Part shown: positions 1-64,000 of the stretch, piece after piece | Numbering within the stretch: position 1 is the first letter of the stretch | How the letters are laid out: every line of letters starts with the position of its first letter | Source: an uncultured Neglectibacter sp. | Lineage (GTDB): Bacteria; Bacillota; Clostridia; Oscillospirales; Acutalibacteraceae | Direction: 5' to 3' | NCBI GenBank assembly: GCA_946554335.1 | Contig: CAMNSA010000006.1 | Location: 1 to 64,000 of the forward strand | DNA: 64,000 nt | Made by a program: the position numbers and the translations under genes | Notes under the pieces: model-generated | What the model saw: only the letters and a program-made list of their open reading frames with translations | The model's database searches: none | Told to the model about the DNA's origin: nothing

Positions 1-67
1 TGGGAATAGGAATATTTTTTTAGTTTCAACTACCTAAAATGTAAAATAGGGTAACCCAGGGCTGCAA

Positions 68-985
68 ATGGGCGGCGGGGTTTGCGGCGCGATTTTTTAT
101 GCCGCCGGACAGCGGGAGCTTCAGGCGGCTTGTGACCGGCTTGCGCCCATCCGGGTGGGCGAGGCGGCCATTACCCCGGGCTTTGCCCTTCCGGCGCGCT
201 ATGTGATCCACGCGGTGGGACCGGTGTATCATTCCTTAATTCGGCGGCGCTGCCGGAGGCTTTTGGCCGGGGCCTATGAATCGGCACTGAAGCTGGCGGC
301 GGAAAATGCCTGTGAAAGCGTCGCTTTCCCGCTGCTCTCCAGCGGGATCTACGGCTACCCCAAGGAGGAGGCCCTTCTGGTGGCCCGGCAAAGTATAGAG
401 GCCTTTTTGAAAGGTCACGAGATGCAGGTCTATTTGGCGGTGTTTGACCCGGATTCCTTCCAGGTCAGCAAGGCGCTGCTGGGGAGGGTAGAAAGCTATA
501 TTGACGGGCACTATGTGAAGGCTCACACCGATATGCGCCGCAGAAGCATCCAACAGGAAGCGGCGGACTTAGAGCAGACGGCGTCCTTCGCATTTCCCAT
601 GATGGCCTCGGCCGCTCCGGCGCTCAGCGAGCTGCTGGAGGAACTGGACGAGCCCTTTTCCCAGTCGCTGCTGAGGCTGATCGACCAAAAGGGAAAAACC
701 GATGTGGAGGTCTATAAAAGGGCGAATCTTGACCGTAAGCTTTTTTCCAAGATCCGTACCGGAAAGGGATATACCCCTAAAAAGCCTACGATCCTGGCAC
801 TGGCCGTGGCGCTGGAGCTCAGCCTTCCTGAAACGGACGCGCTGCTGAAAAAGGCGGGTTACGCCCTTTCCCACTCCAGCCGGTTCGATGTGATCGTGGA
901 ATATTTTATCGTAAACGGAAACTATGATATTTTTCAGATCAATGAGGTGCTGTTTGCCTATGACCAGCCGCTGCTGGGGGCGTAG
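68..985 (+). CDS. 5'-truncated macro-domain protein with C-terminal HTH-like domain
   Basis: Residues about 1-135 match the body of an ADP-ribose-binding macro domain: a glycine loop (MGGGVCGAI), ALPARYVIHAVGPVY, and FPLLSSGIYGYPKEEA. The C-terminal third (about 190-300) resembles the XRE-like helical domain that follows macro domains in some Clostridia (DVEVYKRANLDRKLFSKI, then an AL/LL-rich helix pair). The usual macro start, a beta strand with the D-I-T motif and NAAN, is missing. In frame upstream of the ATG only about six codons are open before TAG at 47-49, and bases 1-57 are much more A+T-rich than the gene. The gene has therefore probably lost about 40 N-terminal residues to a rearrangement, insertion or assembly join, and may be a pseudogene. 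Macro proteins bind or hydrolyse ADP-ribose derivatives; activity here is doubtful because adenine-contacting residues are absent. Confidence 0.7.
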   Translation: MGGGVCGAIFYAAGQRELQAACDRLAPIRVGEAAITPGFALPARYVIHAVGPVYHSLIRRRCRRLLAGAYESALKLAAENACESVAFPLLSSGIYGYPKEEALLVARQSIEAFLKGHEMQVYLAVFDPDSFQVSKALLGRVESYIDGHYVKAHTDMRRRSIQQEAADLEQTASFAFPMMASAAPALSELLEELDEPFSQSLLRLIDQKGKTDVEVYKRANLDRKLFSKIRTGKGYTPKKPTILALAVALELSLPETDALLKKAGYALSHSSRFDVIVEYFIVNGNYDIFQINEVLFAYDQPLLGA

Positions 986-1026
986 CGGAGGAAAATGAAT
1001 CGGAATTTGCGGAGAAAGGGTAGGAC

Positions 1027-1569
1027 ATGAAAAATCAATATATACAGCTTGTACCGGCAGACCTATCTCTTGCAGAGAAGGTGGTTGATTACTACAAAAG
1101 GAACAGGGATTTTTTAGAGGCATTTGAACCGGTGCGAAACGAAGAGTTTTTTTCACTTAAATATCAGCGAGAGGTCTTAAAAAAGGAAAAAGTTGAGTAT
1201 GAAGAAAAGACGGCATTTCGCTTTTATATTATACCAACAGAACAACCCGCGAAGATTATAGGTATAATAGGATTAAACAATGTGGTATGGGGAGCCTTTT
1301 GTTCTGCTTTTTTGGGATACAAATTAGATAAAGATTTTCTCAATAAAGGCTATATGTCTATGGCAGTAAAAATGCTGACAAAATACGCATTTGAAGAATT
1401 AGATTTACATCGAATAGAAGCAAATGTAATGCCGAAAAACAAGGCTTCTTTAAGAGTTTTAGAAAAAGATAATTTTATGAATGAGGGAATTTCAAAGTAT
1501 TATCTAAATATAAATGGTGTTTGGGAAGACCACATTCATATGGTAAAGATAAATTATGCTATGCACTAA
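1027..1569 (+). CDS. GNAT acetyltransferase, RimJ/RimL type
   Basis: A 180-residue protein of the length and pattern of RimJ/RimL-like N-acetyltransferases, which move acetyl from acetyl-CoA to a protein N-terminus or small amine. The fold signature is visible as IIGIIGLNN, then YKLDKDFLNKGYMSMAV (the CoA pyrophosphate loop region, degenerate for R/QxxGxG), then LHRIEANVMPKNKASLRVLEK, typical of the RimJ/RimL subgroup. A GGAG-type site lies before the ATG. Base composition is strikingly A+T-rich (runs such as AAATATAAATGG) compared with the G+C-rich genes on both sides, so recent acquisition is likely. The substrate cannot be predicted. Confidence 0.82.
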   Translation: MKNQYIQLVPADLSLAEKVVDYYKRNRDFLEAFEPVRNEEFFSLKYQREVLKKEKVEYEEKTAFRFYIIPTEQPAKIIGIIGLNNVVWGAFCSAFLGYKLDKDFLNKGYMSMAVKMLTKYAFEELDLHRIEANVMPKNKASLRVLEKDNFMNEGISKYYLNINGVWEDHIHMVKINYAMH

Positions 1570-1612
1570 ATTCCAGTTTTCCCGTTTTTCGGGCTGCACA
1601 AAATGAAAACTT

Positions 1613-1629
1613 GTCGCTTTCAAAGCGAC
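1613..1629. promoter_or_regulatory. perfect palindrome upstream of the VWA gene
   Basis: GTCGCTTT-C-AAAGCGAC is an 8-bp perfect inverted repeat around one base, lying between the acetyltransferase and the VWA gene, 60 bases before its start. It could be a protein-binding site or the first stem of a structured leader. There is no T-run after it, so it is not a simple terminator. Confidence 0.45.
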
Positions 1630-1634
1630 CTTAC

Positions 1635-1682
1635 GACCTCCTGTGTGGGCTAAAATGAAGCCATCCAAAACACAAGGAGGTC
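1635..1682 (+). promoter_or_regulatory. leader hairpin that pairs the Shine-Dalgarno of the VWA gene
   Basis: GACCTCCTGTGT (1635-1646) is complementary to ACACAAGGAGGTC (1670-1682) with one bulged base. The right arm contains the complete AAGGAGGT ribosome-binding site of the gene starting at 1689. The loop holds a second small stem, GGCT/AGCC. In the mRNA the ribosome site would be buried. Sequestration is an inference from pairing; the trigger is unknown. Confidence 0.55.
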
Positions 1683-1688
1683 ATTTTT

Positions 1689-2333
1689 ATGAAGGCAACA
1701 GAATTGGTTTTTATTCTGGACAAAAGCGGATCTATGGCGGGCTTAGAAAAGGACACCATCGGCGGGTTCAACTCCATGCTTCAAAAGCAGAAGAGAGTCG
1801 CGGGGGATTGCAGGATCACCACGGTGCTGTTTGACAGCTCCTATGAACTGCTCCACGACCGGATCGATATCAGAGCGGTGAGCCCCATTACAGAAAAGGA
1901 ATATCAGGTGGGCGGCGCCACCGCCCTGCTAGACGCCATTGGCCTGACCGTCGATAAGTTGATCGCCGTGCAGAAGAACACGGCAGAGCCTTACCGGGCG
2001 GAAAATGTGATCTTCGTGATCATCACCGACGGGGAGGAGAATTCCAGCAGACGGTATCCCTCTGATCGGGTCAAGGCCATGATCAAGCGCGAAAAGGAAA
2101 AATACGGCTGGGAGTTTGTGTTCTTAGGGGCGAATATCGACGCGGTGGAAACGGCGGGCAGGTTTGGGATCGCCCCGGACAGGGCGGTGGACTATGTGCC
2201 GGACGCTCAGGGCGTGACTCTGAATTTTCAGATGATGAGCGAGGCGGTGGCCGATTTCCGGGAAACACAGGTTTTGCCTCAGGCGCCTCTCAACGCCATC
2301 CGCCGGGACAAAAAGAAGCGCGGCTGGCGGTAA
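1689..2333 (+). CDS. von Willebrand factor A (VWA) domain protein
   Basis: A 214-residue cytoplasmic protein made almost entirely of one VWA domain. The metal-ion-dependent adhesion site is complete: DKSGS at residues 11-15, a threonine in GGATALLD near residue 78, and the aspartate in ITDGEEN. Such stand-alone VWA proteins bind a divalent metal and mediate protein contacts, often with an ATPase or stress-response partner; none is encoded next door. No signal peptide or membrane helix is seen. The start is set by a strong AAGGAGGT site, which lies inside a predicted leader hairpin. The basic end (RRDKKKRGWR) is unusual. Family is clear, role unknown. Confidence 0.85.
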   Translation: MKATELVFILDKSGSMAGLEKDTIGGFNSMLQKQKRVAGDCRITTVLFDSSYELLHDRIDIRAVSPITEKEYQVGGATALLDAIGLTVDKLIAVQKNTAEPYRAENVIFVIITDGEENSSRRYPSDRVKAMIKREKEKYGWEFVFLGANIDAVETAGRFGIAPDRAVDYVPDAQGVTLNFQMMSEAVADFRETQVLPQAPLNAIRRDKKKRGWR

Positions 2334-2349
2334 AAGGCCAGAGCGCCGG

Positions 2350-2378
2350 TTGACTTTTATTTTTCCTTGCCTTACAAT
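2350..2378 (+). promoter_or_regulatory. sigma-A promoter for the SLH-domain gene
   Basis: TTGACT and TACAAT are separated by exactly 17 bases, 35 bases before the GTG start of the SLH gene. Confidence 0.65.
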
Positions 2379-2413
2379 GAGAAGCAAGATTATGAAAAGG
2401 GAGCGATGAGCAG

Positions 2414-3775
2414 GTGAGAGCTTTTCTGGAGGTTCTCAGAAGGAAAGGCAGGGCTTTGGGAGAGAAACAGAGAATGGCGGCAGCGCTGCTTCTTGCAGCG
2501 CTGATCGCCTTTTCTTCCCTTCCGGCGGCCGCTGAAGAGGGTTCCTCAGTGGTGGATTCCGCCGCGGAGGAGTTTTCAGACCTAATGCCCTACAGCTGGG
2601 TGAAAGATGTCTGCGAGGGCGGGACCAAGTATTTGTCGGACTACGGCGTGACCCGTGAAGAGATTGTAAGAGAGCTTTCCTCCCACGAGCATGACAATTA
2701 CTATTTGAAAACGCCCTACATCGGGGGAGATCATCAATCTCCCAACGGCGACCCTTCCTACAACGGTGCTCCCGGTTTGAACTGTGCCGGTTTTATAGGC
2801 TATGTGCTGCGCAAATGCGGACTTGATACGACGGCTGCCCTCAAGGTCATTCGTTCCCATGATTTTGCCCTTTGGGGAAGCGGACTCAAGTATGACGAGC
2901 TGTCCTGTGCCTCCAACTATTTCAACTTTGTGCGCTATGGAAAGCTAAAGGCCTTTGTGTTTCCCAGCAAGCAGGCCATGCTCCAAAGCGGGAAATGCGA
3001 AAAGGGAGATATCATTCTCCGGTTCTGGACCCATCAGTTTACAGGAAACGACATGGATAACCACATGATGATCTTCTGGGGGAATAAGCCCTCGGAGGAT
3101 AAGATCTGGCACAGCCCCGCATGGTACAATGACATCGGGACTCTGGCCGAGGGCTACGGCGCTTCCTTCATCCTCATCAAACCCTCTCCCTCCTCTCCGC
3201 CCGTGGCAGGCTTTGAGGATGTGTGGGAGAAGGATTGGTTCGGAAATGCGGTGCGCTTTGTAAAGGAGCATGGTTTGATGGACGGGGTGAGCGCGGAGCG
3301 CTTTTCACCCAATACGCCTATGACCCGCGCCCAGCTGGTGACCATTCTTTACCGCGCCGCCGGTGAACCGGCGGCGATGACGGAGAATCGCTATTCGGAT
3401 GTTTTTGAGGGAACATGGTATGTCGACGCGGTGAACTGGGCCAGGGAAAGCGGCATCGTCACAGGGTACGGGGATGGACTTTTTCATCCCCACCAAAGTG
3501 TAAGCCGGCAGGAAGCGGCGACGATTCTCCAGCGATTTTGTATGGCGAGGGGTCTGGACTCCGGATGGGCAGATGAAACGGACCTTCTCGCCTTCAGCGA
3601 TGCAGATGAGATCAACGACTATGCCAGAAACGCCATGGCGTGGGCATACAGAACAGAGTTGATCACCGGCGTTTCCTCCTCCCAGCTGAGTCCCCGGGGC
3701 AAAGCCAGCAGGGCGCAGATGGCTCAGATCTTGATGCGCCTTTGCATCCGGTACGAGATCGGCACGGATCAGTGA
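2414..3775 (+). CDS. exported NlpC/P60-like protein with three S-layer homology domains
   Basis: Starts with GTG after an AGGGAG site. Residues 1-41 form a long signal peptide (basic stretch, hydrophobic AAALLLAALIAF, cleavage near AAA-EE). Residues about 65-260 look like an NlpC/P60-type papain-fold domain: Cys124 in GLNCAGFIGYVL and His217 in DNHMMIFWG fit the catalytic Cys and His. Three SLH repeats follow at about 267-311, 328-372 and 393-437; these anchor proteins to secondary cell-wall polymer. The likely role is a wall-bound peptidase or amidase acting on peptidoglycan stem peptides. Substrate and activity are inferred. It has its own promoter and is followed after 25 bases by trmO. 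Confidence 0.82.
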   Translation: MRAFLEVLRRKGRALGEKQRMAAALLLAALIAFSSLPAAAEEGSSVVDSAAEEFSDLMPYSWVKDVCEGGTKYLSDYGVTREEIVRELSSHEHDNYYLKTPYIGGDHQSPNGDPSYNGAPGLNCAGFIGYVLRKCGLDTTAALKVIRSHDFALWGSGLKYDELSCASNYFNFVRYGKLKAFVFPSKQAMLQSGKCEKGDIILRFWTHQFTGNDMDNHMMIFWGNKPSEDKIWHSPAWYNDIGTLAEGYGASFILIKPSPSSPPVAGFEDVWEKDWFGNAVRFVKEHGLMDGVSAERFSPNTPMTRAQLVTILYRAAGEPAAMTENRYSDVFEGTWYVDAVNWARESGIVTGYGDGLFHPHQSVSRQEAATILQRFCMARGLDSGWADETDLLAFSDADEINDYARNAMAWAYRTELITGVSSSQLSPRGKASRAQMAQILMRLCIRYEIGTDQ

Positions 3776-3800
3776 GAATATTGATGGAGGAAGAGCCGGT

Positions 3801-4502
3801 ATGGAGCCTGTTTTGGTGACGCCTATCGCGCATGTTGAAAGCGGATTTACGGAGAAATTCGGGATTCCCCGGCAAAGCGGCCTGGTGGAGGAATTGGAGG
3901 CCCGGGTGGTCTTTGAGCCGGAATACCGGGTCAAGGAAGCCTTTCGCGGGCTGGAAGAATTCTCTCACCTTTGGCTTATCTGGGAATTTTCGCAAAGCGT
4001 CCGGGAAGGCTGGTCGCCTACGGTGCGGCCGCCCCGCCTGGGAGGAAACCGGAGAATGGGCGTGTTTGCCACGCGCTCTCCCTTCCGCCCCAACCCCATC
4101 GGTCTTTCCTGTGTCAGGCTTAAAGAGGTTCGGTGGGAGGAAGCTTTAGGGCCGGTGCTGCTGGTAGCCGGAGCGGATCTGCTGGACGGCACGCCGGTTT
4201 TTGACATCAAGCCCTACCTGCCCTTCGCGGACAGCCGTCCGGAGGCTGCCGGGGGCTTTACGCAGCTTTATGAGGAGCGCAGGCTTCGGGTGGAGATCCC
4301 CCCACAGGTTTTGCGGGAGATCCCGGAAGAACTGCGGGAGGGAGTGAAAGGGATTTTGGAGCAGGACCCGCGTCCCTCCTATCACAACGACCCGCAACGG
4401 GTCTACGGCATGAGCTTTTCCGGAATGGAACTGAAATTTCGGGTGGAGGGGGCGACCCTGAACCTGCTAAGCGCGGAAAAAACAGAACACGCCGGCGCCT
4501 GA
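3801..4502 (+). CDS. trmO: tRNA (N6-threonylcarbamoyladenosine-37-N6) methyltransferase
   Basis: A 233-residue TrmO (formerly TsaA/UPF0066) protein, which uses SAM to methylate the t6A base at position 37 of certain threonine tRNAs. Family motifs are present in order: SGLVEELEARVVFEPEY, FSHLWLIWEF, FATRSPFRPNPIGLS, GADLLDGTPVFDIKPYLP, and the C-terminal DPRPSYHNDP. Length is normal for the two-part bacterial form. The last codons double as the left arm of the transcription terminator shared with the convergent histidine kinase gene. Confidence 0.93.
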   Translation: MEPVLVTPIAHVESGFTEKFGIPRQSGLVEELEARVVFEPEYRVKEAFRGLEEFSHLWLIWEFSQSVREGWSPTVRPPRLGGNRRMGVFATRSPFRPNPIGLSCVRLKEVRWEEALGPVLLVAGADLLDGTPVFDIKPYLPFADSRPEAAGGFTQLYEERRLRVEIPPQVLREIPEELREGVKGILEQDPRPSYHNDPQRVYGMSFSGMELKFRVEGATLNLLSAEKTEHAGA

Positions 4503-4533
4503 GCGATTCTCAGGACCGGCGTGTTCTGTTTTT
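4479..4533. terminator. bidirectional terminator overlapping the 3' end of trmO
   Basis: AACAGAACACGCCGG (4481-4495) is exactly complementary to CCGGCGTGTTCTGTT (4516-4530), with A-runs and T-runs flanking on both sides, so it can work in both directions. Its left arm is inside the trmO reading frame and it ends 10 bases before the histidine kinase stop. Confidence 0.85.
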
Positions 4534-4542
4534 GAAAACGGA

Positions 4543-6249
4543 TCATAACAGGATCTTTTCGCAAGGTTTCTCTTCCGAAGAGGGGAGAGGGGCGCTTTCT
4601 TCCTCGGAGGAAGGCGCAGACGAAGGATCCGCCTCTGAAAATCCGGGAGCGGGAGGCCCGGGTTCCTTTGCAATCAGGGGAAACTGGACGGTGACGATAA
4701 AAAGGTCTTTGTCCGTCTCCAGAGAGAAAGCTCCGCCGCAGGCCTCCGTGAAGCTTTTCGCGATGGAAAGCCCCAGACCGCTGCCCTCGGTGGTCCTGTT
4801 TTGATCTCCCCGGACGAACCTGGCGGTGAGGTCTTCGCCGCCTATGGCGATCTCGGTGCGGGAAACATTGCGGATGCTCACCTTGACGGTCTCGTTCTCC
4901 GGGAAAACTGTCACATAGGCCCGGGACCCTTCCAGCGAATATTGGGCGCAGTTGCGCAGCAGATTTTGAAATACCCGGTACATTCTCTGGCCGTCTGTGT
5001 GGACCAGAAGGGGATAGGAGGGGATCTCCACGCGCCATTCTAAAGGTGCGTTTGCCAGGGTCTCCTCCATTTCCGCCATGGTTTGATGTAAAAGCTTTCC
5101 AATATCCAAAACCTCCAGGTTGAGCGAGATATTGCCGGTAGCGGCTTTAGAGACCTCGAACACATCCTGTACGATGATCCCAAGGCGCTCCGCTTTCTGA
5201 GAGATAGTGAAAATATAGTCCATCACATGGGGGGGGAGCCCCTCTTCTTTTTTCAGCAGCTCCACATAGCTGATGATGGAGGTCAGGGGCGTTTTGATAT
5301 CATGGGAGACGTTGGTGATCAGCTCCACCTTGGTGCGGTCCGCCTTGACTCCTTCCTCCACGGCCTTCTGAATACCGGTCCTGATCATGTTCAGCTGCAT
5401 GGCGCAGTCGTAAAGGTTGGAGGTGGGGGGAATGTGGTTCACGGCGTTTAAGTTTCCGCCGTACATTTCCGCAATCTGCGCCATCAGAATATTCCAGTCC
5501 CGCAGATCCCGTTTCAGAGAAAGGGTATACCAGATGATCGTGCCGATGACGCCCACTGCCGCGAAAACACAGATCCCCAGAAAAATGAAGTTTCGGAAGG
5601 GCCAGATCCCATTGAGGGGAGTGTTGTTGAGAATGGCCGCCCCGATGAGAGAGGCGGCCCCCACGGCGGCAATGACGATAAGGCAGGAAAACAGCCTGCG
5701 GATACTGCGCTGCTCAAAGCTGGTCATGAGAGAATAGGAATTCACAGCTTTTAAGAGCGAGTGAATGATATTGTGGCTGAAAAAACGCCGGTTGTGGCCG
5801 ATATCCAGGCACAGGAAATACAGAATGAGGACAATCGCCGGAAAGAGGAATTTTCCGAAGGGAGGCTGCGATGCGGAGGCCTCCAGAAGCAGAGAAAGAA
5901 CCAGAGTGAGGGCCAGAAGGGCAAGCTTGATCTCTACCCACATCCGGGAAAGGGAGCGGGCAATCGAAGCTTCGAATTGCTTGCGGTCCTTTCGGAAAAG
6001 AAAAATGAAGAGCAGGCAGGTGATGAACAACGCGAGAACGCAGAGGAGGGAAACCAGAAACCGGGGAGGGATCTCCTGACTTTTTTCCGCGTAGTTGAGG
6101 AGATCCACCGCGCCTTGCGCAAGCTGTGGGTCAAAGACAGCGCTTGCAAGTCCTGTAACGGCCACGGTGACGGCGCAGAACACCAGGATCAGGCACAGCC
6201 AGGAGATCAGCCCCTTGAAGACATCAGTGCTTTTCGATTTTGTAGCCAA
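4543..6249 (-). CDS. membrane sensor histidine kinase, partner of the adjacent response regulator
   Basis: A 568-residue kinase. The N-terminal half carries about six hydrophobic segments (near residues 12-38, 64-85, 107-123, 134-148, 187-206, 220-243) with little extracellular sequence between them, so it probably senses a signal in or at the membrane. The kinase core has His316 in VSHDIKTPLTSI, an N-box in VFQNLLRNCAQYS (about 426-438) and a G-box GSGLGLSIAKSF (489-500). A Pro/Ser/Glu-rich tail of about 40 residues after the ATPase domain is unusual. The start overlaps the regulator's end by 26 bases, so the pair is co-translated. The layout resembles VanS-like kinases of Clostridia; the stimulus is unknown. 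Confidence 0.9.
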   Translation of the reverse strand: MATKSKSTDVFKGLISWLCLILVFCAVTVAVTGLASAVFDPQLAQGAVDLLNYAEKSQEIPPRFLVSLLCVLALFITCLLFIFLFRKDRKQFEASIARSLSRMWVEIKLALLALTLVLSLLLEASASQPPFGKFLFPAIVLILYFLCLDIGHNRRFFSHNIIHSLLKAVNSYSLMTSFEQRSIRRLFSCLIVIAAVGAASLIGAAILNNTPLNGIWPFRNFIFLGICVFAAVGVIGTIIWYTLSLKRDLRDWNILMAQIAEMYGGNLNAVNHIPPTSNLYDCAMQLNMIRTGIQKAVEEGVKADRTKVELITNVSHDIKTPLTSIISYVELLKKEEGLPPHVMDYIFTISQKAERLGIIVQDVFEVSKAATGNISLNLEVLDIGKLLHQTMAEMEETLANAPLEWRVEIPSYPLLVHTDGQRMYRVFQNLLRNCAQYSLEGSRAYVTVFPENETVKVSIRNVSRTEIAIGGEDLTARFVRGDQNRTTEGSGLGLSIAKSFTEACGGAFSLETDKDLFIVTVQFPLIAKEPGPPAPGFSEADPSSAPSSEEESAPLPSSEEKPCEKILL

Positions 6250-6931
6250 TCCCCCACACCACCTTCAGATATTCCGGTTCTCCCGGATTGAGCTCGATTT
6301 TTTCCCGGATCCTTCTGATATGCACCATGACCGTGTTTTCCGTGGAATAGGCGGATTCGTTCCAGATCTTGCTGTAGATCTCTTCCGCGGGAAAGATCCG
6401 GCCGGGGTTTCTCATCAGCAGCTCCACGATCTTGGTTTCGGTGGCGGTGAGCTTCACCGGCTCGCCGTCGGCATAGAGCACATGCTCGTCCAGATTGAAG
6501 CAGAGCCTTCCGTTGAGAATGGTGTTTTCCCCGTTGGAATTAATGTCTCCCAGGCTGGTGTAGCGTCTCAGGTGAGACTTGACCCGGGCCATAAGCTCCA
6601 TGGGGTTGAAGGGCTTCGTCACATAGTCGTCCGCGCCCATGGAAAGACCGATCACCTTGTCGCTGTTTTCGCTTTTCGCGGAGAGCACGATGATGGGGAG
6701 GTTTTTCTTTTCCCGGATCTTCATAATGGCGGAAAGTCCGTCCAGCTTGGGCATCATCACATCGATGATGATCAGATGAATCTCCTTCGTTGTGACGAGG
6801 TCCAGCGCTTCCAGCCCGTCATAGGCCTTGAGCACATGGTAGCCCTCGCTTTCCAGATTCAAGGCAATGGCGCGGACGATCTCTCTGTCATCATCCACCA
6901 CCAGGATGTTTTTGTTTTCGGCGGCTTCCAT
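6224..6931 (-). CDS. OmpR/PhoB-family response regulator
   Basis: A 235-residue regulator with receiver domain (1-120) and winged-helix DNA-binding domain (135-235). Acidic pocket VVDDD at 11-15, phosphoacceptor Asp57 in IIIDVMMPKLDG, conserved Lys106 in VTKPF. The effector ends YLKVVWGIGYKIE, typical of VanR-like members. It is the first gene of a two-gene unit with the histidine kinase and has a promoter 80-115 bases upstream. Divergent pdaA starts 170 bases away, so an envelope-related regulon is plausible but not shown. Confidence 0.92.
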   Translation of the reverse strand: MEAAENKNILVVDDDREIVRAIALNLESEGYHVLKAYDGLEALDLVTTKEIHLIIIDVMMPKLDGLSAIMKIREKKNLPIIVLSAKSENSDKVIGLSMGADDYVTKPFNPMELMARVKSHLRRYTSLGDINSNGENTILNGRLCFNLDEHVLYADGEPVKLTATETKIVELLMRNPGRIFPAEEIYSKIWNESAYSTENTVMVHIRRIREKIELNPGEPEYLKVVWGIGYKIEKH

Positions 6932-7014
6932 ACGGCTTCTCCCTCCTGCGGTGCTTTTCTAGCCTGACTTTATAAGATGTTCCTTAAAAAGGAAGTTATG
7001 AAACTCTTACGAAA

Positions 7015-7043
7015 ATCATACATTATTTTGAGCGGTAAAGCAA
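7015..7043 (-). promoter_or_regulatory. promoter for the two-component operon
   Basis: On the minus strand TTGCTT (7038-7043) and TATGAT (7015-7020) are separated by 17 bases, with the -10 about 85 bases before the regulator's start. Confidence 0.5.
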
Positions 7044-7102
7044 TGCTTCTCACTCTTTTCCGCTCGTTCCCAATTACGGCCGAAAGCTGAAAAAGAGAGG
7101 TT

Positions 7103-7930
7103 ATGGTGATGAGGCGGCTGAGATTTGCGCTGAAAAGGCACAGAGCGGTTTTGATTTCATTGGCGGCGATATTACTCTTGTCCGGGATTTTGACAATGTT
7201 TTCCTTTGGGAGTCCGCAGGCGCTTTCGGTCTCGGGAGAGATCACGAACTGGGGGTTGAGCTTTCAGGAGGAGGGACAGCCTCCCATCGGAAATGTTTCC
7301 CAGGACGCTCTTGGAAAATACAACGCCCTTTTTTGCACGCAGGAGCGGGAAAAGGTGCTTTACATCACCTTTGACGCGGGTTTTGAAAACGGGAATACGG
7401 AGAAAATTCTTGACGCCTTACAGAAGCACGGGGTGAAGGCCACTTTCTTTTTGGTGGGAAATTATTTTGAAACACAGCCCGAGCTGGTAAAGCGGATGGT
7501 TGCGGACGGCCACCTTGTGGGGAACCACACCTACAGCCATCCGGATATGTCAAAGATCGCCGATGAAAAAAGCTTCGAGGAAGAGCTGCGGAAAAATGAA
7601 GAGCTGTACCGTGAGATCACCGGAAAAGAGATGCCGAAGCTTTACCGGCCCCCTCAGGGAAAATTCTGTGAGAGCAATCTGGAAATGGCGAAAAAGCTTG
7701 GGTATCACACGGTGTTTTGGAGTCTTGCCTATGTGGACTGGTACGAAAACGACCAGCCCACCCGCGAGGAGGCTTTTTCCAAGCTCCTGCCCAGGATCCA
7801 TCCAGGGGCCATCGTACTGCTTCACAGTACCTCCAAAACCAACGGGGAAATTTTAGATGAGCTTTTGACCCACTGGGAGGAGGACGGGTATCAGTTCGGC
7901 GACCTCTCGGAATTTCTTCTGAAGCGGTGA
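7103..7930 (+). CDS. pdaA: PdaA-type peptidoglycan N-acetylmuramic acid deacetylase
   Basis: A 275-residue carbohydrate-esterase-family-4 protein with an N-terminal membrane anchor or signal (residues 15-36). It carries the PdaA version of the first motif, TFDAGFENG (89-97), the metal-binding HTYSHP (142-147) and RPPQGKF (182-188). PdaA proteins deacetylate muramic acid on the way to muramic delta-lactam in spore cortex, so this suggests a spore-forming ancestry; a vegetative envelope role is also possible. The gene stands alone, divergent from the two-component pair. A stable hairpin lies 20 bases after the stop. Confidence 0.87.
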   Translation: MVMRRLRFALKRHRAVLISLAAILLLSGILTMFSFGSPQALSVSGEITNWGLSFQEEGQPPIGNVSQDALGKYNALFCTQEREKVLYITFDAGFENGNTEKILDALQKHGVKATFFLVGNYFETQPELVKRMVADGHLVGNHTYSHPDMSKIADEKSFEEELRKNEELYREITGKEMPKLYRPPQGKFCESNLEMAKKLGYHTVFWSLAYVDWYENDQPTREEAFSKLLPRIHPGAIVLLHSTSKTNGEILDELLTHWEEDGYQFGDLSEFLLKR

Positions 7931-7950
7931 AATAGCTCTCCCTGAAAATC

Positions 7951-7992
7951 GCTGCCCGGAAGTGAGGCCTCAAAAACCCGCTTCCGGGCAGC
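7951..7992 (+). terminator. stable hairpin after pdaA, possible terminator
   Basis: GCTGCCCGGAAG (7951-7962) pairs perfectly with CTTCCGGGCAGC (7981-7992). No T-run follows, so intrinsic termination is uncertain; it may protect the 3' end. Confidence 0.45.
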
Positions 7993-8182
7993 GGCGTCGA
8001 TAAAAAAGGGCGCGGCCCGGCGACCGGCATGGGGGAAAGGATAAGAAATCTGGGAAAGTTCAAAAATAATTCTTTCAGAGAAATATTCTTCTATGGTTTT
8101 TTTGTACAATAGCAAAATAAGTCCCGGGAAAAAAGAGAAGCTAAAGGAATGAGAAAAAACAGGAGCGGGAAAGGATTTTACT

Positions 8183-8677
8183 ATGGAGGGAATCGTACAA
8201 GCGCTGGTGCGCTTTTTCAGTGATACCATTCCGGCGGAGCTGACGGTATTCTTGCTGTCACTGATGCCGGTGATTGAGCTTCGGGGAGGGATCCTGGCGG
8301 CAAAGCTTTTGCACCTGGAGCTGTGGAAGGCGTTTTGGATCTGTTTGGCGGGCACTCTTCTGCCCACCCCGTTTATCCTTCTGTTCATTCAAAAGATCTT
8401 TGACTGGATGCGCAATACCCGGTTCGTTAAGCTGGTGGACCGCATGGAGAAAAAGGGCAGAAGCAAGTTTTCCAAGATCAATCGGTACAAGACCCTGGGT
8501 CTTTTGATCTTCGTGGCCATCCCACTGCCCGGAACGGGAGCCTGGACAGGCTCTCTGGCCGCCGCCTTGATGAAGATGGATTTTAAATCCGCCATGTTTT
8601 CCGTGGCCGTGGGGACCTTAGTGGCGGATGTGCTCATGTGCCTTCTTTCCTACGGTGTGTTGGGGCTGGTTTTATGA
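8183..8677 (+). CDS. small multidrug-export family membrane protein (COG2426)
   Basis: A 164-residue protein with about four membrane segments and the family pattern: ELTVFLLSLMPVIELRGGI near the start, a cytosolic basic stretch MEKKGRSKFSKINRYKTLG, then IPLPGTGAWTGSLAAAL. The family was named after one member linked to drug export; its general function is not settled. The stop overlaps the start of the next gene in an ATGA, so translation of the two is coupled. Confidence 0.83.
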   Translation: MEGIVQALVRFFSDTIPAELTVFLLSLMPVIELRGGILAAKLLHLELWKAFWICLAGTLLPTPFILLFIQKIFDWMRNTRFVKLVDRMEKKGRSKFSKINRYKTLGLLIFVAIPLPGTGAWTGSLAAALMKMDFKSAMFSVAVGTLVADVLMCLLSYGVLGLVL

Positions 8678-9963
8678 GAGAGCGCTGGGATATCGCGGTA
8701 GTGGGAGCGGGGGCGTCCGGCCTGATGGCCGCCCGGTGCGCCGGACTATTGGGAAAGAAAAAGGACAGGGAGCTTTCCGTGATCCTGCTGGAAGGGAATC
8801 CCAAGCCCGGAAAAAAGCTTTTGGCTACGGGAAACGGCAGATGTAACCTGACGAATCTTGCCCTTTCCCAGCAGCACTATCACGGGGACCGGGAGGCGCT
8901 GCCTCCCTTTTTAGAGCGGTACTCCGTAAAAAGGCTCACCAGAGAGCTGGAAGAGATGGGGATCCTGACGGTGGCGGACGACCAGGGAAGGGTGTACCCC
9001 AGAAACCTGCAGGCGACCGCTGTTTTGCAGGCGCTGTGGTTCGGCTGTGAGGAGGCGGGGGTCAACCTCCGCAGCGGCGATCCGGTGGAAAGGGCGGAGC
9101 CCGATTCTCAGGGATTCCTTCTCCATATGAGAAGCGGGGAAAACATTCTTGCCGAGCGCTGTATTCTGGCGGTAGGCGGAATGGCCTCTCCCCGCCACTC
9201 CTGCGGAAGCTTCGGTGAAAAGCTTTGTAAAGACCTGGGACACAGCTTTCTGCCCTGCCGCCCGGCTCTCGCGCCCATTCTGTGCGAAAGTCAGATGTTG
9301 TCCGCTCTCAAGGGAATGAGGTGCCGGTGCGAGGCCGCTCTTCTGGAGGAGGGACGATTAGTGGCGAAGGAGCGGGGAGAGGTGATCTTCGCTTCCAAAG
9401 CGCTTTCCGGGATCTGTGTTTTTAACCTTTCTTCCCTTCTTTCTCCGGAGGGGAAGAAGCACAGCGAGATCTCTCTGGACCTTGTGGAGGACCTTGCAGA
9501 AGAGGAGGTTTTCGCCTACCTGAAAAAGCTTTGCAGAAGGCATCCCGAAAGGGCCTGCAGAGAGCTTTTCGGGGGACTGATCAACCTGAAGGTGGGGCGG
9601 GAAGTGGTCAAAAGCCTGGAGATCGACGGGAGTAGGCCCCTTTCCTCCCTTTCCAAGGAGGAGCTGCGTTTGGCGGCCCAGCGGGTAAAAGACCTGCGTT
9701 TTATGGTACAGGGGGTCGCTCCCTTTGAGCAGGCCCAGGTCACGGCGGGAGGCGTTCCCCTCTGCGAAGTGGAGCTTCGCACCATGGAGTCCAAAAGGCA
9801 AAAGGGGCTCTACCTTGCGGGGGAGCTTTTGAATGTGAACGGCGACTGCGGAGGGTATAACCTGCACTGGGCCTTTTTAAGCGGCCTGTGCGCGGGAGAA
9901 AACGCCGCTGCAAGCTTCTTGGAGCGGGAAAGGGGCGAGACGGAATATGCTGAGGCTTTCTAA
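8674..9963 (+). CDS. HI0933-family NAD(P)/FAD-dependent oxidoreductase
   Basis: A 429-residue flavoprotein of the HI0933/BaiN family. An FAD-binding Rossmann motif VVGAGASGLMAARCAG opens the protein, followed by family signatures GKKLLATGNGRCNLTN and a C-terminal NGDCGGYNLHWAFLSG that closes on the flavin. I chose the ATG at 8674 because it forms an ATGA overlap with the upstream gene and puts the dinucleotide fold at the N-terminus; an in-frame ATG at 8638 would add 12 poor residues. Some relatives act on steroid-type enones, but most are uncharacterised; the substrate is unknown. It overlaps the next flavoprotein by 17 bases. Confidence 0.88.
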   Translation: MRERWDIAVVGAGASGLMAARCAGLLGKKKDRELSVILLEGNPKPGKKLLATGNGRCNLTNLALSQQHYHGDREALPPFLERYSVKRLTRELEEMGILTVADDQGRVYPRNLQATAVLQALWFGCEEAGVNLRSGDPVERAEPDSQGFLLHMRSGENILAERCILAVGGMASPRHSCGSFGEKLCKDLGHSFLPCRPALAPILCESQMLSALKGMRCRCEAALLEEGRLVAKERGEVIFASKALSGICVFNLSSLLSPEGKKHSEISLDLVEDLAEEEVFAYLKKLCRRHPERACRELFGGLINLKVGREVVKSLEIDGSRPLSSLSKEELRLAAQRVKDLRFMVQGVAPFEQAQVTAGGVPLCEVELRTMESKRQKGLYLAGELLNVNGDCGGYNLHWAFLSGLCAGENAAASFLERERGETEYAEAF

Positions 9964-11548
9964 CCTTTCCCTGCCTTTGGATTTCGGGGAGAAGGAACTT
10001 TTAGCCGCCGCTGCCCGAAAGCTGAAGCTTCCCGAAAAGGCTGTGACCGCCGTCTCTCTGGCGCGCAGATCGGTGGACGCCAGAAAAAAGCAGGAGGTTC
10101 ACTTCGTTTGTGCGGCTGAGGTTACGGTGGACACGGACGAGGACAAGCTTCTTCGCCGCCTGAGGGACAAGGGCGTGCAGAAGGCGGTTCCCTACCGCTA
10201 TGAGCCTCCTGTCCCGAAGAAACCTGGCAATCACGGCAGGCCCGTGGTGGTGGGCTTTGGCCCTGCCGGAATGTTTGCCGCGCTGCTTCTTTCCCAGCAG
10301 GGGCTTTGCCCTATGGTGCTGGAACGAGGGGAAACGGTGGAGCAGCGGGAAAGCTCCGTTCAGCTTTTCTGGGAGAAAGGCGTACTGTCCCCCCACTCTA
10401 ATGTGCAGTTCGGAGAGGGAGGAGCAGGGACCTTTTCAGATGGAAAGCTCAATACCGGCACGGGGGATCCCCGGATCCGGCAGGTGCTGGAAGAGCTGGT
10501 AAAAGCCGGAGCTCCCCCACAGATCCTGACAGACGCCAAGCCCCATGTGGGGACTGACCGGCTTCCTAAGGTGGTTAAGGAGATCCGCCGCAGGGTCCTT
10601 TCGCTGGGCGGGGAGATCTTTTTTGGTTCCACGGTGACCGGGCTTCTTTTGGAAAGCGGAAGGCTTACGGGCCTGAAAGTAAAAAACAGCCGGGGAGAAC
10701 AGGAAGTGATCCCCTGCTCTCAGGTGATCCTGGCGGTGGGGCACAGCGCGAGAGATACCTTTTGCGCCCTTCATCAGCTGGGGATCCCCATGCAGGCGAA
10801 GGCCTTTGCGGTGGGGGCCAGGATTGAGCATCCCGCCGCGCTTATCGACAGGGCGCAGTACGGAAGCTTTGCCGGCCGCCCCGCGCTGGGGGCCGCGGAC
10901 TACAAGCTTTTCTGCCATCTGCCTTCGGGTCGTGGCGTTTACACCTTTTGTATGTGTCCCGGCGGCGTGGTGACCGGGGCTGCCTCTGAGCCCGGCGGCG
11001 TGGTGACCAATGGAATGAGCCGCTTTTCAAGAGACGGGGAAAACAGCAACTCAGCTCTTCTGGTGGGCGTGGGGCCGGAGGACTATGGCGAAGAGGGGCC
11101 TTTGGCCGGAATGTTTTTTCAGCGCCGGATCGAACAGGCCGCGTTTCGCCTTGCGGGGAGCAATTACTCGGCACCCGCCCAGCGGGTAGAGGACTTCCTC
11201 TCCCGGAAGCCCTCCCGCACTTTTGGCGGGGTGCTTCCCACCTACCAGCCGGGGGTCGTGCCCGCCTCGCTGGATGACTGTCTGCCGGGCTTTGTCACCG
11301 ACGCCATGAGGGAGGCGCTGCCTGAGTTTGGGCGCAGGCTTTCCGGATTTGACGGCGGCGACGCCGTTTTGACCGCGCCGGAAACCAGAAGCTCTTCTCC
11401 CGTAAGGATCCTCAGGGGAGAGGACCTTCAATCCCCGGCCTGCAAAGGGCTTTTTCCCTGCGGAGAGGGGGCCGGTTACGCGGGCGGGATCGTCTCCGCC
11501 GCCGTGGACGGGCTGCGGTGCGCGGAACAGGTGATCAGAGAGTGGTAA
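9947..11548 (+). CDS. FAD-dependent dehydrogenase (COG2509)
   Basis: A 533-residue flavoprotein. Residues 1-85 are an N-terminal domain typical of the family (DFGEKELLAAAARKL, later SLARRSVDARKK). The FAD fold follows at about 97 (VVVGFGPAGMFAALLLSQQG), then FGEGGAGTFSDGKLNTGTGD, a family hallmark, and a C-terminal FAD clasp GEGAGYAGGIVSAAVDG. The physiological reaction of these proteins is not known. It is the last gene of a three-gene translationally coupled string with the COG2426 membrane protein and the HI0933-like flavoprotein, suggesting one redox function for the pair. Confidence 0.87.
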   Translation: MLRLSNLSLPLDFGEKELLAAAARKLKLPEKAVTAVSLARRSVDARKKQEVHFVCAAEVTVDTDEDKLLRRLRDKGVQKAVPYRYEPPVPKKPGNHGRPVVVGFGPAGMFAALLLSQQGLCPMVLERGETVEQRESSVQLFWEKGVLSPHSNVQFGEGGAGTFSDGKLNTGTGDPRIRQVLEELVKAGAPPQILTDAKPHVGTDRLPKVVKEIRRRVLSLGGEIFFGSTVTGLLLESGRLTGLKVKNSRGEQEVIPCSQVILAVGHSARDTFCALHQLGIPMQAKAFAVGARIEHPAALIDRAQYGSFAGRPALGAADYKLFCHLPSGRGVYTFCMCPGGVVTGAASEPGGVVTNGMSRFSRDGENSNSALLVGVGPEDYGEEGPLAGMFFQRRIEQAAFRLAGSNYSAPAQRVEDFLSRKPSRTFGGVLPTYQPGVVPASLDDCLPGFVTDAMREALPEFGRRLSGFDGGDAVLTAPETRSSSPVRILRGEDLQSPACKGLFPCGEGAGYAGGIVSAAVDGLRCAEQVIREW

Positions 11549-11550
11549 AA

Positions 11551-11587
11551 AAGACTGCCGGGAAATCTTTCATTTCCCGGCAGTCTT
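11551..11587. terminator. terminator between convergent flavoprotein and MGMT-like genes
   Basis: A 16-bp perfect stem (AAGACTGCCGGGAAAT and its complement) with a 5-base loop. The T-run is on the minus-strand side, so it best serves the minus-strand uxaC unit; it can also stop plus-strand transcripts. Confidence 0.8.
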
Positions 11588-11637
11588 GTCTACATGAGTT
11601 TCTCAGATGAAAAAAACGGCAAAAAGGGTCGCGCGCC

Positions 11638-11961
11638 TCATTTTTTGGACGGCTCTTCCGGCCCGGGCCATAGATGCTTTTTCAGGTTGGCCCGTCCATC
11701 CGGCAGGAAGGAGACGCCTTCTTCCTGTAAGAGACCTCGTTGGATCTCTTTCCCGCCGAAGGCCTGTTCGCAGCACAGGGAACCGTCTGAGTAGAGGACT
11801 CGGTGGCAGGGAAGCCCCGCGGGGGCCCGAACCATGGCCGCTCCTACGATCCGCGCGGCCCTGGGGCTTCCCGCCAGGGCCGCAAGCTGTCCATAGGTGG
11901 CGACAGAGCCTTTCGGTATTTTGGAAACAAGGCGGTACACTCTTTGAGGAAATGTCTGCAT
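11638..11961 (-). CDS. single-domain MGMT-family (O6-alkylguanine transferase-like) protein
   Basis: A 107-residue protein equal to the C-terminal DNA-binding half of O6-methylguanine-DNA methyltransferase. It has the helix-turn-helix IPKGSVATYGQLAALAG, the arginine finger PRAARIVGAAM, and PCHRV with the acceptor cysteine kept. Alkyltransferase-like (ATL) proteins of similar size have Trp in place of that Cys, so this short protein could still accept alkyl groups. The N-terminal domain of Ogt is missing. It lies 18 bases after the lipoprotein gene in the uxaC unit. Confidence 0.85.
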   Translation of the reverse strand: MQTFPQRVYRLVSKIPKGSVATYGQLAALAGSPRAARIVGAAMVRAPAGLPCHRVLYSDGSLCCEQAFGGKEIQRGLLQEEGVSFLPDGRANLKKHLWPGPEEPSKK

Positions 11962-11979
11962 CGTGATCTCCTTTCGGCA

Positions 11980-12321
11980 CTAAGAGTCCAGCATGTCTTT
12001 GGAAACCTTCCCGCCTTCCTGAAGCAGCTGGTAGCCGTCCTGGAGATTTCCCCGGTATTCAAAGCCGTACTCGCCGTCTCCCTGGTCAGAGGTGTAGGTG
12101 AACAGCACCACGACATGCTCGCTGTCCGAGGAGGAAAGGGCGGTGTCCGTACTTTGGATCTGAAAGGCCGGAACATTGGCGAACAGCTCCTCCAGCTTCT
12201 TGGTGGCAAGCTCTGTGACAACAGAGGTGTCCACCGCCGAAGAGGTACTTTCCTGAGAGGCTGCCGCGCAGCCTGAGCAGAAAATCAGCAGGAAGAGGGG
12301 GAGAAACAGCCATTTTTTCAT
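11980..12321 (-). CDS. small putative lipoprotein of unknown function
   Basis: A 113-residue protein with a lipoprotein signal: KK at the start, hydrophobic LFLPLFLLIF and lipobox CSGC, Cys18 being the likely lipid-bearing residue. The mature part is acidic with a Ser/Thr-rich linker and no motif I recognise. Strong AAAGGAG site before the ATG. It sits 22 bases after uxaC and 18 before the MGMT-like gene, so the three are probably one transcript, though the functions look unrelated. Confidence 0.75.
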   Translation of the reverse strand: MKKWLFLPLFLLIFCSGCAAASQESTSSAVDTSVVTELATKKLEELFANVPAFQIQSTDTALSSSDSEHVVVLFTYTSDQGDGEYGFEYRGNLQDGYQLLQEGGKVSKDMLDS

Positions 12322-12343
12322 ATCCTTCGCTCCTTTCCACCGG

Positions 12344-13744
12344 TTAGAGCTTGAAATAGACGGCGGCGTTCCGGTAACAGATGTTCCGGGCCATGGGGCC
12401 GATCAGCTCCCTGTCGGCGGGAATATCTCCCTGCTCCATCCAACTGCCTAAAAGGTCGCAGAGGACCCGGCGGAAGTATTCGTGGCGGGCGTAGGAGAGA
12501 AAGCTTCTGGAATCGGTGAGCATCCCGATAAAGCCGGACAGCAGGCCGACATTTGCCAAAGCCTTCATCTGCTTTCTCATGCCCTCCTGATGGTCGCAGA
12601 ACCACCAGGGAGCGCCCAACTGCATTTTTTGGGGGAACATTCCCTCCTGGAAACAGCCCAAAAGGCTGGAAAGCTTATCCTCGTCCCCGGAATTCAGGGA
12701 GTAAAGGACCGTGGGCGGCAGCTCTCCTGTGCGGTCCAGAGCGTCAAAAAAGAGAGCGAGAGAAGCGGCGCTCACACCGTCGCCCACGCTGTCAAAGCCC
12801 GCGTCAGGCCCGGTTGTGGGGAACAGGCGGGAGTTGCAGTTACGAAGCACACCCAAATGCAGCTGCATGGCAAAGCCCGCTCTGTGGTAGATCCTGCCCA
12901 GAGAAAGCAGCAGCTGAGTCTGATACGCGTTCTGCTCATAGGGGGTGAGCTCTTTTCCGGACAGGGCCTTCAAAAACGCCTGCTCCGCCTCCGCCCGCGT
13001 CCCGGACAAAAAGTCAGGGGACAGCAGGCTCTGGTCTGCCATGAGACAGCCGTTTTCCCGGAAAAAGACGGCTCTCTTCTCCAGCGCGTCTTCCAGCTGG
13101 GAAAGGCTTGTGACAGGGAGCCCGGAGACCTGGGACAGCTTTTCCGTCCACCGGACGAAGTTTTTCTGCTCCGGATGCAGAGCCGTTTCCGGACGAAAGG
13201 CAGGAAGCACCCGGACGGAGAAGGAGCCGTCCCGGGCAAGGGCCCGGTGAACGGAGAGATCGTCCGTGGGGTCGTCGGTGGTACACAGCGCCTTGACCCC
13301 GCTCCTCTGGATCAAACCTCTTGCGGAGAAGCCGGGCTCAGCGAGCTTTTGGCTGCACTGTTCCCAGATCTCAGGAGCCGTCTTCTCACTGAGCAGCTTT
13401 GTTGCACCGAAATAGTTTTTCAGCTCCAGATGGGTCCAGTCGTAAAGGGGATTCCCGATGGAATTTTCCACCGTGCGTGCCCAGTGAAGAAACTTTTCAT
13501 AGGGGTCCGCCTGCCCGGTGATATACTCCTCCGGCACACCGCAGGCCCGCATGAGGCGCCACTTGTAGTGGTCGCCGGAAAGCCAGACCTGGGTAATGGT
13601 GTCAAAGCGCGTATCCTCCAGGATCTCCTTGGGGCTTAAATGGCAGTGGTAGTCAAAGATGGGCTCATGCTCCGCGTACTGGTGATAGAGCGAGCGGGCG
13701 GGTTCGCTGTGAAGCAGAAAATTTTCTCCCAGATAAGTATTCAA
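12344..13744 (-). CDS. uxaC: glucuronate isomerase
   Basis: A 466-residue UxaC, which interconverts glucuronate and fructuronate (and galacturonate and tagaturonate), the first step of hexuronate breakdown. Family marks: FDYHCHLSPKEI near residue 30 with metal-binding His residues, KALCTTDDPTDDL, MQLHLGVLRNCN (about 295), and a C-terminal GMLTDSRSFLSYARHEYFRR. Length is normal. It leads a minus-strand unit with a lipoprotein and an MGMT-like gene. The next pathway enzyme, uxuA, is 17.5 kb away in the same window, so the pathway genes are dispersed. A promoter and an inverted repeat lie just upstream. Confidence 0.95.
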   Translation of the reverse strand: MNTYLGENFLLHSEPARSLYHQYAEHEPIFDYHCHLSPKEILEDTRFDTITQVWLSGDHYKWRLMRACGVPEEYITGQADPYEKFLHWARTVENSIGNPLYDWTHLELKNYFGATKLLSEKTAPEIWEQCSQKLAEPGFSARGLIQRSGVKALCTTDDPTDDLSVHRALARDGSFSVRVLPAFRPETALHPEQKNFVRWTEKLSQVSGLPVTSLSQLEDALEKRAVFFRENGCLMADQSLLSPDFLSGTRAEAEQAFLKALSGKELTPYEQNAYQTQLLLSLGRIYHRAGFAMQLHLGVLRNCNSRLFPTTGPDAGFDSVGDGVSAASLALFFDALDRTGELPPTVLYSLNSGDEDKLSSLLGCFQEGMFPQKMQLGAPWWFCDHQEGMRKQMKALANVGLLSGFIGMLTDSRSFLSYARHEYFRRVLCDLLGSWMEQGDIPADRELIGPMARNICYRNAAVYFKL

Positions 13745-13764
13745 ACGATCTCCTCCTTACTAGG

Positions 13765-13820
13765 CTTGTCTGTCAAACAAGTGCCTGTTCCCATTATAAG
13801 CGCGGCTTCGCTTTGCCGCA
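13765..13820 (-). promoter_or_regulatory. uxaC promoter with overlapping inverted-repeat operator
   Basis: On the minus strand TTGCGG (13815-13820), 16 bases, TATAAT (13793-13798). Just downstream of the expected start, plus-strand CTTGT-CTGTCAA-ACAAG (13765-13781) is an inverted repeat of the size bound by GntR/FadR-type repressors common in uronate regulation. The regulator itself is not in the window. Confidence 0.55.
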
Positions 13821-13844
13821 AGGGAAATTCCGTATTTTCCCGAA

Positions 13845-13874
13845 AGAAAAAGCCGTCCGGATTTTCCGGGCGGC
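13845..13874 (-). terminator. terminator of copA
   Basis: Minus-strand AGCCGCCCGG, AAAAT loop, CCGGACGGCT, then TTTTTCTTT, 21 bases after the copA stop. Confidence 0.8.
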
Positions 13875-13895
13875 TCGCTGCACCATTTTACAAAT

Positions 13896-16193
13896 TCATT
13901 TTTTGAAAAACTTCAGGCGCAGGGCGTTGGTGACCACAAATACGCTGGAAAGGCTCATGGCAGCGGCGCCGAACATGGGGTTGAGCCTCAGGCCGAGGAA
14001 GGCGAACACCCCGGCCGCCAGGGGGATCCCGATAGAATTGTAGAAGAAGGCCCAGAACAGGTTCTCCTTGATATTTCGGATCACCGCCTTGCTCAGCCGC
14101 ACGGCGGTCACGGCGTCCAGAAGATCGTTTCGCACCAGTACGATATCGGCGCTTTCCAAAGCGATGTCGGAGCCCGCCCCGATGGCGATCCCCACATCGG
14201 CTCTGGTGAGAGCGGGGGCGTCGTTCACCCCGTCTCCGATCATGGCTACCTTATGCCCTTCCTGCTGCAGCTGGGCAATCTTCTGCTCCTTTTCCTGGGG
14301 CAGCACCTGGGCGATGACCTGGGGAATGTCCAGTTTATTCCGAATAGCTTCAGCGGTGCGGGCATTGTCTCCTGTGAGCATCACGGTTTCAATGCCCATT
14401 TTGGCAAAGCGGGAGATGGCCTCCCGGCTGGTGGGCTTGATGGTGTCCGCGGCGGAAATGATCCCCAACAGCGCGGTTTCGTCCGCAAAGAGAAGCGGCG
14501 TTTTTCCTTCGTCTGCCAGGGCGGAGATCCGCTGGGAGATCGCGGCGTCCTCCTCCTTTAAAATCCCCAGCTCCTGAAGATAGAGAGCGTTCCCCGCGTA
14601 ATAGGTCTTTCCGTCCAGCTGTGCTTCAACCCCCTTGCCGAACCGGGCTTCAAAGCGGGACGCTCTCTTTAGGGGAATCCCTTTTTCTTTCGCGCAGGTC
14701 ACCACAGCCTGGGCCAAAGGATGCTCGCTTTGCTCTTCCAGACTGTAGGCGATGGAGAGCAGGGTCTCCTCGTCTGTCTTTAGGGGAAGAATATCCGTGA
14801 CCCGGGGTGTCCCTTCGGTGACGGTCCCCGTTTTATCCAGAACCACCACATCAATGTTGTGCGCGGTTTCCAGCGCCTCTCCCGATTTGATCAGGATCCC
14901 CTGTTCGGCTCCTTTTCCGGTGCCTACCATAATGGCCACCGGCGTGGCCAGCCCCAGGGCGCAGGGGCAGGAGATTACCAGAACGGAGATACCAGTGGAA
15001 AGGGCGAATTCCACCCCCGCTCCCAGGATCAGCCAGACGATGGCGGCCACAAGGGCGATAGCCATGACTGTGGGCACGAAGATCCCGGCGATCTTATCGG
15101 CAAGCTTGGAGATAGGGGCTTTGCTGGAACTGGCTTCCTCCACCAGGCGGACGATCTGAGCCAGGGTGGTATCCTCGCCCACCTTGGTGGCGCGGAAACG
15201 GAAGCTGCCCGTCTTATTGACCGTGGCGCAGATCACGGCGTCCCCCACGGATTTTTCCACCGGAATGCTTTCTCCGGTGATGGCGGATTCGTCGACACTG
15301 GTGCTGCCCTCTTCGATCACGCCGTCCACCGGAATGGAGGCGCCGGGCTTTACGGAGATCAGATCGCCCGCGGCGATCTCGCTGACGGGCACCTCGATCT
15401 CTTCATTGTCTTTTATAAGCAGGGCAGTTTTGGGGGCCAAGTCCACCAGCTTCTCAATGGCTTCGCTGGTGCGGCCCTTGGATTTTGCCTCCAGGAATTT
15501 TCCCAGGGTGATTAGGGTCAGGATCGTTCCGGCGGACTCAAAATAGAGGTTGCTCCCGTAATGCTCCACCACCTGGATCTCCCCGTGACCCAGGCCGTAG
15601 CCGATGCGGTAAAGGGCAAAGATCCCGTAGATGATGGCGGCGGAAGAGCCGATGGCGATCAGGCTGTCCATATTGGGGCTTCTGTAAAACAGGCTTCTGA
15701 AGCCGTTCTTGAAATAGTGATGGTTTAAAATGAGGATAGGCGTCAGTAGCAATAGCTGGGTCAGGGCAAAGCTGACCGCGTTTTCCGGCCCGTGAAACAG
15801 CCGGAGGATAAAGGGCGGAGCTGGCAGGCCGAACCAGTCGGAAAACATATGATACATGGAAAGGTACATCAGGGGGATCAAAAAGCACAGGGAGAGGAAA
15901 AAACGGCGCTTCATGGCTTTCAGGGCCAGCGCGCTCTCCTTCGCGGCGTTTCGTTCCGCCTTTTCCTTTTTTTCTCCCTCTCTGACCAAAGAGGCGCCGT
16001 AGCCGCCTTTTTTCACGGCTTCGATGATCTTTTTGGGGGAGACGGCCTTTTCGTCATATTCCACCTGCATGCTGTTTGTGAGCAGATTGACGCAGACGGC
16101 CGTGACTCCCGAAAGGGCGCTGACGCTTTTTTCCACATGGGAAGAGCAGGCGGAGCAGCTCATCCCGGTAACAGAGAATTTATTCTTGGTCAT
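13896..16193 (-). CDS. copA: copper-exporting P1B-type ATPase
   Basis: A 765-residue heavy-metal pump that uses ATP to move Cu(I) out of the cytoplasm. One N-terminal metal-binding domain has [15 protein letters not shown] (Cys-x-x-Cys); the membrane ion site is [11 protein letters not shown]; phosphorylation motif [13 protein letters not shown] actuator motif in AITGES; hinge [10 protein letters not shown]. About eight membrane segments are present. I set the start at the ATG reading [10 protein letters not shown] because an AAAGGAG site precedes it; open codons run 30 further upstream but have no ribosome site. No copZ chaperone or csoR/copY regulator is adjacent, which is unusual for Firmicutes. 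Confidence 0.95.
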
Positions 16194-16220
16194 GCTGGGC
16201 TCCTTTCTGATCGACGGAAT

Positions 16221-16299
16221 GTATACTAAAATTGTATATTTTATTTTCAGAGATAATTTAGCAGATATTTTCTCCCCTGTCAAGTGTCGGGCAGGGGAG
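16221..16299 (-). promoter_or_regulatory. copA promoter flanked by two inverted repeats
   Basis: Minus-strand TTGACA (16278-16283) and TAAATT (16255-16260) are 17 bases apart. CTCCCCTG (16272-16279) and CAGGGGAG (16292-16299) form an inverted repeat that embraces the -35. GTATAC and GTATAT (16221-16239) form a second imperfect repeat between the start point and the ribosome site. Either could be a metal-sensor operator. Confidence 0.55.
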
Positions 16300-16353
16300 C
16301 CTGCACGAAGTTGGAATAAATTTTAGGATCCCGTAATCCCGGAAGGGAGACGC

Positions 16354-16382
16354 TTGAAAAGAGAAGGGCGCTTTGCTATAAT
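16354..16382 (+). promoter_or_regulatory. promoter of the sugar-binding lipoprotein gene
   Basis: TTGAAA, 17 bases, TATAAT. A small stem TGCCGC/GCGGCA (16397-16414) sits in the 5' leader. The 284 bases between copA and this gene hold only these divergent promoters and repeats. Confidence 0.7.
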
Positions 16383-16477
16383 GGACAAAAGAATTTTGCC
16401 GCCTCTCTGCGGCAGAAAGCGAAGCGAGCTTACTGCTGCGGCAGGGCACGATACCGAGAAACCGGAGGGGATCACAG

Positions 16478-17461
16478 ATGAAAAAAGCGGGGACAGTGTT
16501 TTTGGTCTTTATATTGATCGTCCTGTCGGCCTGCAGCGCAAGAAAGTCCTCTTCCTCAGCGGAGGAAAGCGCCTGGGAATACAATGTTCGCTCGGATACC
16601 TCCGTACAGTATAAGGTGGGTGTTTTGGCCCCGCGGCTGGAAGGGGGGAAAGAGGCTCAGTTTGCCTATTATGCCGAGAAGCGGTGCAGGGAGCTGGGCA
16701 GGCAGATCGAGTATAAGCTTTTGGAAAGCGATGACCGGGAGGAGATGTGTTCCCAGATGGAGCTTCTGCGGGGCTGGGGCGCTCAGGCCATCGTGATCTA
16801 TCCCTATTGGGGAGAGATGGAAGCGGCGGTAGAGGCCTGCCTGGATGTGGGGATCCAGGTGGTGAGCGCACAGCTTCCCATCGACGACGACAGGATCCTC
16901 TTGGTGGAAGAGGATGGGAGAGATATAGGCGCGAAGTCCGCCCAGTACCTAACCGGGAAGCTGGAAGCCTCCGGCAGGGTGATCCTTTTGAGCACCGGCA
17001 CAAAGGAGGATTCCCAGCTGCGGGAGCAGAGCTTTCAGGATAAGCTGATGGAGCTCTCTCCGGGTAGTAAAGTGGAGGTTTATCCCCTGAATCCGAACCG
17101 GGCGGAGGCGGTCAAGCGCTTTACGGAGATCCTGGCGGCCACGCCGGAGATCGACGGCGTATACGCGGAAAACGACGAGGTGGCCGTCGGGGCGGTTCAG
17201 GCTATCAAGGCCGCCGAGCGGACGGACATCAAGGCGGTGTGCTCAGGCGGAGGAAGCCAGGAGTATCTCAGAATGATGGAGGAGGATGCCGGATTTTGGC
17301 AGCAGACGGTGATCTGCTCCGCTCTGGTGCCGGGAAAGGCGGTGGACGCGGCGGTCGCTTTGATCCAGGGCGAGGAGAACCGCGGTGTGTTGAAGGTCCC
17401 CTGCGAGGTGGCAGACCGGGAAAATCGGGAAAGATATCTGGACGAAAACGCGCCTTATTAG
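16478..17461 (+). CDS. orphan periplasmic-binding-protein-like lipoprotein (type I, sugar family)
   Basis: A 327-residue protein with lipoprotein signal LFLVFILIVLSAC-type lipobox (LSAC, Cys19) and a type I periplasmic-binding fold like ribose or simple-sugar binders: YKVGVLAPRLEGG, then IVIYPYWGEMEAAVEACLDVGIQVVSA, VILLSTG, IDGVYAENDEVAVGAVQAIKAA. It would sit on the outer face of the membrane. No ABC permease or ATPase is next to it, so it either serves a distant transporter or acts as a sensor lectin. Own promoter; the next gene, fba, has a separate promoter. Confidence 0.85.
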   Translation: MKKAGTVFLVFILIVLSACSARKSSSSAEESAWEYNVRSDTSVQYKVGVLAPRLEGGKEAQFAYYAEKRCRELGRQIEYKLLESDDREEMCSQMELLRGWGAQAIVIYPYWGEMEAAVEACLDVGIQVVSAQLPIDDDRILLVEEDGRDIGAKSAQYLTGKLEASGRVILLSTGTKEDSQLREQSFQDKLMELSPGSKVEVYPLNPNRAEAVKRFTEILAATPEIDGVYAENDEVAVGAVQAIKAAERTDIKAVCSGGGSQEYLRMMEEDAGFWQQTVICSALVPGKAVDAAVALIQGEENRGVLKVPCEVADRENRERYLDENAPY

Positions 17462-17572
17462 AATTTCCCGGATCCCGGCAAATACCCCCAAAATGAGATC
17501 TGCTGGTTCGCTTGGGGAAAATCGGCTTTTGAGACAGACGCGGGGCGAAAACCTGAAGAAATGAATTCCCCG

Positions 17573-17601
17573 TTGATTTTTGTTCAGGATTTGTCTATAA
17601 T
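17573..17601 (+). promoter_or_regulatory. promoter of fba
   Basis: TTGATT, 17 bases, TATAAT, 40 bases before the fba start. Confidence 0.7.
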
Positions 17602-17640
17602 GAAGACAAGCTTTAAATCTGTTTATCTGGAGGCAATATT

Positions 17641-18504
17641 ATGTTGGTTTCTGCAAAGGAAATGCTCAACAAGGCCAAGGCTGGAAAATACGCCGTAGGT
17701 CAATTCAACATCAACAACCTGGAGTGGACCAAGGCGGTCCTGCTTACCGCGCAGGAGAACGCTTCTCCTGTGATCCTCGGCGTGTCTGAGGGCGCGGGAA
17801 AGTATATGTGCGGCTATAACACCGTGACCGGGATGGTCAAGGGAATGATCGACACCCTGGGCATTACGGTTCCCGTGGCCCTGCATCTGGATCACGGCTC
17901 CTATGAGGGCGCTTTCAAAGCCATGGAGGCGGGTTTCTCCTCCGTCATGTTTGACGGCTCTCACTATGAGATCAACGAAAATATCGAGAAGACCAAGGAG
18001 ATCATCCGCGTTGCCGGCGAGCAGGGTATCTCTGTGGAAGCAGAGGTAGGCGCTATCGGCGGTGAGGAAGACGGCGTGATCGGCGGCGGCGAAGTGGCGG
18101 ATCCGGACGAGTGCAAGATGATCGCGGATCTGGGCGTCACCATGCTGGCGGCCGGTATCGGAAATATCCACGGCGTATACCCGGAAAACTGGCAGGGACT
18201 GAATTTTGATGTGCTGGCTAAGATCCAGGAGAAGACCGGCACTATGCCTTTGGTGCTTCACGGCGGCACGGGCATCCCGGCTGAGATGGTAAAGAAAGCC
18301 ATCACCCTGGGCGTTTCCAAGGTGAATGTGAATACGGAGTGCCAGCTGGCCTTTGCCGCGGCCACCCGTCAGTATATCGAAGAGGGAAAAGACCGTCAGG
18401 GCAAGGGCTTCGACCCCAGAAAGCTTCTGGCTCCCGGCTTCGAGGCCATCAAGGCCACTGTTAAGGAAAAGATGGAGCTGTTCGGCTCTGTCAACAAGGC
18501 CTGA
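17641..18504 (+). CDS. fba: class II fructose-1,6-bisphosphate aldolase
   Basis: A 287-residue zinc aldolase that splits fructose-1,6-bisphosphate into two triose phosphates in glycolysis. Motifs: AVGQFNINNLEW at the start, the zinc and catalytic site LHLDHGSYEG (near residue 82), MFDGSHYEINENIEKT, VEAEVGAIGGEEDG, LHGGTGIP and KVNVNTECQ. A canonical GGAGG-type site precedes the ATG. Monocistronic with own promoter and a strong terminator. Confidence 0.96.
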   Translation: MLVSAKEMLNKAKAGKYAVGQFNINNLEWTKAVLLTAQENASPVILGVSEGAGKYMCGYNTVTGMVKGMIDTLGITVPVALHLDHGSYEGAFKAMEAGFSSVMFDGSHYEINENIEKTKEIIRVAGEQGISVEAEVGAIGGEEDGVIGGGEVADPDECKMIADLGVTMLAAGIGNIHGVYPENWQGLNFDVLAKIQEKTGTMPLVLHGGTGIPAEMVKKAITLGVSKVNVNTECQLAFAAATRQYIEEGKDRQGKGFDPRKLLAPGFEAIKATVKEKMELFGSVNKA

Positions 18505-18565
18505 GCATCTGTTTTTCTCTCCGCGTGGGAGAGGCCCGGGTTCAAAAGGTGAAAGCAGCTATCGG

Positions 18566-18610
18566 GAGAACGCTGAAAGAAGACTTTTTTCAGCGTTCTC
18601 TTTCCTTTTT
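18566..18610 (+). terminator. terminator of fba
   Basis: GAGAACGCTGAAA and TTTCAGCGTTCTC form a 13-bp perfect stem followed by TTTCCTTTTT. Confidence 0.9.
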
Positions 18611-18642
18611 TGGAAAAATGCCCCTGTCTTTCCAGAGTTTCC

Positions 18643-18671
18643 TTGTCTTTTTTGAGAACTTGTGCTATAAT
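18643..18671 (+). promoter_or_regulatory. promoter of the pseudokinase gene
   Basis: TTGTCT, 17 bases, TATAAT, 90 bases before the start. Confidence 0.65.
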
Positions 18672-18760
18672 TGGCCAGAATCACTGTTTGTAGGAAAAGC
18701 TTTCAGGCGGTTTGTGCCAAACAGTGGCTTTGCCGCGTTAGCTTGAGCTTGGAGGAAGAG

Positions 18761-20368
18761 ATGGATAGCAAACTGTGTATGAACTGTTTTGCAGGGTATC
18801 ACCCGGAGCAGGATGGCAGCGTGTGTCCCGTGTGCGGATGGGATAACGCGCGGGCTCAGATACCCGAAGGACTGGATCATCATACTGTGCTGGATTCCCG
18901 CTATGTCATCGGCAGGGTGAAGTCGATGAACGGCGAAGGCATCACCTACGCCGCGCTGGACCAGATCACCAAAAAGGTGGTGGAGATCCGGGAGTTTTTC
19001 CCGGCGGCGCTGGCTCAGAGAGAAGAGGACGGGATGACGGTTTCTCCCCGCCGGGGAGAGCAGAGCAAATATGCCCGGTATCTGGAAGAGTTTTTAGACC
19101 TTTCCAAAAATGTGAGCCGTCTACGGGAGATCACGGTAGTCAACTCTGTGTTGGATATTTTCGAGGAAAATTATACCGCCTATGCGGTTTACGAGTATCT
19201 TCCCTCCGTCACGCTGCGCAGATATCTGGAAAATAACGGCGGGAAGCTTTCCTGGAATGAGGTCAACCGGCTGTTTGCTCCGGTGATCACCGCTTTAGGG
19301 CTGATGAACTCTCTGGGCGTGCCCCATCTGGGAATTTCCCCTGAGACCCTTCGGGTGACCAAGGACGGCACCATGCTGATCACCGGCTTTTCCATTCCGG
19401 CTGTCCGCAGGCAGGGCACGGAGCTTTTGGAAGAGCTGTATCCCGGGTGCGCCGCCATCGAGCAGTACAGCGAGAAGGGCGGATACTCAGAGGCCAGCGA
19501 TGTATATGCTGTCGCCGCCGCCATGTATCACGCTTTGACAGGTTCCCTCCCAAAAGAGGCCCCCAAGCGCATGGAAGACCAGCGCTTGATGATTTCTAAA
19601 GAGATTTTGAAAAGCCTTCCGCCCTTTGTTGTGACAGCGGTGGCCAATGCTCTGCAGGTAAAGCTTTCCGCCAGGACCGCAAGCTTTGAACGCTTTAAAT
19701 CCGAGTTGTCCGCCGCGCCCACCATCGTCACGGAGATCGATCATACGGACGCGATCCGTCGGATCCCCATTGATATGGAGCTCCCCAGAAGCAAGGGGCT
19801 TCCGCCCTTTGTATGGCTGATCGGCTCCTGCGTAGTCACTTTGGTCGCTTTGGTGATCGTCGCTTCCATCTGGCTGGGAGATCGGGGAATGTCCTTCGGT
19901 GATTTGCAGAAGTTCTTTACTCAAAGCAGTCAGCAGGCGGAAGAGATCGTGGTTCCGAAAATGCTGGATGAAAATTATGACAGCTGGGTGGAAAAGGTGG
20001 AGAACGGAGAATATGATTTCATTCTGCGTGTTTCCACCAGAGAGTTTAACGATACGGTGGCACAGGGAAACATCATCAGTCAAAGCCCCTTCGCGGGGGA
20101 GAAGATTGAGGCCGGAGGAACCGTGCTGGTGACAGTAAGTAAAGGCAGTGCCACCCGCACTCTGCCCGAGGTGAAGGGCACAAGCTTTGCGGAGCTGTCA
20201 AGTGCCCTCTCCAAAAATGGGTTTTCCCCTGTCAAGGAGGATATCCACAGCGAGGATGTGGAGGAGGGCTATGTGATTGGCTATCAGGACTATCAGCCCG
20301 GTGACCCTCTGGAATATGGTTCTACCGTGACGGTGCTGGTGAGCATCGGCCCCGAAACCTCTTCCTGA
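18761..20368 (+). CDS. membrane pseudokinase with Cys4 N-terminus and two PASTA domains
   Basis: A 535-residue protein. Order: a Cys4 zinc-ribbon-like prefix (Cys6, 9, 22, 25); a Ser/Thr-kinase-like domain (about 44-315); a membrane helix (350-372); two extracellular PASTA repeats (397-459, 467-529), which in PrkC/StkP kinases bind cell-wall material. Key kinase residues are gone: the ATP lysine of the usual I-K-E-F-F-P is Arg77 (EIREFFP), the catalytic HRD is HLG (189-191, HLGISPETL), and the metal-binding DFG is TGF (208-210). Catalysis is therefore unlikely; a wall-sensing scaffold is a reasonable inference. I chose the ATG at 18761, which follows GGAGG; upstream codons are open but unsupported. 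Monocistronic. Confidence 0.85.
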   Translation: MDSKLCMNCFAGYHPEQDGSVCPVCGWDNARAQIPEGLDHHTVLDSRYVIGRVKSMNGEGITYAALDQITKKVVEIREFFPAALAQREEDGMTVSPRRGEQSKYARYLEEFLDLSKNVSRLREITVVNSVLDIFEENYTAYAVYEYLPSVTLRRYLENNGGKLSWNEVNRLFAPVITALGLMNSLGVPHLGISPETLRVTKDGTMLITGFSIPAVRRQGTELLEELYPGCAAIEQYSEKGGYSEASDVYAVAAAMYHALTGSLPKEAPKRMEDQRLMISKEILKSLPPFVVTAVANALQVKLSARTASFERFKSELSAAPTIVTEIDHTDAIRRIPIDMELPRSKGLPPFVWLIGSCVVTLVALVIVASIWLGDRGMSFGDLQKFFTQSSQQAEEIVVPKMLDENYDSWVEKVENGEYDFILRVSTREFNDTVAQGNIISQSPFAGEKIEAGGTVLVTVSKGSATRTLPEVKGTSFAELSSALSKNGFSPVKEDIHSEDVEEGYVIGYQDYQPGDPLEYGSTVTVLVSIGPETSS

Positions 20369-20382
20369 ATAATTTTTTATAG

Positions 20383-20427
20383 GAAAGCGGAAGGCTCTTA
20401 AAAATCGGAGCTTTCTGCTTTCTTTTT
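20383..20427 (+). terminator. terminator of the pseudokinase gene
   Basis: GAAAGCGGAAGGCTC pairs with GAGCTTTCTGCTTTC (two G-T pairs), then TTTTTT. Confidence 0.85.
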
Positions 20428-20617
20428 TGGGGGCTTTTCCGAACCGGAGAGAAGAGAAGACGCTTCACTGTCTTTTCGACAAAGCCGCTCAAGGGAAAAT
20501 GGTAAAATCTATGAGGCCAAAAGTTGCCTTACACAGAAAATCTGCAATATTTTTGTCATATCATCCAAACTTTAAGAAAAAACTTGCACAACTTTAAATT
20601 ATTTTGCTAAAAACCTC

Positions 20618-20645
20618 TTGAATTTTTTACAGTATATGGTATGAT
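20618..20645 (+). promoter_or_regulatory. promoter of the glycogen operon
   Basis: TTGAAT, 16 bases, TATGAT with an upstream TGG. It sits in an A+T-rich 330-base gap (20369-20698) that otherwise contains the preceding terminator and about 150 bases of A+T-rich DNA (20500-20620) with no gene or clear repeat; this may be a curved or regulatory upstream region. Confidence 0.55.
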
Positions 20646-20698
20646 AACAGTAAGTTAGCTGATGGTTCGGAAAATGCCTGAAAGGGGAGCTTTGAAAG

Positions 20699-22783
20699 AT
20701 GGGAAAAGAAACAGGGAAGAACAAGGTATTTCCGGAGAAAGAGGAGAATTTCCCTCTCTTTCTTTTCCGAAGCGGAAAGAGCAGAAGAGCTTACGAATAT
20801 ATGGGCCTGCACAAGACCCAACACGGCAAGAAGGACTGCATGGTGGCCAGGGTCTGGGCTCCCGGCGCGAAGGAGGTTTCCCTGGTGGGAAATTTCTGCA
20901 ACTGGGATAAGGCAAAATATCCGTTGAAGAAAATCGACGACGCGGTGTGGGAAGGCTTTACGGATTTCGTGTTTGAGCCCTTTGAGCTTTATAAATTCTA
21001 TATCAAGACTGCCGAGGGGAAGGACGCCTATAAGTCAGATCCCTATGCGTTCCATACGGAGACAAGGCCGGGTACTGCCTCCCGCTACTATGAGCTGGGG
21101 AACTACGCTTGGCAGGACGAGGCTTGGCAGCAGGAGAAAAAAAAGAAGCCCCATTACTCTCAGCCGGTGAATATTTACGAGGTTCATGCGGGCTCCTGGC
21201 GCAGATATGCCGACGGCAGCGTGTTTTCCTATGATAAGCTGGGAGACGAGCTGATTCCCTATGTGAAAGAGATGGGGTTTACCCATATTGAATTCATGCC
21301 TTTGACGGAATATCCCTTCGACGGCTCCTGGGGATATCAGGTGACGGGCTATTTCGCTCCCACCTCCCGGTACGGAGAGCCGAAGGACTTCATGCGCTTT
21401 GTGGACCGGTGCCACCAGGCCGGGATCGGGGTGATCATGGACTGGGTCCCGGCCCATTTCCCCAGAGACGCGGCGGGACTTGCACGGTTTGACGGGACGC
21501 CCTGCTATGAATATGCGGACCCCCGCAAGGGAGAGCACAAGGATTGGGGAACGCTGGTATTTGATTATGGCAGGAATGAAGTGATCAGTTTCCTGGTGTC
21601 CAGCGCGGTGTTCTGGCTTAAGGAATACCACATCGACGGGCTGCGGGTGGACGCGGTGGCCTCCATGCTCTATCTGGACTACAGCCGGAATGACGGAGAG
21701 TGGGCGCCCAACGAAAACGGAGGCAAGGAGAACCTGGAGGCGGTGGCCTTCCTGAAGACCCTGAACGAGGCGGCCTTCGCGGAGGCGCCTGAGGTGATGA
21801 TGATCGCGGAGGAATCCACCTCCTGGCCCATGGTGACCAAGCCCACCTTCATGGACGGGCTGGGCTTTAATTACAAGTGGAATATGGGCTGGATGAACGA
21901 TATGCTGCGCTATATGTCTCTGGACCCGCTGTTTCGCAGCGGAAACCATGACGCGCTGACCTTCTCCTTCTTCTACGCCTTTTCCGAGAACTTTATTCTG
22001 CCCATCTCCCACGACGAGGTGGTGTACGGAAAGGGTTCGCTGGTAAACAAAATGCCTGGCACAGAGGAACAGAAGATGGCGGGGATGAGAGCTTTCGTCA
22101 GCTATATGATGGCCCACCCCGGCAAGAAGCTGCAATTCATGGGCACGGAGTTCGGCCAGAAAGACGAATGGAACTTTGAAAGCGAGCTGGAGTGGGGGCT
22201 TTTGCAGTATGACGAGCACAAGCAGGCACAGGCCTTCTTTCAGTCGATCAACCATTTCTATCTCAGCCATCCCGCCCTTTGGGAAGTGGATTTTGACTGG
22301 AACGGCTTTGAGTGGATCTCTCATGACGATTATCAGCAGAGCGTCATCGCCTTCCGCAGGAAAGCAAGGGACGGAAAAGAGCTGGTTGCGGTGTGCAACT
22401 TCGTCCCGGTAGAGCGCAGAGGGTACCGGATCGGGATCCCCATTCGAGGGACCTGGGCCGAGGTGTTCAGCTCTGACGACAAGGCTTTCGGCGGCTCCGG
22501 CGCCACCAACGGCAGCTCGATCAAAACGGAGGATATTCCCATGCACGGCTGCGAGCAGAGCGTGGAGCTCACGCTTCCTCCCAATTCTGTCTTTTTCCTG
22601 GAATGTGTGCGCAAGACGCCGAAGCCTGTGAAAAAGCAGACCAAGAGCGAGCAGGTCAAAGCCGAGCCTGTGAAAAAGCAGACCAAGAGCCAACAGATCA
22701 AGGCTGAGCCTGTGAAAAAACAGACCAAGGGCCGACAGGTCAAGGCTGAGCCCGGGAAAAGAACGACGGCAAAAAAGTCGTAA
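20699..22783 (+). CDS. glgB: 1,4-alpha-glucan branching enzyme with Lys-rich repeat tail
   Basis: A 694-residue GH13 enzyme that introduces alpha-1,6 branches into glycogen. An N-terminal CBM48-like domain (VARVWAPGAKEVSLVGNFCNWD) is followed by the catalytic barrel: nucleophile Asp318 in DGLRVDAVASM, acid Glu371 in IAEESTSWP, and Asp439 in SHDEVVYGKGSL. After the normal end (SVFFLECVRKT) comes a basic tail with three 14-residue repeats starting PVKKQTK, not part of the usual enzyme. The N-terminal 35 residues before MGLHKT are also extra; the start at 20699 is chosen for its AGGGGAG site. First gene of glgBCDA. Confidence 0.94.
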   Translation: MGKETGKNKVFPEKEENFPLFLFRSGKSRRAYEYMGLHKTQHGKKDCMVARVWAPGAKEVSLVGNFCNWDKAKYPLKKIDDAVWEGFTDFVFEPFELYKFYIKTAEGKDAYKSDPYAFHTETRPGTASRYYELGNYAWQDEAWQQEKKKKPHYSQPVNIYEVHAGSWRRYADGSVFSYDKLGDELIPYVKEMGFTHIEFMPLTEYPFDGSWGYQVTGYFAPTSRYGEPKDFMRFVDRCHQAGIGVIMDWVPAHFPRDAAGLARFDGTPCYEYADPRKGEHKDWGTLVFDYGRNEVISFLVSSAVFWLKEYHIDGLRVDAVASMLYLDYSRNDGEWAPNENGGKENLEAVAFLKTLNEAAFAEAPEVMMIAEESTSWPMVTKPTFMDGLGFNYKWNMGWMNDMLRYMSLDPLFRSGNHDALTFSFFYAFSENFILPISHDEVVYGKGSLVNKMPGTEEQKMAGMRAFVSYMMAHPGKKLQFMGTEFGQKDEWNFESELEWGLLQYDEHKQAQAFFQSINHFYLSHPALWEVDFDWNGFEWISHDDYQQSVIAFRRKARDGKELVAVCNFVPVERRGYRIGIPIRGTWAEVFSSDDKAFGGSGATNGSSIKTEDIPMHGCEQSVELTLPPNSVFFLECVRKTPKPVKKQTKSEQVKAEPVKKQTKSQQIKAEPVKKQTKGRQVKAEPGKRTTAKKS
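22625..22750 (+). repeat. three tandem 42-bp repeats coding the GlgB tail
   Basis: Units at 22625-22666, 22667-22708 and 22709-22750, each encoding PVKKQTK then a variable three to four residues and KAE. Units differ at a few third and second codon positions, so the array is not brand new. Confidence 0.9.
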
Positions 22784-22864
22784 AAACCAACTGTGTTTCC
22801 CGGAAAAAACTTTCCTGGAAGACAGAGGCTTTTTGAAATAAATTAGAAACAGGAGGACGCTAAA

Positions 22865-24076
22865 ATGTTACCCAAACAAGAGGTTGTAGCCATGCTCTTA
22901 GCGGGCGGACAGGGCAGCCGGCTGGGAGTGTTGACAAAAAACCTGGCTAAGCCTGCGGTACCGTTCGGAGGAAAGTACAGGATCATCGATTTCCCTCTTT
23001 CCAATTGTGTAAATTCCGGTATCGAAACAGTAGGGGTACTGACACAGTACCAGCCGCTGGAGCTCAACGAGTACATCGGCAGCGGACAGCCTTGGGATCT
23101 GGACAGCATGAACGCCGGCGTTCATGTATTGCCTCCCTACCAGAAAAGCAAAAAGTCAGATTGGTACAAGGGCACTGCCAACGCGATCTACCAGAATATT
23201 CCTTTCATCGAGAGGTATAATCCGGACTATGTGGTAGTGCTTTCCGGCGACCATATCTATAAGATGGACTACTCTCAGATGATCAGCTACCACAAGGAGA
23301 AAAACGCAGCCTGCACCATCGCCGTCTATGAGGTGCCTATGGAGGAGGCCTCCCGTTTCGGGATCCTCAATACCAACGAGGACGGCTCCATCTATGAGTT
23401 TGACGAGAAACCCAAGGCGCCCAAGAGCAATAAGGCCTCCATGGGTATCTATGTGTTCTCCTGGGATAAGCTCAAGAAGTATCTCACCGCCGACGATGAG
23501 AATCCGAAGTCTCAGAACGATTTCGGCAAAAATGTGCTTCCCGCCATGCTGGAAGCAGGGGAGAAGATGTTCGCCTATCGTTTTGAGGGCTACTGGAAGG
23601 ATGTAGGGACCATTGACAGTCTTTGGGAGTCCAATATGGACCTTCTCAATCCCAATATTCCGTTGGACCTCAATGACGACGGCTGGAAGATCTATTCCCG
23701 CAACCCCGTTATGCCTCCTCACTATGTGGCAAAGGGAGCAAAGGTGCAGAACTCTCTGGTGGCTGAAGGCTGCAATGTGTACGGCGAGATCGATTTCTCC
23801 GTGCTGTTTGCCGGAGTCTATGTGGCGCCAGGCGCAGTAGTCAAGGATTCCATTGTTATGCCCGGCGCCCGGATCGAGGAGGGCGCGGTGGTGCAGTACG
23901 CCATCGTGGGAGAAAACTCTGTGGTGGGCAAGAACAGCGTTGTGGGCGAAAGGCCTGAAGCCATGGAGAACAAGGACGACTGGGGCGTAGCGGTCATCGG
24001 CCCCGGGTGTACGATAGCGCCCAGCACTATTGTGCCGCCGAAAGCGATGATCGATGCTGAGGAGGTGGAAAAATAA
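22865..24076 (+). CDS. glgC: glucose-1-phosphate adenylyltransferase
   Basis: A 403-residue enzyme making ADP-glucose from ATP and glucose-1-phosphate, the committed step of glycogen synthesis. N-terminal pyrophosphorylase signature [18 protein letters not shown] and [16 protein letters not shown]; substrate loop [23 protein letters not shown]; and a C-terminal left-handed beta helix (hexapeptide repeats from about 295) that in this family carries the allosteric site. RBS GGAGG 5' of the ATG. It is 80 bases after glgB and overlaps glgD by one base, so GlgC and GlgD are made together. Confidence 0.96.
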
Positions 24077-25188
24077 TGCGTGGCAATAATGTGTTGGGCA
24101 TCCTTTTTGCCTATGTACATGAGGAGCGCGTCAGAGAGCTGACGGAGAAGAGAGTGATGGCGTCCATTCCCTTTGGAGGCCGCTATCGTCTGGTGGACTT
24201 CCCCCTTTCCAATATGGTGAATTCCGGTATCAACAAAGTGGGCGTCATTACAGAAGAGAATTATCAGTCTTTGATGGATCATCTGGGATCCGGTAAGGCC
24301 TGGGACCTTTCCAGAAAGAGAGAGGGGCTTTATCTGCTGCCTCCCTTCGGAGCGGAAACGGCCCGCACAGGTGAGAAGATCTCTTCTCTGGCGTCGATCC
24401 AGCGCTTTTTGAAGAACTCCTACGAGGAGTATGTGCTCCTCTCAGACTGTGACATCGTAGCCAATATCGACCTGAAGGATGTGTTCCGCTTCCACACGGA
24501 AAAGCAGGCGGATATTACAGTGATTTACCGCCATGGCGCATCTCCCGACATCGACAGAAATGTGGTTTACACTGTGGATCCGGAGGGCTTTGTGCGAGAT
24601 ATGCTCATCAAGCGCGGCAGCGATGCAGACTGCAACTATGGCCTGGGAATGTGCCTGGTCGGCCGTGAGAAGCTGATGGAACTGGTGGACGACTGCATGA
24701 GCAGAAATCTCTATGATTTTGACCGGGATCTGATGCAGCGTCATCTGCGGGATCTGAAGGTTTATGGTTATGAATCAGTGGAAACTGCCTACAGCATCAA
24801 CTCTTTCAGCAGTTACTTCAATGCCAACATGGCGCTGATGGATCCCAAGGTCCGCGCTCAGCTGTTCCGGGCGGACCGGCCGATCTACACCAAGGTGAGA
24901 GACGATATGCCCGCCAAGTATGGCCTGGGCTCTTTGGCCACCAACTCCATCATCGCGGACGGGTGCGTGATCGACGGAGAAGTGGAGAACTGCGTGCTGT
25001 TCCGCGGCGTTCAGGTAAAGAAGGGCGCGAAGCTGAAAAACTGCGTCGTGATGCAGGACAGCGTGATCGGCGAGAACACGCGGCTGGACTATGCAGTGGT
25101 GGACAAAAATGTGGAGTTCGGACAGAACCGGGCGATGCAGGGCCATCAGAACTATCCTGTCTATATCGCGAAAGGAAGCAAGGTCTAA
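24076..25188 (+). CDS. glgD: GlgD, glucose-1-phosphate adenylyltransferase-like subunit
   Basis: A 370-residue GlgC paralogue. The nucleotide-binding glycine loop of GlgC (GGQGSRL) is absent; instead the start reads NNVLGILFAYVHEERVRELTEKR. It keeps MASIPFGGRYRLVDFPLSN and LLSDCDIVANIDL, and a C-terminal beta helix. In Gram-positive bacteria GlgD is generally a modulatory subunit that raises the activity of GlgC rather than a full enzyme. TAATG overlap with glgC. Confidence 0.94.
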   Translation: MRGNNVLGILFAYVHEERVRELTEKRVMASIPFGGRYRLVDFPLSNMVNSGINKVGVITEENYQSLMDHLGSGKAWDLSRKREGLYLLPPFGAETARTGEKISSLASIQRFLKNSYEEYVLLSDCDIVANIDLKDVFRFHTEKQADITVIYRHGASPDIDRNVVYTVDPEGFVRDMLIKRGSDADCNYGLGMCLVGREKLMELVDDCMSRNLYDFDRDLMQRHLRDLKVYGYESVETAYSINSFSSYFNANMALMDPKVRAQLFRADRPIYTKVRDDMPAKYGLGSLATNSIIADGCVIDGEVENCVLFRGVQVKKGAKLKNCVVMQDSVIGENTRLDYAVVDKNVEFGQNRAMQGHQNYPVYIAKGSKV

Positions 25189-25262
25189 GCCCGTAAAGCT
25201 GCTGGGGCCCGGGAGGTTTTCCCGGAAAATCCGGCGCCGGGGCGTCTTTTCCGATTCCACCC

Positions 25263-25294
25263 TGCGGTCAGGTATTTTTGCGGTCAGGTATTTT
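25263..25294 (+). repeat. perfect 16-bp tandem duplication before glgA
   Basis: TGCGGTCAGGTATTTT occurs twice head to tail between glgD and glgA, ending just before the AGAGGAG ribosome site. It looks like a slippage event. Confidence 0.85.
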
Positions 25295-25313
25295 ATAGAG
25301 GAGATGACGAATT

Positions 25314-26741
25314 ATGAAGGTCTTGTTCTGTGCCAGCGAGGCGCTGCCCTTCTCCGCCACCGGAGGATTGGCTGATGTGGCAGGCTCTTTACCCCACGCT
25401 CTGCGTACCCGGCTGATCGGCTGCCGGGTGGTAGTGCCGCTTTATGAGGGCGTGCCCCAGGAGCTGCGGGATCAGATGCGCTTTGTGACCAGTATCAGCG
25501 TGCCGGTGGCCTGGCGCCGCCAGTACTGCGGAATTTTTGAAGCAAAAGTAGGCAATGTGATCTACTACCTCATTGACAACCAGTACTATTTCAAGAGAAA
25601 CGGGCTTTACGGCCACTTTGACGATGCGGAGCGGTTTGCCTTTTTCTCCAGAGCGGTGCTGGAAATGCTGCCCTACATCGATTTTAAGCCGGATATCATT
25701 CACACCAACGACTGGCAGACGGCGCTGGTTCCCGTTTATTACCGGTTGTTCTACGCCAATAACGAGTGGTATGCCGGGATCAAAACGCTTTTTACTATTC
25801 ACAACATCCAGTATCAGGGCCAGTACGGCAAGGAGATCCTGGAGGATGTGTTCGGTATTCCCAACTATGAGAGCCAGCTGCTGGACTATAATGGCTGCGT
25901 CAACCTGATGAAGGGCGCCATCGAATGTGCCAACTGGGTGTCCACGGTGAGTCCCACCTATGCTCAGGAGATCCTGGACCCTTGGTTTGCCCATAAGCTG
26001 GATCCTATCCTGAGAGAGCGCTCCTGGAAGCTGTCCGGCATTTTGAACGGTATCGACACCGATAACTATGACCCGGAAAAGGACCCGAACCTCTATGCCA
26101 ATTATTCCAGAGAGGATATGGCCGGAAAGGCGATCAACAAAGAGAAGCTGCAGGAACGGCTGTGCATCGAGGTAAACCCCGATCTGCCTCTGATCGGAAT
26201 GGTCACGAGACTGGTTTCCCATAAGGGACTGGATCTTGTCAAGGACGCGGTGGACAATGTGATGGAATATTCCAACGCGCAGTTCGCGGTTCTGGGCAGC
26301 GGAGACCTGGAGTATGAAAGCTACTTTAAGTGGATGCAGGAGAAGTATCCGGGGCGTTTCGTTTTGTGCCTGGGCTTTGTGCCGGAGCTTTCCAGAAAGA
26401 TTTACGCGGCCTCCGATATTTTCCTGATGCCCAGTAAGAGCGAGCCCTGCGGACTGTCCCAGATGATTGCTTTACGGTACGGCTCAATCCCCGTGGTCCG
26501 GGAGACCGGCGGACTGAAGGACTCCATTTCGGACAGCGGAGACGGCGCAGGAAACGGCTTTACCTTCCAGACCTATAATGCCGGGGACCTGTTGCATTCT
26601 CTGCACAGAGCGATCGCCTCCTACAATCAGGAAAAGGAAGGCTGGAAGATCCTGGTAGACAGGGCGATGGCTTGCGATAACGGCTGGGGCAAATCGGCAA
26701 ACGAATACATCCGGCTGTATAAACAGATCCTGAAAAACTGA
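25314..26741 (+). CDS. glgA: glycogen synthase (ADP-glucose, GT5)
   Basis: A 475-residue glucosyltransferase that extends alpha-1,4 chains from ADP-glucose. N-terminal MKVLFCASEALPF then TGGLADVAGSLPHAL; middle HTNDWQTALVPVYYR and VSTVSPTYAQEIL; linker LSGILNGIDTDNYDP; C-terminal MPSKSEPCGLSQMIALRYG with the catalytic Glu. The usual Lys of the N-terminal KTGGL motif, which contacts ADP-glucose, is Ala here (SATGGL). Last gene of glgBCDA; AGAGGAG site before the ATG. Confidence 0.95.
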   Translation: MKVLFCASEALPFSATGGLADVAGSLPHALRTRLIGCRVVVPLYEGVPQELRDQMRFVTSISVPVAWRRQYCGIFEAKVGNVIYYLIDNQYYFKRNGLYGHFDDAERFAFFSRAVLEMLPYIDFKPDIIHTNDWQTALVPVYYRLFYANNEWYAGIKTLFTIHNIQYQGQYGKEILEDVFGIPNYESQLLDYNGCVNLMKGAIECANWVSTVSPTYAQEILDPWFAHKLDPILRERSWKLSGILNGIDTDNYDPEKDPNLYANYSREDMAGKAINKEKLQERLCIEVNPDLPLIGMVTRLVSHKGLDLVKDAVDNVMEYSNAQFAVLGSGDLEYESYFKWMQEKYPGRFVLCLGFVPELSRKIYAASDIFLMPSKSEPCGLSQMIALRYGSIPVVRETGGLKDSISDSGDGAGNGFTFQTYNAGDLLHSLHRAIASYNQEKEGWKILVDRAMACDNGWGKSANEYIRLYKQILKN

Positions 26742-26756
26742 GATAAACCATGAAAC

Positions 26757-26803
26757 GCACAAAAAATCGCTGGGCGAATCTTTCGCCCAGCGATTTTTTG
26801 TGC
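26757..26803. terminator. bidirectional terminator between glg and feo operons
   Basis: A 21-bp perfect stem (core ATCGCTGGGCGA) with a 5-base loop, and A-run/T-run on either side, so it stops both the glg operon and the convergent feo operon. Confidence 0.92.
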
Positions 26804-26825
26804 CGGAAAAGGGATGGCATAGAAT

Positions 26826-26984
26826 TTACAGGTCCTTTGGCTTTTTCACGCAGCCGCAGCAGCCGGAACAGTTCCCGCAGCAGGATTTTCCGCTCTTTTT
26901 GTCTCTCCAAAGCCTTCTGCCCGCGAAGAATACAGCAGCCGCAAGCACTAGGCAGACCACAATGGTAGCAAGAATGGGGATCAT
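26826..26984 (-). CDS. FeoB-associated Cys-rich membrane peptide
   Basis: A 52-residue peptide: N-terminal helix MIPILATIVVCLVLAAAVFF, basic stretch RRLWRDKK, and a Cys cluster CCGNCSGCCGC with six cysteines, then a short basic end. This is the arrangement of the small Cys-rich proteins (FeoB-associated) found after feoB in Clostridia; they are thought to help ferrous iron passage or sensing. AAGGGAG precedes the ATG. Third gene of feoA-feoB, 44 bases after feoB. Confidence 0.88.
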   Translation of the reverse strand: MIPILATIVVCLVLAAAVFFAGRRLWRDKKSGKSCCGNCSGCCGCVKKPKDL

Positions 26985-27028
26985 TGGATCACGCTCCCTT
27001 TTTCAGAGTTGCTTTGGTGAAAAGCGCT

Positions 27029-29074
27029 TTAGAAAAGCAGAAGCCCGATATGGTAGATCAGGAAGGTGACCACCCAGGCCACGCAGATCTGGAACAGGGC
27101 GCACAGCCCGGTCCAGCCCCAGCTTCCCGTCTCTTTTTTGATGGTGGCAAGGGTGGCGGCACAGGGGACATACAAGAGAGAGAAGGTCATCAGGGCATAG
27201 GCGTTTAAGGCGCTGAAGCCGATTCCCGTCAGGGAGGCCGCCATGGCGGCCATTCCGGCGTCGGAGGTGATATTGGAGATTCCGAACAGGACCGCGCAGC
27301 TGGAAACCACCACTTCCTTGGCAGAGATCCCGGCGATGAGAGCCACCGCGATCTGCCAGAAGCCCAGCCCGATGGGGGTGAAGAAGGGGACAAGAGCCTT
27401 GCCCAGCAGAGAGCCGAAGGTGTCGCTCATCTCTCCGGAGAATCCGGAAGGGCCGAAGTTGAGGAGAAACCACATGATGATGGAGGCGAAGAAGATGGTG
27501 GTGCCCGCCTTTGTCAGATAATCCTTCACCTTTTCCCACACATAGATGAAAATGGTGTGAGCGCTGGGAGCCTTGTATTCCGGCAGTTCAATGAGCAAAG
27601 CATTTTCCTGTGTCTTCTTTCGGTCTATCAGGTGCATTAAAAAGGCACAGAGGATCGCTACCAGCATGCCCAGCACATACATGGAAAATGCGGCGAGCAT
27701 AGCGTATTCTTCAAAAAACAAGCCGGAAAACAGCACATAGATGGGAAGCCTCGCGCTGCAGGACATAAAGGGCGTGATGAGCATGGTCTTGTACCGGTCC
27801 CGCTTGTTTTCCAGAGCACGGGAAGCCATAATGGCGGGAACGCTGCAGCCAAAGCCCAGCACCATGGGAATAAAGGAACGGCCGGAAAGGCCCAGCTTGC
27901 CCATGATGCCGTCCATCACATAGGCGACTCGCGCCATATAGCCGCTGTCCTCCAGAAAGGCCAGGGCAAGAAAGAGAATGAAAATATTGGGCAAAAAGGT
28001 GAGGATGCCACCCACTCCGGCGATGATGCCGTCCACCAAAAGCGAGATCAGCATATCCGGAACCTGAAGCGACTTTAGCCCCGAAAGCACCCCGGAGGAA
28101 AACAGCTCCAGCCCCAGCTCAAAATAGCTCTTGAGCCAGTCTCCCACCGTGAAGGTGAGGAAAAATACCAGGGCCATGATGACCAAAAAGATAGGCAGAC
28201 CCAGAAAACGATGGGTGAAAAGCTGATCTGCTTTGTCAGTGATCGCCGCCTTCTGCTCCTTATTGACCAGCACCTCCTGCAAAACCTCCCGGATGAAGGC
28301 GTATTTCTGGTTGATGATATCCTTCTCGTAGCTGCGCTCCAGAAGGTCCGGACGGTGGAGGGGATACTTCTCACAGATTTCCCGGTCGTTTTCCAGAAGC
28401 TTGATGGCATGCCACCGCAGGTTGTCGATCTCCGGATAGGCGGCTTTCAGGGCTTCGGAGACCAGGTCGATCTTATCTTCCAGCTCGTCGCTGTACACCA
28501 TGACAAATTCCTTGTGATGGCTGTGGGCGTGCTTGGTCTGCTGGGTGTGGTGGTGGATCAGCGGCATTTCCTCGTGTTGATCCTTGTGGTGGGCTGCGGC
28601 GTGCATCAGGATATCCAGCCCGGTTTTTCTTCTGGCGGAGACAGGGATCACAGGGATGCCCAGCATTTCCGGCAGACGGTGCGTGTCGATCTCCATGCCG
28701 CGCTTCTCTACGATGTCCATCATATTGAGGGCCAGAATAACCGGCTTTCCCAATTCGATGAGCTGAAGGGTGAGGTAGAGGTTTCTCTCCAGGGAGGAGG
28801 CGTCCGCCACATCAATGATCACATCCACATCGTCGCTCAATATGTACTGGCGGGAAACCTGCTCTTCCATGGTGTAAGAGGTCAGACTGTAGGTGCCCGG
28901 AAGGTCTACAAGCTTATATTCCTGATCGTGAAACTGAAAACGCCCTTCCTTCTTTTCCACTGTGACGCCGGGCCAGTTGGCCACCTTCAGGTTAGCGCCG
29001 GTGTAGGCGTTGAACAATGTAGTCTTTCCGCAGTTCGGGTTCCCCACGAACCCGATGGATAGCTGATGTGCCAT
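27029..29074 (-). CDS. feoB: ferrous iron transporter B
   Basis: A 681-residue Fe(II) transporter with a G-protein domain: G1 GNPNCGKTTLF (10-20), G3 VDLPGTYSL, G4 NMMD. A His-rich insert of about 33 residues (HHKDQHEEMPLIHHH and onward, 11 His) follows the G domain. The membrane half has two gate-type repeats (GSCVPAIMA-like FGCSVPAIMASR and FISCSARLP-like FMSCSARLP). I set the start at MAHQLSIGF; an ATG four codons upstream has only two bases from its AGGA site, so the exact start is uncertain by 12 bases. Confidence 0.95.
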   Translation of the reverse strand: MAHQLSIGFVGNPNCGKTTLFNAYTGANLKVANWPGVTVEKKEGRFQFHDQEYKLVDLPGTYSLTSYTMEEQVSRQYILSDDVDVIIDVADASSLERNLYLTLQLIELGKPVILALNMMDIVEKRGMEIDTHRLPEMLGIPVIPVSARRKTGLDILMHAAAHHKDQHEEMPLIHHHTQQTKHAHSHHKEFVMVYSDELEDKIDLVSEALKAAYPEIDNLRWHAIKLLENDREICEKYPLHRPDLLERSYEKDIINQKYAFIREVLQEVLVNKEQKAAITDKADQLFTHRFLGLPIFLVIMALVFFLTFTVGDWLKSYFELGLELFSSGVLSGLKSLQVPDMLISLLVDGIIAGVGGILTFLPNIFILFLALAFLEDSGYMARVAYVMDGIMGKLGLSGRSFIPMVLGFGCSVPAIMASRALENKRDRYKTMLITPFMSCSARLPIYVLFSGLFFEEYAMLAAFSMYVLGMLVAILCAFLMHLIDRKKTQENALLIELPEYKAPSAHTIFIYVWEKVKDYLTKAGTTIFFASIIMWFLLNFGPSGFSGEMSDTFGSLLGKALVPFFTPIGLGFWQIAVALIAGISAKEVVVSSCAVLFGISNITSDAGMAAMAASLTGIGFSALNAYALMTFSLLYVPCAATLATIKKETGSWGWTGLCALFQICVAWVVTFLIYHIGLLLF

Positions 29075-29137
29075 TGTGACGACCATCTTCCTTTCTCTGA
29101 AGCTTCCCTTTATCAAATACTTTTCGGGCTCCCGGTT

Positions 29138-29356
29138 TTATGCCTGAAGCAGGATCTTTTTTGTGATCCCCAGGCCCAGGGCGAATCGGGCGCCCTGGAT
29201 CTTTACGATCATGGCCCCTCTGCGCTTCTTTCTGAGGACAAAGACAGAGCCGCCTTCAATGAGACCTAAAGCCTCCAGACGGCGCTCTGTTTCAATGGGA
29301 AGCTCCATGCTTTCCACCACATATTCCCGGCCGGGAATTCCCTCCTGCAATGTCAT
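29138..29356 (-). CDS. feoA: ferrous iron transport protein A
   Basis: A 72-residue SH3-like FeoA, cytosolic partner of FeoB. Pattern: VVESMELPIETERRLEALGLIEGGSVFVLRKKRRGAMIVKIQGARFALG, the FeoA core. The ATG reading MTLQEG follows AAAGGAG at ideal spacing; an in-frame TTG seven codons upstream is not needed. First gene of feoA-feoB-Cys-rich peptide. Confidence 0.92.
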   Translation of the reverse strand: MTLQEGIPGREYVVESMELPIETERRLEALGLIEGGSVFVLRKKRRGAMIVKIQGARFALGLGITKKILLQA

Positions 29357-29392
29357 GGCAGTCTCTCCTTTACTCAAAGGATTTCTTTCATA

Positions 29393-29421
29393 AAACTAGC
29401 ACAAGCGGCCCGCCTTGTCAA
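29393..29421 (-). promoter_or_regulatory. promoter of the feo operon
   Basis: Minus-strand TTGACA (29416-29421), 17 bases, TAGTTT (29393-29398). No convincing Fur or IdeR box could be read by eye. Confidence 0.6.
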
Positions 29422-29551
29422 TGCGATTTGTCGTTTTTTTAAGAGGAAAGAAGAGAAGGATCGAAAGAAAATAATTCCCCGCTTTTTTCGCAAAAAAGGG
29501 TGGAAAACCGTGGGAAAGGGAGGCGGACTTTCTTTTTTTCTCAAGATATGG

Positions 29552-29763
29552 TATAATATGCGCAGTGCAGCTTGTTGCACAAGCTTATGGGACTAGCGTT
29601 CCTGCGCACTTTGCACGCCTGCGCTATGGAACGCTTCGCAAAAATGCCCTTGCAAGCATTTTTGCTTCATGGTATAATAACCGCCAAGCGGTTATCGGGG
29701 GGAAGTTCTGAACTGCGAAGCAGCTCTCTTTTGCTTTCCAAGAAGCACAAATCCGCAAAGCGG
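29552..29763. repeat. non-coding hairpin chain A
   Basis: Within the 658-base gap before the M23 gene lie at least six consecutive short stems: GTGCA/TGCAC (29565-29580); AGCGTTCC/GGAACGCT with inner GCGCA/TGCGC (29595-29635); GCAAAAATGC/GCATTTTTGC (29638-29665); TAACCGC/GCGGTTA (29678-29694); CTGC/GCAG (29713-29723); CCGC/GCGG (29753-29763). ATGGTATAAT, a perfect extended -10, occurs twice (29548-29557 and 29669-29678). The rest of the gap (29778-30000) has an ATTATAATC site and no supportable gene. It looks like a dispersed repeat element or structured RNA. Confidence 0.6.
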
Positions 29764-30014
29764 CTCAACTTCTCCAAAGCAGATGGCGCTTTCAGCTCTT
29801 ATTATAATCAAAAAAGGACGCGGAAAAACAGTACGCGAAAAACTTGCGCTGGAAGTGGGGGACGCCGGAGCTTATCAAAGAGGAGAAAGGCCGGACGATC
29901 TTCAGAACACGGAAAGCCGAGGTTTTTAGGCCCTGATTCGGCCGCTCTCTGCCTATTTTATGAAAGCGCAGGGAAAACGGCCACAGAAGGGTAAGCCGGA
30001 AAAGAGGGATTTAC

Positions 30015-31184
30015 ATGAAAATGAAGTGTCAGGCGCTTTTGATGGCGCTGCTTATCGGTCTGCTTTTGCCGGTGCAGGTCACCGCTCAGACCATTGAAGA
30101 GATCCGGGCCCAGCAGGCGGAGCTTCAACAGGAGAACGAGATGCTGGAAGCCCAGCTGGACAGCCTCAGAAAGGACGAGTCAAAGGCTTTGGAGTATCAG
30201 GAGAAGCTGGAGGAAAAGATCCGTCTGATGGAAGAGAAGATTGACGCCGCCCGGGAATCTGTCCGGTCTATGGATCGGGAGATCAAAAAACTGGAAGAGA
30301 ATCTTGAGGACGCTCAGCAGGCCCATGCCGATACGCTGTCCCTGTTCGCCCAGAGGATTCGGGCTCTTTATACCTCCGGAACAGCGGGCACGCTGGAGAT
30401 CCTTCTAAGCTCCAACAGCATCGCGGATTTCTCTCTGAAAATGGAGACGATCTCCGCCGTGTCCAGACATGACCAGGCCCTGATTGACCGGATCGAGGAG
30501 TACCTTCAGGAGACGCAGGCGGACAGAGAAAAGCTCAGCGGCCTGCGGGAAGAGGAAGTGAAGGTAAAAAACGACCTGGAAAAGGACCAGGAAGAGCTGA
30601 AAAAGCTTTCAGAGGAAAATGAGGCGGTCTTACGGGAGCTGGAGGAGAAACAGGAAAAAGCCAGAAACACGATCGCCCAAAACGAAGAGGAAGACGCCGA
30701 ACTGGAGGAAGAGCTGCAGCGGCTGATCGAGGAGCGCAATGAGCAGGTGGCGCCCGGGGGAGGCGTTGCGCCCATTTCTCCCGGCATGAGCGATTCCTTC
30801 TCGCCCATCTGGCCCCTGCCCGGGATCGGTGTGGACAGTATTACCGGACATTTTGGGGATATGTACGACAACGGGCCTCACAATGGTCTGGATATCGGAG
30901 CGCCCTACGGAACGCCCATCGTGGCAGTGCAGGCCGGACAGGTCATCAGCGCGGAATATCATTGGTCCTGGGGAAATAATGTGCTGATCTGGCACAATAC
31001 GGAGTTTGCCACCCGCTATGCCCACTGCAGCTCTCTTGCGGTGGAGCCCGGACAGTATGTGGAGCAGGGGCAGATCATCGGCTATGTGGGAAATACTGGA
31101 TACTCCTTCGGAAACCACCTGCATTTTGAGGTCTACTATAACGGCACGCGGGTAAACCCGGATCCCTATCTTGGCATCTATTAA
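30015..31184 (+). CDS. secreted M23-family peptidase with coiled-coil (EnvC/PcsB-like)
   Basis: A 389-residue exported protein. Signal peptide 1-24 (ALLMALLIGLLLPVQVTA). Residues about 27-250 are a long heptad-rich coiled coil (Glu/Lys/Leu), interrupted by IRALYTSGTAGTLEILLSS, the usual EnvC/PcsB break. The C-terminal LytM/M23 domain has zinc ligands HNGLDIGAP (H, D) and HLHFEVYYNG, plus RYAHCS. Such proteins cut peptidoglycan cross-bridges or activate amidases during division. The metal site is complete so it is likely active. Strong start near the purine-rich AAAAGAGGG site. Confidence 0.92.
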   Translation: MKMKCQALLMALLIGLLLPVQVTAQTIEEIRAQQAELQQENEMLEAQLDSLRKDESKALEYQEKLEEKIRLMEEKIDAARESVRSMDREIKKLEENLEDAQQAHADTLSLFAQRIRALYTSGTAGTLEILLSSNSIADFSLKMETISAVSRHDQALIDRIEEYLQETQADREKLSGLREEEVKVKNDLEKDQEELKKLSEENEAVLRELEEKQEKARNTIAQNEEEDAELEEELQRLIEERNEQVAPGGGVAPISPGMSDSFSPIWPLPGIGVDSITGHFGDMYDNGPHNGLDIGAPYGTPIVAVQAGQVISAEYHWSWGNNVLIWHNTEFATRYAHCSSLAVEPGQYVEQGQIIGYVGNTGYSFGNHLHFEVYYNGTRVNPDPYLGIY

Positions 31185-31189
31185 AGAAT

Positions 31190-31227
31190 CCCCTTGCTTC
31201 TCCGGAGGAAGCCGGAGGAGCAAGGGG
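31190..31227. terminator. hairpin between convergent M23 and uxuA genes
   Basis: CCCCTTGCTTCTCCGG pairs with CCGGAGGAGCAAGGGG (one G-T), loop of six bases. T-runs are weak on both sides. Confidence 0.6.
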
Positions 31228-31246
31228 AAAGCTTCCAAAGAGCAAA

Positions 31247-32305
31247 TTACTTTTTGGCGGCCAGTTCCTTTTGAGCCGCTTCAAAGAGGCCGTTGATATA
31301 GGCGGCTCCCAGCGCCCTGTCGTACAGGCCGTAGCCGGGTCGTCCCGTTTCCCCCCAGATCATTCTGCCGTGATCGGGCCGCACATAGCCGTCAAACCCG
31401 TTTTCTACAAGGCCCTTTACAATGGCGTACATATCCAGAGATCCACAGCTGCTCAAATGGGCCCGCTCTTCAAAGCCGTTGGGCAGGATCTGTACATTGC
31501 GAAGATGGACGAAGTGGATCCTTCCCATCTTCGCGTATTTCGCCGCCAGCTTCGGCACATCGTTTTTGGCGGAGCAGCCCAGAGAGCCGCAGCAGAGGGT
31601 GAGGCCGTTGTGGGGGTCGTCCACCAGGGACAGGAGCTTATCCAGCTCCTTTTCTCCGGTGACGATCCTGGGAAGCCCGAAAATGCTCCAGCAGGGGTCG
31701 TCCTGGTGAATGGCCATGTTTATATCATACTGCGCGGCCACAGGGATCACCTTTTGAAGGAAATAGCGCAGGTTTTCCCAGAGCTTTTCTTCCGTGATGG
31801 ATTGATACTTTTCCACCACATCCCGCAGCCCTTCCCGGGTGTAGCTGGAATCCCAGCCGGGAAGAGTGAGGTCGCTTTCACTTTGCAGGGGATTAACCTT
31901 GTCCACCTGCTCCTGATAGTAGACGAGCGAGGTGGAGCCGTCTCCCAGGGGGTGGTCCAGCTGTGTGCGGGTCCAGTCGAACACTGGCATAAAGTTGTAG
32001 CAGATACATTTGACGCCGGCCTCTCCCAGCCTGCGGATATTCTCACAGTAATTTTCCAGATATCTCTCCCGGGTGGGGAGACCTAGCTTGATATCCTCAT
32101 GGACGGGCACGCTTTCGATGACATCAAAGGAAAGCCCGGCCTGCTCGGTAAGGCTTTTGAGGCGCTGGATGCTTTCCCGGCTCCAGACTTCCCCCGGAGG
32201 CACATCGTACACGGCGGTGACGATAGAGCGCATCCCCGGGATCTGACGGATTTGCTCTAAGGTGACTTTGTCCTCTTCTCCGTACCAGCGAAACGATAAT
32301 TTCAT
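31247..32305 (-). CDS. uxuA: mannonate dehydratase
   Basis: A 352-residue UxuA, which removes water from D-mannonate to give 2-keto-3-deoxygluconate in glucuronate breakdown. Marks: MKLSFRWYGEEDKVTLEQIRQIPG, VYDVPPGEVW, CYNFMPVFDWTRT, MAIHQDDPCWSIFGLPRI, TLCCGSLG, FVHLRNV and PDHGRMIWG, all active-site segments of the family. The ATG at 32305 follows GGGAGG; an in-frame TTG six codons upstream overlaps that site. Monocistronic here; no fructuronate reductase (uxuB) or KDG kinase is nearby. Confidence 0.95.
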   Translation of the reverse strand: MKLSFRWYGEEDKVTLEQIRQIPGMRSIVTAVYDVPPGEVWSRESIQRLKSLTEQAGLSFDVIESVPVHEDIKLGLPTRERYLENYCENIRRLGEAGVKCICYNFMPVFDWTRTQLDHPLGDGSTSLVYYQEQVDKVNPLQSESDLTLPGWDSSYTREGLRDVVEKYQSITEEKLWENLRYFLQKVIPVAAQYDINMAIHQDDPCWSIFGLPRIVTGEKELDKLLSLVDDPHNGLTLCCGSLGCSAKNDVPKLAAKYAKMGRIHFVHLRNVQILPNGFEERAHLSSCGSLDMYAIVKGLVENGFDGYVRPDHGRMIWGETGRPGYGLYDRALGAAYINGLFEAAQKELAAKK

Positions 32306-32328
32306 GGTGCTTTGTCCTCCCAACTATG

Positions 32329-32342
32329 TGATGAAGTCATCA
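32329..32342. promoter_or_regulatory. palindromic operator candidate before uxuA
   Basis: TGATGA-AG-TCATCA is a perfect 6-2-6 palindrome 24 bases before the uxuA start. It differs from the uxaC repeat. Confidence 0.45.
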
Positions 32343-32451
32343 TAGCATAGAAACCTCACGGGTGCAATCGGAGAATAAAAAAACAAAAAAGAGAAAGAGT
32401 AAAAATAGTGTCTGGAAAGACGAATCATTTTAGAAGAAAGGAGGAGAGCCC

Positions 32452-32610
32452 GTGGAAGTGTATGTATGCGAGGTGTGCGGCTACCGATATGATCCGGCTG
32501 CAGGAGATCCGGACAACGGCATCGCCCCCGGCACGAAGTTTGAGGATATCCCGGAAGATTGGGTATGCCCCATCTGCAGTGTGGGAAAGGACCAGTTCGC
32601 GAAAGAGTAA
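32452..32610 (+). CDS. rubredoxin
   Basis: A 52-residue iron protein starting with GTG after AAGGAGGA. Both Cys-x-x-Cys ligands are visible: [20 protein letters not shown] near the start and [13 protein letters not shown] near the end, with the usual core [15 protein letters not shown]. Rubredoxins carry single electrons to oxidases, superoxide reductases or peroxide reductases in anaerobes. It lies alone between uxuA (divergent) and a convergent transglutaminase-like gene. A terminator follows at once. Confidence 0.96.
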
Positions 32611-32616
32611 AAAAGA

Positions 32617-32655
32617 AAAGCGGAAAGGGCTTTTGCTCTTTCCGTTTTCCTTTTT
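32617..32655 (+). terminator. terminator of rubredoxin
   Basis: CGGAAAGGGC pairs with GCTCTTTCCG around TTTT, followed by TTTTCCTTTTT. Confidence 0.85.
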
Positions 32656-32671
32656 CAGCTCAGAGAGGGCG

Positions 32672-34036
32672 TCAGGAGAGCTTCCGCATTTCCAAGAGCT
32701 TCAGTTCCCGCTGTGCTTCATTCCATTTCAGCCCTTTGTCCTCATACTCCGCCTCGCCCCGCTGATTGTCGTAGGGGTCGATGCGGGGCTGATTTTTTCT
32801 GGGGGAAAGCTCCCGCTGGAATTCCGAATTGGCCGCCATGCGAAAGGGATCCAGATTGCCGAAATAGTGCTGATGCAATTCTTCAAAATGCGCCCGGTAG
32901 CCGCTGCCGCCAAAGGAGGGGTCGGCAAACAGCCATCCGTAGGGGGCAATATAAAACTGAGCCCAGTCGTGGCTGCCCTGAGAATAGGGCGTGACGAAAA
33001 GACCGGACTGCCATCTGGCCGGGATCCCGGCTAAGCGGCAGAGAGTGATGAACAGCAGGGCCTGCACGCCGCAGTCCCCTTTCAGGTTGAGAGCGGCATA
33101 TTCCGGGATCTGCTCGATGGCCATATATTCCCGCATATAGGAGTAGGTCACCTGCGTGGTGCAGTAATCGTAAAATCTGCGGGCCAGCAGCAGGGGGTTG
33201 GTTTCGTCTCCGGAAAGCTCTCTGCACAGCGCCTTGAGGAAGGGGGTAAAGCAGATATGGGGCGGCTGCTCCCCGGTATCAAAGGAAGGCTGCTCTGAAA
33301 GCACGGCTTTGGGATCGAGGGCGTGATATTCCACAAAGGAATCGTACTCATACTCCACGGTAAAAGGGTGGTTCTCCGCTTCATTTGCCTCAAAATAGAC
33401 GGTGCGCTGGGGCGCGTCCGGCGGGGCGATGAGCTTCGCCGTGGGGGAGGTGGAGAGGATTCTGATATTCTGCATATTCACAGCGTCTTTCGGAACGGGA
33501 AGGTGTACCTTCAAAAGCTTCCCGGGGCGAAAGGCCTCCGAGGCGATGTGAAGGCTCTCCTCCAGATGGATATGCCATTTCGCAAAGCCCTTTTCCCGCA
33601 TTTCCTCCCGATTTTCCAAGAGCATCCGCTTTTCGGGGGAGATCTCCTCTGTGATCCCGGCCCGTTTGGCGATGTCGGGATAGACCTTTAACAGGGTGTC
33701 GTAGAACTTTCGGGAAAGGCAGGGCTTTCCTTCGCGGTAGATCCAATCCACCGCGCTGCTGTCCTCCAAGGTCCGCAGCTCTTCCAGGGTGAAGTCGGGA
33801 ATATCCCGTCGGATCAGCGCAAGCCCTTCCTCTTCGCTGAGGGTATAATCCAGCTGGAGCCCTTCCAGCAGGGACTGTTCCAGCTTCAGGCGCTCTTTCA
33901 GACATTCCGGAGTTTTGGGGTCTTTCAGGCGCAGGTCGATGATCCGTTTTGCTCTGGAAAAGTCGCCGCACCATTTTGCCTTCAGGATATCCTCCGGCAG
34001 AGGAAACTTCAAAAAGGGTAATTGTTCCGGCATCAT
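32672..34036 (-). CDS. transglutaminase-like domain protein
   Basis: A 454-residue protein. The C-terminal part (about 290-400) has the papain-like transglutaminase triad: Cys in LKGDCGVQALLFITLCRLAGIPARWQSG-type motif (KGDCGVQ), His in GSHDWAQFYI, Asp in FADPSFGG. The N-terminal 250 residues are a helical then beta-rich extension with no named domain. No signal peptide or membrane helix. Such proteins in bacteria are generally proteases or amidases. I use the ATG pair at 34036, which follows GAGAGGA; a longer frame adds 27 unlikely residues. Confidence 0.85.
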   Translation of the reverse strand: MMPEQLPFLKFPLPEDILKAKWCGDFSRAKRIIDLRLKDPKTPECLKERLKLEQSLLEGLQLDYTLSEEEGLALIRRDIPDFTLEELRTLEDSSAVDWIYREGKPCLSRKFYDTLLKVYPDIAKRAGITEEISPEKRMLLENREEMREKGFAKWHIHLEESLHIASEAFRPGKLLKVHLPVPKDAVNMQNIRILSTSPTAKLIAPPDAPQRTVYFEANEAENHPFTVEYEYDSFVEYHALDPKAVLSEQPSFDTGEQPPHICFTPFLKALCRELSGDETNPLLLARRFYDYCTTQVTYSYMREYMAIEQIPEYAALNLKGDCGVQALLFITLCRLAGIPARWQSGLFVTPYSQGSHDWAQFYIAPYGWLFADPSFGGSGYRAHFEELHQHYFGNLDPFRMAANSEFQRELSPRKNQPRIDPYDNQRGEAEYEDKGLKWNEAQRELKLLEMRKLS

Positions 34037-34141
34037 AAGGCATCTGTCCTCTCTATACCGAGAATTTTCGGGGATAACAACAGTTTCGTTTTTAGAAATC
34101 CATTGACATTTTAACACAAAACGAAATAGAAGAAAAGAAAA

Positions 34142-34174
34142 ACCGTCCGGCGAAAAAATTTTTCGCCGGACGGT
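34142..34174 (-). terminator. terminator of the pyrR-uraA operon
   Basis: ACCGTCCGGCGAAAAA and TTTTTCGCCGGACGGT form a 16-bp stem; on the minus strand it is followed by TTTTTCTTTTC. Confidence 0.85.
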
Positions 34175-34222
34175 GGAAGGAAACTGAGAGAAGCCTGGGC
34201 TTTAAAAGCCGGGATTTGAATC

Positions 34223-35563
34223 CTAGACTTTTTTGCTCTTGCGGTTGAGCATGAGGTTTGCCAGAATACCCAGGATCAGCGCGGTGGCTACGGAGGTGAT
34301 CTGGATCCCGCCGAAGTTCAGCGTCAAGCCGCCGATACCGGCGATGAGGATCACGGAGACCACAAACAGATTGCGGTTATCCTCCAGGTCTACCTTCTGG
34401 ACCATTTTCAAACCGGACACAGCGATGAAGCCGTACAGAGCCATGCAGACACCGCCCATGACGCAGGAGGGAATGGACTCTACAAAGGCCACGAAGGGAG
34501 AGATGAAGGCGATGAGAATGGCCAGGATCGCGGTGGTGATGATGGTGGCCACAGAGGCGTTTCCGGAAATAGCCACGCAGGCCACGGACTCGCCGTAGGT
34601 GGTGTTGGGGCATCCGCCGAACAGAGCGCCCGCCATGGAGCCGATGCCATCGCCCAGCAGGGTGCGGTGCAGGCCGGGCTCTTTCAGAAGGTCTTTCTCA
34701 ATGATGGAGGAAATGTTCTTGTGATCCGCAATATGCTCTGCGAACACCACAAAGGCTACCGGCATGTAGGCTAAAGCCAGAGTGCCGATATAGGCGCCGT
34801 CGATTTCAGACACGCCTTTCACGGCCTCCAGGAGGGTGAACCTGGGCAGGGTGAAAAGGCCGATGCCCTGGAAGTGGGAAAAGTCGATGAGCTTCAGGCC
34901 GTCATTCCCGGTGGCGATACCGATCACGGTGAACAGGGCGCACATGGCGTAGCCTGCCACGATGCCGATGATGAAGGGGATAAGCTTCATGCCTTTGCTG
35001 CCGTAAACGGAGCACAGCATGGTGACGGCCAGACCGAACAGGCCGCAGAACACGGCCAGCAGGGGATAGGCGGTGGAAGCACCGTCCGCGTTGTAGTAGC
35101 CGCCCGCGTTCAGGTTGGTGATAGCGCTGCCAGCCAGACCCAGGCCGATAATGGCAACGGTGGGGCCGATGACCTGCTTGGGCATCAGCTTATCGATCCA
35201 GCCCACTCCAACGAACTTTACAATCAGGGCGATGGCCACATACACGAGGCCCGCGAACACCGCGCCGATGACCAGTCCCAGATATCCGGCAGCAGCAGAT
35301 ACCGCGCCGGTAAAGGCGGCGCTCATGGAGCCGATGAAGGCAAAGCTGGAGCCCAGGAATACCGGGCTCTTTCCCTTGGTGAACAGCACATACACCAGCG
35401 TTCCTACACCGGCGCCGAACATGGCGGCGGTCTGCTGCATCCCATTGCCCACAATAGCGGGCACCGCAATGGTGGCAGCCATGATGGCCAGAAGCTGCTG
35501 GATCGCGAAAACGATCAGCTGGCCGAATTTGGGCTTGTCTTGCACATTGTAAGTCAGTTTCAT
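34223..35563 (-). CDS. uraA: uracil/nucleobase permease (NCS2 family)
   Basis: A 446-residue membrane protein with about 12 to 14 hydrophobic segments. NCS2 signatures: QQLLAIMAATIAVPAIVG, VFAEHIADHKN (substrate-binding Glu), DGIGSMAGALFGGCPNTTYGE, VMGGVCMALYGFIAVSG. Close to UraA/PyrP, the proton-driven uracil importer. It is 66 bases after pyrR, and pyrR-pyrP pairs are standard in Firmicutes, which supports uracil as substrate. A palindrome TTCGGGGAACCCCGAA (35599-35614) lies in the gap. Start at 35563 has GGAGG at 8 bases. Confidence 0.93.
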   Translation of the reverse strand: MKLTYNVQDKPKFGQLIVFAIQQLLAIMAATIAVPAIVGNGMQQTAAMFGAGVGTLVYVLFTKGKSPVFLGSSFAFIGSMSAAFTGAVSAAAGYLGLVIGAVFAGLVYVAIALIVKFVGVGWIDKLMPKQVIGPTVAIIGLGLAGSAITNLNAGGYYNADGASTAYPLLAVFCGLFGLAVTMLCSVYGSKGMKLIPFIIGIVAGYAMCALFTVIGIATGNDGLKLIDFSHFQGIGLFTLPRFTLLEAVKGVSEIDGAYIGTLALAYMPVAFVVFAEHIADHKNISSIIEKDLLKEPGLHRTLLGDGIGSMAGALFGGCPNTTYGESVACVAISGNASVATIITTAILAILIAFISPFVAFVESIPSCVMGGVCMALYGFIAVSGLKMVQKVDLEDNRNLFVVSVILIAGIGGLTLNFGGIQITSVATALILGILANLMLNRKSKKV

Positions 35564-35629
35564 TTCCATTTCCTCCGTTTTCAAATTTTTATAATCAATT
35601 CGGGGAACCCCGAAATGGTTTATAAAGTC

Positions 35630-36157
35630 TCAGGGGCCGTAAATGCTGACGCTGGTCTCTTCCTCGGTGAGACGCACGGAGATCGTTTCCTGCCGGGAGG
35701 TGGGAATGTTTTTTCCAACGAAGTCCGGGCGGATGGGCATTTCTCTGTGCCCTCTGTCTATGAGCACGGCAAGCTGGATGGATCTGGGACGCCCGTGGTG
35801 CAGCACGGCCTCTATGGCGGCCCGGGCCGTTCTGCCGGTGAAGATCACATCGTCTGCCAGAATGATATCTTTGTCCACTACAGGGTAGGGAAGCTGGCTT
35901 TCGGCGGCAAGCGTTTCCTCTGACTTCTCAAGGTCGTCCCGGAAGCGAGTGATGTCCAGCTGTTCTGTGGGGACCTGGATCCCCTCGAAGCGCAGAATGT
36001 TTTCTCCGATCATTTTGGCCAGAGGGATCCCTCTGCGCTTGACGCCCAACAGGCAGAGGCTTTGAGCGCCGCGGTTCTTTTCAACGATCTCATGGGAGAT
36101 CCTGGCGATGCAGCGGCGAACTGCCGCCTCGTCCATTAAAACCGCCTTTAACTCCAT
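35630..36157 (-). CDS. pyrR: PyrR, bifunctional pyr mRNA-binding regulator / uracil phosphoribosyltransferase
   Basis: A 175-residue PyrR. The PRPP-binding loop is DIILADDVIFTGRTARAAI; other family marks are CLLGVKRRGIPLAKMI, DITRFRDD and VLIDRGHREMPIRPDFVGKNIPTS. PyrR senses UMP/UTP and binds pyr mRNA leaders to reduce pyrimidine gene expression; it also makes UMP from uracil. The start at 36157 follows AAGGAGGG at five bases. Its own leader contains a PyrR-binding-like loop right before the ribosome site. First gene of pyrR-uraA; the pyrimidine biosynthesis genes are not in the window. Confidence 0.96.
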   Translation of the reverse strand: MELKAVLMDEAAVRRCIARISHEIVEKNRGAQSLCLLGVKRRGIPLAKMIGENILRFEGIQVPTEQLDITRFRDDLEKSEETLAAESQLPYPVVDKDIILADDVIFTGRTARAAIEAVLHHGRPRSIQLAVLIDRGHREMPIRPDFVGKNIPTSRQETISVRLTEEETSVSIYGP

Positions 36158-36172
36158 ACACTCCCTCCTTTT

Positions 36173-36206
36173 CCCGGCGCTGACCTCTCCGGCTTGTCCG
36201 GCCGGG
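36173..36206 (-). promoter_or_regulatory. PyrR-binding-type RNA hairpin next to the pyrR ribosome site
   Basis: On the minus strand CCCGGC and GCCGGG enclose a loop containing CCGGAGAGGTCAG, which fits the UCCNGNGAGGYU-type consensus of PyrR sites. The stem ends within ten bases of AAGGAGGG, so bound PyrR could block translation of pyrR and uraA. Confidence 0.6.
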
Positions 36207-36211
36207 ACCAT

Positions 36212-36279
36212 AAAAAAATCACCTCGCCGCGAACCGGCAAGATGACAGAATTCACCCTGGTCTTTTCGAATCTTGCCGG
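36212..36279 (-). promoter_or_regulatory. upstream stem and T-run in the pyrR leader (possible attenuator)
   Basis: CCGGCAAGAT (36234-36243) and ATCTTGCCGG (36270-36279) form a 10-bp stem; about 15 bases later on the minus strand comes TTTTTTT. The spacing is long for a plain terminator, but an attenuator role is possible. Confidence 0.4.
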
Positions 36280-36313
36280 CATCACGGTACCGCTTAAAAA
36301 TTCATTTTTTGTT

Positions 36314-36342
36314 AACATATCACACAACAGGGGAAAAGTCAA
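36314..36342 (-). promoter_or_regulatory. promoter of pyrR-uraA
   Basis: Minus-strand TTGACT (36337-36342), 17 bases, TATGTT (36314-36319), giving a leader of about 150 bases. Confidence 0.6.
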
Positions 36343-36384
36343 GGAAAAAAGAGGATTTTTCCGGAAGAAACAAGAATTCTGAAG

Positions 36385-36425
36385 GAAACAGGCAAAGACA
36401 AATTATTTCTGCCTGTTTCTTTTTT
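36385..36425 (+). terminator. orphan terminator before the VanY-like gene
   Basis: GAAACAGGCA and TGCCTGTTTC, then TTTTTT on the plus strand. No plus-strand gene lies upstream; the nearest gene (pyrR) is on the other strand. A TATAAT (36439-36444) follows and may start the next gene. Confidence 0.65.
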
Positions 36426-36480
36426 CCATTCCTTTGTGTATAATCTATGGAAGAGAGTTTTTGAATTGTGAGGATCTGTT

Positions 36481-37371
36481 TTGAATCAGAAAAGAAAAAA
36501 GAGAAGTTATTTAAGGACCTCCAGCCGGATGATCGATATCGGCCCGGAGGGCAGAAATCTGTTTGTTTCCCGTGAGAAGCAGATGCAGGACCGCTCCGCC
36601 AGGAGGGTCTATTATCTGATGCGCGTCGTGCTGGCGCTGGCGGTGACGGCGGCCGCGGTGGGTCTGTTTTTCTTTGTCTTTGCCTATTTGGTGCCCTATT
36701 TTCGCGAAGAGCTTACGGTGAGCGCCGTGGGACCTACCTCGGAAATCGACAGCTCGGATGCGGCTTCGGAGACTCCCATTCCCACCTATGATGAGATGGG
36801 CCTGCCGGTTTATGAGGATGAATTCTGCCTGTTTTCCATCAGCAGCTCGAACCCCCAGGGGGCAGGCTTCGTGCCGGAGACCGTGGAGGTGGGAGGGGTC
36901 AAGGTGGAGAAGAGGATAGCCGATGCGGTGCGCGGATTGATAAGCGGTGCAAAGGCGGAGGGTTTGGCCCTCACCTTTTCCCAGGGCTATGTTTCCTTTG
37001 AGGAACAGGAAAAGCTTTTTGAGAAGAAGGTGCGGGAATTACAGGAGGAAAAAGGGTATACTACTGTTATGGCCCGCACGGAGGCTCAGCGCTATGTGCC
37101 TATGGCGGGCCAGTGCGACGATCAGACCGGCCTGTGCTTAAAGGTGGCGGCTGCTCCTGCGACTTTTTCCGATTCCAAAACCTATGTCTGGCTGAAAAAC
37201 AATATGGGAAAATACGGATTTGTGTTTCGCTATCCCGAATACAAGGCGGACGCTGCCGGACATGAAGAAGACCCCACGGTGATCCGCTATGTGGGCTCCA
37301 CTCACGCTCAGGCCATGCAGCAGCGCTCCATGTGCCTGGAGGAGTATTTGAACTACCTGGGAGATCAATGA
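36481..37371 (+). CDS. membrane-anchored VanY/M15B-like protein lacking zinc ligands
   Basis: A 296-residue protein with TTG start (GAGGA six bases upstream), a basic cytosolic tail, one membrane helix (about 44-72) and an extracellular domain. Residues 145-292 follow the D-Ala-D-Ala carboxypeptidase (VanY, M15B) pattern: TFSQGYVSFEEQEKLF for the usual SGYRS segment, QTGLCLKV for HQTGxAxD, WLKNNMGKYGFVFRYPEYK, and RYVGSTHAQ with LEEYL. The three zinc ligands are changed: His to Asp213 or Asp214 in QCDDQTG, Asp to Lys221, and the His of P-W-H to Val/Ile (DPTVIRYVG). So the fold is kept but catalysis is probably lost; a peptidoglycan-binding role is plausible. Confidence 0.78.
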   Translation: MNQKRKKRSYLRTSSRMIDIGPEGRNLFVSREKQMQDRSARRVYYLMRVVLALAVTAAAVGLFFFVFAYLVPYFREELTVSAVGPTSEIDSSDAASETPIPTYDEMGLPVYEDEFCLFSISSSNPQGAGFVPETVEVGGVKVEKRIADAVRGLISGAKAEGLALTFSQGYVSFEEQEKLFEKKVRELQEEKGYTTVMARTEAQRYVPMAGQCDDQTGLCLKVAAAPATFSDSKTYVWLKNNMGKYGFVFRYPEYKADAAGHEEDPTVIRYVGSTHAQAMQQRSMCLEEYLNYLGDQ

Positions 37372-37390
37372 GAAGCGGGAGAAAAAAGGC

Positions 37391-37419
37391 TTGCTTTTCC
37401 CTAAAAGTCATGGTATACT
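37391..37419 (+). promoter_or_regulatory. promoter of rpmE
   Basis: TTGCTT, 17 bases, TATACT, 53 bases before the start. Confidence 0.65.
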
Positions 37420-37471
37420 TGTCTCCGGCTTACTTTTGAAAAAACACGCCCGTTAAGAGGTGAAACTGAGA

Positions 37472-37681
37472 ATGAAGCAGAATATACATCCCGACTATCA
37501 GGAGACGACCATCACCTGCGCCTGCGGCAATGTGATCAAGACCCGCTCCACCAAAAAGGATATCAAAGTCGAAATATGTTCAAAGTGCCATCCGTTTTTC
37601 ACGGGCAAGCAGAAGCTGGTAGATACCAGCGGCCGTGTGGATATGTTTAAAAAGCGTTACGGCATGCAGGACAAGAAGTAA
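37472..37681 (+). CDS. rpmE: 50S ribosomal protein L31
   Basis: A 69-residue L31 of the zinc-binding (C+) type: [20 protein letters not shown], then [20 protein letters not shown] with the Cys-x-x-Cys pair. The ATG is chosen by family alignment; an in-frame GTG four codons earlier overlaps the AAGAGGTG site. Own promoter and terminator. Confidence 0.96.
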
Positions 37682-37735
37682 AGAGCTTTTCCAGTACCTG
37701 CGTGGGGCAAATGTCCGCTTTTTGGAAAACGAATG

Positions 37736-37772
37736 CAAGGCAGCGCTTTTCTTGCGCTGCCTTGTTCCTTTC
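37736..37772 (+). terminator. terminator of rpmE
   Basis: CAAGGCAGCGC and GCGCTGCCTTG, 11-bp perfect stem, then TTCCTTTCTTT. Confidence 0.85.
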
Positions 37773-37802
37773 TTTCCGAAAGGCTGGGAAGGGAGTGCGA
37801 GA

Positions 37803-38432
37803 ATGGAATACATCACGGTGCGCAAGGAGGCGTCAAGTGAGTTTGTAGAGAAAAAATCCCGGTTTATCGGAACCTGCAAACCGGTAAAAACGGAGGAGGA
37901 GGCCCTTGAATTCATCGGGGCCATGCGCTCCAGGTATTGGGACGCCTCTCACAATGTGTATGCCTATGTTCTGCGGGAAAACGGGATCCAGCGGTTTTCC
38001 GACGACGGAGAGCCCCAGGGTACGGCGGGTATCCCAGTGCTGGACACTCTGAAAAAGGGCGGGGTGACAGACGCGGTGGTGGTGGCGACGCGCTATTTCG
38101 GCGGAACGCTGCTGGGCGGGGGCGGGCTCATTCGAGCTTATTCCCACACGGCGTCCATCGCTCTTGCCGCCGCGGAAAAAATCGTGATGAAGGAATGTCT
38201 GCTTTTAAAGGCGCGCTGTGATTATTCTTTTTACGGAAGGGCCGCGGCGGCGATCCCCGAAGTGGGAGGCGTTTTGGACGACACGGAATTTCTGGAAGCC
38301 GTCACGCTTCGGTTTCACCTGGCGCCGGAGGCTTTGGAGCCTCTTCGCAGGCGGCTGGCGGACGCCACCAACGGAAAGGCGGAGCTTTGGGAGGAAGGAA
38401 AGCGGTTTTTCGCGGTTTCGGAAAAAATTTAA
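37803..38432 (+). CDS. YigZ/IMPACT family protein
   Basis: A 209-residue protein of the UPF0029/IMPACT family: KKSRFIGTCKPVKTEEEALEFI, RYWDASHNVYAYVL, RFSDDGEPQGTAGIPVLDTL, VVVATRYFGGTLLGGGGLIRAYS. The family is related by its N-terminal domain to eukaryotic IMPACT (a GCN2 inhibitor); the bacterial role is not firmly known but a link to translation has been proposed. The start has GGGAGG-type purines upstream. It follows rpmE after a terminator. Confidence 0.92.
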   Translation: MEYITVRKEASSEFVEKKSRFIGTCKPVKTEEEALEFIGAMRSRYWDASHNVYAYVLRENGIQRFSDDGEPQGTAGIPVLDTLKKGGVTDAVVVATRYFGGTLLGGGGLIRAYSHTASIALAAAEKIVMKECLLLKARCDYSFYGRAAAAIPEVGGVLDDTEFLEAVTLRFHLAPEALEPLRRRLADATNGKAELWEEGKRFFAVSEKI

Positions 38433-38655
38433 AATTTCTCTCTTTTGAAAAAGTAAAATCGGGGGAAATCGCGTATATATCAATGGAAACGAAAGCGGAA
38501 AGGGCGAAATTTGCCTGACGCGCAAAACAGACCGGCAGGGAAACGCTGCATAGGGAAGTGGATTTTTATGTTTTTACTTTCTCCTGTCTGAAAAACGGAT
38601 TTTGGATGTCGAGAGCCGACGATTGCCGGTGCCGAGGACAAAAGTTTTATTTCAT

Positions 38656-38844
38656 ACTTCATATGAAGTGATATTTTCCCGTCGGGAAGTGATATGAAAG
38701 CCTGCGGCTTCCGTGATAATATATTCACCCTTAAAACTGTGCAAAGCACAATATCACTCGGCTGTGCCGAATATCACGGCACAGCAATATCACTCGCCGT
38801 AAGGCGAATATAACTGAGACACTCTTCCTTACGAAGAGCGTCTC
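38656..38844. repeat. non-coding hairpin chain B
   Basis: Eight stems in 189 bases, several joined by the spacer ATATCAC or GTGATAT: ACTTCAT/ATGAAGT (38656-38669); TTCCCG/CGGGAA (38676-38688); AAGCC/GGCTT (38698-38710); TGTGC/GCACA (38738-38750); CGGC/GCCG inside a larger GCTGTGCCG/CGGCACAGC (38761-38785); TCGCC/GGCGA (38794-38807); GAGAC-CTCTTC/GAAGAG-GTCTC (38816-38844). The 427-base gap between the IMPACT gene and dgt holds only this plus about 220 A+T-rich bases without features. It ends 16 bases before the dgt start. Confidence 0.75.
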
Positions 38845-38859
38845 AAGGGGGGGAGTCTT

Positions 38860-39855
38860 TTGACAGTACGGGAAAAGATCCAGCAAAAAGAGCGGGAAAG
38901 CCTTGCTGACTGCGCGATGCTTTCAGAAAAGAGCAGAGGACGGCAGATCCCGGAAAAGGAGTGTGATCTGCGCACGCCCTTTCAGCGTGACCGGGACAGG
39001 GTCATTCACTGCAAATCCTTCCGCCGCCTGAAGCATAAGACCCAGGTGTTCCTCTCTCCGGAGGGAGACCACTACCGCACGCGTCTGACCCATACTTTGG
39101 AGGTCTCCCAGATCGCCAGGACCATTGCGAGAGCGTTGGAGCTCAACGAGGATCTCACCGAGGCGGTGGCCTTGTCTCACGATCTGGGCCATACTCCCTT
39201 CGGTCACGCGGGAGAGCGGGCGCTTGACGCTCTTTTGCCCCGGGGGTTTCGCCACTATGAGCAGAGTGTGCGGGTGGTGGACAAGCTGGAAAAAGAGGGC
39301 AGAGGCTTAAACCTCACCTTTGAAGTGCGAAACGGGATTCTCTGTCACACCAGCGGGGAGGAGGCCCAAACCATGGAGGGGAAGATCATCCGCTGGGCGG
39401 ATAAGATCGCCTATATCAACCATGACATCGACGACGGGATCCGGGCGGGGGTGCTCAAGGAAAGCGACATCCCCAAGGAGATCACTCGGGTGCTGGGAGA
39501 TTCCAAGACGAAGCGGATCACCTCTTTGATCTCGTCCATCGTGGAAAACAGCAGGGACGGCAGGGTCACCATGGATCCCCAGTCTCTGCAGGCCTTTGAA
39601 AAGCTCAACGATTTTATGTTTGAGGCGGTATACCTCAATGAGTACGCGAAAAAGGAAGAACGAAAGGTCCCGCACATCATTGAGAGCCTTTTCAGGCATT
39701 TTCTCGATCCGGACCATCTGCCCGATTATCTGCGGGCGATCGCCGAGAAGGAAGGACCCGAAATAGCGGCCTGCGACTATGTGGCGGGGATGACCGATCA
39801 TTACGCGGTGGAGTGTTACAAGGAGCTTTTCATCCCGAAAGCCTGGAACCTGTAA
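38860..39855 (+). CDS. dgt: dGTP triphosphohydrolase-like HD protein
   Basis: A 331-residue enzyme of the dGTPase family, which hydrolyses dNTPs to nucleoside and triphosphate. HD-domain metal ligands are visible: RTRLTHTLEVSQIART (His), VALSHDLGHTPFGHAGE (His-Asp) and later KIAYINHDIDDGI (Asp). TTG start with GGGGGGAG at four bases. It leads a dgt-dnaG-sigA block common in Clostridia, joining nucleotide control to replication priming. Its 5' leader abuts hairpin chain B, whose last stem is only 15 bases upstream. Confidence 0.92.
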   Translation: MTVREKIQQKERESLADCAMLSEKSRGRQIPEKECDLRTPFQRDRDRVIHCKSFRRLKHKTQVFLSPEGDHYRTRLTHTLEVSQIARTIARALELNEDLTEAVALSHDLGHTPFGHAGERALDALLPRGFRHYEQSVRVVDKLEKEGRGLNLTFEVRNGILCHTSGEEAQTMEGKIIRWADKIAYINHDIDDGIRAGVLKESDIPKEITRVLGDSKTKRITSLISSIVENSRDGRVTMDPQSLQAFEKLNDFMFEAVYLNEYAKKEERKVPHIIESLFRHFLDPDHLPDYLRAIAEKEGPEIAACDYVAGMTDHYAVECYKELFIPKAWNL

Positions 39856-39885
39856 CTGCGGTATTTGCCGGAAAGGAGGCGTGCG

Positions 39886-41661
39886 ATGGCTCTTCCGGAG
39901 CTCTTCAAGCAGGAATTAAAAGCAAGAAGCGACATCAGTGATATTGTTTCAAGTTATGTCAACCTAAAGCGGCGAGGAAAGAACCTGGTGGGACTTTGCC
40001 CCTTCCACAATGAAAAAACGCCCTCCTTCCATGTCTATCCGGAAAACGGATCCTTTTACTGCTTTGGCTGCAATACGGGAGGGGATGTGATCTCCTTTGT
40101 GGAACGCATCGAAAACCTGGACTACATAGAGGCGGTGCGCTTCCTTGCTCAGCGGGCGGGCCTTGCCGTGCCGGAGGACGGTGTGGACGACAGCCTTTTA
40201 AAGCTCAAAACCAGAATTTTGGAGATCAACCGGGAAAGCGCCCGCTTTTTTTACCGGACTTTGACGACCGCCGAGGGCAAAGCCGGGCTGGATTATCTCA
40301 GACGCAGGGGCATGGACCCTCAGACCATCAAGCGGTTCGGGCTGGGCTATTCGCCGGAAAGCGGGTTTGGCTTGATGAACCATCTGAAAAGCCTGGGCTA
40401 CGGGCAAAGTGAGATCCTGGGATCGGATATGGGACGCCTGTCCCGAAACGGGAACCTTTACGACAGGTATCGGGGCAGGGTGATGTTTCCGATTTTTGAC
40501 CTTCGCGGGAATGTGGTGGCCTTTGGCGGCAGGATCCTGACGGACGAGAAGCCCAAATACATCAACACCGCTGACACGCCGGTGTATCACAAGAGCAGCG
40601 GGCTGTTCGCCATGAATCTGGCAAAAGACTCCGGCTCCCGCCAGCTGATCCTGGCGGAAGGATATATGGATGTGATCGCCTTGCACCGGGCGGGTTTCTC
40701 CAACGCCATCGCGTCTTTAGGGACCTCCCTTACGGCAGAGCAGGCCAATATTATGCGGCGCTACGCGGATGAGGCGGTGATCTGCTACGATTCCGACGAG
40801 GCGGGTCAGCGGGCCACGCAGAGGGCGATCCCCATTTTGAAAAATGCTGGCCTTGGGGTACGGGTGATCACTGTGCCGGGAAATAAGGATCCGGATGAAT
40901 TCATGCGGGCAAACGGCGAGGACGGGCCGGTGCGCTTCCGCGCCCTTCTGGAGGGCAGCGGCAACGATGTGGAATACCGCTTGGGAAAGGTGCGGGGAAA
41001 GTACCGGCTGGACACGGAAGACGGCAGGGTGAAGTATCTGCAGGAGGCCGTGGAGGTGATCGGTCTCATAGAGGACAGGATCGCCCGGGACGTGTACGCG
41101 GGAAAGCTTTCTCAGGAGACGGATGTCTCCAAGGAGGCGATCCTCACCATGGCGGCGAGAGCGGCACAGAAGCAGGCAAATTCCCGAAAGCGGGAGGAGC
41201 TTCGCTCTCAGCAGCGGGTGGCCACGCTGGAAAGCCGGGTCAATCCGGAAAAGACACAGCACGGGAAAGCGGCTCTTGCCGAGGAAAATGTGATCGCCTA
41301 CCTGTTTGACCATCCGGACAGAGCGGCGGTACTCAGGGAGAAGATCCCGCCGGAGAAATTCGTCACCGGATGGAACCGGAGAGTATATGAAGCCATCCTG
41401 GGTAAAACTATACATGGCGCGGTCTCTCTCGGCGATTTTTCCGAGGAGCTGACGAAGGACGAGCTGTCAGAGCTGACGAGGATCATTGTACAGCATCGGG
41501 ACGCGCCGCCGGGATGGGTGGATATCGAAAAAAGCATCGGCGTGATCCTTACCGATATCAGCAATATGAAGGATGTTTCCAACGACCAGCTGAAAGAGTA
41601 TTTCAAAGACTTAAAAGCACAGAAAATGGGGGAAATGAAACATGGGCACACAGCCGGATAA
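39886..41661 (+). CDS. dnaG: DNA primase
   Basis: A 591-residue primase that lays RNA primers for replication. N-terminal CHC2 zinc site: [16 protein letters not shown] and [11 protein letters not shown] (about 38-65). TOPRIM centre: [14 protein letters not shown] with the catalytic Glu and [10 protein letters not shown] with the DxD-type metal site. C-terminal helicase-binding domain from about 440. I use the ATG at 39886, which follows GAAAGGAGG; a TTG seven codons upstream contains that site. 30 bases after dgt; overlaps sigA by 20 bases. Confidence 0.97.
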
Positions 41662-42736
41662 GAAATTGGTAATCAAGGAACTGATCGATCTGGGGAAGAC
41701 CAAGGGGCAGCTGAGTACAAAGGAAATTCTGGATGCCCTGGGAGAGCTGGATTTTGATCCGGAGCATATTGAGAAATTTTACGATACCCTGGAATCTCAC
41801 GGTGTGGAGATCGTGGAGGATTTTGACGATATCCCCATGGACGACACAGAGCTTGCTAAGGTGGAAGGCGTGGAGCTTTTGGAGCCTGGCATTGGGGCGG
41901 ACGGTGTGTCTATCGACGACCCTGTGAAGGTCTACTTAAAGGAGATCGGCCGGGTGCCCCTTCTGACGCCGGAGGAAGAGGTGGAGCTGGCCGTGGCCAT
42001 CACCAACGGCGACGAGGCCGCGAAAAAGCGCCTGTCCGAAGCCAACCTGCGCCTGGTAGTGAGCATCGCCAAGCGGTATCTGGGCAGGGGGATGCAGTTC
42101 CTTGACCTGATCCAGGAGGGGAACCTGGGTCTGATCAAGGCAGTGGAGAAATTCGACTACACCAAGGGCTTCAAGTTTTCCACCTACGCCACCTGGTGGA
42201 TCCGTCAGGCAATCACCCGCGCCATTGCGGATCAGGCCAGAACCATCCGTATCCCGGTGCATATGGTGGAAACCATCAATAAGGTGAAAAAAGTGTCCAG
42301 TCAGCTTTTGCATGCCAACGGCAGAGAGCCCAGCGCGGAGGAAGTGGCGGAGGAGCTGGGGATGCCGGTGGAAAAAGTGCGGGAAATCATGCGTGTTGCC
42401 CAGGAGCCTGTTTCCCTGGAAACGCCTATCGGCGAAGAGGAGGACAGCCATCTGGGAGATTTCATCCCAGACGACGACGCGCCCGCGCCTGCGGACGCCG
42501 CTTCTCACACCTTATTGAAGGAAACGCTGGGCAATGTCTTGGATTCTCTGACATCCAGAGAGGAAAAGGTGCTCCGGCTGCGCTTCGGCCTGGAGGACGG
42601 ACGCTCCAGAACCCTGGAAGAGGTGGGGAAGGAATTCAACGTGACCCGGGAGCGGATCCGGCAGATCGAGGCCAAGGCTTTGAGAAAGCTGCGTCATCCC
42701 AGCCGCAGTAAAAAGTTGAAGGATTTTCTGGATTGA
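41642..42736 (+). CDS. sigA: primary sigma factor (SigA/RpoD)
   Basis: A 364-residue group 1 sigma-70 factor. Region 1.1-like N-terminus; region 1.2 [17 protein letters not shown]; region 2 [27 protein letters not shown] and [15 protein letters not shown] (-10 recognition); region 3 [10 protein letters not shown]; region 4 [22 protein letters not shown] and [19 protein letters not shown] (-35 recognition). The TTGACA/TATAAT promoters in this window fit it. Overlaps dnaG by 20 bases, so translation is probably coupled. A weak stem (42737-42761) without T-run follows. Confidence 0.97.
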
Positions 42737-42782
42737 TTTTTCGGTCCCAAAATCCGAAAAATAAAACATAAAGGGAAACAGT

Positions 42783-43208
42783 ATGGTAATGACATTAGAG
42801 GCGGATTACGCCGTTCGAATCGTGGAATATCTGACAAAGAACCCGGGGCGCTGCGACGCGCGGTCCATCTCCGAAGAGATGGGCGTGCCCCTGCGCTTTT
42901 GCCTGAAGATCTTGAGAAAACTGGTGGCGGAGGGTCTGGTGTGCTCCTTTAAGGGAGCGAAGGGCGGCTATACTCTCGGAAAACCCGCAAAAGAGGTGAC
43001 TTTGCGGGAAGTGATCGAGTCGGTCGAGGGGCCCTATATGCTCAGCCGCTGCCAAAAAGAGGAGTATAGCTGCAAGCGTGCCCACTGCCGCCTGCACAGG
43101 ATCTACGAGAAGATCTCAGAGGATGTGAGAAAGGAACTGGACTCCTACGATTTTGAATTGATCTGTTCAGAGGGTGGCTGCGGCTGTGAAACAACAGCCG
43201 AAGAATAA
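42783..43208 (+). CDS. Rrf2-family transcription regulator, probable Fe-S sensor
   Basis: A 141-residue regulator: N-terminal winged helix (LEADYAVRIVEYLTKNPG, ISEEMGVPLRFCLKILRKL, GLVCSFKGAKGGYTLGKP) and a C-terminal segment with three spaced cysteines, SRCQKEEYSCKRAHC, in the position where IscR/NsrR-type members hold a 2Fe-2S or 4Fe-4S cluster. A further Cys cluster GGCGC lies at the end. It may sense iron-sulphur status, NO or oxygen. No isc/suf genes are adjacent. 46 bases after sigA; 70 bases before the MazG-like gene. Confidence 0.9.
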   Translation: MVMTLEADYAVRIVEYLTKNPGRCDARSISEEMGVPLRFCLKILRKLVAEGLVCSFKGAKGGYTLGKPAKEVTLREVIESVEGPYMLSRCQKEEYSCKRAHCRLHRIYEKISEDVRKELDSYDFELICSEGGCGCETTAEE

Positions 43209-43278
43209 ACCCTGATTCTCTCTTTTTCGTTTTCACATAGAAAGGAAACGGGAAAGAGGAAACGAGAAAGGAGTACAT

Positions 43279-43608
43279 ATGGCAAGAGAAGATTTGGGCT
43301 TTGAAGAGATGCAGAAGATCCAGCAGGAACTGAGAGAGAAATATCAGAACTGGGCGCCGCTTTGTCCTTCACAGGGCAGAGAGCAGCTTCTCTGGATGTT
43401 TATTGAGGCAGGCGAAGTGGCGGATATTATGAAGAAAAAGGGCGATGAAGTCATTATGACGCCGGGGGAGGACCGTGAGCATTTTGTGGAGGAGCTCTGC
43501 GATGTGATGATGTACTTAAACGATGTGATGCTTTGCTATGACATCACGCCTCAGGAGCTGGCACGGGTCTATCGGGAGAAGCATGAAAGGAATTTGAAGC
43601 GCTGGTGA
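43279..43608 (+). CDS. MazG-like nucleotide pyrophosphohydrolase
   Basis: A 109-residue single-domain all-alpha NTP pyrophosphatase. The metal-binding acidic signature is FIEAGEVADIMKKKG (E-x-x-E-like) followed by HFVEELCDVMMYLNDV (E-x-x-D). Such short MazG proteins hydrolyse non-canonical (d)NTPs to monophosphates. GAAAGGAG site upstream. Placed between an Rrf2 regulator and rpoB; a strong terminator follows. Confidence 0.87.
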   Translation: MAREDLGFEEMQKIQQELREKYQNWAPLCPSQGREQLLWMFIEAGEVADIMKKKGDEVIMTPGEDREHFVEELCDVMMYLNDVMLCYDITPQELARVYREKHERNLKRW

Positions 43609-43660
43609 AATAGAGTTTACCTGGTTTACATAGCCGCATCCTAATACTATAAAATATAAA

Positions 43661-43705
43661 AAAATCGGAGCTTGTGCGCGATTGCACACGGGCTTCGATT
43701 TTTTT
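43661..43705 (+). terminator. terminator after the MazG-like gene
   Basis: Paired AATCGGAGC / GGCTTCGATT with an inner GTGC/GCAC stem, then TTTTTTT. Confidence 0.85.
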
Positions 43706-43785
43706 CGGGGAGCAGAGAAAATAAAAAACCGCCTTGCAAGAGTACGATTTATTCCTGCAAAGGCGAAAAACTTTAAAATTACGGC

Positions 43786-43814
43786 TTGACAAATTGAAAG
43801 TCCGACTGTACAAT
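43786..43814 (+). promoter_or_regulatory. promoter of rpoB-rpoC with a long leader
   Basis: TTGACA, 17 bases, TACAAT. The leader of about 185 bases carries ACCGGCA/TGCCGGT (43950-43972) shortly before the start, which may be a control stem. A further near-palindrome CGCCTTGCA / TGCAAAGGCG (about 43731-43764) lies upstream. The 399 bases between MazG-like gene and rpoB hold only these sites. Confidence 0.8.
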
Positions 43815-44007
43815 AATATACTGCATCATCATGAGTAGGAGTATCTCTATTCGGTGTCAGTATAGCATATCCCGCTCAAAGAATCAAGCAGAAGAACAAA
43901 ACTGTTTTTTCTCTCGGCTGGTTCCTTTGATGGTGGCACGGCAGGAAAGACCGGCAGAGCGCTTTTGCCGGTGGACATTAAAATAAAAGAATGGAGTGGC
44001 TGAGCCA

Positions 44008-47000
44008 ATGGTGAATGTGAAACCGGTTCAATTGGGCAAAAATACTCGAATGAGCTTTTCCAAGATCGAGGAAGTCCTGAAAATGCCAAACCTCATTGAG
44101 ATCCAGAAAAACTCTTACGAGTGGTTTCTCAAGGAAGGCCTTAAGGAGGTCTTCAATGATGTTTCCGGCATCACGGATTTCAACGATAACCTGGTTCTCG
44201 ATTTTGTGGATTACAAGCTTGACGATAAGCCCAATTACAGCGTGCCTGAGTGTAAGGAACGCGACGCCACCTATTCTGCGGCACTGCGGGTGACCGCCCG
44301 CCTTCTCAACAAGGAGACGGGGGAGATCAAGGAGTCGGAAGTCTTCATGGGGGACTTCCCTCTGATGACCGCCAGCGGCACTTTTGTGATCAACGGTGCG
44401 GAGCGCGTGATCGTCTCTCAGCTGGTGCGTTCTCCGGGCGTCTATTTTAAGATGGATTACGATCGTTCCGGCAAAGAGCTTTTCAGCTCTACCATCATCC
44501 CGAACCGGGGTGCCTGGCTGGAATATGAAAACGATGTGAACGATGTGTTCTATGTGCGTATCGACAAGAACCGTAAGATCCCGGTGACGGTGTTTATCCG
44601 CTGCCTGGGCCTGGGAACGGACTCCCAGATCCTGGACTTCTTCGGGGACGATGATAGGATGCGCGCTACCATCGAGAAAGATACCTGTAAAACTATGGAA
44701 GAGGCGCTGTTCGAGATCTACCGCAAGCTGCGCCCCAGCGAGCCTCCCACCATCGAAAGTGCCCGCGCCCATATCAACGGCCTGTTTTTTGACCCCCGCC
44801 GGTATGACCTTTCCCGGGTAGGCCGTTATAAATACAACAAAAAGCTGCGGCTGGAAGGACGCCTTACCGGGCAGACGCTTGCGCAGCCCGTGGCCGATCC
44901 CTCTACCGGTGAAATGCTGGCGGACGCAGGGGAGACGGTCACAAAGGAGCTGGCCGATCGGATGGACGACGCCGGCGTGAGTCTTGCCGTTGTCACGGTA
45001 AACGGCAGGGAAGTGAAGATCATTTCCAACGGCACAGTGGATATCGGAAAGTTTGTCTCCTTTGACGCCAAGGCGGAGTGCGGGATCAATGAGCGGGTAT
45101 GCTTTAAAGTGCTCAGAGAGATCCTGGACGCCGAGGGCACAGAAGAGGAGCTGAAGGAGGCGCTGCGCGCCCGCCGGGACGAGTTGATTCCCAATCATAT
45201 CACGGTGGACGATATTTTCGCTTCCATCAACTATATGAACTGCCTGGCGGAAGGTTTAGGCCAGACGGACGATATCGACCATCTGGGCAACCGCCGCATC
45301 CGCTCGGTGGGGGAGCTTTTGCAGAACCAGTTCCGCATCGGTTTCTCCAGGCTGGAGCGCGTGATCCGCGAGCGTATGACTTTGCAGGCTCAGGATCCGG
45401 AGCAGCTGACTCCTCATTCGCTCATCAATATCCGTCCGGTGGTGGCGGCGATCAAGGAGTTTTTCGGCTCTTCGCCCCTTTCTCAGTTTATGGACCAGAC
45501 GAACCCCCTGGCAGAGTTGACGCACAAGCGCCGTCTTTCCGCCCTGGGCCCGGGAGGCCTGTCTCGCGACAGAGCCAGCTTCGAGGTGCGTGATGTACAC
45601 TACACACACTATGGACGCATGTGTCCTATTGAGACGCCTGAGGGCCCCAATATCGGCCTGATCTCCTATCTTGCCACCTTTGCCCGTATCAATGAATACG
45701 GCTTTATCGAGGCGCCTTTCCGCCGGGTGGACAAGGAGACCGGTATCGTCACGGACGAGGTCACCTATATGACCGCCGATGTGGAGGACGATTTTACTGT
45801 AGCTCAGGCCAACGAGCCGCTGGATGAAAATGGCAGATTCGTCAACGCCAAGGTGGTTGGCCGCTATCGGGACGAATTTGTGGAAGTCGAGGCGAGCAGG
45901 GCCGATTATATGGATATCACTCCCCGTATGGTGGTGTCCGTGGCTACGGCCATGATCCCCTTCCTGGAAAACGATGACGCCAACCGCGCCCTGATGGGCT
46001 CCAACATGCAGCGTCAGGCGGTTCCGCTGATGCGCACGGAAAGCCCCATCGTGGGTACCGGCATGGAGTACAAGGCCGGCGTGGACTCCGGCGTCTGCGT
46101 GCTGGCCAAGCGGGGCGGCGTGGTGAAATATGTCAGCGCGGACCTGGTGCGCGTGACAGCTGATAACGGCGATATCGACGACTATGAGATCATCAAGTTC
46201 ATGCGCTCCAACCAGAGCACCTGCACCAACCAGGTGCCGGTGGTCAGCGTGGGAGATCGAGTGGAGGAAGGCGATGTGATCGCCGACGGCCCCGCCATCA
46301 AGAACGGTGAGATCGCCCTGGGCAAGAACGCCCTGATCGGCTTTATGACCTGGGAAGGCTACAACTATGAGGACGCCGTCCTTCTCAACGAGAAGATCGT
46401 AAGAGACGATGTGTACACCTCCATTCATATTGAAGAATATGAGATGGAGGCCAGAGATACGAAGCTGGGGCCTGAGGAGATCACCCGGGATATTCCCAAT
46501 GTGAACGAAGATCTTTTGAGCAACCTGGACGACCGGGGCATTATCCGCGTGGGCGCCGATGTGCGTGCCGGAGATATTCTGGTGGGCAAGGTGACGCCGA
46601 AGGGCGAAACGGAGCTGACGGCTGAAGAGCGGCTTTTGCGGGCTATCTTCGGTGAAAAGGCCAGAGAGGTGAGAGACACCTCCCTGCGGGTCCCCCATGG
46701 CGAGTACGGCGTGGTGGTGGATGTAAAGGTGTTCACCCGGGAAAACAGTCACGACGAGCTCTCTCCCGGCGTCAACAAGGTGGTGCGGTGCTATATCGCC
46801 CAGAAGAGAAAGATCTCGGTAGGCGATAAGATGGCCGGCCGCCACGGAAACAAGGGCGTTGTGTCCCGAATCCTGCCGGAGGAGGAGATGCCCTTCCTGC
46901 CTGATGGAACGCCTCTGGATATCGTTTTGAACCCTCTGGGTGTGCCTTCCCGTATGAATATCGGTCAGGTGCTGGAGGTCCATCTGGGCATGGCCGCGAA

Positions 47001-47712
47001 GGCTTTGGGCTGGAAGATCATGACCCCTGTGTTTGACGGCGCTCACGAGGCGGATATCCGGGAGTGCTTCAAGATGAGCGGCACCCATGAGGACGGCAAG
47101 TTCTGGCTTCGGGACGGGCGCACCGGCGAGTATTTTGACAACCCGGTCACGGTGGGTTATATGTACTATCTGAAGCTCCACCATCTGGTAGACGATAAGA
47201 TCCACGCCAGAAGCACAGGCCCCTATTCACTGGTGACGCAGCAGCCTCTGGGCGGCAAGGCCCAGTTTGGCGGCCAGCGTTTCGGCGAGATGGAAGTGTG
47301 GGCACTGGAGGCCTACGGTGCGGCCTATACCCTGCAGGAGATCCTGACGGTGAAGTCAGACGATGTGGTGGGCCGCGTGAAGACCTATGAGGCCATCGTC
47401 AAGGGCCAGAATATTCCTACTCCCGGCATCCCTGAGTCCTTCAAGGTGCTGATCAAAGAGCTGCAGTCTCTGGGCCTGGATGTGAAGGTGCTGGATCAGG
47501 ACGATCAGGAGATTGATCTCAAGCAGAACTTTGACGATGACGATATGGGCTTCAGTCACAGCGATGTGGTTTTTGAAGAGGAAAATGTAGCCGACAATCT
47601 GGACGGTTATTCGGTTGAGAACGCAGAAGACGATCTGGAGATCGACGAAGAGGCGGACTTCGACTCTGAGGATGATTTTTCCGATCTTTCTGACGACGAC
47701 GATCTGATGTAA
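44008..47712 (+). CDS. rpoB: RNA polymerase beta subunit
   Basis: A 1234-residue beta subunit. Fork loop and rifamycin-binding segment [19 protein letters not shown] then [39 protein letters not shown]; active-site [35 protein letters not shown]; and C-terminal [21 protein letters not shown] start at the ATG ([10 protein letters not shown]); a GTG four codons earlier overlaps the GGAG site. The acidic tail (about 60 residues, many Asp/Glu) is long. Unlike most Firmicutes, rplJ-rplL is not directly upstream. Confidence 0.97.
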
Positions 47713-47726
47713 GGAGGAGACAGAAT

Positions 47727-50700
47727 ATGGAATTTAACACTTTTGAATCCATCAAAATCGGCCTAGCTTCTCCTGAACAAATCCGTGAATGGTCTCACGG
47801 CGAGGTGAAAAAACCGGAAACCATCAACTACAGAACGCTCAAGCCGGAACGGGACGGTCTGTTCTGCGAGCGGATCTTCGGACCTACCAAGGACTGGGAA
47901 TGCCACTGCGGAAAGTATAAGCGCATCCGCTACAAGGGCAAGATCTGCGATCGCTGCGGAGTGGAGGTTACCCGCAGCAAGGTCCGTCGTGAGCGCATGG
48001 GCCATATCGAGCTGGCGGCCCCCGTGTCTCATATCTGGTACTTCAAGGGGATCCCTTCCCGTATGGGCCTGATCCTGGATATCTCTCCCAGAGTGCTGGA
48101 AAAGGTGCTGTACTTTGCCCTTTATATTGTCACAGATCCCGGAAGCGTGCGCGAGCTCTCCAAAATGCAGACGCTGACAGAAAAAGAATACCGGGACATG
48201 AGAGAAAAGTATGAGGATGACTTTGAAGCCGCCATGGGCGCGGAGGCCATCAAGAAGCTTCTCCAGGAGATCGATGTGGAGCAGGTGTCCCAGGAACTGA
48301 AGGAAGAGCTGGAGACCGCCTCCGGCCAGAAGCGGGTGCGCATTTTGAAGCGTCTGGAAGTGGTGGAGTCTTTCCGCATTTCCGGCAACCGCCCGGAGTG
48401 GATGATCCTGGACGCGGTGCCGGTCATTCCGCCGGATATCCGCCCCATGGTACAGCTGGACGGCGGACGCTTTGCCACCAGCGATCTGAACGATCTGTAC
48501 CGTCGGGTCATCAACCGCAACAATCGCTTGAAAAGGCTTTTGGAGCTGGGCGCTCCTGACATTATTGTGCGCAACGAGAAGCGGATGCTTCAGGAAGCGG
48601 TGGACGCCCTGATCGACAACGGACGGCGCGGCAGGCCTGTCACAGGTCCTAATAACCGTCCTTTAAAATCCCTTTCCGATATGCTCAAGGGCAAGCAGGG
48701 CAGGTTCCGTCAGAACCTGTTGGGCAAGCGTGTGGACTATTCCGGCCGTTCCGTGATCGTGGTTGGGCCTGAGCTGAAGATGTATCAGTGCGGCCTGCCC
48801 AAGGAGATGGCTCTGGAGCTGTTCAAGCCCTTTGTGATGAAGCGCCTGGTTGAAACCGGCGCCGTAGGCAATATCAAGGCAGCGAGAAAGTCTGTAGAGC
48901 GGGCGAAGCCCGAGGTTTGGGACGCGCTGGAAGTGGTGATTAAGAACCACCCCGTGCTGCTCAACCGCGCGCCTACTCTGCACCGGCTGGGCATTCAGGC
49001 CTTTGAGCCTGTGTTGGTGGAAGGCCGTGCTTTGAAACTGCATCCGCTGGTGTGTACCGCCTATAACGCCGACTTTGACGGCGACCAGATGGCAGTGCAT
49101 GTGCCCCTTTCCGCAGAGGCCCAGGCTGAGGCAAGATTCCTGATGCTGGCGGCCAACAACCTTTTGAAGCCTTCGGACGGGCGGCCGGTCACGGTCCCCA
49201 CTCAGGACATGGTGCTGGGTTCTTACTACCTCACCCTGGACAAGGAAGGCGAGCCCGGGGAGGGCAAAGTGTTCCGGGATATGGATGAGGCGATGATGGC
49301 CTATGACGCCAGGATCATCAGCCTGCACGCCAGGATCCGGGTACGCCGTACCGTAGAGTTTGACGGGAAACAGGTCACCGGCCTGGTGGAGACCACCATG
49401 GGCCGTATGATCTTCAACCGCCCGATCCCGCAGGATCTGGGATTTGTGGATCGTTCCACCCCTGAAGAGGCCCTGAAATATGAAGTGGATTTCCTGGTGG
49501 GCAAGAAGATGCTGGGAAAGATCATCGAGAGCTGCATCAAGGTTCACGGCACCGAGCGCACTGCCGAGGTGCTGGATGAGATCAAAGCCCAGGGATATAA
49601 GTATTCTACCATCAGCGGGATCACCGTAGCTGTGTGCGACGCCACGATCCCCAAGGAAAAGGGCGAGCTGCTGAAGGCCGCGGACGAAGAGATCGATGTG
49701 ATCCGTTCCGAGTACGCGGAGGGGTTCCTCTCTGAGGGGGAGCGCTACAACGCTGTGCTGAAGACCTGGGAGAAATGCACAAACGATGTGACCACCGCCC
49801 TGCAGAACAGCCTGGATCGCTACAACCCCATCTACATGATGGCGGATTCCGGCGCTCGAGGCAGCATGAGCCAGATCCGGCAGCTGGCCGGTATGCGCGG
49901 CCTGATCGCCAACACCTCCGGTAAGACCATTGAGATTCCCATCAGGGCAAACTACCGCGAGGGCTTGAATATTCTGGAATACTTCATTTCCTCCCGCGGC
50001 GCCAGAAAGGGCCTGGCCGATACGGCTTTGCGTACCGCGGACTCCGGTTACCTGACCCGCCGTTTGGTGGATGTTTCCCAGGAGGTCATCATTCGGGAGG
50101 ACGACTGCGGCACCACTGAGGGAATTGAGGTCTTTGAGATCAAGGCCGGCCCCGAATCCATCGAGCCTTTGGGCGAACGCCTGATCGGCCGTTATCTGGT
50201 GGAAGATTTCCTGGATAAGAAGGGAAATGTGCTGGTTTCCAAGGATAAGATGATGAACGACAACGATGCGAAGCTCATCCTGGACACGGGAGCAGAGCGC
50301 GTCAAGATCCGTTCCGTCCTTCACTGCCGCGCGAAGAACGGCGTGTGCAAGAAATGCTATGGTGCTTCTCTGGCCAACGGAAAGCCTGTGACGGTGGGCG
50401 AGGCTGTGGGCATTATCGCCGCCCAGTCCATCGGCGAACCCGGTACGCAGCTGACCATGAGAACCTTCCACACCGGCGGCGTTGCCAGCGCGGAGGATAT
50501 CACACAGGGTCTGCCCCGTATCGACGAACTGTTTGAGGGCAGAAAGCCCAAGCATGTGGCTATTATCAATGAGATCGACGGTAAGGTGAGCTTTGAGGAG
50601 ATCAAGAAGAACCGCCATGTGGTGGTCACCAACGAAGAGGCGGGAGAGTCCCGTTCCTATCTGATCCCCTTCGGCTCCAGAGTCACGGTGAAAGAGGGTG

Positions 50701-51338
50701 ACTATATCAAACGCGGTATGCGCTTGACAGAGGGCTCCGTCAATCCCCATGATGTGCTGGCCATCAGCGGCACCCAGGAGGTACAGGATTACCTGATCCA
50801 GGAAGTGCAGCGGGTTTACCGGATGCAGGGCGTTGATATCAACGACAAGCATATCGAGATCATTGTGCGTCAGATGCTCAGAAAGGTCCGGGTCGACGAC
50901 GCCGGAGACACGAACCTGCTGGTCAGCTCTCTGACAGACAAGAACGAGGTGCTTTCCGCCAACGAGGAGATCCGTGCGAGGATCAAGGCGGGCGAGACCG
51001 ATTTGAGAGAGGCCGCTTACACGCCCATTCTGCTGGGTATTACCAAGGCTTCTCTTGCCACGGATTCCTTCCTGTCCGCCGCCTCCTTCCAGGAGACCAC
51101 CCGCGTGCTCACAGACGCGGCCATCAAGGGCAAGGTCGATTCCCTGGTGGGTCTGAAGGAGAATGTGATCATCGGCAAGCTGGTTCCCGCAGGCACCGGA
51201 ATGAAGTGCTACACAGATGTGGAGATTGAGCCGGTGTATACTCCCGATCCGGAGCCCGTTTTGGAGGAAGAAGGAGAAGTCCTTCCCGCGGTTGACGCCG
51301 CTCAGGCGTCCGTTCCGCTGGAGCAGGATCTGGCCTGA
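47727..51338 (+). CDS. rpoC: RNA polymerase beta' subunit
   Basis: A 1203-residue beta' subunit. N-terminal zinc site [20 protein letters not shown]; catalytic loop [12 protein letters not shown] with three Asp holding the active-site Mg; bridge helix region [18 protein letters not shown]; trigger loop region [27 protein letters not shown]; second zinc site near [20 protein letters not shown] before the ATG, 14 bases after rpoB. Confidence 0.97.
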
Positions 51339-51380
51339 TCTCTTGAAATCGCCTTTCCTCCCTGAAAATACGGAAAAGCC

Positions 51381-51475
51381 TTGACAAAAAAGATTTCTCA
51401 GTGCTATAATCAAAAAACGAGCGGTTTTCCGGTTTTTTGCACCGCTTTCTTGCGTTTTTTCGCGGGAAAGCGGTG
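51381..51475 (+). promoter_or_regulatory. promoter and leader hairpin of the rpsL operon
   Basis: TTGACA (51381-51386), 18 bases, TATAAT (51405-51410). The leader then folds CACCGCTTTC (51440-51449) with GAAAGCGGTG (51466-51475), inner GCG/CGC. It could be a control stem or a weak rpoC terminator; the T-run (TTTTCC) is poor. Confidence 0.75.
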
Positions 51476-51565
51476 TTTTCCGGAGCTCGGGTGTTTCTTT
51501 TGGTGTTCCGGCGTTTTCCATTTGGAAATCGCCTGCACATAAATTATTTTGTAAGGAGGTGCACT

Positions 51566-51994
51566 ATGCCAACCTTTAACCAGTTAATCCACAACGGTCG
51601 TTCCATTGCGGAGAAGAAGAGCAAGGCTCCTGCGCTGCTCAAGGGCTGGAATTCCAAGAAGCGCTCTGCGATTGATCAGGATTCCCCCCAGAAGCGCGGC
51701 GTCTGCACAACCGTGAAGACTCAGACCCCCAAGAAGCCCAATTCTGCGTTGAGAAAAATCGCCAGAGTCCGGCTTTCCAACGGAATCGAGGTTACTGCCT
51801 ATATTCCCGGCGTGGGCCACAATCTTCAGGAGCACAGCGTGGTGATGATCCGCGGCGGTCGTGTCCGTGATCTTCCCGGTGTGCGTTATCACATCATCCG
51901 CGGAACACTGGACGCCCAGGGCGTTGCCAAGCGTATGCAGGCCCGTTCCAAGTACGGCGCAAAGCGGCCTAAGGCCGGTGCGAAGAAGGACTGA
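51566..51994 (+). CDS. rpsL: 30S ribosomal protein S12
   Basis: A 142-residue S12: [38 protein letters not shown] (the lysine in TPKKPNS is the usual streptomycin-sensitive form), and [25 protein letters not shown], with the second site lysine region unchanged as [16 protein letters not shown] is five bases before the ATG; longer upstream codons are leader. The 208-base space before rpsG is A+T-rich with no gene seen. Confidence 0.97.
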
Positions 51995-52202
51995 TCCTCC
52001 TTTTTTGCTGCAACATTCGTAAGACAAGATTCGTATGGCTTTTTACAGTGCGCAAAAGACTTAAAAAGTTTCGGCTTGATTTGTCTTTGCACTTTTGTAA
52101 AGCGGCATTTTATCATAGATTTTTGGATAAACTGCCTCTTGGGCCAACGGGAGTTTGTGCTTTCGAGTACCGATGATATCATTTTATGAAGGAGGGAAGA
52201 TC

Positions 52203-52673
52203 ATGCCAAGAAGAGGCAATGTGGCAAAGCGTGATGTTTTGCCGGATCCTATGTATCATTCCAAGCTCGTTACCCGCCTGATCAACAATATCATGTATGA
52301 CGGAAAGAAGGGCGTGGCCCAGAAGATCGTCTACGGCGCGTTTGATATTGTAGCGGAGAAAACGGGGAAAGAACCTCTGGAAGTGTTTGAGCAGGCTATG
52401 GAAAATGTGATGCCCAGTCTGGAAGTTAAGGCACGCCGTGTGGGCGGCTCAACTTACCAGGTGCCTATGGAGGTGCGCCCTGAGCGGCGCCAGACTCTGG
52501 GCCTGAGGTGGCTTACCGCTTATTCCAGAACCCGTTCTGAGAAGACCATGAGGGAGAGACTGGCCGGAGAGATCCTTGACGCTGTTAACGGCGCAGGCGG
52601 CGCTGCCAAGAAGCGCGAAGATACCCACAAGATGGCAGAGGCCAATAAGGCGTTTGCTCATTACAGATGGTAA
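52203..52673 (+). CDS. rpsG: 30S ribosomal protein S7
   Basis: A 156-residue S7: [86 protein letters not shown] and AHYRW. Starts at the ATG after GAAGGAGGGAAGATC; the longer frame reads through non-coding leader. Confidence 0.97.
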
Positions 52674-52691
52674 TGGATTAAGGAGGAAACT

Positions 52692-54788
52692 ATGGCCAGG
52701 CAGGTACCACTAGAATTAACCAGAAATATCGGCATCATGGCCCATATTGATGCCGGTAAAACTACTACGACAGAACGCATCCTGTTTTACACGGGCGTAA
52801 ACTACAAGATCGGCGAGACCCATGAGGGCGCTGCTACCATGGACTGGATGGCACAGGAGCAGGAGCGCGGAATCACCATTACTTCCGCCGCAACCACCTG
52901 TTTTTGGCCGGACAGCAACGGGAAACAGAACCGTATCAATATCATTGATACTCCCGGCCACGTGGATTTCACCGTGGAAGTGGAACGCTCCCTGCGTGTG
53001 CTGGACGGCTCTGTCACCGTGTTCTGCGCGAAGGGCGGCGTAGAGCCCCAGTCTGAGACCGTTTGGCGTCAGGCTGAGGAATATAAAGTGCCCCGTATGG
53101 CCTATGTCAACAAGATGGACATCATGGGCGCCGATTTCTATCGTGTGGTTCAGATGATGAAGGACCGCTTAAAGTGCAACGCGGTCCCCATCCAGCTGCC
53201 CATCGGCAGCGAGGATACCTTCAAGGGCATCATCGACCTGGTAGAGATGAAGGCCTATGTCTATTATGACGACCTGGGCAAGGATATCCGCTGTGAAGAG
53301 ATTCCGGAGGATATGAAGGAGATAGCTGAGAAGTATCACGAGGAAATGGTGGAGCATGTAGCCGAGCAGGATGACGAGATCATGGACAAGTACCTCTCCG
53401 GCGAAGAGATCTCCGTTGGTGAGATCAAGAGCTGCATCCGCAAGTCCACCATCGCAAACCATATGGTTCCCGTGACCTGCGGCACTTCCTATAAGAACAA
53501 GGGCGTACAGAAGCTGTTGGACGCTATCGTGGACTATATGCCCGCTCCTACGGATGTTCCTCCCATTAAGGGTGTGAACCCGGAAACCGAGGAGGAAGAG
53601 GTTCGTCATTCTTCTGATGAAGAGCCCTTCTCCGCTCTGGCGTTTAAGATTGCCACTGACCCCTTCGTAGGAAAGCTGTGCTTTTTCCGCGTTTACTCCG
53701 GCACCATCGACGCCGGCGCTACCGTCTATAACTCCGTCAAGGATAACAACGAGCGCATGGGCCGTATCGTACAGATGCACGCCAATGACCGGAAGGATAT
53801 CGACAAGGTTTACGCCGGCGATATTGCCGCTGCCGTAGGCCTGAAGAATACCACCACCGGCGACACGCTGTGTGACGAGAAGCATCCCATCATTCTGGAA
53901 TCCATGGAGTTCCCGGATCCTGTGATTCGTGTGGCCATTGAGCCTAAGACCAAGGCCGGTCAGGAGAAGATGGGCATTGCTCTGGCAAAGCTTGCGGAAG
54001 AGGATCCCACCTTTAAGGCGTATACCGATGAGGAGACCGGGCAGACCATTATCGCCGGCATGGGCGAATTGCACCTGGAGATCATCGTGGACCGTCTGCT
54101 TCGTGAGTTCAAGGTGGAAGCCAATGTAGGTAAGCCTCAGGTCGCCTACAAGGAGACCATCCGCAGGAATGCCGATGTGGACACCAAGTATGCCCGTCAG
54201 TCCGGCGGTAAAGGCCAGTACGGTCATGTTAAGATCCGCATTGAACCCAATCCCGGCAAGGGCTATGAGTTTGTCAACGCGGTAGTGGGCGGCGCGATTC
54301 CCAAGGAGTATATCCCCGCGGTGGATCAGGGCATCCAGGGCGCTATGCTTTCCGGTGTGCTGGCCGGCTACAATGTAGTGGATGTCAAGGTCGAGCTCTA
54401 TGACGGTTCCTATCACGAGGTAGACTCCTCCGAAATGGCCTTTAAGATCGCCGGTTCCATGGCGTTCAAGGAGGCAATGCGGAAGGCAGACCCTGTTTTG
54501 ATGGAGCCCATCATGAAGGTTACGGTCATTACCCCGGAAGAGTATATGGGCGATGTGATCGGCGACCTGAACTCCCGCCGCGGCATGATTCTGGGCATGG
54601 ACGCCATTCCCGGCGCCCAGCAGGTGAACTCTGAGGTTCCCCTTTCCGAGATGTTCGGGTACGCCACAGATATGCGTTCCAAGACCCAGGGACGCGGCCA
54701 GTATACCATGGAACCGGCCCATTATGCGGAGGTTCCCAAGAACATTTCTGAAAAGATTATCTCCGAACGCGGGAAAAAGTCAGAATAA
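52692..54788 (+). CDS. fusA: elongation factor G
   Basis: A 698-residue translocation GTPase. G motifs: [18 protein letters not shown] (P-loop), [32 protein letters not shown]. Domain IV and V follow with the expected [13 protein letters not shown] and [20 protein letters not shown]. 18 bases after rpsG with AAGGAGG. Second half of the str operon. Confidence 0.97.
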
Positions 54789-54801
54789 AGCGAAATACTA
54801 C

Positions 54802-54830
54802 TTGATTTTTTCACGCTTTGTTGGTAGAAT
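54802..54830 (+). promoter_or_regulatory. promoter of tuf
   Basis: TTGATT, 17 bases, TAGAAT in the 95-base gap after fusA. Confidence 0.65.
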
Positions 54831-54883
54831 GAAGCGTGTAAAGTCGGGAAAATTATTTTCATTGATAAAAGGAGGCAATTCCA

Positions 54884-56086
54884 ATGGCAAAGGAAAAATT
54901 TGAAAGAAACAAACCGCATGTTAACATTGGCACCATCGGTCACGTCGACCATGGCAAGACCACGCTGACTGCGGCTATCACCAAGGTTCTGGCTCTGAAG
55001 GGCGACGCTGACTTCATGGATTATGCCAATATCGATAAGGCTCCTGAAGAGAGAGAGCGCGGCATCACCATCAATACCGCTCATGTTGAGTATCAGACCG
55101 ACTCCCGTCACTATGCTCATGTTGACTGCCCCGGCCACGCCGACTATGTTAAGAACATGATCACCGGTGCTGCTCAGATGGACGGCGCTATCCTGGTTGT
55201 TTCCGCGGCTGACGGCCCCATGCCTCAGACCCGTGAGCATATCCTGCTTTCCCGTCAGGTGGGCGTGCCCTATATCGTAGTGTTCATGAACAAGTGCGAT
55301 CAGGTTGACGATCCTGAGCTGCTTGAGCTGGTTGAGATGGAGATCCGTGAACTCCTCAATGAGTACGAGTTCCCGGGCGACGACACCCCCATCATTAAGG
55401 GTTCCGCTCTGACCGCTCTGGAGAGCGATTCCAAGGATCCTTCCGCCCCCGAGTATGCTCCCATTCTGGAGCTCATGGAGGCTGTTGACCAGTATATTCC
55501 CACTCCCGAGCGCAAGGCTGATCAGCCTTTCCTGATGCCTGTTGAGGATGTGTTCACCATCACCGGACGCGGCACTGTTGCCACCGGCCGTGTGGAGCGT
55601 GGACAGCTGAAGATGTCTGAGGAAGTCGAGATCGTAGGTCTGGCAGACGAGACCAAGAAGTCTGTCGTTACCGGTATCGAAATGTTCCGTAAGCTTCTGG
55701 ATTATGCTGAGGCCGGCGACAATATCGGCGTTCTGCTTCGCGGCATTCAGAGAACCGACATCGAGCGCGGCCAGGTTTTGGCCAAGCCCGGCACCATTCA
55801 TCCCCACACCAAGTTCAAGGGCCAGGTTTATGTTCTGACCAAGGATGAAGGCGGCCGTCATACTCCCTTCTTCAACAACTATCGTCCTCAGTTCTATTTC
55901 AGAACTACCGATGTTACCGGCGTGATCTCCCTGCCTGAGGGCACCGAGATGTGCATGCCTGGCGATAATGTTGTGATGGATGTTGAGCTGATTACTCCCA
56001 TCGCTATTGAGGAAGGTCTGCGTTTTGCTATCCGCGAGGGTGGCCGCACGGTAGGCTCCGGCGTTGTTACCGCCATCAATTCCTAA
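54884..56086 (+). CDS. tuf: elongation factor Tu
   Basis: A 400-residue EF-Tu: [59 protein letters not shown], then beta-barrel domains with [12 protein letters not shown] and [11 protein letters not shown]. Delivers aminoacyl-tRNA to the ribosome. AAAGGAGG site; may be expressed with fusA and from its own promoter. Confidence 0.98.
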
Positions 56087-56101
56087 TTTTAGTCTTTGCC
56101 G

Positions 56102-56139
56102 CAAAGCTCTCAGTGAAAACTGAGAGCTTTGTTTTTCTT
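56102..56139 (+). terminator. terminator of tuf
   Basis: CAAAGCTCTCAGT, GAAA loop, ACTGAGAGCTTTG, then TTTTTCTTTT. Beyond it a small palindrome GAATCA-GA-TGATTC (56190-56203) lies in the gap before the HAD gene. Confidence 0.93.
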
Positions 56140-56312
56140 TTCTTTTCTTGAGAGAGGCCATAATTGATCTCTAAAATAGAAATATGCGCGAATCAGATGA
56201 TTCAGAGATAAAAAATGTATGATTTTTTGGCGTTTGTCTTTGGTGAAGGAAAATGTACCTGCTGTAGAAATTATGCTGATACAATGGAATAATCAAAAAT
56301 GAGGTAAGAGGA

Positions 56313-57026
56313 ATGAAGGTAATTGGTTTTGATGTGGGACATACGCTTATCCAATACAAGAATCCCTTAAATTGGCAGAAGCTTTATCGCCCGGGGCTGG
56401 AGCACGCTGCCGCCGCCGCTGGCATTGCGTTGTCAGAGGATATGATTTTTGCAGCGTCAGATGTTCTTTTGAAGTATAATACCAGAGTGAACTATCGGGA
56501 GTGGGAAACAACCTCTGACCGTATTTTCAATGAAATACTGGGAAGCTGGGGACTGCAGGCGGATTTACATACGATAAAATCCGGGTTCTATTCTTTTTTT
56601 AAAGCAGGCGCCGAGCCATATCCCGAAACAGTTGATACAATGAAAAAACTGAAGCGCTCTGGAATGAAAATAGGAATTTTAACGGATGTCGCCTATGGAA
56701 TGGATCCTGAGTTTTCCTTAGAAGATATTTCTGTGCTTTCTGATTTGATTGATATTGCGATTACCTCTGTCGATGTGGGTTACAGAAAACCAAATGCGGC
56801 AGGATATTTGAAGCTCCTTGATTCTCTGGAAGTATGTCCCGATGAAATGATCTTTATCGGAGATGAAGAAAAGGACATTGTTGGAGCTAAAAAGCTTGGA
56901 ATTGTTTCTGCTCTTATTAATAGAAGCCAGGAAATGAAGGACTTTGGACAGGATTATACTTTGAAGTCTTTAATGACATTTTTTCTGTTTTGGGCTGATA
57001 AGCAGATCGGTAATACGGAAGCCTGA
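56313..57026 (+). CDS. HAD-superfamily hydrolase
   Basis: A 237-residue HAD phosphatase-like protein. Motif I is FDVGHTL: nucleophile Asp is kept, while the second Asp of DxDGT is Gly, as in some HAD-I phosphatases of the D-x-G-N/G type. Motif II ILTD, motif III Lys in VGYRKPNAAGY, motif IV FIGDEEKDIVGAKK. A helical cap lies between motifs I and II. Likely substrate a small phosphate ester. Strongly A+T-rich relative to tuf, with a GAGGTAAGAGG site. First gene of the A+T-rich islet. Confidence 0.85.
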   Translation: MKVIGFDVGHTLIQYKNPLNWQKLYRPGLEHAAAAAGIALSEDMIFAASDVLLKYNTRVNYREWETTSDRIFNEILGSWGLQADLHTIKSGFYSFFKAGAEPYPETVDTMKKLKRSGMKIGILTDVAYGMDPEFSLEDISVLSDLIDIAITSVDVGYRKPNAAGYLKLLDSLEVCPDEMIFIGDEEKDIVGAKKLGIVSALINRSQEMKDFGQDYTLKSLMTFFLFWADKQIGNTEA

Positions 57027-57102
57027 TGGATGCTTGATAGGATTTTGTTTCCCCAAAAAGCGTCAAATTGAGATCTGCTGTGAATTGAGAGGAGGACGAA
57101 TT

Positions 57103-57921
57103 TTGGAAAAGTATGAAATACTCATGGAGATGAACCGAAAAATAGTATTCGGAGAAGAAATATCTGATACGGAAAAAAAAGAGGCTGTATCAGCTTTATT
57201 AGAGGGAAAATGTAATCAGGAAGAAGTCTCAAAATATAAAAGGCAGATGAGGGTAAATCTTGAAACAGACAATATATATCCCAATTACTATATTCCGCCG
57301 CATAACGGAAATAAGAAGCTTCGGCTCGTTCAGGGATATTTGCCGAAAACAAATATCCTTTATGCCAATCATTATGAATTAGAGGTCCTCCGATTGCTTC
57401 ATATGTTTCTCCCTGGAGATCAAGTCGTTGATGATATGGTGAAAGATACCCTGCAGCGATTGCAGGACCCCTATTTTGAAAACTCCTGCGCACAAGGCGA
57501 GCGTTTGACAACCGGGATCAGTGTATTGAGATTTCTCGCTGAAGTACAGCCGGATCGTACAAAATGGATCAATAGGTTACTGAATCCTTTCGGAACGATA
57601 TTTCTCTCTTTTGGAAATGGACAAGCAGCAATTCAACAGGGCGTCCCAGTTTCGTATTTGCTTATGGCTTTTGCTGATATCAATAATGAGAAAACAAAAG
57701 CATGGATCGCTCAAAAGAAAGAATGGCTGTTGGAATTATTGAGACGGGGGTGGATCACAGGTAAGCTGTCAAACGGTAAAATATCGGAAGGGGATACCTA
57801 TAACTTAATGGTAAAATACATTATAAGAAACGCGATTGGGACTTTGCCCGGTTATGAAGATATCTCTAAATATAAGATATATGTAGATGATCGTGATGAG
57901 CGATGTTATTGCAATATTTGA
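57103..57921 (+). CDS. hypothetical protein
   Basis: A 272-residue protein I do not recognise. TTG start with GGAGG at seven bases, better than any upstream codon; an ATG seven codons later is an alternative. The sequence is helical and soluble, with LILEGKCNQEEVSKY-like charged helices at the front, then YYIPPHNGNKKLRLVQGYLP and HYELEVLRLLHMF, and ends RDERCYCNI with two Cys near the terminus. No signal or membrane helix. A+T-rich. Its place between a HAD and a VOC gene does not explain it. Confidence 0.7.
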   Translation: MEKYEILMEMNRKIVFGEEISDTEKKEAVSALLEGKCNQEEVSKYKRQMRVNLETDNIYPNYYIPPHNGNKKLRLVQGYLPKTNILYANHYELEVLRLLHMFLPGDQVVDDMVKDTLQRLQDPYFENSCAQGERLTTGISVLRFLAEVQPDRTKWINRLLNPFGTIFLSFGNGQAAIQQGVPVSYLLMAFADINNEKTKAWIAQKKEWLLELLRRGWITGKLSNGKISEGDTYNLMVKYIIRNAIGTLPGYEDISKYKIYVDDRDERCYCNI

Positions 57922-58008
57922 TGATTACGCAAATTCCGACTTCGTTTATGAATAGAGTATTGGTCAAGTCTTTTCTCAGCAGGATGAAAGATATGGCAGG
58001 AGGTATCT

Positions 58009-58353
58009 ATGCGCTTAGGAGAAATCTGTTTACTGACGAATGACGTTGTCACGCTGGCAAATTTTTATAAGGCTTTGCTGGAAACGGACAACAGCAGCAA
58101 TGACCCGGTTCATCAGACTATTATCGAAGAGGAGACCATGCTGACCGTCTATCATGACGGTTCACAAAAGAAGCAGCTAAATGAAAATATGTGTATTGCC
58201 TTTACGGTAGATGATATGGAAAAAGAGTATCAGAAAGTTCTGGCTTTGGGGGTACAGATCATTGAGAAACCGTCGAAACGCCCTTGGGGAACTATAAATA
58301 TGTGCTTCTATGACCCTGATGGTAACAAAGTGTATTTGAGAAGCTTTCAGTGA
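58009..58353 (+). CDS. VOC (glyoxalase/bleomycin-resistance fold) protein
   Basis: A 114-residue protein with a single vicinal-oxygen-chelate domain: start GEICLLTNDVVTLANFYKALLE, middle CIAFTVDDMEKEYQKVLALGV, end GTINMCFYDPDGNKVYLRSF with the acidic D-P-D-G-N turn. The expected first His ligand is not evident (ICLLTND), so metal binding is unsure. Function cannot be assigned. AGGAGG site before the ATG. Last gene of the A+T-rich islet. Confidence 0.82.
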   Translation: MRLGEICLLTNDVVTLANFYKALLETDNSSNDPVHQTIIEEETMLTVYHDGSQKKQLNENMCIAFTVDDMEKEYQKVLALGVQIIEKPSKRPWGTINMCFYDPDGNKVYLRSFQ

Positions 58354-58429
58354 TATGGGGTCGAGAGACGCTGCGCCTGCACTTTTGCAGAGGCGTTTGA
58401 TGGAAAAATTGAAATCAGAGGAGGCTATT

Positions 58430-59044
58430 ATGGATTTTCAGAGGCTGGATAGGCTTGCACAGGAGTATATGGGAAAAAGAAAATCACATATTGAGCGGGA
58501 AATCGGGCATGTGTACTTCCATGGAAAGCGTGTGTCAAATTCTGTGCTGCTTCTCCGGAAAAGGCTTGCGCCTGAAGACGATTCTCAGGACGAAATTCTG
58601 CGCTGCGCGGGCCTGTTTCACGATATCGGCAAAGGGATCGAGCCGCATCCTCAAACAGGCGCTGCTCTCGCCAAAGAGCTTTTAAGAGATGAGATGACTC
58701 CCTCAGAGCTGGAACAGGTTTGTGCCCTGATCGCGGCTCATGACTCGCGTGATCCGGAGAACAAAGCCCTTCCTTTTGGGCTCAGACTGCTGCAGGATGC
58801 GGATCTGCTGGATCATTTCGGCTCTCAGGGGCTTTGGCTTTGCTTTACCTATCAAGCCTATATGGGGCAAAAAGATATGATGGAGCTTCCTCTGTTTTAT
58901 GAGACGGAATGGGAAAAATCTCTTTTCAAAAACCGGGCGCTTCTGAACTTTGAGATTTCCAGGGGGATCTTTGATGAGAAGGCCGAGTATGAACGACAAG
59001 TGATCTCCCGGCTGAAAAAAGAGGGAATGGGCTTTTATATCTGA
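58430..59044 (+). CDS. HD-domain phosphohydrolase
   Basis: A 204-residue HD protein: conserved His in HVYFHGKRVSN, HD pair in LFHDIGKGIEPHPQTGA, IAAHDSRDPENKALPFG and Asp in LLQDADLLDHFG. Likely hydrolyses a phosphate ester or nucleotide. The ATG at 58430 follows AGAGGAGG at five bases; longer frames lack ribosome sites. Stands upstream of the SAM riboswitch of metK. Confidence 0.87.
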   Translation: MDFQRLDRLAQEYMGKRKSHIEREIGHVYFHGKRVSNSVLLLRKRLAPEDDSQDEILRCAGLFHDIGKGIEPHPQTGAALAKELLRDEMTPSELEQVCALIAAHDSRDPENKALPFGLRLLQDADLLDHFGSQGLWLCFTYQAYMGQKDMMELPLFYETEWEKSLFKNRALLNFEISRGIFDEKAEYERQVISRLKKEGMGFYI

Positions 59045-59073
59045 TTTTTAGACAGACTTCCACATTTGTAGGG

Positions 59074-59102
59074 TTGACAAAGAGAAGGAACCTCACTATA
59101 AT
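59074..59102 (+). promoter_or_regulatory. promoter of the metK riboswitch transcript
   Basis: TTGACA, 17 bases, TATAAT, a consensus promoter just before the riboswitch. Confidence 0.85.
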
Positions 59103-59125
59103 AAATCCCAGAAAACAGAATAAAT

Positions 59126-59244
59126 CCTTATCAAGAGCGGCGGAGGGACAGGCCCTGTGATGCCCGGCAACCTGTGGCGAAAGCTGAAAGGTGCTAATTC
59201 CTGCGGCGGTTCCTGCTTTGGGGGCCGATAACCGAAAGATGAGG
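59126..59244 (+). ncRNA. SAM-I (S-box) riboswitch
   Basis: P1 is closed by CCTTATC (59126-59132) and GATGAGG (59238-59244). Internal S-box landmarks are present in order: ATCAAGAG with GGCGGAGGGAC, CGGCAACC, GGTGCTAATTCC, and the kink-turn and pseudoknot parts (GGGGGCCGATAACC). It binds SAM and then favours the downstream terminator, lowering metK expression when SAM is plentiful. Confidence 0.96.
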
Positions 59245-59251
59245 CTTTTTT

Positions 59252-59280
59252 AACCGGCCTTTTTTCGGGCCGGTTTTCTT
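59252..59280 (+). terminator. riboswitch-controlled terminator
   Basis: AACCGGCC and GGCCGGTT around TTTTTTCG, then TTTTCTTCTT. It is the expression platform of the SAM-I riboswitch. Confidence 0.85.
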
Positions 59281-59328
59281 CTTGGATTTGCTCTGTTTCC
59301 AATTTTTCTTTGGAAAGGAAGATCATAA

Positions 59329-60504
59329 ATGAAATTGTTTACTTCTGAATCTGTGACGGAGGGTCATCCCGACAAATTGTGCGATCAGATTTCAGACGCG
59401 ATCCTGGACGCCATTTTGGAGCAGGACGAAAACGCCCATGTAGCCTGTGAGACCACCGCTACCACGGGCATGATCCATGTGATGGGGGAGATCACCACCT
59501 CCTGCTATGTGGATATTCCGGCCGTGGTCCGGGATGTAGTAAAAGAGGTGGGATATGACGACCCAAAATGCGGGTTCAACGGCAACACCTGCGCGGTGCT
59601 TACCTCCATCGACACCCAGTCCCCGGATATCGCTATGGGAGTGAATCAGTCTCTGGAAGCGAAAAACGGAGAAACGGACGAGAACAGCCTGATTGGAGCA
59701 GGAGATCAGGGAATGATGTTCGGCTTTGCCTGCGACGAGACGCCGGAATACATGCCTCTTGCCATTTCTCTTTCCCACAAGCTTGCTAAACAGCTGGCGG
59801 CTGTGAGAAAGGACGGCACCTTAAAATACCTGCGGCCTGACGGGAAGACCCAGGTCACGGTGGAATATGAGGGCGAGAAGATCAAACGGGTGGACGCCAT
59901 TGTGATCTCTGCTCAGCACGACGAAGAGGTCAAGATGGACAAGCTGAAAAAGGACCTGATCAAGTTTGTGATCAAGCCGGTTGTCCCCGGCGAATTGGTG
60001 GATCAGAATACCAGGATCTATATTAATCCCACCGGCCGTTTCGTCATCGGCGGGCCGGTAGGGGACAGCGGCCTTACCGGCAGAAAGATCATTGTGGACA
60101 CCTACGGCGGCTATGGACGCCACGGAGGCGGCGCTTTTTCCGGAAAGGATCCCACCAAGGTGGATCGTTCCGCCGCTTATGCCGCCCGCTATGTGGCCAA
60201 GAATATCGTGGCCTCCGGCCTTGCCGGAAAGTGTGAGGTAGAGCTGGCCTATGCCATCGGCGTGGCCCGTCCCGTCTCTGTGATGGTGGATACCTTCGGC
60301 ACGGGGATCGTGAGTGATGAAAAGATCGCCCAGGCGGTCGTTAAAGTGTTTGACCTGCGCCCCACTGCCATTATCAAAGAGTTGGACCTTCGCCGTCCCA
60401 TTTACCGGAAGCTGGCCGCCTACGGCCATATGGGCAGAGAAGATCTGGGAGTGCCCTGGGAGCGGGTGGACCGCACGGAGGCCCTTCTGCGCGCTGTGAA
60501 ATAA
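59329..60504 (+). CDS. metK: S-adenosylmethionine synthetase
   Basis: A 391-residue enzyme making SAM from methionine and ATP. Motifs: [93 protein letters not shown] and [24 protein letters not shown] site. Under the SAM-I riboswitch. Confidence 0.98.
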
Positions 60505-60530
60505 TCAAACCGGAAAGTTTTCGCATCTTC

Positions 60531-60561
60531 AGAGGCTCCCGCGCGCGCGGGGGCCTCTTTT
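60531..60561 (+). terminator. terminator of metK
   Basis: AGAGGC-TCCCGCGCGCGCGGGG-GCCTCT then TTTT. Confidence 0.82.
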
Positions 60562-60637
60562 GAACAAAGGGGAAATTCGCACCATCCTCCTTACTTTCTC
60601 ATAGAATAGTAGAAGCAATAGGAGGTGGTAATTTCCC

Positions 60638-60988
60638 ATGAACATATTTCTCATCGTCTTTTGCGGGGTTTTGATGGTGCTGGGCGTGACAGAACTGATC
60701 CGCACCCTGGCTTTTTGGCTTTTCGACTCCCGCTCGGGAGAAAAGCTCACGCTGGTGGTCGCGCCGGAGGACGGGGAAAGCTGCGAGTCTCTGGTGCGGA
60801 CAGCCGCCCAGCGTATCAGCTGGATGAATTTGAAGGGCCCATGCAGGCTGCTTTGCGTAAATGCGGAAAACGACCCGGAAATTGACAGCGTCTGCCGGTT
60901 CCTCGCTCTCCGATATCCCTATTTAAAGGTTTCCAAAACGGAGGAACTGGTGTATAATATCCTGGAAAGTGAAAAGACCTCGGATTAG
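60638..60988 (+). CDS. small membrane-anchored protein of unknown function
   Basis: A 116-residue protein with one N-terminal hydrophobic segment (about 3-28, FLIVFCGVLMVLGVTELI) and a small soluble domain of mixed alpha/beta look (LTLVVAPEDGESCESLVRTAAQRI, CRLLCVNAENDPEI). AGGAGGTGG before the ATG. 20 bases before recD2, so probably co-transcribed. No family recognised. Confidence 0.72.
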   Translation: MNIFLIVFCGVLMVLGVTELIRTLAFWLFDSRSGEKLTLVVAPEDGESCESLVRTAAQRISWMNLKGPCRLLCVNAENDPEIDSVCRFLALRYPYLKVSKTEELVYNILESEKTSD

Positions 60989-61008
60989 AGGGGAAAGGGA
61001 AGAATGGT

Positions 61009-63234
61009 ATGGCGCAGGACGGTTTGCTGGAGCTCTATGGCAGCGTGGAGAATGTAGTATACCACAATGATAAGAACCAATATACGGTACTGGAGCTTCA
61101 TGCGCAAGACGCTCTGGTCACCGTTGTGGGGGCTTTCCCTTTTGTCAGCACGGGAGAAGAGCTGCATGTCTACGGCAGGTGGACCACTCACCCTTCTTTC
61201 GGTGAACAGTTTAAGGCAGAGGCCTTTGAGCGCTCCCGCCCGGCCACCACAGCCGCCATGCTGAAATACCTTTCCTCAGGCGCTATCAAGGGCGTTGGAA
61301 AAGCTACGGCGTCCCGGATCATTGAAACCTTCGGTGGAAAATCTCTGGAGATCATCGAGAAGGAGCCGGAACGCCTGGCGCAGATCAAAGGGATCAGCAG
61401 AGAAAAGGCGCTGGAGATCGGCAAGGAGCTCCACAGAGTATACGGGATTCGGGAGTTGATGACCTTTTTGGGGGCTTATGGGGTCAGGCCGGAAGAAGCC
61501 GTTTTGGTCTGGAAAGCCTTCGGGGAAGCTTCAGCCGCCTGTGTTCAGGAGGACCCTTATTGTCTGTGCTCAGAAGGAATTGATATCAGCTTTGATATTG
61601 CTGACAGCATTGCCCAGTCCATGGAAAAGCCCAGGGACGACCAGGGGAGAGTACAGGCGGGGATCCTGTATGTGCTGCGGCACAACCTGTTAAACGGACA
61701 CACCTGCCTTCCCGCCGACAAGCTTTGCGCGGCGGCATCTCATCTTTTAGGCGTAGAGCTTTCCGATGTGCAGGACGCTCTGTACATCCTTTGCGAGAAC
61801 TTCCATACCGTGCGCGAGACGATTCGAGGGCGGGAGTTCATCTTTCTGTGGCAGCAGCACTGCTCAGAGAGCTATATTGCCGGAAGAATGGAAGAAATGC
61901 TTTCCATGCCGCCGAAGGCCATTCATAAGGCTCAGGAACATATTCTGAAAACAGAGGCGAAATTCGGGATCTCTTACGCTCAAAAACAGAAGGAAGCCAT
62001 CTGTGCGGCGCTGGAGCAGGGAATTTTGATCCTGACAGGAGGACCCGGCACCGGGAAAACCACTATTCTAAAGGGAATCATCCAAATCCTAAAGGAGATG
62101 GGGGAGGTGGTGTTTCTGGCCGCTCCTACGGGGAGAGCCGCCAAACGCATGAGTGAGCTTACCGGGGAAGAGGCCAAAACCATTCACCGGATGCTTCAGG
62201 TGGAGTGGGATGAGCAGGATCGCCCGGTATTCGCCAAAAACGAGCGGAACCCCCTGGAGTGCGACTGCCTGGTGATCGACGAGCTTTCCATGGTGGACAG
62301 CTTCCTGTTTGAAAGCGTGCTTCGGGCGCTGCCTCTATCTTGTCGGCTGATTCTGGTGGGCGACAGCGATCAACTGCCCTCTGTCGGGGCGGGAAATGTG
62401 CTGGGAGATCTGATCGCTTCCCGCCGGTTCCCAACGGTACAGCTCAAGGAGATCTTCCGGCAGTCCATGGAGAGCCTGATCGTACTGAATGCTCACCGCA
62501 TTGTGGAGGGAAAGCAGCCGGAGCTTTTAAAACGGGATAATGATTTTTTCTTTATGCCTCAATCAGACCCTCAGCTTGCAGGCGACCTGATCGTCTCTCT
62601 GTGCGCGAAACGCCTGCCGGCGAGCTACGGTTATTCCCCTGTGGGAGACATTCAGGTGCTGTGCCCCGGGCGTAAGGGAGAGCTGGGCACGGTGGAGCTC
62701 AATAAGCGGCTGCGGGAAGCGGTGAATCCCAAAAGCCGGGAGAAAGCCGAGATCTCCATAGGCGGAGCTCTGTTCCGTCAGGGGGACAAGGTGATGCAGA
62801 TCCGCAATAACTACGACCTTCCCTGGACGCGGGAGGACGGTACCGGCGGCCAGGGGATTTTTAACGGAGATATGGGCGTGATCACCCAGATCGACCGGGC
62901 CGGAGGTGTTTTGCGGGTGCAGGTGGACGAAAAGGAGGTCCTTTACGACTTCGAGCACGCCGCCAACGAGCTGGAGGCTGCCTACGCGGTGACGGTCCAC
63001 AAGAGCCAGGGCAACGAGTTTACCGCCGTGGTGCTTCCGGTGCTGAAAACCCCTACGCAGCTGTGCTATCGGAATCTGCTTTACACCGCCGTCACCCGGG
63101 CCAAAAAGATTCTGATCCTGGTGGGCCGCCGGGAAGTGATCGCCCAAATGATCGAGAACGACCGGAAAACCCGGCGCTATACCGGCCTTTTGGGGTTCCT
63201 CAATGGGGCGGGCGAGGGAGAAAATATAAAATAG
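61009..63234 (+). CDS. recD2: RecD2-type ATP-dependent DNA helicase
   Basis: A 741-residue SF1B helicase. N-terminal OB-like domain and helix-hairpin-helix pair (KYLSSGAIKGVGKATASRI, LAQIKGISREKALEIG), then Walker A GGPGTGKTT (344-352), Walker B VIDELSMVD, GDSDQLPSVGAGNVLGD, and the C-terminal motifs VTVHKSQGNEF and LLYTAVTRAKK. RecD2 unwinds DNA 5' to 3' and acts in repair and stability in bacteria lacking RecBC-linked RecD. Length is normal. Confidence 0.96.
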   Translation: MAQDGLLELYGSVENVVYHNDKNQYTVLELHAQDALVTVVGAFPFVSTGEELHVYGRWTTHPSFGEQFKAEAFERSRPATTAAMLKYLSSGAIKGVGKATASRIIETFGGKSLEIIEKEPERLAQIKGISREKALEIGKELHRVYGIRELMTFLGAYGVRPEEAVLVWKAFGEASAACVQEDPYCLCSEGIDISFDIADSIAQSMEKPRDDQGRVQAGILYVLRHNLLNGHTCLPADKLCAAASHLLGVELSDVQDALYILCENFHTVRETIRGREFIFLWQQHCSESYIAGRMEEMLSMPPKAIHKAQEHILKTEAKFGISYAQKQKEAICAALEQGILILTGGPGTGKTTILKGIIQILKEMGEVVFLAAPTGRAAKRMSELTGEEAKTIHRMLQVEWDEQDRPVFAKNERNPLECDCLVIDELSMVDSFLFESVLRALPLSCRLILVGDSDQLPSVGAGNVLGDLIASRRFPTVQLKEIFRQSMESLIVLNAHRIVEGKQPELLKRDNDFFFMPQSDPQLAGDLIVSLCAKRLPASYGYSPVGDIQVLCPGRKGELGTVELNKRLREAVNPKSREKAEISIGGALFRQGDKVMQIRNNYDLPWTREDGTGGQGIFNGDMGVITQIDRAGGVLRVQVDEKEVLYDFEHAANELEAAYAVTVHKSQGNEFTAVVLPVLKTPTQLCYRNLLYTAVTRAKKILILVGRREVIAQMIENDRKTRRYTGLLGFLNGAGEGENIK

Positions 63235-63251
63235 AAATCTTTTTTCACTAT

Positions 63252-63297
63252 AAAAAGACCGTATCCGGAAAGCTGGGTTTCCCGGATACGGCCTTTT
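63252..63297. terminator. bidirectional terminator after recD2
   Basis: CCGTATCCGG and CCGGATACGG with A-run and T-run flanks; serves recD2 and the convergent right-edge gene. Confidence 0.85.
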
Positions 63298-63336
63298 CTG
63301 TGAAAGAGAAGAATGTTTGGAAGCTGAAAAGGAAGC

Positions 63337-64000
63337 TTATGCTCCGAAGTCCTTCGCGTCGCCGCTGACCTCGTAATTGTAGTTGTCCCGGCGGGCGCTC
63401 ACCACATCGTGGAAGAGCGTTTCCTCATCCTGATAGCCGTGCAGGCTCCAACCGTAGCCGGACAGCCAGAAGGTAGAGGAAAGATCCTTCTCTGAAAGGT
63501 AGTGAAGCGTCCCGTCAGGCAGCTTGAACAGTCCCTTAAAGCTGATGGGGAAGTAGGCTTCGCTGACCTTTTTCCCATCCTTCAGCACATTGGTCTTGTA
63601 GATGATTACGAGAGAATTATTCTCCCGGAGATCGTCGCCTTGAGCCTTTGCGGTAAGCAGGTACTCGCCCAGCAGGGTGACCTTTTCCGTTTTGAGTGAA
63701 TCGGGATAGCTCTTGGACACCGCGCTTGTCACCAGATCCTCTGCCCGGTCGATCAGAGGCTTGAGATCCTCTTCTGTAAGGTCAGAATACTGTTTGAGTT
63801 CCGGCACGGTATCGTATTTTTCGAAGCCATCGCCTGCTTCGCCGGTGTACCGGTCCGCGCCGGCGGTAATAATAGCGTCATAAGCCGAATAGGGATTGTT
63901 GAAGCCGAAGGTGGAGTAGCTGCCGTCTCCCAGGGGAGAATTTCCAACGATCTCGCCGGTACCGTCACAGGAGATTTTTCCATCTTTGAAGAGTACATTG
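63337..64000 (-). CDS. hypothetical protein, 5' end outside the window
   Basis: The reading frame is open from the stop at 63337 to the right edge, giving at least 221 residues; an internal GTG at 63807 is not needed as a start. Visible parts: KDGKISCDGTGEIVGNSPLG, FGFNNPYSAYDAIITAG, a helix LTEEDLKPLIDRAEDLVTSA and a Tyr/Trp-rich end (STFWLSGYGWSLHGYQ). It looks like an extracytoplasmic domain of a larger exported protein, but no family is recognised and the signal region is not visible. Confidence 0.75.
   Translation of the reverse strand, partial: NVLFKDGKISCDGTGEIVGNSPLGDGSYSTFGFNNPYSAYDAIITAGADRYTGEAGDGFEKYDTVPELKQYSDLTEEDLKPLIDRAEDLVTSAVSKSYPDSLKTEKVTLLGEYLLTAKAQGDDLRENNSLVIIYKTNVLKDGKKVSEAYFPISFKGLFKLPDGTLHYLSEKDLSSTFWLSGYGWSLHGYQDEETLFHDVVSARRDNYNYEVSGDAKDFGA

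Follow-up and report, generated by a model that had tools for sequence, protein, structure and literature searches.

We consider the chain of short hairpins that lies ahead of dgt in this uncultured Neglectibacter sp. likely to be the array end of a non-autonomous, MITE-like mobile element whose inverted heptamer array is probably recognised by the four-helix "23S rRNA intervening sequence protein" (IVP), with the copy in the window (the whole 64,000-nucleotide stretch analysed) being an old insertion. A sequence-only reading had offered either a mobile, MITE-like repeat or a structured RNA controlling dgt-dnaG-sigA. The first of these suggestions is supported by further copies in the same genome, an order-wide and patchy occurrence, terminal inverted repeats, split host terminators, orthologous sites free of the element and copies with genes inside.

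Anatomy of the element and its copies

The chain is real as first described: eight hairpins occupy 38651–38845, five exact and two variant ATATCAC/GTGATAT spacers lie among them (Table 1), and dgt begins 15 bases beyond the end of the last stem, with a TTG at 38860 as its start codon. The fold of 38640–38870 is far from chance, at −83.9 kcal/mol against a shuffle mean of −52.0 (z −7.3; 0 of 200 dinucleotide shuffles as low), and ATATCAC occurs 14 times in the window against 3.1 expected (0 of 100 shuffles reach 14). The first description required revision: hairpin 6 is degenerate, and the chain forms the right two thirds of an element reaching left to about 38541, a limit good to a few bases and set by copies of the same subfamily in a same-genus genome, G013 (L387, L391 and L392). 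The two spacers are one heptamer, inverted about a centre at 38720–38737, with ATATCAC reading outward on each arm; from left to right the array comprises three hairpins with GTGATAT, the centre, four hairpins with ATATCAC and a long terminal palindrome.

The chain is also, as had been stated, neither an intrinsic terminator, which has a GC stem with an immediate T-run where hairpin 8 is followed by AGGGGGGG, nor a CRISPR, in which long identical repeats separate unique spacers where here a unit of only 7 nt repeats with variable palindromes between. No IVP/S23 open reading frame was seen in the window element. Rfam scans, run on the whole window and locally, returned only Gut-1 and a SAM riboswitch (RF00162; window 59125–59245, plus strand, 76.9 bits).

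The window copy is atypical in occupying the 5′ leader of dgt rather than a terminator (dgt and dnaG are named from a reading of their translations), and its rejoined site folds no better than shuffles (−9.8 vs −11.8 kcal/mol). The element's left-end terminator has no T-run in this copy, as needed if dgt is transcribed through it. We infer an old insertion in the dgt leader, in which the decayed left-end terminator would let transcription reach dgt. In the surrounding sequence, a promoter-like motif at 38446–38486 (AAGTA ... GCGTATATA) recurs, by eye, before dgt in several same-genus relatives; the window leader owes extra length to the element; and directly 3′ of hairpin 8 (38846–38862) lie the TTG start and a Shine-Dalgarno that is very rich in G, where the relatives examined mostly start dgt with ATG.

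Table 1. Coordinates of the element and its parts within the window
Feature	Position	Strand	Basis or remark
Whole MITE-like element, 305 bp	about 38541..38845	+	by-eye comparison with L387, L391, L392 (same-genus genome G013)
Left copy, possible 4-bp target-site duplication AGGG	38537..38540	.	direct repeat with 38846-38849; weak alone
Core CTGCATAGGGAAGT of the left terminal inverted repeat whose partner is hairpin 8	38546..38559	+	counterpart CTGCATAAGGAAGT in G013 L387
Decayed left-end terminator of the element itself, stem without following T-run	38553..38584	+	by eye against L387 GGAAGTGGAAATTATGATTTCTGCTTCCTTTTTT
Gut-1 match below cut-off, left arm, opposite strand	38642..38724	+	36.4 bits
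Hairpin 1	38651..38667	+	one base differs in L391/L392
Spacer ATATCAC, bottom strand (GTGATAT on top)	38668..38674	-	exact
Hairpin 2	38675..38688	+	sequence reading
Spacer ATATCAC, bottom strand (GTGATAT on top)	38689..38695	-	exact
Hairpin 3	38696..38712	+	sequence reading
Variant spacer GTGATAA	38713..38719	-	sequence reading
Centre TATATTCACC	38720..38729	+	can pair, with one mismatch, with GGCGAATATA at 38803-38812; covarying forms in relatives
Hairpin 4	38738..38750	+	sequence reading
Rfam Gut-1 (RF01706) match, right arm	38746..38816	-	52.9 bits, gathering score 50
Spacer ATATCAC	38751..38757	+	exact
Hairpin 5	38758..38770	+	covariation across 49 copies
Spacer ATATCAC	38771..38777	+	exact
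Hairpin 6, degenerate in the window copy	38778..38786	+	consensus TGCGAAGCA over 49 copies
Spacer ATATCAC	38787..38793	+	exact
Hairpin 7	38794..38807	+	sequence reading
Variant spacer ATATAAC	38808..38814	+	sequence reading
Hairpin 8, right terminal palindrome / inverted repeat	38815..38845	+	sequence reading and comparison with other copies
Right copy, possible target-site duplication AGGG	38846..38849	.	overlaps dgt Shine-Dalgarno

The spacer–stem pattern is not unique to this site. The same genome holds a second intact array between convergent genes (C5:96315-96464) and a decayed third, which adjoins an IVP gene broken by two stops (L316). A covariance model built from right arms (49 sequences) matched 25 of 99 genomes, the source genome included, most of the genomes compared being metagenome-assembled. 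Within the genus, matches were confined to 2 of 29 genomes, the source genome with 2 and G013 with 20, a number in which one copy may count twice, once per arm. A two-unit pattern scan of genome contigs yielded at least 114 stretches, and among the matches listed all 80 records are Clostridia, all marked metagenome-assembled; nine viral contigs matched the scan as well. Such patchy occurrence fits a mobile element, and a short element with two matches and a decayed copy in one genome has the several copies per genome expected of a MITE.

In all, 90 non-identical copies sharing this plan were extracted. Their centre can pair with the 3′ side of hairpin 7, the 10-bp pair being perfect in 73 of 90 and taking four covarying forms, of which only the free positions are informative, most letters having been fixed by the extraction pattern. 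The part left of hairpin 1 is subfamily-specific and often contains a terminator-like hairpin, and in many copies the left end is an inverted repeat of hairpin 8, itself a palindrome, these left repeats being unscored against chance. The family thereby has the terminal inverted repeats of MITEs; the left repeat of the window copy escaped the automatic inverted-repeat search and was recognised only through L387. L169, L104, L208 and others share another palindromic module (GGGC..GCCC, GCATTTGT..ACAAATGC) to the left of the array, which is inverted in the gene-bearing copies L172 and L262.

Stems and loops read as RNA or as DNA

The array shares its hairpin–heptamer–hairpin plan with Gut-1 (RF01706; Weinberg et al. 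2010, PMC2864571), which the right arm matches above and the left arm below the cut-off. Membership in Gut-1 thus follows from the score; the claim that it is RNA is doubtful. The consulted parts of the 2010 paper present Gut-1 as an RNA known solely from environmental (human gut) sequences, and a table there marks it as certainly RNA (PMC2864571), whereas in the window family it forms one portion of an inverted array, in DNA that appears mobile and comes from identified Clostridia. That the two arms of one copy match on opposite strands was a first sign of symmetric DNA rather than of one transcript.

We regard it as improbable that the array is a structured non-coding RNA, or a cis-acting leader RNA regulating dgt, even though the window copy occupies the dgt leader immediately ahead of the Shine-Dalgarno and the pairing covaries strongly. 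The aligned right arms, 49 in number, pair in 98.0% of cells, and double-change cells number 121 against 32.4 (sd 4.8) in shuffled data (0 of 500 as high), the signal residing mostly in hairpins 4–6, which the pattern did not fix, and in one pair of the long helix. The composition of the stems nevertheless speaks against RNA. Among 1583 pairs in the stems of hairpins 1–7, taken from 283 hairpins distinct within each position (10 more were rejected by the 70% rule, and hairpin 4 was chosen by its Watson-Crick pairs), 1541 are Watson-Crick, 5 G.T, 10 A.C and 27 other; G.U is therefore no commoner than A.C, unlike in the tRNA acceptor stems of the same loci, with 281 Watson-Crick, 13 G.T and no A.C among 294 pairs (42 distinct tRNAs; 2 rejected). 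The scarcity of G.T relative to the tRNA stems has a Fisher p of 1.4e-7.

The loops have a polarity of their own. Among the 211 loops of 3–4 bases, read on the ATATCAC strand (longer loops, in 51 of 262 hairpins, fall outside this count), 122 are of the form GNA or GNNA and none TNC or TNNC, and the closing pair is C-G in 200. The GNA/GNNA form accounts for 67 of 113 loops on the bottom strand of the left arm and 55 of 98 on the top strand of the right arm, so that polarity tracks the spacer and not one transcript strand; both arms share it relative to the heptamer while lying on opposite strands, which argues for DNA-level units. Loops of the GNA/GNNA type are unusually stable in DNA, and GNRA, which makes up 37 of the 60 GNNA tetraloops, is a form that RNA also favours. 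The array appears to function at the level of DNA rather than RNA, a case that is strong but not final, since neutral template-switch repair of quasi-palindromes could likewise give stems free of G.U.

The control of dgt-dnaG-sigA proposed by the sequence-only reading found no such backing: no evidence for a regulatory RNA emerged, the stems lack a G.U excess, and none of 27 same-genus relatives with a dgt match (loci of 2.1–4.0 kb) has two spacers within 200 bases in the dgt locus. The idea is further weakened by the IVP-bearing copies, which, L316 excepted, show by eye a −35-like TTGAAA or TTGACG starting at the outer spacer and a promoter directed away from the array.

Insertion sites and mobility

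By score, copies of the element fall within split host terminators far more often than permuted arms would predict. The 90 copies were sorted into 7 without hairpin 8, 18 that lack an element-type hairpin 8 and lie directly against a host-type terminator, by eye often next to a tRNA, 15 with too little sequence, and 50 in which the bases after hairpin 8 were sought as a reverse complement upstream of the copy. Terminator arms scoring 10 or more flank 28 of these 50, against 2.65 for permuted arms, and arms scoring 11 or more flank 20, against 1.0; the remaining 22 have no arms at score 10. In 47 of the 50, hairpin 8 is followed by at least four T in a row, an uncontrolled count. When the flanks are rejoined, L387 gives a perfect 16-bp terminator stem and L211 one of 14 bp, and the arms around the C5 copy in the source genome are 17 bases long. 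The transporter gene adjacent to that copy, nhaC-like by reading, has 13 orthologs (66–82% identity), of which 10 carry an intact terminator at the homologous 3′ end (by eye). Apparent target duplications were seen by eye in a handful of copies (AATGG, CAAAG, AAACG, AAA and, in the window, AGGG); unscored against chance, they vary from 3 to 5 bp and are absent in some copies. A candidate empty site for L224, sought with its flank in the genus of G076, was discarded as not clean: the one ortholog recovered, at 71% identity, has a long-loop terminator and lacks the array. At L338 (G117:C11), an ortholog of an element site, the terminator loop holds an unrelated insert of about 48 nt.

Several copies enclose genes. 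Beyond the gene, L169 (DUF559) has terminator arms and a left inverted repeat, as does L172, whose gene matches no family; L262 (HAD hydrolase) has both element ends and no clear arms; L162 holds an open frame of no known family; and in L302 the left repeat and hairpin 8 enclose about 1.7 kb, flanked by terminator arms and holding an IVP gene together with one that by eye is AraC-like. DUF559, carried by L169, was rejected as driver, as none of 10 other DUF559 loci from array genomes was accompanied by an array. L133, L145 and L084 were rejected as larger elements, because from sequence each resembled host genes flanked by arms or by two inverted copies. A search of 295 genomes with one left end located 21 sites, spread over 12 genomes, of which one encloses a gene (HAD); several of these sites are cut by contig ends, and only some of their open frames were run against families. 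No transposase was found and no movement was seen: among inverted arms of up to 4.5 kb in the loci examined, no transposase-bearing copy was recognised by eye.

MITEs such as RUP, BOX and Correia are small, non-coding, multi-copy elements with terminal inverted repeats and no transposase; the window family differs in lying often in terminator loops, and no parent insertion sequence was found for it. REP/BIME sequences with their RAYT are inverted hairpin units with a short tag, and the hairpins, short flanking tag, inverted pairing and intergenic copies seen here resemble them. Mobilisation by a Y1 (HUH) transposase, in the manner of palindromic elements of the REP/BIME or IS200/IS605 type, is nonetheless very unlikely. 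A Y1 match (PF01797) is present in 4 of the 12 array genomes tested (G038, G070, G076, G080) and absent from eight (G000, the source genome, and G013, G031, G032, G039, G063, G071, G083); Y1/RAYT was for this reason set aside as driver, and REP/RAYT membership fails because the source genome has no Y1 gene. Elements with terminal inverted repeats and apparent target duplications are also unlike IS200/IS605. Equally hard to credit is a transcription-end module of bidirectional terminators and hairpins, serving insulation or mRNA stability and spread by recombination between terminators, which would suit copies that lie at terminators and often bring terminator-like hairpins of their own but leaves unexplained the terminal inverted repeats, the internal genes and the link between IVP and heptamers, and does not fit the window copy in its 5′ leader.

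IVP genes and heptamer arrays

Where arrays of the family adjoin genes, the gene is most often IVP, a protein for which a relative has a solved structure, deposited as uncharacterized (2rld). An IVP gene stands directly beside an ATATCAC-type array in 4 of the 30 clostridial IVP loci with sequence (L300, L302, L308 and L316; the 30 come from 36 matches in 11 of 13 genomes), and also in L160, the left end having been traced beyond the gene in L302 only. Two array genomes, G013 and G039, have no IVP match. Elsewhere in these genomes, IVP genes are accompanied by arrays built on different heptamers, some with hairpins and some without, among them GCTAAAT, AATGAAG, GTGAAGT, GATGAAATC, GTTATGA, GGTAAAT and TATTCAT (all by eye). 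By an inverted-heptamer score, which covers 20 of the 30 loci and misses arrays visible by eye such as L310 and L306, 12 of the 20 testable IVP upstream regions were equalled by at most 1 of 40 shuffles, against 3 of 30 controls (DUF559 1/9, Y1 2/21). Because this statistic missed visible arrays, a period-7 test was added, in which runs of 14 or more occurred at 5 of 23 clostridial IVP loci and 0 of 21 controls. The source genome also contains a true 23S rRNA intervening sequence (IVS) with an IVP gene (L297; G000:C13:81650-81970), at which no period-7 run stood out.

A survey of plasmids with one IVP protein as query matched 25 records, all of which were examined; they are mostly cyanobacterial, with Treponema, Bernardetia, Monoglobus and Chlorohelix also represented, and several loci are close relatives, so the 25 are not 25 independent cases. 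In 18 of the 25, against 9 of 735 control windows, a period-7 tandem run scoring at least 13 is found no further than 330 bases from the IVP gene; the other 7 have no clear one, and periods 4, 5, 6, 8, 9 and 10 occur in none. Both sides bear runs of at least 9 at 18 loci; 12 of these carry inverted copies of one heptamer, 3 direct copies (three Planktothrix loci) and 3 neither. The heptamer arrays beside IVP genes of other bacteria are often inverted and, as a rule, lack hairpins. Both the restriction to period 7 and the inversion tell against the highly improbable view that the arrays are neutral slippage products merely tolerated by IVP genes, although period 7 is also the commonest in control windows (9 of 735, other periods 0–5; overlapping windows from 50-kb blocks of three of the plasmids, unmatched for intergenic position) and slippage has been proposed for heptanucleotide repeats in general (consulted part of PMC4679880). 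Some plasmid IVP loci sit between genes of one system (cas1/cas2, DISARM, hsdS/hsdR). L395, L403, L406, L413, L415 and L416 place IVP genes between genes of defence-like systems (DISARM, cas1/cas2, helicase/methylase, DUF1156/HEPN), with period-7 runs clear in L395, L403, L406 and L415 and weak in L413 and L416.

This linkage suggests that IVP acts on heptamer repeats. We propose that the array would be a DNA recognition region, exposed as a cruciform or as single-stranded hairpins, whose heptamers may be read as DNA by the four-helix IVP, supplied in trans, or by a complex with it; IVP would then steer insertion into hairpin loops, those of terminators or of 23S rRNA helices, with the inverted array and the terminal repeats marking the mobile element. 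No open-licence paper joining IVP, heptamers, terminators or Gut-1 was found among the titles and abstract openings searched.

Earlier work touches on this proposal. Cyanobacterial STRRs belong to the intergenic heptanucleotide repeats. Further cases are the TAACTGA repeats of Beggiatoaceae, suspected to be mobile (PMC4679880), and families in Geobacter (PMC2700814); all are, like the window family, directly repeated 7-mers, intergenic and patchy across phyla, and differ in that the consulted sections of both papers name no protein partner and describe arrays without hairpins. The 23S rRNA IVS with an S23/IVP open reading frame (PMC4990558, in the part consulted) shares the hairpin-loop insert, the complementary borders and the IVP gene, and the published Coxiella IVS has tandem heptamers upstream of its S23 open reading frame (PMC4990558). 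That IVS is located in 23S rRNA and excised from the transcript, whereas the window family is mostly at terminators, with hairpins between its heptamers; the window copy itself lies in the dgt leader and not in a 23S rRNA helix. Tentatively, and with somewhat less than even confidence, we suggest that IVP together with inverted heptamer arrays makes up a single class of mobile elements, so far unrecognised, that inserts into DNA hairpin loops, in which IVP would be the sequence-specific factor, with its own heptamer per family, and which would unite IVS, the STRR/TAACTGA repeats and Gut-1, the Gut-1 "RNA" being, as part of this same suggestion, a hairpin-bearing variant of the recognition array.

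On this account a catalogued RNA family would be recast as the DNA of a mobile element. IVP would be a concrete candidate for the protein partner of heptanucleotide repeats, whose origin the consulted part of a 2015 paper leaves open (PMC4679880), and would offer a lead on the source of 23S rRNA intervening sequences, whose origin a 2016 paper, as far as consulted, calls unclear (PMC4990558). Elements that enter terminators, often bringing terminators of their own, may in this manner spare the host while carrying genes.
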